DNA from: a virus
IMG/VR virus record: IMGVR_UViG_3300025082_000091
Coordinates: 1 to 21,417 of that record
Length of the DNA stretch: 21,417 nucleotides
Reading direction: 5' to 3' (one strand)
Shown here: piece after piece, positions 1-21,417 of the stretch
Layout: every line of letters starts with the position of its first letter
How positions within the stretch are numbered: the stretch's first letter is position 1
Made by a program: the position numbers and the translations under genes
Notes under the pieces: generated by a model
Told to the model about the DNA's origin: nothing
Database searches by the model: none
Seen by the model: the letters and a program-made list of their open reading frames with translations, nothing else

Positions 1-1351
1 ACGGAGTGGGTTTTACCTTTAAATTTGGTATTTTGTCAAACAATACACTGACTTCATCTGCAATCTTCTGCCTGCCTGCAGACAACTTTGTTGATATGTT
101 TACACCGACAGTCTGCATATCTAAATTCCTGCCCAGTCTTGCAACTTCAGCATTAACTGCGTCTGTTGCTTCTTTGGTTCCAGCTTCTAATTCAGAAGAC
201 ATTCTTTCCATATATACAGCAAGGTCTTCAGGCGTACCAGTAGATAAAACTTTTTTGTGATAGTAAGTCCTGAGAGCTTCGGTGCCTGCCTCTCGCTGGG
301 CTTGCGAAATATCTACGCCTTCTCTTCCAGCCAGTGTGCGTTCTAATGCGACAGTAGAAGCGTCATCTGTAAGTTGTCCAAATGTGAATGTAAATTCAGG
401 GTCAACTTCTTTTCTGATTTTATCCTGCAGTTCCTTTGCAAGTCTTATATTCTCCTCTATTTGGGGCTGGGTAACTGGAGTTCCTTCCGTCTGTTTTGTA
501 ATTATATCAGAGGCTCTCTGCTTTGCACCAATATCAGTTAATGTTGACCGCCTTGCTATAGGATCAATTATGTTCCTTTTTATAGCACCGCCTGTCGCAG
601 AAAGAATCCTTGTACCTACCTGCCCACCACCCTCAAATAATGCACCCTGCTGTATATCTCTGGCAGTTTCCTGTGCCTGATCGAGAAAGCTTTGCGGTTC
701 TTCAAGTCCAAGTAGCGTTTTTGTAAACCCCCATATATTTCTTACTGCAGCATATCCAAGGGCAGCTAACCCTACTGATCCAAACGGACCAGCAGGGGCT
801 CCGAATATGCCTCCAGCAGTCAGGGCAGCTATCTCAGAAGCAGGTTTGAACCAAGGCTCTGTAGTTAAGTATATATTTTGTGCCATTGTAAACTCAGGAG
901 TATCTGGAGGTATACCACCACTGGCAAACAAAGCTGCTATCATTATCCTGTCTTCATTTATATCATTTATAAACTTATCCTGTTCCAGCGGATTTGTTAT
1001 TTGTTTAAATATAGGATTTCCAACATCATCATCTAATAAAAGTTTTTTTTGTTGGTCGGCATCCATATTCATAAACGCATTAACAAATTCAGCATCACCT
1101 TGCTGTCTCTGTTGTTCAGCAGGTGATTGCGTTGAAAGCGGTGGGTCTATGCCAGATTGCCCAAAGACGTCAACGGGAACGTGCCAAGGGACAGGCTCTT
1201 CTCTGAACGCAGGATTTATGTTTTGATTTACAATGCCCCGTTCCTCTTCCTCTGGAGTTGCAACTGCAGCGTCTCCCCTTTTCCCAGTTGTAAGATCGCC
1301 CAGTCCTATATCAGCAACCTTGTCTTCAAATATGTCATCAAATGCACTCAT
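1..1351 (-). CDS. Large probable DNA-ejection / internal virion protein (partial, 3' end outside window)
   Basis: The frame is open from an ATG at 1351 to the window edge, giving at least 450 residues with no stop. The start lies nine bases after the TAG of the preceding gene, with AAGG just upstream, so it is probably translationally coupled. The N-terminal 170 residues are acidic and Gln/Asp-rich. Residues about 173-205 form a long Ala/Gly/Leu-rich hydrophobic stretch that could insert in a membrane. The rest is charged and probably helical. I recognise no enzyme family. A large protein with one hydrophobic segment, after the tail genes, is the usual place and look of podovirus ejection proteins that enter the host with the DNA. 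That role is inferred from position. The C-terminus, which might carry a lytic or other enzymatic domain, is not visible. Confidence 0.85.
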   Translation of the reverse strand, partial: MSAFDDIFEDKVADIGLGDLTTGKRGDAAVATPEEEERGIVNQNINPAFREEPVPWHVPVDVFGQSGIDPPLSTQSPAEQQRQQGDAEFVNAFMNMDADQQKKLLLDDDVGNPIFKQITNPLEQDKFINDINEDRIMIAALFASGGIPPDTPEFTMAQNIYLTTEPWFKPASEIAALTAGGIFGAPAGPFGSVGLAALGYAAVRNIWGFTKTLLGLEEPQSFLDQAQETARDIQQGALFEGGGQVGTRILSATGGAIKRNIIDPIARRSTLTDIGAKQRASDIITKQTEGTPVTQPQIEENIRLAKELQDKIRKEVDPEFTFTFGQLTDDASTVALERTLAGREGVDISQAQREAGTEALRTYYHKKVLSTGTPEDLAVYMERMSSELEAGTKEATDAVNAEVARLGRNLDMQTVGVNISTKLSAGRQKIADEVSVLFDKIPNLKVKPTP

Positions 1352-1359
1352 TACCTTAT

Positions 1360-2985
1360 CTACCTATTCATTCTATTCATTAAGTACTCTTTTGCCTCTT
1401 CAGCTGATATTCCGTCACTGTGCGACCTGTCAGTAGTAATTGGGACTGGCACTGCAAACGGATCACTCATTTCCCTTTGTCGTTTAATTATACCTATTTC
1501 ATTATTCGCCCTATTGCGTCTATCCTGATTGATACGTTCATTAATATCAAGTAGTTGCCTTATAGAATTTTCATCAAGTGTTACATCGGCAGCAGCTAAT
1601 CTTAATGCAAACTTTCTGTCTTCATCAGACACAGCTGTTCCAGAACCTAATACACGAGTCTTTAAAAGGGAAAGAACATCTTGTGCCATGTTTATTGCAA
1701 AGGTCTCTGTATCGGCAACTGTATTGCCCGTAAGATTAATTCCAGTTTCTTTAAGAAACTTGTTAAAAGTTGTTTTTATATTAGCAAGCGGACCTGCGAA
1801 TATGCCCCTAGCCAATAACTCTCTACCCCTTGCTATGGTTTTGTCAGATTCGTTGGCAGCAATAATCTCGTTCTGGAACCCCTCTAATCTTTCCCCTGCA
1901 ATTTTTCCAGCTGCCTTGTCAAGTTCTGCTTGGAATGGGTCAGTAACAGATCGTGCTTTCTTTCCTAAAAATGCCAACCTTTCAGTATTGGTTAACGTGA
2001 TAGTTTCGCCATCTGTTCCTAGAAAATCTTTTACCTTTCCGTCTGCCTCATCAATAAACTGTAACTTAAACTTCCCCTTGTCTGCGCCTGTTCGTATTGG
2101 CGTAAACACTTTTTCTCTCGTCGCTCCCAGACCCCTTAAATCTACCTCTTCTTCGGTTTCAATTGGAACAAGATCGGTAAAATTTCTTGTCTTATCAAAT
2201 TTGTTCAATGACTCACGTGTCCATTTACTAACATCTATTTTCCCATACGGAGAAGTAGCTGTTGTATCTTTGTCTAAAACGCCAAGTTCTATTGTTGACT
2301 CGCTGGGTAAATTGGCTTTTATCTGCTCCGCCTCTGCAACCGTAGCACTTACCTTTTGCCTCTTTCCCTCACTATTGGTTATAGTATAGTTTCTTCTATC
2401 TGGCTTCCCAGCTGTTGCATCTTTGTCTAAAACGCCAAGTTCTATTGTTGACCCTGTGGGTAAATTGGCTTCTATTTGCTCCGCCTCTTCATCCGTAGCA
2501 CTTACCTTTTGCCTCTTTCCCTCACTATTGGTTACAGTATAGTTTCTTCTATCTGGCTTCCTATTGGTATAAATATTTGGCAACGCTCTTTCTGTAATGA
2601 CTGCTGCCGCTTGAAGTCTGTCACTAAGCTTTTTACTTGCTCTCGGGTCAAGACTCGCATTCAATATTGCCCTCAGTCTGTCTTCTCCCTGTAATGGTTG
2701 TGGAGGACTTGTATCAATCTTTGAAGCAGTATCAAACACTCCCTCCCTTGACGGAGATGGGGCAGGTACCATTATTCCTGCTGGGACTCCAGAAGCGGAA
2801 ACGGTACCTAAGTTTGAAGGCTGGTCTAAGCCCGAAAGCATATCTTTTAGTTCTGAAGTTACCGCTTTATCCCCTCTTTGCTTGCGAATGGCACCGATGA
2901 TTTCCCCAACGCCACCAAGTAAGCCTTCCAGATTCTCCTGCGGTCTTCTTATTATATTTCCGCCTGCTATTACTGGTTGTCCCAT
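1360..2985 (-). CDS. Probable internal virion / ejection protein with tandem 51-residue repeat
   Basis: This is a 541-residue protein. The ATG at 2985 has AGGAG seven bases upstream and the gene ends in TAG. The N-terminus has a Gly-rich segment (residues about 21-36) followed by a low-complexity Pro/Ser linker. Residues about 143-243 are two tandem copies of a 51-residue unit containing RNYTxTNSEGKRQKVSAT and STIELGVLDKD. The C-terminal half is charged and predicted helical. A stretch near residues 430-480 (GTAVSDEDRKFALRLAAADVT, then a helix) resembles the C-terminal helices of many phage internal proteins. No catalytic motif is seen. It lies between a 267-residue virion-type protein and the large partial protein at 1-1351, which supports an ejection or internal role by position. 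The function is otherwise unknown. Confidence 0.85.
   Translation of the reverse strand: MGQPVIAGGNIIRRPQENLEGLLGGVGEIIGAIRKQRGDKAVTSELKDMLSGLDQPSNLGTVSASGVPAGIMVPAPSPSREGVFDTASKIDTSPPQPLQGEDRLRAILNASLDPRASKKLSDRLQAAAVITERALPNIYTNRKPDRRNYTVTNSEGKRQKVSATDEEAEQIEANLPTGSTIELGVLDKDATAGKPDRRNYTITNSEGKRQKVSATVAEAEQIKANLPSESTIELGVLDKDTTATSPYGKIDVSKWTRESLNKFDKTRNFTDLVPIETEEEVDLRGLGATREKVFTPIRTGADKGKFKLQFIDEADGKVKDFLGTDGETITLTNTERLAFLGKKARSVTDPFQAELDKAAGKIAGERLEGFQNEIIAANESDKTIARGRELLARGIFAGPLANIKTTFNKFLKETGINLTGNTVADTETFAINMAQDVLSLLKTRVLGSGTAVSDEDRKFALRLAAADVTLDENSIRQLLDINERINQDRRNRANNEIGIIKRQREMSDPFAVPVPITTDRSHSDGISAEEAKEYLMNRMNR
2254..2559 (-). repeat. In-frame tandem duplication, 153-base period, two copies
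   Basis: Two direct copies lie inside the 541-residue protein gene: copy 1 at 2559-2407 and copy 2 at 2406-2254. The period is exactly 153 bases (51 codons). The copies are nearly identical over long stretches; for example the block encoding SEGKRQKVSAT and the block encoding STIELGVLDKD match almost base for base. They differ most in the part encoding TDEEAEQIE versus TVAEAEQIK. The high DNA identity suggests a recent duplication or ongoing gene conversion. Each unit looks like a small alpha/beta domain. Confidence 0.92.
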
Positions 2986-3000
2986 AATATTACTCCTGCC

Positions 3001-3075
3001 TTAACTGTTCACTGATATAAGTGAGTCCTGTGTCTCTTTCTCAAGAACAACAACTCTGTCTTTAAAAAGCCGCTA
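3001..3075 (-). other. Possible amber-readthrough extension of the 267-residue protein
   Basis: The TAG at 3075-3073 is followed in the same frame by 23 sense codons (RLFKDRVVVLEKETQDSLIS, then VNS) and a TAA at 3003-3001, just before the AGGAG of the next gene. The segment has protein-like amphipathic character and fills the only sizeable gap in this part of the operon. Other genes in the window also end in TAG (at 1360 and 7193), so wholesale amber recoding is unlikely. It may be programmed readthrough, the remnant of a longer ancestral C-terminus, or chance. Confidence 0.3.
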
Positions 3076-3876
3076 TGCCCCCTGCCAGCCTGCAAACATT
3101 TTACCCGCACCTGCCATTAATTGACTTATCTGACTTGCTGCACTTGGTCCGACCTCTGTGCTGCCTTGATTTATAAATGGTGAAAATGTATCTGCCGTTA
3201 AGGCTTGTCCAGTTAAACCAAGCAGCGGGTCTCCACCCTGACGTCTTACGAATTCGTTTAGTATTCTGTCAAGACCTCCCTGCTCTATTCCTCTTTCCAC
3301 GCCACCACCCTGAACCCCTTGATCCTGTATGCCTAAAAGTGCATTAAGACCAGTAAGGTTTCTGGCATCCTGTCTTTTCTGGTCTATATTCAACTGGTTC
3401 CCAAGTTGTGATTGGAGTCCGAGATTAAAATCTGTCTCTCCCCGTGCAAACGCTCTCCTGCTTGCCCCGCTGTCAAAGCCACCGACTCCTGCAAACCTTT
3501 CAAGCAACCGTCTTCTCGATTCCTCTTGGTTCCTTTCCGCAAAGGGTCGTTGATATTCGTTGAACCTGTCAATGGTCTGTTGTGGATTAAACTGACCAAG
3601 TGCGTCCTGTATAAAATTCTGTGTTTGCCCGCCAGACTGAAACAGATCCATTATTGAGTCAAACGATTTCTGCTCAAGACCAGATGTCTGAGCTGTTAAA
3701 TCTCCGCTATATGGGTCAACCCTTCCGCCTTGATCAGTAATTCCCCTCAACAGATTACTAAGGCTGTCAGTAAGACCTATCTGACTTTCTCTTTTTGTAT
3801 CAATAGGGGTGGTAGTAAACGGTGCTGCGTCAATTTCGGTTTGCGATCCTTTAAATAAATCACCAAAAAATCCCAT
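3073..3876 (-). CDS. Virion-associated protein of unknown function (MGFFGDLF-type N-terminus)
   Basis: This is a 267-residue protein starting at an ATG with GGAG upstream, eleven bases after the stop of the ATP-grasp gene. The N-terminal MGFFGDLFKG is an aromatic/Gly motif seen at the start of many phage structural proteins encoded after the tail genes. The middle (residues about 110-170) is Arg/Gln-rich and helical, with RRRLLERFAGVGGFDSGASR. The C-terminus is Gly/Gln-rich with Ala-rich helices. There is no signal peptide and no convincing membrane span. By position it is the first of three probable internal or ejection proteins. The amber stop is followed by an in-frame 23-codon extension described separately. 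I do not recognise a named family. Confidence 0.82.
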   Translation of the reverse strand: MGFFGDLFKGSQTEIDAAPFTTTPIDTKRESQIGLTDSLSNLLRGITDQGGRVDPYSGDLTAQTSGLEQKSFDSIMDLFQSGGQTQNFIQDALGQFNPQQTIDRFNEYQRPFAERNQEESRRRLLERFAGVGGFDSGASRRAFARGETDFNLGLQSQLGNQLNIDQKRQDARNLTGLNALLGIQDQGVQGGGVERGIEQGGLDRILNEFVRRQGGDPLLGLTGQALTADTFSPFINQGSTEVGPSAASQISQLMAGAGKMFAGWQGA

Positions 3877-3886
3877 AGCTATCTCC

Positions 3887-4939
3887 TTAATTTACACAAA
3901 TGTTCCAATCGTTAAGTTTCTTGTATTTTTTATTTGCTTCCTTCGCACCATCTATTCTGAATTGAAGTGGTGCATCTATATTTAGTTTCCGAATCGATTT
4001 GTATACATCCCCGAACCCATCTTCGATCTTTCTGCCAGTTGAGACCATAACCCCCAGAACTCCGTCGGATCCCGCACATCGTACTTCGTTGTTTTCGCTC
4101 TTAACGTCCTGAAGCCAGAATCCGTTTGAGTCCTTTATGTCCATATTCAGCTTGACGTTCTCAGCCAAAGACAAGAGGTCTTTAGACGTATAAGGGTATG
4201 GCGGTATAGTTATTCTCTCGGAACAGGCGAAGCCATCACCAGCCTTCGTAAATCCTTCCGTCAGGAACTCAGTAACTGAGACCTGTAACAATGCCAAAAG
4301 ACAAAATATACTGTCATACCTGAACCCAAACCTCCAGTTGTTGAAATAGGGCTTTTTATCCCTTGAATTCACCGTACAATCGACGCTGACGGCTCCGACG
4401 TACCCTTGGTCGGTCAACATAGGCACAAGTGATTCCAGCTCCTTTTTGAGCAACTCAGCCCCGTGCTTAACCCATAGACAGACAGACTGTGATGCCATCT
4501 TTTGTCCCAAATCTCCTGTAAGCAGGCACTGATTCGGTAACGAATAAGTAAACAGTACAGGCTCTTTGCCGTTAAACCACATCTCCGCAACGAGTTGTAT
4601 GCCCTTGGCTCCCTTTTTCACCTTGATTCCAGCCTGTTTCGCAAGCTTTTTTGCCTCTACAGGGTCGGATTCGTAATTATGTAGACCCCTTCTTTGGTTT
4701 ATTGTTTTATTTTCTAAACAGTCTTGCAGAGATCCCAAATCTACGTTCGAATCAAACACTATTTTGTCTGCTTTGTCTATCATTTTTTTCAGGTCAGAAA
4801 TCCGCACCTTATCGATGATGCCGTTATAATTATTCTGGTACAAATCATTGTGAATATAAATCTCAGTTTCTGCACCTTCTCGTCTCATACGGTAAACGAT
4901 GGGAAGCGATGCCCCAAATTTGCTTATGAAAAGTATCAT
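3887..4939 (-). CDS. PurD/GARS-like ATP-grasp protein, apparently degenerate
   Basis: The product has 350 residues from the ATG at 4939, which overlaps the previous stop as ATGA. An upstream in-frame TTG at 4951 lies inside the previous gene and is less likely. The fold pattern follows phosphoribosylamine-glycine ligase: an N-terminal Rossmann-like strand (MILFISKFGASLPIVYRM), a helix with SDPVEAKKLAKQAGIKV, an ATP-grasp strand (VAEMWFNGKEP, about 117-127), GDLGQK (142-147), YVGAVSVDC, PYFNNWRFGFRYDS (197-210), and a GARS-C-like end (GVLGVMVSTGRKIEDGFGDV, then QFRID). Two things are odd. The usual ExNxRFG metal-binding motif reads FNNWRFG, so the Glu position is Phe199. The stretch that should form the first ATP-binding subdomain, between about 107 and 115, is almost absent. 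The family usually has about 420-430 residues. It may be a pseudoenzyme or a diverged ligase. Its tail-gene neighbours suggest a virion or host-takeover role rather than ordinary purine synthesis. Confidence 0.72.
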   Translation of the reverse strand: MILFISKFGASLPIVYRMRREGAETEIYIHNDLYQNNYNGIIDKVRISDLKKMIDKADKIVFDSNVDLGSLQDCLENKTINQRRGLHNYESDPVEAKKLAKQAGIKVKKGAKGIQLVAEMWFNGKEPVLFTYSLPNQCLLTGDLGQKMASQSVCLWVKHGAELLKKELESLVPMLTDQGYVGAVSVDCTVNSRDKKPYFNNWRFGFRYDSIFCLLALLQVSVTEFLTEGFTKAGDGFACSERITIPPYPYTSKDLLSLAENVKLNMDIKDSNGFWLQDVKSENNEVRCAGSDGVLGVMVSTGRKIEDGFGDVYKSIRKLNIDAPLQFRIDGAKEANKKYKKLNDWNICVN

Positions 4940-5394
4940 GTGCTTTCCCAATTTGTAATATCATATGCCCTGTACGTTACATTGCTTCCGCTTGCAAGAG
5001 TCGTAGAGGTATCAACACCCGCACCTAAATTATCACTGCTTGCAGGAAATATCTTTAACGTATTTGCACCGTTATTGATAATAACTGCTGTCAGCCCTGT
5101 CTTTGCAGTCGGCAGTGTCACTGTATCGTTTGCATTTGCTACGGTAGAAATCTCATTTATTGTTGAAGTTAAAGGTTGCTGACCCTGCGTTTGTGTGGTA
5201 GATGCTGTAATACCTGAAGTCACACGGTCAAGGTCATCGTTTATATTTATAATATTAGATAAATGAGAATACATCTCCTGCAAAGATTTTATCAGCTTTC
5301 TGAAATAATCATTTAACTGTTCATGGTCTTCGTTCTCACTGGATAGAATAGCCTGCTCGTCAAGTGGCAATACCTTTTTGTCATCAGCTTTCAT
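4936..5394 (-). CDS. Small tail-fibre-associated / virion protein
   Basis: This is a 152-residue protein whose ATG overlaps the hub gene stop as ATGA. Residues 1-60 are charged and helical (EDHEQLNDYFRKLIKSLQEM), suitable for an oligomeric coiled coil or anchor. Residues about 75-150 are Thr/Asn/Gly-rich beta segments (VTLPTAKTGLTAVIINNGA, LKIFPASSDNLGAGVD, SNVTYRAYD). That beta segment resembles a small domain found in many phage fibre or neck proteins, where a value is modelled as a constant plus an optional offset in repeated beta strands. Position directly after the gp10-like hub supports a tail attachment role. No receptor-binding or depolymerase domain is present, so the main receptor-binding protein is not identified here. 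Confidence 0.75.
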   Translation of the reverse strand: MKADDKKVLPLDEQAILSSENEDHEQLNDYFRKLIKSLQEMYSHLSNIININDDLDRVTSGITASTTQTQGQQPLTSTINEISTVANANDTVTLPTAKTGLTAVIINNGANTLKIFPASSDNLGAGVDTSTTLASGSNVTYRAYDITNWEST

Positions 5395-7199
5395 ACTCCA
5401 AACTTTCCTTTTACTGGCAGAAAATACGGAATTATTGCATGGATCTTCGGTGTCTGCCCTGTAGCACTTTTACTCAAAACCATTGAATGAAACTCTCCGA
5501 TTGCCCCAGAGTAAACTCTCTTCCACACCTTATCATCGTTGCTGTCAGAAGGGTCGTCAAATGTTAATGTGTCAGTCTGGTAGGCACTCGAATCTTCATT
5601 TATAAAAAGAGCTACGTCAAGGGTGACACTATCATCCCTGTCAACAAGCAGGTCAACATACCCAAGCCTCGCCTTAAACCCTTTTTTTACATACGGATTG
5701 AGTTTCTTTGTTTTTACGGAGAACTCAAAGGCAGCAGTGTTGTCGGCACCCGTAGTGTTAAGCTTGTGAACAACTCCTGCTGTTGTCCCTGCAAGTGTTA
5801 CGGGAAAACCAGCCTGACCCGTATTGGCATCCCATGTTGGCTCTACTTCGTCCCAAGTCGTTTCTCCAAACCCATCCCATGTTAAATCAGCATCTACAGT
5901 CCATCCCCCGAGAGAATGAAATCCTATAGTAAATATAGACCATGTATTATTAACTCTGTTCCTGACAAGCATCCTGTCGTTTGTAGTACTGTTCGCATTG
6001 GGGTAGCTTATAAACTGAAGATCAAGTTCTTCCAAGAAAATTGAATAAATAAGATTAAAGTTTTCTTGGTCAAAATCCTGTACTGCGTCGGGTACCTTTA
6101 AATTTTCAACCCTTGCGCTTAATCCATCCGTAGAAATAACATTTGAAGCACTTACCGCACTAACTTCATTAGAAAAAGACAATATTGAATGTTTGGCAAG
6201 TGAACCGCTGAAGCTGTCTATCTTTTCCCACCTGAAAGGAAGGTCTACATTCTGTGTATGTTTAAACAACCAAATTGATTTCTCGAAAAAGATAACAAGT
6301 TCATCGTTAAGAAACGCACCGCCATTTATAAATTCAGATGTAGGAGCATCCACAAATCCATCATTAGTAAAGTCTATGCCTCCTGCGGTTGCCCACCTCG
6401 CTCTTTGTGCATGAAGCGTTCCGTCTTCTGTCGTACGAAAACACACAAGATGGTCTTTGTATGCAAACACCAGCAGGCAGGTAAGTGTAATATTCCCTGC
6501 GCCCAGATTTACAGTCGGCTTTGAAAGACTTGTTCCGTTATAAGAATCAATAACATCGCTGTTATTAGTAAAGTAAAGCGTCCCTGCCCAGTTCGCCCAA
6601 TGAAAAAACTGACTCGTACTTCCAGAAAATCTATCTGCCTTTGGTATATCATCAAGCCCAGAGGTTTGAACATTCCACTTCGCAACTCTCTGGGTATCAA
6701 AGACGAGAAGGTTTGACCCCCCTACAGGTGTAATGTGATTTGCTATACCCATTATAGCATTGCCGTCAACAAAGCTATAACTTACCTGAACTGCACCAGT
6801 TGGTGCTGCGTCCCACTCAAGAGCAATTGCGCCTGTTGTATAATTTATTGTGCTTGTCGTGCCGTCCCCAGTAAACCCACCCTCACCATCATCCGTAAGT
6901 GTTTGAGGTCCTCCGCCAGAATCTGTAATAACCACAGTTCCAACTACTCCCGAGCGGACAGGGAGATTTGAAAGAGTGTGAGATGCTGACTGGCTGGTGT
7001 CAGCTATGTTTTCGGCAGATACAAAATGAGCCATTTCTGCCCACTGGCTATATCCGAGTCTTTTCTGCAGAACGCCATTTTTTATAAACCCGTTCTGGAG
7101 AGACTCAAATGCATCCTCTGGAACAAGCCAAGGCTCCCTTACATTTACCTGACCACTTTTAAAATCACTTATAGGAAAAGCTTCATAGCCTACTACCAC
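5391..7199 (-). CDS. P22 gp10-like tail hub / DNA stabilisation protein
   Basis: The product has 602 residues. The start is a GTG at 7199 with a perfect AGGAGG six bases upstream, inside the end of the preceding Cys/His protein gene. The N-terminus (FKSGQVNVREPWLVPEDAFE, then LQNGFIKNGVLQKRLGYSQW) is a hallmark of phage neck-plug proteins of the P22 gp10 class, in which an N-terminal arm leads into a beta-propeller. The body is beta-rich, with repeated short segments such as GIANHITPVGGSNLLVFDTQ and NNTWSIFTIGFHSLGGWTVD. The C-terminal part (about 470-600) is a beta domain with YVKKGFKARLGYVDLLVDRD. In this family the protein seals the portal channel after packaging and connects it to the tail. 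Spacing to the gp4-like gene and the P22-like portal upstream agrees. Confidence 0.82.
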   Translation of the reverse strand: MVVGYEAFPISDFKSGQVNVREPWLVPEDAFESLQNGFIKNGVLQKRLGYSQWAEMAHFVSAENIADTSQSASHTLSNLPVRSGVVGTVVITDSGGGPQTLTDDGEGGFTGDGTTSTINYTTGAIALEWDAAPTGAVQVSYSFVDGNAIMGIANHITPVGGSNLLVFDTQRVAKWNVQTSGLDDIPKADRFSGSTSQFFHWANWAGTLYFTNNSDVIDSYNGTSLSKPTVNLGAGNITLTCLLVFAYKDHLVCFRTTEDGTLHAQRARWATAGGIDFTNDGFVDAPTSEFINGGAFLNDELVIFFEKSIWLFKHTQNVDLPFRWEKIDSFSGSLAKHSILSFSNEVSAVSASNVISTDGLSARVENLKVPDAVQDFDQENFNLIYSIFLEELDLQFISYPNANSTTNDRMLVRNRVNNTWSIFTIGFHSLGGWTVDADLTWDGFGETTWDEVEPTWDANTGQAGFPVTLAGTTAGVVHKLNTTGADNTAAFEFSVKTKKLNPYVKKGFKARLGYVDLLVDRDDSVTLDVALFINEDSSAYQTDTLTFDDPSDSNDDKVWKRVYSGAIGEFHSMVLSKSATGQTPKIHAIIPYFLPVKGKFGV

Positions 7200-7471
7200 T
7201 GACTACCTCCTGTTTTAATCAACTTCAAATTAGACAAGGTATGGAATCCATTTGCAATTTCATTCTGAACTCCAGAAACCTGCTCGGTTGTTCTATTGGC
7301 AGCATTTACAGTCATCATTAATAACTTGGGCATTAACACATGACCACACGCCTTCTCGACTTTAAACTCTTTAGAGTCATTGGTCATAGTTATTTCCATC
7401 CAATGAGGACATCCTTTTTCGTCATTAGATTGCGGACATTTATGACACTTGTTTGCGTTTTTATAATTCAT
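7193..7471 (-). CDS. Small Cys/His (zinc-ribbon-like) phage protein
   Basis: This is a 92-residue protein. Cys9, Cys12, Cys21, His23, Cys42 and His44 form a CxxC...CxH...CxH pattern (CHKCPQ, GCPHW, ACGHVLMP), which suggests a bound zinc. The N-terminal half is the metal-site domain. The C-terminal half (about 46-85) is helical with VNAANRTTEQVSGVQNEIAN. Small proteins of this look commonly sit beside neck and tail genes in phages with P22-like portals, but I know of no established function. The start has no clear Shine-Dalgarno box and lies two bases after the collar protein stop, so translation is probably coupled. The gene overlaps the hub gene by seven bases and carries the hub's ribosome binding site. 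Confidence 0.75.
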   Translation of the reverse strand: MNYKNANKCHKCPQSNDEKGCPHWMEITMTNDSKEFKVEKACGHVLMPKLLMMTVNAANRTTEQVSGVQNEIANGFHTLSNLKLIKTGGSQW

Positions 7472-7473
7472 AA

Positions 7474-8133
7474 TTAATCTTTAGTACAGCTTATCACTCC
7501 CACCCATGCAGGTCTCCACGAACTTCCCAGAGTCATATTGTGAGTATGCGAGCCACCTCCACCAGTAGAACTTGTTGTATGGGCAGAGGTTTTTACACTA
7601 GCACCAGAGCCACCCTGCCCTGTTTCACTGCCTGAGCCAGAAAACGAACCAGTATGAGTATGGGCTGGCATTTCCGATGTCGTCAGTGTATGCCCATCTA
7701 CCGATACACCTGATATAGTCCAGCTGCCACCTGTGGTTGCGCCATTGCCTTCCGTGCTTTGATTGATAAAAACCGTATCGTTATTTTCAGAGACAAATGT
7801 CCAGCCCGTAGGCGCAGAATTCTGAACAAACAACATCTTTGTTCCAGATGGAATAGCCTCAGCTATTTCAGTAACCGTACCGCTGCTTGCAAGCCTGAAA
7901 TATAATTTATCCGCATTATTATAAAGCCCTATTACGCTTGCAGGTGTAGCTGGATTCCCTGCCTGATCCTGAAGCTCCACTACAGTGTGTTCACCAGCAT
8001 CACCTCCTAAAGTACCAGCAAAGTTATGATTTCTCGCAAGGGCATCTTCAAGTGCTGCCCAGTTAGCCCTTATTTCCTCATCACTGAGCCTTATTTTTTG
8101 ACTTCCCGCAGGTTTTGCTGCATCCCATGTCAT
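7474..8133 (-). CDS. Tail collar / short fibre protein with HxH motifs
   Basis: This is a 219-residue protein with AAAGGAATAAATT before its ATG. The N-terminal region (SDEEIRANWAALEDALAR, about 17-34) is a short helix followed by a beta strand (GEHTVVELQD), an arrangement frequent in small phage fibre proteins. The C-terminal 120 residues match the tail-collar type: PSGTKMLFVQNSAPTGWTF, MPAHTH (155-160), a Gly/Ser-rich insertion, SHTHNM (195-200) and the closing WRPAWVGVISCTKD. In T4 gp12 and gp37 such HxH motifs bind metal in trimeric beta needles; binding here is inferred. It lies between the gp4-like adaptor and the Cys/His protein. The short length suggests a neck appendage rather than a full receptor-binding fibre. 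Confidence 0.85.
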   Translation of the reverse strand: MTWDAAKPAGSQKIRLSDEEIRANWAALEDALARNHNFAGTLGGDAGEHTVVELQDQAGNPATPASVIGLYNNADKLYFRLASSGTVTEIAEAIPSGTKMLFVQNSAPTGWTFVSENNDTVFINQSTEGNGATTGGSWTISGVSVDGHTLTTSEMPAHTHTGSFSGSGSETGQGGSGASVKTSAHTTSSTGGGGSHTHNMTLGSSWRPAWVGVISCTKD

Positions 8134-8144
8134 AATTTATTCCT

Positions 8145-8798
8145 TTAAAAATTAGGTGTTGCCGAACGACCAATTTCAGAGGCAATATCCTTTCTAAAAA
8201 TCAAAGACATATAAACTTCAAGTACCCTTGCTCTACTCGCTGCCTGTTCGTCTTCTCCCCTGTCCATGTGAATGTCTACCGATGCTCCATACGCAATTGC
8301 AGGACCGTACAACTGGTCAACGGGCTCATCACTAACTGCAGACAATGAAGTCGGTCTATCTATCTTCGGAGCCTCAAACGTATAGTTTGAACCGCTATTG
8401 TTATCTGGAAGAGGTCTGAGCCAGAGCTTCCGTTCAAAGATCGCTGCTTCCTGTGGCTTTGACTGTGTAGTGTCACTCGGAGGATACTTCCTGATGAAGT
8501 TGGTAAAATCATGATTTAACGTAATGTTCTCACTGTCAAATATGATTGGTTCCCTGATACCAAACACATCAGCTCCAAATGCATACTCTCCCGTACCAGC
8601 CGTAGTCGTACCAGTGAATCCCGCAGAGCCGTCAAACTTGTCAAACTCCGTCGCATGAGTCTGCAACGGCAATACGTTCCTGTAATAATTATCTATGTAA
8701 TTATCGAGGTCGCTGTTTGACAATTGACCCGTTGAAGGCGTACCAGTAAGCTTTCTCACCTTTGCCCTTATAGCTGTCAAGTCCCATGTCTGTGCCAT
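8145..8798 (-). CDS. P22 gp4-like head-tail adaptor
   Basis: This is a 217-residue protein with ACGGAG before the ATG. The N-terminal WDLTAIRAKVRKLTGTPSTG followed by LSNSDLDNYIDNYYRNVLP is the typical start of head-completion/adaptor proteins that bind under the portal in P22-like phages: two helices followed by a beta region. The C-terminal helix (EDEQAASRARVLEVYMSLIF) is also typical. In P22, gp4 joins the portal ring to gp10. The order adaptor, collar protein, Cys/His protein, gp10-like hub supports the assignment. The P22 protein also has muralytic activity, but I see no catalytic residues that would allow that claim here. Confidence 0.78.
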   Translation of the reverse strand: MAQTWDLTAIRAKVRKLTGTPSTGQLSNSDLDNYIDNYYRNVLPLQTHATEFDKFDGSAGFTGTTTAGTGEYAFGADVFGIREPIIFDSENITLNHDFTNFIRKYPPSDTTQSKPQEAAIFERKLWLRPLPDNNSGSNYTFEAPKIDRPTSLSAVSDEPVDQLYGPAIAYGASVDIHMDRGEDEQAASRARVLEVYMSLIFRKDIASEIGRSATPNF

Positions 8799-8810
8799 TA
8801 ACTACTCCGT

Positions 8811-9476
8811 TTAAAGATCGTCGTCCGAAGATTTATCCTCTTCTTTCTTAGAGTCTTTCTCCTCAACCTTCTTCACTTCAATACTCTTTTTCAGGTCTTT
8901 GTTTTCACCCTTTGCTTTGTTAAGCGAAAATGCCAGATCTTTGTTCTGTTCTATTACCTCGTCGAGCTTCTTCATAAGATTAGTATTGTCATTCACCAGC
9001 TCCTGCTGTTTTTGTGCCGACAAAACGTCTGCAGATGCCTTCGGAGCCTTTGTAGTCTCACTGAGCATTGCAGGTGAAATCTTGCAATTCAACTTCTCTC
9101 TCAGGTGTTCATAAACAGGATCCTTGTCGTCTATAACCGTAGAGAGAACGAACCTGTACTTCTTACCCGTCTGCATCGACCTGTACTGACCACTGTCTGG
9201 AAAGTTCGGATCGGGCACGTTGTTGTATACTGGATAATACAATCCAGCGATATGGTTCCTCAGTCTCTCGGGCAGGTTATAACACAACCCGTCTTTTAAA
9301 ACATAGCTGCGGATCTCATTTGATATCGGAGCCCCAGCACTGAATTCAAGAGGAACCTTTGCGGACTCCATATTCTGAAATCTCACAACCATAAAGTTCG
9401 TGTCCTCTGGTATAGGCTTTTTCACTGTCGTCTTTGCCTTTACTGTCGTCTTTCCTTTTTCCGCAACTGCTTCCAT
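8811..9476 (-). CDS. Head-associated protein with C-terminal coiled coil, function unknown
   Basis: This is a 221-residue protein with a strong AGAAGGAGA box before the ATG. The N-terminal 20 residues are Lys/Thr-rich. Residues about 27-130 form a compact domain with VRFQNMESAKVPLEFSAG, LKDGLCYNLPERLRNHIAGL and KYRFVLSTVI. Residues about 150-221 are very charged and helical, ending in a Lys/Glu/Asp tail (KEEDKSSDDDL). The middle domain resembles small structural proteins found beside capsid genes in several podoviruses, but I cannot name the family. It lies between the probable decoration protein and the gp4-like adaptor, so a minor head or neck role is likely. Confidence 0.72.
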   Translation of the reverse strand: MEAVAEKGKTTVKAKTTVKKPIPEDTNFMVVRFQNMESAKVPLEFSAGAPISNEIRSYVLKDGLCYNLPERLRNHIAGLYYPVYNNVPDPNFPDSGQYRSMQTGKKYRFVLSTVIDDKDPVYEHLREKLNCKISPAMLSETTKAPKASADVLSAQKQQELVNDNTNLMKKLDEVIEQNKDLAFSLNKAKGENKDLKKSIEVKKVEEKDSKKEEDKSSDDDL

Positions 9477-9521
9477 TTTTTCGTCTCCTTCTAAAATTTG
9501 CCAAGTTTATAAATCCCAGCA

Positions 9522-9546
9522 CAGGGAGAGTATGTTCATCTCCCTG
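9522..9546 (-). repeat. Hairpin between decoration and minor head protein genes
   Basis: CAGGGAGA (9522-9529) and TCTCCCTG (9539-9546) can pair as a perfect 8-bp stem with a 9-base loop. It sits in the gap of about 86 bases after the decoration protein stop. No T-run follows on the minus strand, so it is not a convincing intrinsic terminator. It could protect or process mRNA between highly and less highly expressed genes. Confidence 0.55.
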
Positions 9547-9562
9547 CACCAGAAATTAAGCT

Positions 9563-10180
9563 TTAAGCTTCAAACTGTGTTCCGAATGCTGCAAAGTGAA
9601 GTACGTCACTTGTTGCCGTGATAAAGTTAGAAGGAATTGTAAATCCCTTAAAACCACTTCTTGTTACCAACGCACCTGCTGCGAACTTCGTGGCAGAGGT
9701 ATCGGCAGCAGCTACACGGAATGCCGAATCAACTGTCAGGGAAGAGTCACTTGCAATTGCAGTTACCCTTCTCTTTTCCGACCCGACTTCAATGATGTCT
9801 CCAGCTGAAAGTTCAGTGGAATACACTGCGCCTCCTGTTCCCGCCAGAGTTGCTGATCCTGCAGTAGATGTTGACGTACCCGTTAAGGTAGACGAAGCGG
9901 CAGCCGTAGACCCTGTATTGTAATCTGAGAGACCGTTGGTGGTCTCGTCAACAAGGTTTACATTATCACTGCCACCATCGTTATCCAAGCGGACAATCTT
10001 GGCAGACTGTGCAGCAGCCATCCCCCCGAACCGAATCAGAAGACCGTCTTCACCATCTGCAACGTCTTCATTGAAAATTATTACGAGTTCTGGTATGAAC
10101 CCGCAATCTACATTCTTACCGTCACTGGCTTCTGTTGCTGTAGCGGTAATCTTGCCTGACTTCATTTGGACTAAGCCCAT
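9563..10180 (-). CDS. Probable capsid decoration / head structural protein
   Basis: This is a 205-residue protein with GGGAG upstream of the ATG, placed directly after the major capsid protein gene. Composition is Ala/Gly/Ser/Thr-rich with little Cys or Trp, as in many capsid-cementing proteins. The N-terminus (KSGKITATATEAS) and centre are beta-rich. Residues about 118-155 contain VYSTELSAGDIIEVGSEKRR and VTAIASDSSLTVDSAF, a beta-barrel-like motif common in phage head and tail surface proteins. The end (KGFTIPSNFITATSDVLHFA) looks like a closing strand. The role is inferred from position and composition. Confidence 0.68.
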   Translation of the reverse strand: MGLVQMKSGKITATATEASDGKNVDCGFIPELVIIFNEDVADGEDGLLIRFGGMAAAQSAKIVRLDNDGGSDNVNLVDETTNGLSDYNTGSTAAASSTLTGTSTSTAGSATLAGTGGAVYSTELSAGDIIEVGSEKRRVTAIASDSSLTVDSAFRVAAADTSATKFAAGALVTRSGFKGFTIPSNFITATSDVLHFAAFGTQFEA

Positions 10181-10239
10181 TGTTTAACTCCCATCTAAAA
10201 GGTTACCTATTGGCTATATAATTTACATCTTGAAACTGT

Positions 10240-11178
10240 TTACGCCTTTGAGACCTGAAGGATATGCATGAAACTATCGTTCAGGATTCTCGATACATAC
10301 GCAAACTTCCAGCCAGAAGTTGCTCTCTGGTTTAAAGGATCATCACCATCACCGAAGTTCTTGACGATGTTCTTGAGAGTTCCTCCTGTAATAGAAGTAA
10401 TAGCATAAGCATTTCTGCCGATGATATTAAGGTTGTATGTATTAGGTGATCCAGAAGTCTTCTCGGCATTGGTTGAGTACACCCACCTTACATTGCCAGT
10501 TGAACCCCACTCCGATTCCAGTACAGTACTCTGTGCTGGGTACTTCGCAGTTGGAATAAACTCCTGTACGTCTTCGAGATCGGGAGTGATGATATCACTG
10601 TGCATAGTACCCCAGAACGCTGCTCGTACTGGAGTGGTTCCGACCCCACGGCTTGCAGTTACAACAGATCTCAACATCTTCGCCTTGTTGCCGAGCAGCG
10701 TCTGCACGACGGTCTGGATGTCAGTCTTGTTGATTTCTGTCGGAGTGCTGCCGTTTGCACCCTGAGTCGCCTGTGTAAGGGATGCCGTTGCAGACAGCAT
10801 ATCCTTTGTAAGCTCGTCTCGGGTCTCACCAGCCTGTTCACCCAGAAGCTCTGCTTCAACGGTAAGGACTGGGTCTTCGACTGTCAAGTCGATGACATCG
10901 GTTATAGTAACGAAGTCACCATAGAAGGCTATAGTTGCCGTCAAGTCAGTCTTCGCAAGCTTCTGACCGTTAGGAGTCTGACCTTCTGTTAAAGGCGTAG
11001 TAGCTGTTGTCAGCGCACTGTACCGCCTGAACTTAATGATATTACCGCTCTTGGCGGGAATATCCCTTTGTTCCGCAAACATATCATGAATGAGGAACGG
11101 TAATGCACGTTCCAGCAGTATCCTGTCATAATATGTGGATACCGCTGGATCCACTTCTGATGTCGTAGTAATCGCCAC
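10240..11178 (-). CDS. Major capsid protein, N4-gp56 family
   Basis: The product has 312 residues from a GTG at 11178 with AAGGAG seven bases upstream; no in-frame ATG with a good box competes. Motifs typical of the N4-gp56 major capsid family (HK97 fold) appear in order: TYYDRILLERALPFLIHDMF (15-34), AKSGNIIKFRRYSALTTATT, PLTEGQTPNGQ, YGDFVTITDVIDLTVEDPVL, AELLGEQAGETRDELTKDML, and VYSTNAEKTSG near the C-terminal third. It assembles the icosahedral shell with the scaffold encoded immediately upstream. No protease gene or obvious cleavage site is seen nearby. It starts 21 bases after the scaffold stop. Confidence 0.93.
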   Translation of the reverse strand: MAITTTSEVDPAVSTYYDRILLERALPFLIHDMFAEQRDIPAKSGNIIKFRRYSALTTATTPLTEGQTPNGQKLAKTDLTATIAFYGDFVTITDVIDLTVEDPVLTVEAELLGEQAGETRDELTKDMLSATASLTQATQGANGSTPTEINKTDIQTVVQTLLGNKAKMLRSVVTASRGVGTTPVRAAFWGTMHSDIITPDLEDVQEFIPTAKYPAQSTVLESEWGSTGNVRWVYSTNAEKTSGSPNTYNLNIIGRNAYAITSITGGTLKNIVKNFGDGDDPLNQRATSGWKFAYVSRILNDSFMHILQVSKA

Positions 11179-11199
11179 TGTTAGTCTCCTTGTTCATAC

Positions 11200-11967
11200 T
11201 CATTGAGCTGCCTTGCGCTTCACTGCTTCGACTCGTTTATTGAAGTCCGCCTGTGATTCATTGGCTATAACCCTTGCCAGATCCGTGTCGTCCGCAGCAC
11301 CTCCCGTAGCATTCACTGACGCAGGAGTTTTTGCGTTCTTTTGAATCTTATTCCTGACCTTGTTCGTAGTTGTTCTTTTTACATAAGCTGGGTCAAGTGT
11401 TGCAATGTTATAAGCCAGTAAAGGTCTGAACCTTTCAGAGGCTTCAGACAGAGCCTGCTTCATCTGTGGTTGAGCTTCGAGTACATTTATTAAATTAGTA
11501 TTAATAACATCATCGTAGTCTGGATACTGTGCCTTTACCTGTAGCAAAGCGGTTTCTGTTGAGTTCTGCGCTCCTATAGCAGAGAGTTGCTGTTCAAACT
11601 TGTTCTCTATCTTACCAACGATATCTCTCAGCTCCCTCCCCGTGATTACGGTGTCATCAGTTACGTCACCCATATCTTTTGGCGACGTTCCATCATTGTC
11701 CGTAGCACGAAAAGCCTTAATGGTATCGTTCATAATCTGGAGATTCTGTTCGGCATTCTGCCTTATCATCCTCTCGCTTTTGAGCGCAGAGAGGGGAACC
11801 ATCTCCTCTTTTGGCTCCGCAGGGTCCCGACCTGCAGCAGGATCCTTCTGGTTGCCGTTTGCATCCTCTGGATCCTCAACTGGGTCAGCCACCGCAGCAC
11901 CTGTGTCTTCACCACCATCAGTAAAATGCAGCTCACTATCATCAACTACTTCTTCAAACTCTTTCAT
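11200..11967 (-). CDS. Scaffold-like head assembly protein
   Basis: The product has 255 residues from the ATG at 11967, which has AAGGAT six bases upstream. An in-frame GTG at 12012 would add 15 residues (PPTATKTFFKKDKA) but lacks a good box and lies in the arm of an inverted repeat. The N-terminal 80 residues are very acidic (FEEVVDDSELHFTDGGEDTG, then Asp/Glu/Pro-rich). The centre is helical (LSALKSERMIRQNAEQNLQ; GKIENKFEQQLSAI). The C-terminus is basic (KVRNKIQKNAKTP; FNKRVEAVKRKAAQ). This acidic-helical-basic layout, directly upstream of the major capsid gene and after the portal, is typical of phage scaffolds, whose basic end docks on the shell. There is no sign of a fused protease. Confidence 0.82.
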   Translation of the reverse strand: MKEFEEVVDDSELHFTDGGEDTGAAVADPVEDPEDANGNQKDPAAGRDPAEPKEEMVPLSALKSERMIRQNAEQNLQIMNDTIKAFRATDNDGTSPKDMGDVTDDTVITGRELRDIVGKIENKFEQQLSAIGAQNSTETALLQVKAQYPDYDDVINTNLINVLEAQPQMKQALSEASERFRPLLAYNIATLDPAYVKRTTTNKVRNKIQKNAKTPASVNATGGAADDTDLARVIANESQADFNKRVEAVKRKAAQ

Positions 11968-11975
11968 AGCTTTAT

Positions 11976-11990
11976 CCTTTTTAAAAAAGG
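11976..11990 (-). promoter_or_regulatory. Palindrome overlapping the scaffold ribosome binding site
   Basis: CCTTTTTAAAAAAGG forms a perfect 6-bp A/T-rich arm pair with a 3-base loop. On the minus strand its downstream arm is part of the AAGGAT that serves as Shine-Dalgarno for the scaffold ATG at 11967. Folding would hide the box. The stem is weak, so any control would be temperature- or ribosome-dependent. Confidence 0.4.
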
Positions 11991-11998
11991 TTTTTGTT

Positions 11999-12015
11999 GC
12001 CGTAGGCGGCACGGC
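11999..12015 (-). repeat. Inverted repeat in scaffold leader
   Basis: GCCGT and ACGGC pair around a 7-base loop. It covers the alternative GTG start at 12012, which argues against that start being used. Confidence 0.45.
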
Positions 12016-12044
12016 TTTCTTACGCCCTTTGATTTACAACAATG

Positions 12045-12058
12045 CCCTTCGTCAAGGG
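12045..12058 (-). repeat. Inverted repeat in scaffold leader
   Basis: CCCTT and AAGGG pair around the tetraloop CGTC on one strand and GACG on the other. It is one of five consecutive hairpins in the noncoding leader. TTGACG, which looks like a -35 box, lies in it, but no matching -10 box follows at 16-18 bases. Confidence 0.45.
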
Positions 12059-12074
12059 TCTTGCATAATCTATA

Positions 12075-12135
12075 GCAGTAAAAAAACACAGGAATTGGAA
12101 GTACGGGCTCCCGCAAGCCTGTGCCTTTTTACTGC
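12075..12135 (-). terminator. Long stem-loop, possible intrinsic terminator or structured RNA
   Basis: Arms 12075-12092 and 12118-12135 pair over 18 positions (GCAGTAAAAA, a two-base mismatch, then CACAGG). The 25-base loop contains a second small hairpin (CGGG-CT-CCCG at 12104-12113). On the minus strand CACAGG...CCTGTG is followed by seven T, which suits an intrinsic terminator at the end of the portal operon. On the plus strand the stem is followed by CCTTTTT, so it may act in both directions. If it terminates only partly it would separate portal and capsid expression levels. Confidence 0.55.
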
Positions 12136-12139
12136 CTAT

Positions 12140-12166
12140 CCTATGATCACGGAGGTGAACAATAGG
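12140..12166 (-). repeat. Hairpin immediately after the 43-residue basic gene
   Basis: CCTAT/ATAGG and TCAC/GTGA pair around GGAG with small internal bulges. It begins one base after the TAA of the small basic gene and precedes the long stem-loop at 12075-12135. Confidence 0.4.
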
Positions 12167-12298
12167 TTACTTCTTTTTTTTCCGTTTAAGAGCCAACGTC
12201 CTGAGGTAGCGTCGTTGTTTCCTGCTGAACATCTTATTATCAACAAGCCCTTCCCTTCTTTTTACGGAAGGGGACTCAATCGCTTTAAAATTCATCAT
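12167..12298 (-). CDS. Small very basic peptide (43 residues)
   Basis: The gene starts at ATGATG overlapping the stop of the 116-residue gene (AAATGATG), so initiation at 12298 or 12295 is probably coupled. The product has nine Lys and seven Arg against three acidic residues, with a segment FSRKQRRYLRTLALKRKKKK at the end. It has no Cys and no membrane segment. Such a peptide could bind nucleic acid or the acidic arm of the scaffold encoded next. It is the last gene before a noncoding stretch of about 200 bases. I recognise no family. The overlap, the clean frame and the filling of an otherwise empty gap support it being real. Confidence 0.6.
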   Translation of the reverse strand: MMNFKAIESPSVKRREGLVDNKMFSRKQRRYLRTLALKRKKKK

Positions 12299-12645
12299 TT
12301 ATTCGGAGCTTTCCCCATGTGAAAAATTTCATCGGAAAAATCACCAACTTTGTTTATGGTCATGTCTGGCTGCATAACATCTCTCGGAAACACCCAGATC
12401 CTCACCAGCTCCCCCTTGTTGTTGTCAACATGGTAGAGTATCGTCCCTATCATCGGAACCTTGGGCTTATCTTTTTCCTTGAGCAGTATAATTTTATTGT
12501 TAATTACGTCGGAATTCCAATTATCTACCTGCGCTGCTATAAGAATGTAATAGTTTGGATCGCTTTTCTTTCTGTTAACGACCTTTTCCATCGACTTCTG
12601 CAGGTCAAGGGTCATCTCGTTTCGTGCTTCGTGAAAGGTCAGCAT
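12295..12645 (-). CDS. Conserved-looking small phage protein, function unknown
   Basis: This is a 116-residue protein. The ATG lies in the sequence GAAGGAGAATGTATG, so the Shine-Dalgarno box is strong, and it overlaps the previous stop by seven bases. The N-terminal half is helical and charged (LTFHEARNEMTLDLQKSMEK). The C-terminal half is beta-rich (YYILIAAQVDNWNSDVINNK; VPMIGTILYHVDNNKGELVR; IWVFPRDVMQPDM). It lies between the portal and scaffold genes, a place where small head-assembly or portal-accessory proteins are common. No motif suggests a reaction. Confidence 0.72.
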   Translation of the reverse strand: MLTFHEARNEMTLDLQKSMEKVVNRKKSDPNYYILIAAQVDNWNSDVINNKIILLKEKDKPKVPMIGTILYHVDNNKGELVRIWVFPRDVMQPDMTINKVGDFSDEIFHMGKAPNK

Positions 12646-12860
12646 ACATTCTCCTTCTTAACGGTAAACCCCCTGTTCCCAGTCATGTCTGGGTATACCC
12701 TGACATTACCTTTAGCCCTTGCAATCATTGACTGCATCAACAGCCCTATGCCTCCATGTGATATAGTTTCAACCCTTGCAGAATTATGTTCTTTGATTAC
12801 ATCAGGTATAGTATCTGAAATATTTCTCAGAGTTCCAAATTTGTCAAAATACTTTTTCAT
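12639..12860 (-). CDS. Small protein after portal, function unknown
   Basis: This is a 73-residue protein whose ATG overlaps the portal stop as ATGA, so translation is coupled. It is basic overall with a helical centre (TIPDVIKEHNSARVETISHG; LLMQSMIARAKGNVRVYPD) and ends in KKENVC. The coding region also supplies the ribosome binding site of the next gene. I do not recognise it. Confidence 0.65.
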   Translation of the reverse strand: MKKYFDKFGTLRNISDTIPDVIKEHNSARVETISHGGIGLLMQSMIARAKGNVRVYPDMTGNRGFTVKKENVC

Positions 12861-14770
12861 CTCTGTGTCACTAATTGTTTCTGTTCTTCTGGCTTCGTTA
12901 TTTCATCGATTTCCTTTGCAATAGACATCGCAGTTGCAACCTTGTTTATTTCGATCTCCGAAGCAGCCTTAATTCCGAGTATCTCATTAAGATTAGCCTT
13001 CGATTTATTGACTTCAACAGTACTGGCATCTTTAAATGCCTTTGCCTTTGTTGATTCTATCGCTGCCTGATTTACCTGATCCTGAATCTGCTGCGACTGC
13101 GTAGCCATTTTTGCCTGACCTTCTACTATCTTTGCCAGTTCGTCCTTCCTCTCAAGGTTGGATGCCTGTATAATTGCAGAGTCTGGAATTTTAACTCCAG
13201 CCCTCTTCATGCCAAGCAACTGCATGAAGTGCATCTGTTTCTGCGAGTCCGTCAACAAGCCTTCTGTAACTTCCACGTCATGCCGTGAGAGATCAGGGTC
13301 AAAGAACTGTGCAGATGGCTGTCTGTTCGTAATCCTGTGTATCTTTTCCGCATCCCAGTTTTTTCTCACTATCGCCATTGTGATTCTTCCGAGCAATTCC
13401 TTGGACGTACTATAGTTATCAAAGAGATCCTGCAAAGTCGTAAGTGCCTGCCCAGTCCTCACCCTTGCCAGTATACCAGCCACCTCAACATCATCCTTGT
13501 CTGCAAGCCCTAACAGCTCGTTATTCGCCCCAGAGATCTCGACCAAATCATCGTCCATGACCTTCTGCATCTGCAGGTTCCCTGCTGGTATGTCAGGGGG
13601 CGTTATCTTCGCCACACGTTCCGAAATAGGTCTCCCTGCCTGCTGCTTGAGCCATATCACACCACCCTGCCCTGTCTGATACAGAGACTCTTTGTTCACA
13701 ACAGATTTTTCTTCTGCGAAGTACCCGCTGTTGAGCTGGGAGTCGAGTATGTCAAGGTTCTTGCTTCTGCGTTTGTTTACCTCTCTCTGGGGGTCGATGA
13801 TGTCCCTGACAACACCCTGTATCTTCTTATCAAGTTCAATATACTCAGGATCAAAATACCCCATAACAGGCACAAATCTGAAATTATTTGTCCCCATCGG
13901 GTCTGGACCGTGATAAATCTCTTCGTCTTCTATAAATATCGTTACCTCAACATCTCTCTCAAACCTCTTTATCTTTTCAAGAGAAGGGAACTCTTTCGAT
14001 ATATCATTTGCCTCTTTTTCGGTACCGTCAAAACGATGCATCCTGTTTGTATTTACGTCAAAGAACACAATCACTGGCTTACTGACTCTCTGCCAGTGTT
14101 CGTCATATCTTAACAGCTCATGCTTCAACAGGTTTTCATTGAAATTAGACGTTATATATTTGTTATCCTGCGCTGGTCGCATGGGCTTCAACTTATCTAT
14201 TTCGCCCGCAAAGAATGGTGCAATCGATTTCGCTGCACTTCTTGTTATCCATTCCCGTCTGAGTATTTCGGGACAGTCGCTCAGATCTCTTCTCGTAAAA
14301 GACGGATGGAGAAGGAACCTGTTGTGCGGTATCCTCGTATACTTCAACTCTCCGTTTAAGGGATCCGTACTGAAATCAAGCCAAGGCTCTACCAAGTTCA
14401 ACCCAGTTTTAAGCGCACCCTGTTCAAACGCATCCGACATCACGTTGTAACCCTGACAGTGCTTCATTATGTACTGAAGCGTCTGGCTCCATATCGATGC
14501 ATCTTCGGTGTCAGAGTTTTCGTTCGGGTCAACTTTATAACTGAGCCTGTTCTTACGCTGGTAACCAGAAATAATCTTAATGATGCGTTTTATCTTGTTA
14601 AAGACAAAGGCGTTCCTTCTTTTACTCTTGAGGTAACCCTTCTCTGCTGAACTCCACTGATCACCAAGAACGAACCGCATATCACTGTCGGCTTCTTTAA
14701 TCCACTTATCCCAGATAACGATAAAGTTGTTATACGTTTCATTGTATTTATCTATTCTGCGTTCTGCCAT
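12857..14770 (-). CDS. Portal protein, P22-like
   Basis: This is a 637-residue protein. The N-terminal MRFVLGDQWS (31-40) and NKIKRIIKIISGYQRKNR (58-75) are typical of P22-class portals. So are EPWLDF, RIPHNRFLLHPSFTRRDLSD, and the helix VRDIIDPQREVNKRRSKNLD around residues 335-355. The region after about 390 (GANNELLGLADKDDVEVAGI) and a long Gln/Lys/Ala-rich C-terminal helix (about 540-637) correspond to wing, clip and barrel segments. P22's portal has about 725 residues, so this one is somewhat short at the barrel end. It forms the dodecameric ring through which TerL packages DNA. Start: TAATAATG directly after the coiled-coil gene, with no strong Shine-Dalgarno box, so reinitiation is likely. 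Confidence 0.92.
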   Translation of the reverse strand: MAERRIDKYNETYNNFIVIWDKWIKEADSDMRFVLGDQWSSAEKGYLKSKRRNAFVFNKIKRIIKIISGYQRKNRLSYKVDPNENSDTEDASIWSQTLQYIMKHCQGYNVMSDAFEQGALKTGLNLVEPWLDFSTDPLNGELKYTRIPHNRFLLHPSFTRRDLSDCPEILRREWITRSAAKSIAPFFAGEIDKLKPMRPAQDNKYITSNFNENLLKHELLRYDEHWQRVSKPVIVFFDVNTNRMHRFDGTEKEANDISKEFPSLEKIKRFERDVEVTIFIEDEEIYHGPDPMGTNNFRFVPVMGYFDPEYIELDKKIQGVVRDIIDPQREVNKRRSKNLDILDSQLNSGYFAEEKSVVNKESLYQTGQGGVIWLKQQAGRPISERVAKITPPDIPAGNLQMQKVMDDDLVEISGANNELLGLADKDDVEVAGILARVRTGQALTTLQDLFDNYSTSKELLGRITMAIVRKNWDAEKIHRITNRQPSAQFFDPDLSRHDVEVTEGLLTDSQKQMHFMQLLGMKRAGVKIPDSAIIQASNLERKDELAKIVEGQAKMATQSQQIQDQVNQAAIESTKAKAFKDASTVEVNKSKANLNEILGIKAASEIEINKVATAMSIAKEIDEITKPEEQKQLVTQR

Positions 14771-14772
14771 TA

Positions 14773-15273
14773 TTATTTAACCAAAACACCAGCGCCCTCG
14801 CTCAGCCCTTTAAGGGCAGCATTCACCTCTTTAATTTTTGCTTCTTTAGCTTCCAGCTCTGAATCCATCGCCTTTATTTTTTCGCTATGTTCACGCTGTA
14901 GCTGGTCAAATGTTTCCTGAGACTCTGCCTTTGCCTCGGCAAAGGAGTCTCTCAGCTCCGAGACTTTCTGAGAACAACCACTTTCCAAGATATTTTCAAG
15001 CTTGGTAACTTTATCATTAAGCTCGTCCACCATCTGCTTCTTCTGTTTAATTACGTTGTCGAGTTCGTCACCGTCGGTTTTCAGACGCTCATTCTCTATA
15101 ATTGATGTATTAACCGTCTTATTAAGTTCGCCCGCCTTTGAAAGAAGAGACGACACGTTGCCTTCCGCAGCTCTCACAGCTTCAACTACCTTCAGTATTT
15201 CCGCAGAAGCTTTGAAAGCTTTGTTAAATTGCCGAGCAATAGCTTCGGTTTCTTCCCAATTTATATTCCCCAT
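14773..15273 (-). CDS. Coiled-coil protein of unknown function
   Basis: This is a 166-residue protein with GGAG seven bases before the ATG. After a short N-terminal segment (MGNINWEETEAIARQFNKAF), residues about 45-155 are continuous charged heptads (IIENERLKTDGDELDNVIKQ; KVTKLENILE; EHSEKIKAMDSELEAKEAKI). One Cys at about residue 100 interrupts it. It sits between a small beta protein and the portal. It could be an assembly chaperone, a second scaffold or a packaging accessory protein. A terminase small subunit role cannot be excluded from context, but no helix-turn-helix is seen, and such coiled coils in this position are otherwise unassigned. Confidence 0.72.
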   Translation of the reverse strand: MGNINWEETEAIARQFNKAFKASAEILKVVEAVRAAEGNVSSLLSKAGELNKTVNTSIIENERLKTDGDELDNVIKQKKQMVDELNDKVTKLENILESGCSQKVSELRDSFAEAKAESQETFDQLQREHSEKIKAMDSELEAKEAKIKEVNAALKGLSEGAGVLVK

Positions 15274-15283
15274 AGCTTCTCCG

Positions 15284-15655
15284 TTAAGTTTTAAAGTAAA
15301 ATAGAATTCTTACGTTAAGAGATTGACTTCCACCACCACCTGAAACAGACGGCTGTATGGTAAGTGGATTCTGTGCAAGCTGCCTCATTGCTTCCGCTGA
15401 AAACGACATCGCATTCTCAAAGATGTCTACCAGTGACTGCAAATTTGCAGGGGTACTGGCAGGATTATTTGTGCCTTTAATCAAAACCGTGCTGCTGTCA
15501 AATGTACCGTCTACCTGAACACTGGCATCCGAAAACGCAGGAGCGGTAAACGCCTTAAATGTATCCGCATTGGTTACACTCTTCCATTCAACAAGTATTC
15601 CGTTTCCACCCTTACCCTGATCAAACCTCGTTCTTTCATACTGTATTTCAGCCAT
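15284..15655 (-). CDS. Small phage structural-type protein
   Basis: This is a 123-residue protein with AGGAGG eight bases before the ATG; that box lies inside the preceding 20-codon gene. The sequence is beta-rich: SVQVDGTFDSSTVLIKGTNN, a middle helix MSFSAEAMRQLAQNPLTIQP, then SVSGGGGSQSLNVRILFYFK. This pattern of beta strand with IKGTNNPAS, helix and a closing SGG...LNVRI strand occurs in many short phage proteins encoded near terminase and capsid genes. None that I know has an assigned function. A small capsid-surface or neck component is possible. Confidence 0.72.
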   Translation of the reverse strand: MAEIQYERTRFDQGKGGNGILVEWKSVTNADTFKAFTAPAFSDASVQVDGTFDSSTVLIKGTNNPASTPANLQSLVDIFENAMSFSAEAMRQLAQNPLTIQPSVSGGGGSQSLNVRILFYFKT

Positions 15656-15710
15656 AGCGTTCCCTCCTTGGCTTCCTTCTACGTTTCAACACAATCTTTG
15701 AATTAGCCAT
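15648..15710 (-). CDS. 20-residue Arg/Lys-rich micropeptide
   Basis: The ATG at 15710 has a perfect AAGGAGA five bases upstream and follows the TerL stop by 17 bases. The 20 residues (MANSKIVLKRRRKPRRERYG) include six Arg and three Lys, with one Glu. The stop overlaps the ATG of the next gene (ATGGCTGA), and the codons for PRRER contain that gene's AGGAGG. It may be a functional nucleic-acid-binding peptide or a leader whose translation opens the next start. The ribosome binding site is one of the best in the window. Confidence 0.6.
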   Translation of the reverse strand: MANSKIVLKRRRKPRRERYG

Positions 15711-15727
15711 AAAAATCTCCTTATAAT

Positions 15728-17059
15728 TTACATTGCCCCTTTTGAGGCATACTGTTCTTCCAGATCCCTTGCTTCCTGCTCTGACATACTGGCAGACGAA
15801 AGGTCTCCGTGTATTTTAATGGCTACTGCTCCAGTTTCAAGTGCGTCTGCACCGTGCATAGCCCAGTTCTTTAGCGGTTGGTCTGCAAATACATTGTATT
15901 TCTCATTGAAAACTTTCTGATAGTCCTGTAGTGCGTCTATTCCACCCTTACAGCGGGTTCTGTCAAAACGCATAATCGGCAATATAGCTCGCACGGAATC
16001 AATGCCATCCTGCTTATTTTTAACTTTAGGTATTTTCGTAAAGTTGATGCCAAGGTTCCGTGCTGTTTCTATTCTTTTGGCAGCCTGATCGGCTCCCCAC
16101 TCCCTTACGTTTATATCATGTGGAGCGTAATGTGCAATATAATTATATCCGTCTTCTGTTTCTTTTCGTCTGCAGACATTGGCGTAGTGATCAACGCCTA
16201 CATTATTCATCTCATAATAGTCTATAGCATGGATCCACGGTCCCACCTGCTGGAGAAACCATATAGCGTTGGTATCTCCCACGCCTATATCCCATGAAGT
16301 AAAGACTCCGTATGCCCTCTGATGAGGCACATCACAGATCCTATCCTCCTTATAAGCCTGTGCTATAAGCTGTGCGTAGTACGAACCCTCAAGACCAAAC
16401 TCGAAGTTACACCAATACTCCTGTTGAACCATTTCCTCGCTCATGCCTTCGTCTCTGTCGAGCTGAATGTCTGCCAGAGATATAGCGTTGGTGTCCTCTA
16501 CGGTCAGTACCTGTTCGAACCACCTGTCGGAAAGCTTTGCCATCCGAAGCATACGATATAAATGGTTCTTGCCACGAGGGGTTCCGTTAAACATCGCCCA
16601 CCCTTCGTTTTCGGTCAGAATGGGACGTATAAAGTCCCATACTCTCGGATCCTGTTGTGCGTATTCAGAAAACACACACCCGACTGGGTTAACACCTACA
16701 ACGTCGAGCCTGTCTGTTCCGAGGATCTGAAACGTAGAGCCTCCCGAAAGCAACAACTTCATTTCATGTTCATTAGACTTTACAACCATACCACGAGGAA
16801 AGTGATCCATAAACTTCATGCCAGCTTTATCCATACCGTCCCAGAGAATCTTCCTCCCCAGAGACAGCGTAGGGAAGTAGTAGTAATACGCACCTTTTCG
16901 CTGGGGTATCTTAGATATCATGATGTTCAGACAGGTCTTGTCTTTGCCACCACGACGGTGCATCACCATCACTGCTCTTCTGTATCCGCTCTCCATCGCA
17001 TCAAAGATCGGAACCTGATAGTCTCTCGGCACAAATTTATGTGGCAGTGTTATCGCCAT
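15728..17059 (-). CDS. terL: Terminase large subunit
   Basis: This is a 443-residue packaging motor ATPase and nuclease. The N-terminal ATPase has a Walker A variant HRRGGKDKT (34-42), a Walker B region VGCVFSEYA with the catalytic Glu at about 132, and the coupling motif FNGTPRG (about 157-163). The C-terminal RNase-H-like nuclease shows SWDIGVGDTNAIWF (first Asp about 257), HAIDYYEMNNVGVDHY (about 278-292) and AMHGADALETGAVAI with a late Asp at about 405. Length is normal for a short-form TerL. The ATG overlaps the previous stop as TAATG. It acts at the portal during packaging. The Walker A has the deviant RRGGKDK form found in some phage terminases rather than the GxxxxGKT consensus. Confidence 0.95.
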   Translation of the reverse strand: MAITLPHKFVPRDYQVPIFDAMESGYRRAVMVMHRRGGKDKTCLNIMISKIPQRKGAYYYYFPTLSLGRKILWDGMDKAGMKFMDHFPRGMVVKSNEHEMKLLLSGGSTFQILGTDRLDVVGVNPVGCVFSEYAQQDPRVWDFIRPILTENEGWAMFNGTPRGKNHLYRMLRMAKLSDRWFEQVLTVEDTNAISLADIQLDRDEGMSEEMVQQEYWCNFEFGLEGSYYAQLIAQAYKEDRICDVPHQRAYGVFTSWDIGVGDTNAIWFLQQVGPWIHAIDYYEMNNVGVDHYANVCRRKETEDGYNYIAHYAPHDINVREWGADQAAKRIETARNLGINFTKIPKVKNKQDGIDSVRAILPIMRFDRTRCKGGIDALQDYQKVFNEKYNVFADQPLKNWAMHGADALETGAVAIKIHGDLSSASMSEQEARDLEEQYASKGAM

Positions 17060-17217
17060 TACTTTCTCTTTGTCCTGTCGGTACCGCTGGTATCGTCGTT
17101 CTTCTGAGGAGAGATACTCTCGCCCCTGCCAGTCTTTTTGCCTATATCCCCACCCTTTATAGTGGCATCAATCGCTTCTCTTTTCGCCCTGTCTCTAAAT
17201 GATTCAGTCTTTGTCAT
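17059..17217 (-). CDS. 52-residue basic peptide upstream of TerL
   Basis: The ATG at 17217 lies inside the end of the 45-codon gene (14-base overlap), and the stop overlaps the TerL start as TAATG. The sequence is charged (SFRDRAKREAIDATIKGGDI; GKKTGRGESISPQ) and ends DRTKRK. Net charge is about +5. It is too short for an ordinary terminase small subunit and shows no helix-turn-helix, though it occupies the usual TerS position. I do not recognise it. Confidence 0.6.
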   Translation of the reverse strand: MTKTESFRDRAKREAIDATIKGGDIGKKTGRGESISPQKNDDTSGTDRTKRK

Positions 17218-17341
17218 TTTCCAAGTCCAATTCAGGAGCCTCTACTTCGCCCCAGTCCACATCTTTAAGAGGTACACCTGCTTCCTTACCGTATCGTTTT
17301 AATGCATCGGATACCTTTTTATAGTCTATATCTGTTTTCAT
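17204..17341 (-). CDS. 45-residue acidic peptide
   Basis: The ATG at 17341 overlaps the previous stop as TAATG, with AGGAGAG just upstream inside the end of the polyvalent-domain gene. The product (DYKKVSDALKRYGKEAGVPL, then KDVDWGEVEAPELDLENDKD) has an N-terminal helix and an acidic tail. It overlaps the next small gene by 14 bases. No family is recognised. Good ribosome binding site and tight coupling argue for a real gene. Confidence 0.6.
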   Translation of the reverse strand: MKTDIDYKKVSDALKRYGKEAGVPLKDVDWGEVEAPELDLENDKD

Positions 17342-19599
17342 TATCTCTCCTGCTGGCTAAGTACCGCTGCTGCGCCTCCAGCGCCTGCAGCGCCTGCACC
17401 CACCTGAAAGAGTGGAAATCCTGATTCTCTTGCCATCTTACGCATTGAAGGTGTTAATTTTATTGATTGAAACTTTGTGTTTCCGCCTACTCTTTTTAAT
17501 GTTCCACCTAATACTTTAGCAGAAGCATCTGATAAATGTATATTAACCGCATCTTCAAAGCGAAGCCCCCGTTTCAGTGAGTCTTCAAATTTATTTAATT
17601 GTTCAATTATTTCCGCACTTCTTCTTGTATCCTTTGAACTCTTAACAAACGCATCTCTTGCTTTTATAACATCAAGAGTATCAGGAGTCTTTCCTACAAA
17701 TACTCTGATTGACTGTTCGCCTGCCCCACCAGCTATATTAATATCATCGACACTCGCACCAAATTTTTTCCCAAGATTATTCGTTATATTCTTTATCTTT
17801 TTATCATATAGATTGAACGCCCATTGACCACCAACACGAAGTCCGTCACCCTCAAGAGAAGTGGTAATACGCCCTTCTTTAATATCTCGAATCTCATTAC
17901 TTATAAGTGCTTTTTTAAGTGATAATGGTTCTCTATTCTTTCTGTCTTGGAAGTTAAACTTATCTCTCCGTTTTACTATTTTATCTTCCTGTTTTTCCAA
18001 CTGTTCAAGTCTACCCCTAAAAGTCTTTTCATCCCATTGTTTTGCAACTTTATTAGCAACACCTGTTCCTACTGATGTTTCTAGTTCAGCGTGATTCTTC
18101 ACTGTAACATTTTCCAACTCTCCTGTTTTTGTCTGAATCTGTAAATTTACAGAACCATCAGAGTTCTTTGTAAATCTTATCTTATCTGCTACCGTACTTA
18201 CATCATATCTATCAGCAGTTTTCTGCCCGTTTATCCACGCAACTCTATCAAATCCATCATCAGCAGCCTGCTTCAACACACGCTTCATGGTAAACTCTTC
18301 CCAATTCCTTAAGAGTGGTGCGTTAGGAATATTTGCTTCTTGTCTTGTTACAAGCTTGCCGAGTTTTGCTTTTTCGTCAGCACTTAGGAGCCTTTGAAAT
18401 CTGAGCGCCTGCAAGTCTCCCACTTCCTTTATCTCTGAATTTGTTAATTCTTTAAGAGAACCCTTGAATCCTTTTTGTCTTCCTGCTAAATTCCAATCAC
18501 TCTGCAATTCTTCAATAAACAATACTCTTTCGCCATTTGAGCTTATTCTTTCGTTCATACGAACATGAGAAAGTATATTTGGCTCGTCAAAATGACCTTT
18601 TTCGGCGAAAAAGTTTATTGTTCTCCTTCCAAATGACTGTGGCAACCTCAGTAATAACTCTTTATAATTAGTACCGCCTGCAAGCGTTAAATTTGATGCC
18701 TCGTCAGGACCGAACTTAGTCGTACCATTTTTTGCAGCATTTGTACTTAAAGCATCAAGCCTTTCTGCCTGTATTACCAATGCTTCTTGTCTACGGAACG
18801 CTCTGGCTGCTCCTGCCGTGTCACCTTGAGCTTGAAGCTTTTGTCCTTCTCTTAATGCTCCATCTGCTCTATTGAATGTTTCTTCAGCCTGTTGAGTGAG
18901 AGTATTAAAGTCGTTATTACTTAAAACAGTCTCTTCTATATTGACCTTATTTGCATTTACAAAGTCCTGAAGTTCTTCCTTGGTTACATTCTTTTTACCT
19001 GCAAGGAAGTCATCAACACCTGTCCAGAGCCTCTCAGAAGGCTTTACATTCTTACTTATAAAGTTCCGAGCATCTTGAGCGGATAACTTATTAGGAAAAT
19101 TAGGTGCTTCAACCGTTTGCTGCAATTTACTGAAAAACGGTGCTGCCACCTTACCGCCACTCTTTTGAACTACACTCGCAACGCCACCAACGCCAAGACC
19201 AATACCAGCCTGAATCGGATCAAATATCGAACTCACAACTTCAGCCGTAGTCCTAAACGGCGTTCTTGCCTGTGGTATCAGGTTATTTTCAGCAAACCTG
19301 CCTGCAACCTGACCAACCTGTTCAGTAGGCGGTATAAGGAACTCTCCGCTTCTCGGGGTAACGCCTCTTAATTGTTCAATAAGCCCTATTTGCATGGGTT
19401 CTTCACCAAGCACACTTGCAACAGATCTAGATTGTCCACTCAACGCTCTCTCCAAGTCAGTAGATTGGTTCCGCCCTCCAAGTATACGATCAAGCACAGA
19501 AGCTTTTAATATATCAAGCTGCTGCGGTATTTTTCTAAGAGCATTGATCAACGAGGTGTCCTGCTGCCTAACAAATATCCCCCTGTCACCATTAGCCAT
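17341..19599 (-). CDS. Polyvalent-type phage protein with LPD-like domain
   Basis: This is a 752-residue protein with AGGAAA seven bases before the ATG. The N-terminal 160 residues contain a Gly/Val-rich hydrophobic stretch (SSIFDPIQAGIGLGVGGVAS, about 123-142). Residues about 172-225 match the small helical unit common in phage polyvalent proteins (LSAQDARNFISKNVKPSERL, WTGVDDFL, VTKEELQDFV). Residues 310-475 carry the larger conserved domain: NYKELLLRLP, HFDEPNILSHVRM (336-348), FIEELQSDW (361-369), and later FDRVAWINGQKTADRYDVS. The end TPSMRKMARESGFPLFQ is also characteristic. In polyvalent proteins of phages and plasmids these domains sit beside enzymes thought to be delivered with the DNA; their own activity is unknown. 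Here the domain is encoded alone, between a radical-SAM gene and TerL. Role: a likely injected effector or internal protein. Confidence 0.8.
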   Translation of the reverse strand: MANGDRGIFVRQQDTSLINALRKIPQQLDILKASVLDRILGGRNQSTDLERALSGQSRSVASVLGEEPMQIGLIEQLRGVTPRSGEFLIPPTEQVGQVAGRFAENNLIPQARTPFRTTAEVVSSIFDPIQAGIGLGVGGVASVVQKSGGKVAAPFFSKLQQTVEAPNFPNKLSAQDARNFISKNVKPSERLWTGVDDFLAGKKNVTKEELQDFVNANKVNIEETVLSNNDFNTLTQQAEETFNRADGALREGQKLQAQGDTAGAARAFRRQEALVIQAERLDALSTNAAKNGTTKFGPDEASNLTLAGGTNYKELLLRLPQSFGRRTINFFAEKGHFDEPNILSHVRMNERISSNGERVLFIEELQSDWNLAGRQKGFKGSLKELTNSEIKEVGDLQALRFQRLLSADEKAKLGKLVTRQEANIPNAPLLRNWEEFTMKRVLKQAADDGFDRVAWINGQKTADRYDVSTVADKIRFTKNSDGSVNLQIQTKTGELENVTVKNHAELETSVGTGVANKVAKQWDEKTFRGRLEQLEKQEDKIVKRRDKFNFQDRKNREPLSLKKALISNEIRDIKEGRITTSLEGDGLRVGGQWAFNLYDKKIKNITNNLGKKFGASVDDINIAGGAGEQSIRVFVGKTPDTLDVIKARDAFVKSSKDTRRSAEIIEQLNKFEDSLKRGLRFEDAVNIHLSDASAKVLGGTLKRVGGNTKFQSIKLTPSMRKMARESGFPLFQVGAGAAGAGGAAAVLSQQER

Positions 19600-19610
19600 T
19601 TATTTCCTCA

Positions 19611-21323
19611 TTATTTCGTATGCTGGCTTCCCCACAGATATACCCGTTCCTTTCGCTTTTGTGGAAATACAGTCTGCTTTGGAGGTGTTTTACCGAATCC
19701 CTTATAACAGTTTAGACAGTCTGCACATGAAGCCGAATCAGCATCGTCACAGACAGAGGACTGGTAAGCCCCTTTAGCTGCAGCCCTTTTTAGTTTAAGC
19801 GTACCGCCCTTTGTAGCTTTGTAAAATTGCGTGTCGAGTTCAAATATTTTAGCGGAAGACCCCCTCTTCCACCTGAGTCTTGTTTCGAGTGTGGGGATCT
19901 TCAGTTCATTGGTAATGTCTATAGCCTTTTGCATCTGGGCTTTTATAATAGGATTCCTGCTCATAAGGCTTCTTATGCGAGCCTGAATTTTAACCTCTGG
20001 AAACCTCTCCTTGAGGATCCTCAGGTTATCAATTGTGATTTGTAGTTGTGTGGGGTTTAACGGGTCAAGGCTCACCTCTATGTTTTTCATGACTTCAGGA
20101 TCAAAGCCCTTTAAGCTTTGTAATTTTGATACCAAAAATGTGTTATTCGCAGCAGTAGTGTCTGGAGACCTTGCAAGGAGAGACCTTAGCTCTTTTGCGG
20201 TATGCTCTCCGTGTATAAGAGGGTCTCCGTTTACACCTATTCTTATAAACTCATTGGGTTTTATTATCTCATCTGGATGAATCGTTGCTGGCACAGGGTC
20301 TTGGAATGTAACCTGTTGCTGACCGCATAAGCCTGCAGCAAAACATTCAGCACAGTTGTTTCCGCATCCCTTTACTGTATCAACCTCCCTTATAAACGAA
20401 TCCTTACGAGGTTTGCCAGTTTTAGGATCGGCAGGAGATTTCATTTTCAGGTTTGTAGTGAGCTTCTGTATCTCTGGGAAGGTTAGCTCTCTAATGGGTC
20501 TCTCAACAAGACCAATAACACTTGCCTTGTCAGGTAGACTTAACGCTTCAAATGCAGGATTACCTATTAGTTGCTTATTGATAGTATCTTCTATTTTGTT
20601 GCGCCATTTTCCATGCTTTTTGTCCCATCCCTGAATCATTTGAATATTTTCATTGGTTATAAACTGCTGTATCCTGTCTGTTGTTACGAGATTCTGTTTT
20701 TGCCCTTCGGGAAGTGTGGTGTTTGCTATTCTATTTGCTCGATTTGAAATGGCTGTTTCTTCTGCTTTTTGAATTTTGCTTACAGGGATTACTGAGGTCT
20801 TCTTTTGTACTATCGGAACAAACTTCTGTTCCTTGCCACCCGACATCCCAAGTTTAAAAGGTTTAGCAGTAGTAGCTGCGTCTTTTGCAAAGCCTGCTGT
20901 TTTACCAGCTCCCGCACCAGTGCTTTTCTGGAAAACACCGCCAACCATCCCCAGACCCTTTCTAAACAGGAAATTAAATGGATTTGCAAAGTCAGTGAAT
21001 AGCTCGAGATTATCTCCAATACCACCAACTACACCCCTCCTGACACCCTCACGACCCTTCCCAAAGATCCCAAGTTCCTCAAACGGAGTCTTAGGAAAGC
21101 GTTCCTGAAGTATTCTACCTAGATTTGAAGCAGGGACTTTTGGTCCTAAAATATCTATTTGTGTTGGGGGGGCATTATTGAATTGATTTGAAATTGAGTC
21201 TGGCTGGTTCAGACCAAGAATCTTCCTGAGAAGAATCTCATTAATAACATTTGGACTATTAAGCGCCTTATCTAAAAGGGTGGGGTCTTCTCCAGCAGTG
21301 GATTTTTTTAGAACTATTGACAT
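19611..21323 (-). CDS. Radical-SAM-like protein with long virion-type N-terminus and C-terminal Cys cluster
   Basis: This is a 570-residue protein with AGAGGAA before the ATG. Residues 320-327 are CGNNCAEC, the exact CX3CX2C that binds the radical-SAM [4Fe-4S] cluster, with Cys333 close by. It is followed by strands in the expected barrel order: FIRIGVNGDP (359-368, at the GGE-like position), IEVSLDP (415-421), VKIQARIRSL and IPTLETRLRWKRG. Cys525, Cys533, Cys536 and Cys539 (CX7CX2CX2C) suggest an auxiliary cluster. The first 300 residues have no iron-sulfur motif; they are Gly/Lys-rich with a hydrophobic Gly/Phe region (about 95-125), more like a phage internal protein. The family is reminiscent of phage Gp37/Gp68 (DUF5131) and Gp88 proteins, which have similar barrels. 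The substrate cannot be told. It is co-operonic with the polyvalent-domain protein. Confidence 0.75.
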   Translation of the reverse strand: MSIVLKKSTAGEDPTLLDKALNSPNVINEILLRKILGLNQPDSISNQFNNAPPTQIDILGPKVPASNLGRILQERFPKTPFEELGIFGKGREGVRRGVVGGIGDNLELFTDFANPFNFLFRKGLGMVGGVFQKSTGAGAGKTAGFAKDAATTAKPFKLGMSGGKEQKFVPIVQKKTSVIPVSKIQKAEETAISNRANRIANTTLPEGQKQNLVTTDRIQQFITNENIQMIQGWDKKHGKWRNKIEDTINKQLIGNPAFEALSLPDKASVIGLVERPIRELTFPEIQKLTTNLKMKSPADPKTGKPRKDSFIREVDTVKGCGNNCAECFAAGLCGQQQVTFQDPVPATIHPDEIIKPNEFIRIGVNGDPLIHGEHTAKELRSLLARSPDTTAANNTFLVSKLQSLKGFDPEVMKNIEVSLDPLNPTQLQITIDNLRILKERFPEVKIQARIRSLMSRNPIIKAQMQKAIDITNELKIPTLETRLRWKRGSSAKIFELDTQFYKATKGGTLKLKRAAAKGAYQSSVCDDADSASCADCLNCYKGFGKTPPKQTVFPQKRKERVYLWGSQHTK

Positions 21324-21416
21324 TTAATTCCTCTTTTTATCGTGTAAAAACAGACTCCATATAACAACCAAGGCTACTATACAAATTACAGCAACAACTT
21401 TTAATATTAAATCCAT
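21324..21416 (-). CDS. 30-residue single-span membrane peptide
   Basis: An ATG at 21416 opens a 30-codon frame ending in TAA directly before the radical-SAM gene. Residues 3-24 are hydrophobic (LILKVVAVICIVALVVIW, then SLFL) and the tail is HDKKRN, giving one transmembrane helix with a positive end. The upstream sequence, including any ribosome binding site or longer N-terminus, lies outside the window, so the start is uncertain. It could be a small holin-like or membrane-anchor peptide. Its last codons contain the ribosome binding site of the next gene. Confidence 0.5.
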   Translation of the reverse strand: MDLILKVVAVICIVALVVIWSLFLHDKKRN

Positions 21417-21417
21417 T

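What the first reader, a model, noticed from the sequence alone, without database searches (positions are those of the whole stretch)
19611..21323. Radical-SAM-like enzyme embedded in a phage morphogenesis operon
The sequence shows a textbook CX3CX2C at residues 320-327, barrel-like strands after it, and a CX7CX2CX2C cluster at 525-539. The gene lies two large genes upstream of terL, on the same strand and tightly spaced. The first 300 residues look like a virion or internal-protein region rather than an enzyme. Radical-SAM enzymes in phages are mostly known from nucleotide or DNA modification loci. One fused to a structural-type N-terminus and made with the late genes could be packaged and injected, or could modify a virion protein or the DNA.
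Basis: partly seen in the sequence, partly recalled or inferred. Interest (0 to 1): 0.75.

Follow-up and report, generated by a model that had tools for sequence, protein, structure and literature searches.

The report
Phage cargo protein with radical-SAM-type domain
A gene among the head-packaging genes of an uncultured tailed phage encodes a protein whose back half looks like a new family of radical-SAM iron-sulfur enzymes, and relatives in unrelated phages sit in proteins that are probably carried in the virus particle and injected into the host, a chemistry not previously listed for such injected proteins.

Summary
The 570-aa protein (minus strand) has only eight cysteines: CX3CX2C at 320/324/327, CX7CX2CX2C at 525-539, and C333. 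Seven are invariant in all relatives down to 25% identity; in close relatives the domain is under purifying selection (dN/dS 0.06-0.13). No curated family matches significantly. The best weak matches are radical-SAM models (best PA0069, E 0.006), and profile comparison with SPL/PA0069-type enzymes gives 92-94% probability, but that score rests almost wholly on the cysteine block. Gp88 and DUF5131 are not supported. AlphaFold failed, so the barrel is unproven. The surroundings are more telling. In near-identical phages (virion block 99.5-99.8% identical) the terS-terL slot carries diverged, mosaic versions of this gene, one enlarged to 1015 aa. Distant relatives lie in a 2343-aa multidomain protein at the ejection-protein position of a T7-like module, in an array of tagged effectors after a portal (beside an ADP-ribosyltransferase), and right after a P22-like portal; one is free-standing in a 145-kb virus. 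Best reading: a virion-packaged, injected effector with a new radical-SAM-like domain. Packaging, catalysis and substrate are inferred, not shown.

The parts
19611..21323 (-). gene for the 570-aa cargo protein with the radical-SAM-type domain
   Evidence: relatives
20904..21323 (-). residues 1-140: N-terminal tag-like region, fast-evolving, shared with L002 and L003
20457..20903 (-). residues 141-289: linker, then (from about residue 240) a helical lead-in conserved in the fused relatives L042 and L050
19614..20456 (-). residues 290-570: radical-SAM-type domain
20343..20366 (-). CX3CX2C, residues 320-327, putative SAM-binding [4Fe-4S] site, invariant
19707..19751 (-). CX7CX2CX2C, residues 525-539, putative auxiliary Fe-S site, cysteines invariant
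17341..19599 (-). 752-aa neighbour with an EELQSDW-type domain also found in HTVC028P gp34 and in giant phage proteins; absent from L002 and L003
15728..17059 (-). terminase large subunit (context)
12857..14770 (-). P22-like portal protein (context)

Best explanation
The gene encodes a late-made cargo protein. Residues 1 to about 240 are a non-enzymatic tag and linker that bring it into the particle. Residues about 240-570 are a radical-SAM-type enzyme with a SAM-binding [4Fe-4S] site (C320/C324/C327) and a C-terminal auxiliary cluster (C525/C533/C536/C539). It is packaged with the DNA, enters the next host with it, and uses host SAM and host reductant to modify a host or phage macromolecule at the start of infection. 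Shown here: the motifs, their invariance, purifying selection on the domain in close relatives, the location of the gene in a variable slot between terS and terL, and recurrence of the domain in multidomain or tagged proteins at virion-gene positions in unrelated phages. Inferred: fold, cluster binding, catalysis, packaging, injection. Unknown: the substrate.
For: Invariant seven cysteines and strand-like motifs in 7 members; dN/dS 0.06-0.13; the five best NCBIfam matches of the core are radical-SAM models; hhalign Prob 92-94 with SPL/PA0069-type proteins, scores 54-56 against shuffles up to 24. Cargo context: mosaic terS-terL slot beside a 99.5-99.8% identical virion block; L003 version with extra domains, one shared with a giant phage protein; L058 2343-aa multidomain protein between internal virion protein and tail fibre; L057 array of similarly tagged proteins after a Mu-type portal, one with an ADP-ribosyltransferase; L059 directly after terL and a P22-like portal; the 752-aa neighbour related to a gene in the internal-virion block of HTVC028P. 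Polyvalent phage proteins are typically found near late virion genes (PMC5512222).
Against: With the cysteine block masked, similarity to SPL/PA0069 falls to near noise. AlphaFold gave no usable model. No virion proteomics. A free-standing 269-aa member in a 145-kb virus works without any tag. In the window protein itself only one enzymatic domain is recognisable. An oxygen-sensitive Fe-S enzyme inside a particle is chemically awkward.
Confidence: 0.55

Rival explanations
1. It is a radical-SAM enzyme that acts in the producing cell, modifying a virion protein or the genome before or during packaging; the N-terminus docks it on the procapsid or terminase and it need not be injected.
For: Late-gene location next to terL and portal in the window and in L059; Fe-S clusters would be easier to use in the producing cell; free-standing member in L060.
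Against: Near-identical virion blocks tolerate very different versions and neighbours in the slot, so no strict co-evolution with a virion protein is seen; association with effector-type and polyvalent domains.
Confidence: 0.25
2. The CX3CX2C and the C-terminal cysteines bind structural zinc or an Fe-S cluster in a non-radical-SAM protein.
For: Profile similarity to radical SAM depends on the cysteine block; no confident fold.
Against: Canonical spacing within GCxxxCxxC[YF]A, invariant in all seven members; the five best NCBIfam hits are radical-SAM families; downstream conserved motifs (RIGxxG[DE], [ST]K, VS-DP, RxR) fit alternating strands of a partial barrel by inspection.
Confidence: 0.12
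3. It is a moron or auxiliary metabolic gene that landed in the slot and is simply expressed in the infected cell.
For: The slot is a variable insertion point; a free-standing relative exists in a large virus.
Against: Conserved N-terminal tag-like region in close relatives; in all four fused lineages the gene is at a portal, terminase or internal-virion position.
Confidence: 0.1

Closest known systems
Phage polyvalent proteins (Iyer et al. 2017, PMC5512222)
   Same: Late-locus, modular proteins at virion-gene positions with swappable enzymatic domains; L003 and L058 versions are multidomain.
   Different: The word 'radical' does not occur in that paper's text; in the window protein only one enzymatic domain is recognisable.
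PA0069 / Rv2578c / spore-photoproduct-lyase-like radical SAM proteins
   Same: GCxxxCxxC[YF]A block followed by an IGxxxDP-type strand; weak profile match.
   Different: Similarity does not survive masking of the cysteine block; the SPL-type alignment has only three invariant cysteines and no conserved C-terminal cluster.
Gp88 (PF17338), mycobacteriophage D29 gp88
   Same: Phage protein of similar length with an N-terminal cysteine triad and, in the closer members, C-terminal cysteines.
   Different: Spacing CX6CX3C, not CX3CX2C; no profile similarity above shuffles.
Pelagibacter phage HTVC028P gp34 and the adjacent internal virion proteins
   Same: A protein related to the 752-aa neighbour sits inside the internal-virion-protein block of a marine phage.
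   Different: Only the neighbour's domain is shared; no match to the 570-aa protein in the phage collection.

Membership tests
Radical SAM superfamily | CX3CX2C motif conserved in homologues | tested here: met
Radical SAM superfamily | Partial TIM-barrel fold | tested here: inconclusive
   AlphaFold pLDDT 33 and 37; Foldseek uninformative
Radical SAM superfamily | Profile similarity to known members | tested here: inconclusive
   Best NCBIfam hits are radical-SAM models, E 0.006-0.05, below cut-off; hhalign Prob 92-94 but dependent on the cysteine block
Radical SAM superfamily | SAM cleavage by a [4Fe-4S] cluster | not testable with these tools
   needs biochemistry
Gp88 (PF17338) | Match to the Pfam model or profile | tested here: not met
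DUF5131 | Match to the Pfam model | tested here: not met
   no such hit among Pfam matches
SPL / PA0069 family | Match above the curated cut-off | tested here: not met
   NF033668 E 0.006 for one member only
Phage polyvalent protein | Located among late virion genes | tested here: met
Phage polyvalent protein | Several domains of disparate activity in one polypeptide | tested here: inconclusive
   met for L058, suggested for L003; window protein has one recognisable enzymatic domain
Phage polyvalent protein | Packaged in the virion and injected | not testable with these tools
   needs virion proteomics

The most novel reading that the evidence does not exclude
A previously undescribed, so far virus-only radical-SAM family whose main use is as an injected virion effector: the first radical-chemistry module in the phage polyvalent/cargo arsenal, carried into the cell with an assembled or re-assembled [4Fe-4S] cluster to modify a host target at entry.
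Probability: 0.4. Interest if true: 0.8.

Novelty: new variant of a known kind. Interest (0 to 1): 0.62.

Why it matters
Injected phage proteins described so far use ADP-ribosylation, kinase, protease, methylase, nuclease, nucleotide-signalling or polymerase chemistry. A radical enzyme would add carbon-radical modification (or DNA-lesion or RNA chemistry) to what a phage can do in the first minutes of infection, and raises a sharp question: how an oxygen-sensitive Fe-S enzyme survives inside a particle. The family alignment and motifs given here make it searchable and testable.

Tried and rejected
Pfam, PHROG, NCBIfam and PDB sequence searches gave nothing significant. Gp88 as parent family: rejected. 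A shared N-terminal tag between the 570-aa and 752-aa proteins: hhalign score 19.2 against shuffles up to 21.9, not supported. No relatives found by pattern search in bacterial genomes or by tblastn in sequenced phages; the plasmid search gave only E 2-8 hits, the annotated one a PA0069 radical SAM protein. Searching with the N-terminal tag found only L002 and L003's contig. Distant terL relatives whose upstream region is held (L012, L013, L016) carry no such gene there. L048 (249 aa, 170-kb virus) matches only weakly (E 0.001) and is not counted as a member.

Full report
OBSERVATION. The window is a whole IMG/VR record of 21,417 bases. The ORF at 19611-21323 is on the minus strand and encodes 570 aa. 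Both motifs together did not arise in 20,000 shuffles. On the minus strand the order is this gene, a 752-aa gene 11 bp on, a 281-bp gap, terL (PHROG 2, E 2.6e-17), two short genes and a P22-like portal (E 7e-77).

FAMILY. Curated libraries and PDB sequences gave no significant hit to the protein. Three close relatives were found in IMG/VR. A motif scan for GCxxxCxECYA, checked with an HMM of the domain, and an alignment-based scan gave four distant lineages: L042/L058 (E 4e-48), L050/L057 (E 2e-47), L051/L059 (E 2e-31) and L060 (27% identity, tblastn E 3e-24). In the seven-member alignment 28 positions are invariant: all seven motif cysteines, the D, G and A around the first motif, R100/G102/G105 (the RIGxxG[DE] strand), K139 ([ST]K), VS-DP, RxR and PxLET (numbering of the aligned segment). 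In the close relatives the domain evolves with dN/dS 0.06-0.13; the N-terminal 130 residues evolve faster (0.24-0.27). No member was found in 84,980 bacterial and archaeal genomes by pattern search or in 50,697 phage records by tblastn.

IS IT RADICAL SAM? For: the motif is canonical; an NCBIfam scan of the seven core sequences returns five radical-SAM models as its best hits (PA0069 E 0.006, NrdG activase 0.032, HPDL activase 0.032, Rv2578c 0.037, HpsH-type activase 0.053); Pfam's best hit for the domain is Fer4_12 (best E 0.011, 3 of 4 members); the only annotated plasmid hit is a PA0069 radical SAM protein, though at E 2; hhalign against ten SPL/PA0069-type proteins gives Prob 74 with the four close sequences and 92-94 with six or seven, far above shuffles. 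Against: with the cysteine block masked the comparison falls to near noise, and two AlphaFold runs failed. I hold radical-SAM membership at about 0.85. The C-terminal cysteine cluster, invariant in all lineages, points to an auxiliary Fe-S cluster, as in several radical-SAM groups (background knowledge). Gp88 has a superficially similar layout but no profile similarity and different spacing.

WHERE IT SITS. In four phages whose terL-to-virion block is 99.5-99.8% identical in DNA, the region between terS (PF20901, E 7e-6 in L003) and terL differs. The window has the 570-aa gene and the 752-aa gene; L001 has the same domain and the 752-aa gene (its contig starts inside the gene); L002 has a 542-aa version alone; L003 has a 1015-aa version with about 460 extra residues inserted between the N-terminal tag region and the radical-SAM-like domain. 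The window and L003 are identical again in the 80 bp after terS. I read this as a cargo slot that recombines independently of the virion genes. One inserted domain of L003 also occurs in a giant 'methyltransferase' protein of a Rhodobacteraceae phage; L058 matches the same protein and shares the 'FGxTDDxxEAGYI' sequence. The 752-aa neighbour has a domain found in HTVC028P gp34, which lies inside that phage's internal-virion-protein block, and in a giant protein of Microcystis phage Mel-JY33.

RELATIVES' CONTEXT. L058: a 2343-aa protein downstream of a tail protein (PHROG 376), an internal virion protein (PHROG 418) and a 559-aa gene, and just before the tail-fibre gene (PHROG 1640); this is the ejection-protein position of T7-like phages. 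It also has a stretch shared with BPP-1 Bbp10-type giant proteins. L057: after a Mu-type portal (weak, E 0.0016), a run of proteins shares an N-terminal tag of the form KDGTVxxGSxCCTEECL or a variant of it; one carries the radical-SAM-like domain, another an ADP-ribosyltransferase (E 2.6e-21) with a metallopeptidase-like end, others peptidase-like HExxH or GNAT matches. L059: directly downstream of terL and a P22-like portal (E 4.6e-28). L060: free-standing, 269 aa, next to a CobT-like gene in a 145-kb virus. Iyer et al. place phage polyvalent proteins among late virion genes and infer packaging from it (PMC5512222); the word 'radical' does not occur in that paper.

MECHANISM. The most economical reading is a virion cargo enzyme: made late, packaged through the N-terminal part, injected, and active early in the next host on an unknown substrate with host SAM and electrons. 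A role in the producing cell (modifying a virion protein or DNA) remains possible, and the free-standing L060 member shows the catalytic unit does not need a virion tag. SPL-like resemblance would suggest DNA chemistry; the auxiliary cluster would equally suit protein or RNA modification; I do not choose between these on present evidence.

NOVELTY. New variant of a known kind: an undescribed radical-SAM-like domain family, so far viral only in the collections searched, in the setting of injected polyvalent effectors. No paper found in the library describes a radical-SAM domain in virion cargo, but most subscription literature is not in that library.

Noticed in passing
window 17060-17340; L010:1-400: L001, L009 and L010 carry about 180 bp, with a small ORF (MAGDSLVKKVFGAISGEAAGG...), just upstream of terL that the window, L002 and L003 lack.
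   Followed up: partly
window 3887-4951 (minus): 354-aa protein inside the structural module that resembles an ATP-grasp or PurD-like enzyme by eye; no Pfam hit.
   Followed up: no
window 7193-7471 (minus): Small 92-aa protein with a cysteine-rich N-terminus (CHKCPQSNDEKGCPH) among the structural genes.
   Followed up: no
L057:1875-16891: Run of large genes after a portal sharing a short cysteine-containing N-terminal tag, with ADP-ribosyltransferase, metallopeptidase-like, GNAT-like and radical-SAM-like domains: looks like a tagged cargo array.
   Followed up: partly
L057:409-1446 (minus): A second, clearly SPL/PA0069-type radical SAM protein (hhalign Prob 99 to A4) close to the same portal.
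   Followed up: partly
L060:1-16678: 145-kb virus contig with the free-standing family member next to a CobT-like VWA gene, another CX3CX2C protein, a gene resembling a reverse transcriptase by eye and one resembling a ribonucleotide reductase by eye.
   Followed up: no
L013:1555-3948: A distant terL relative seems to be interrupted by an in-frame intein-like insertion (about 350 aa after 'WHRR', ending 'VHNSGKDKT').
   Followed up: no
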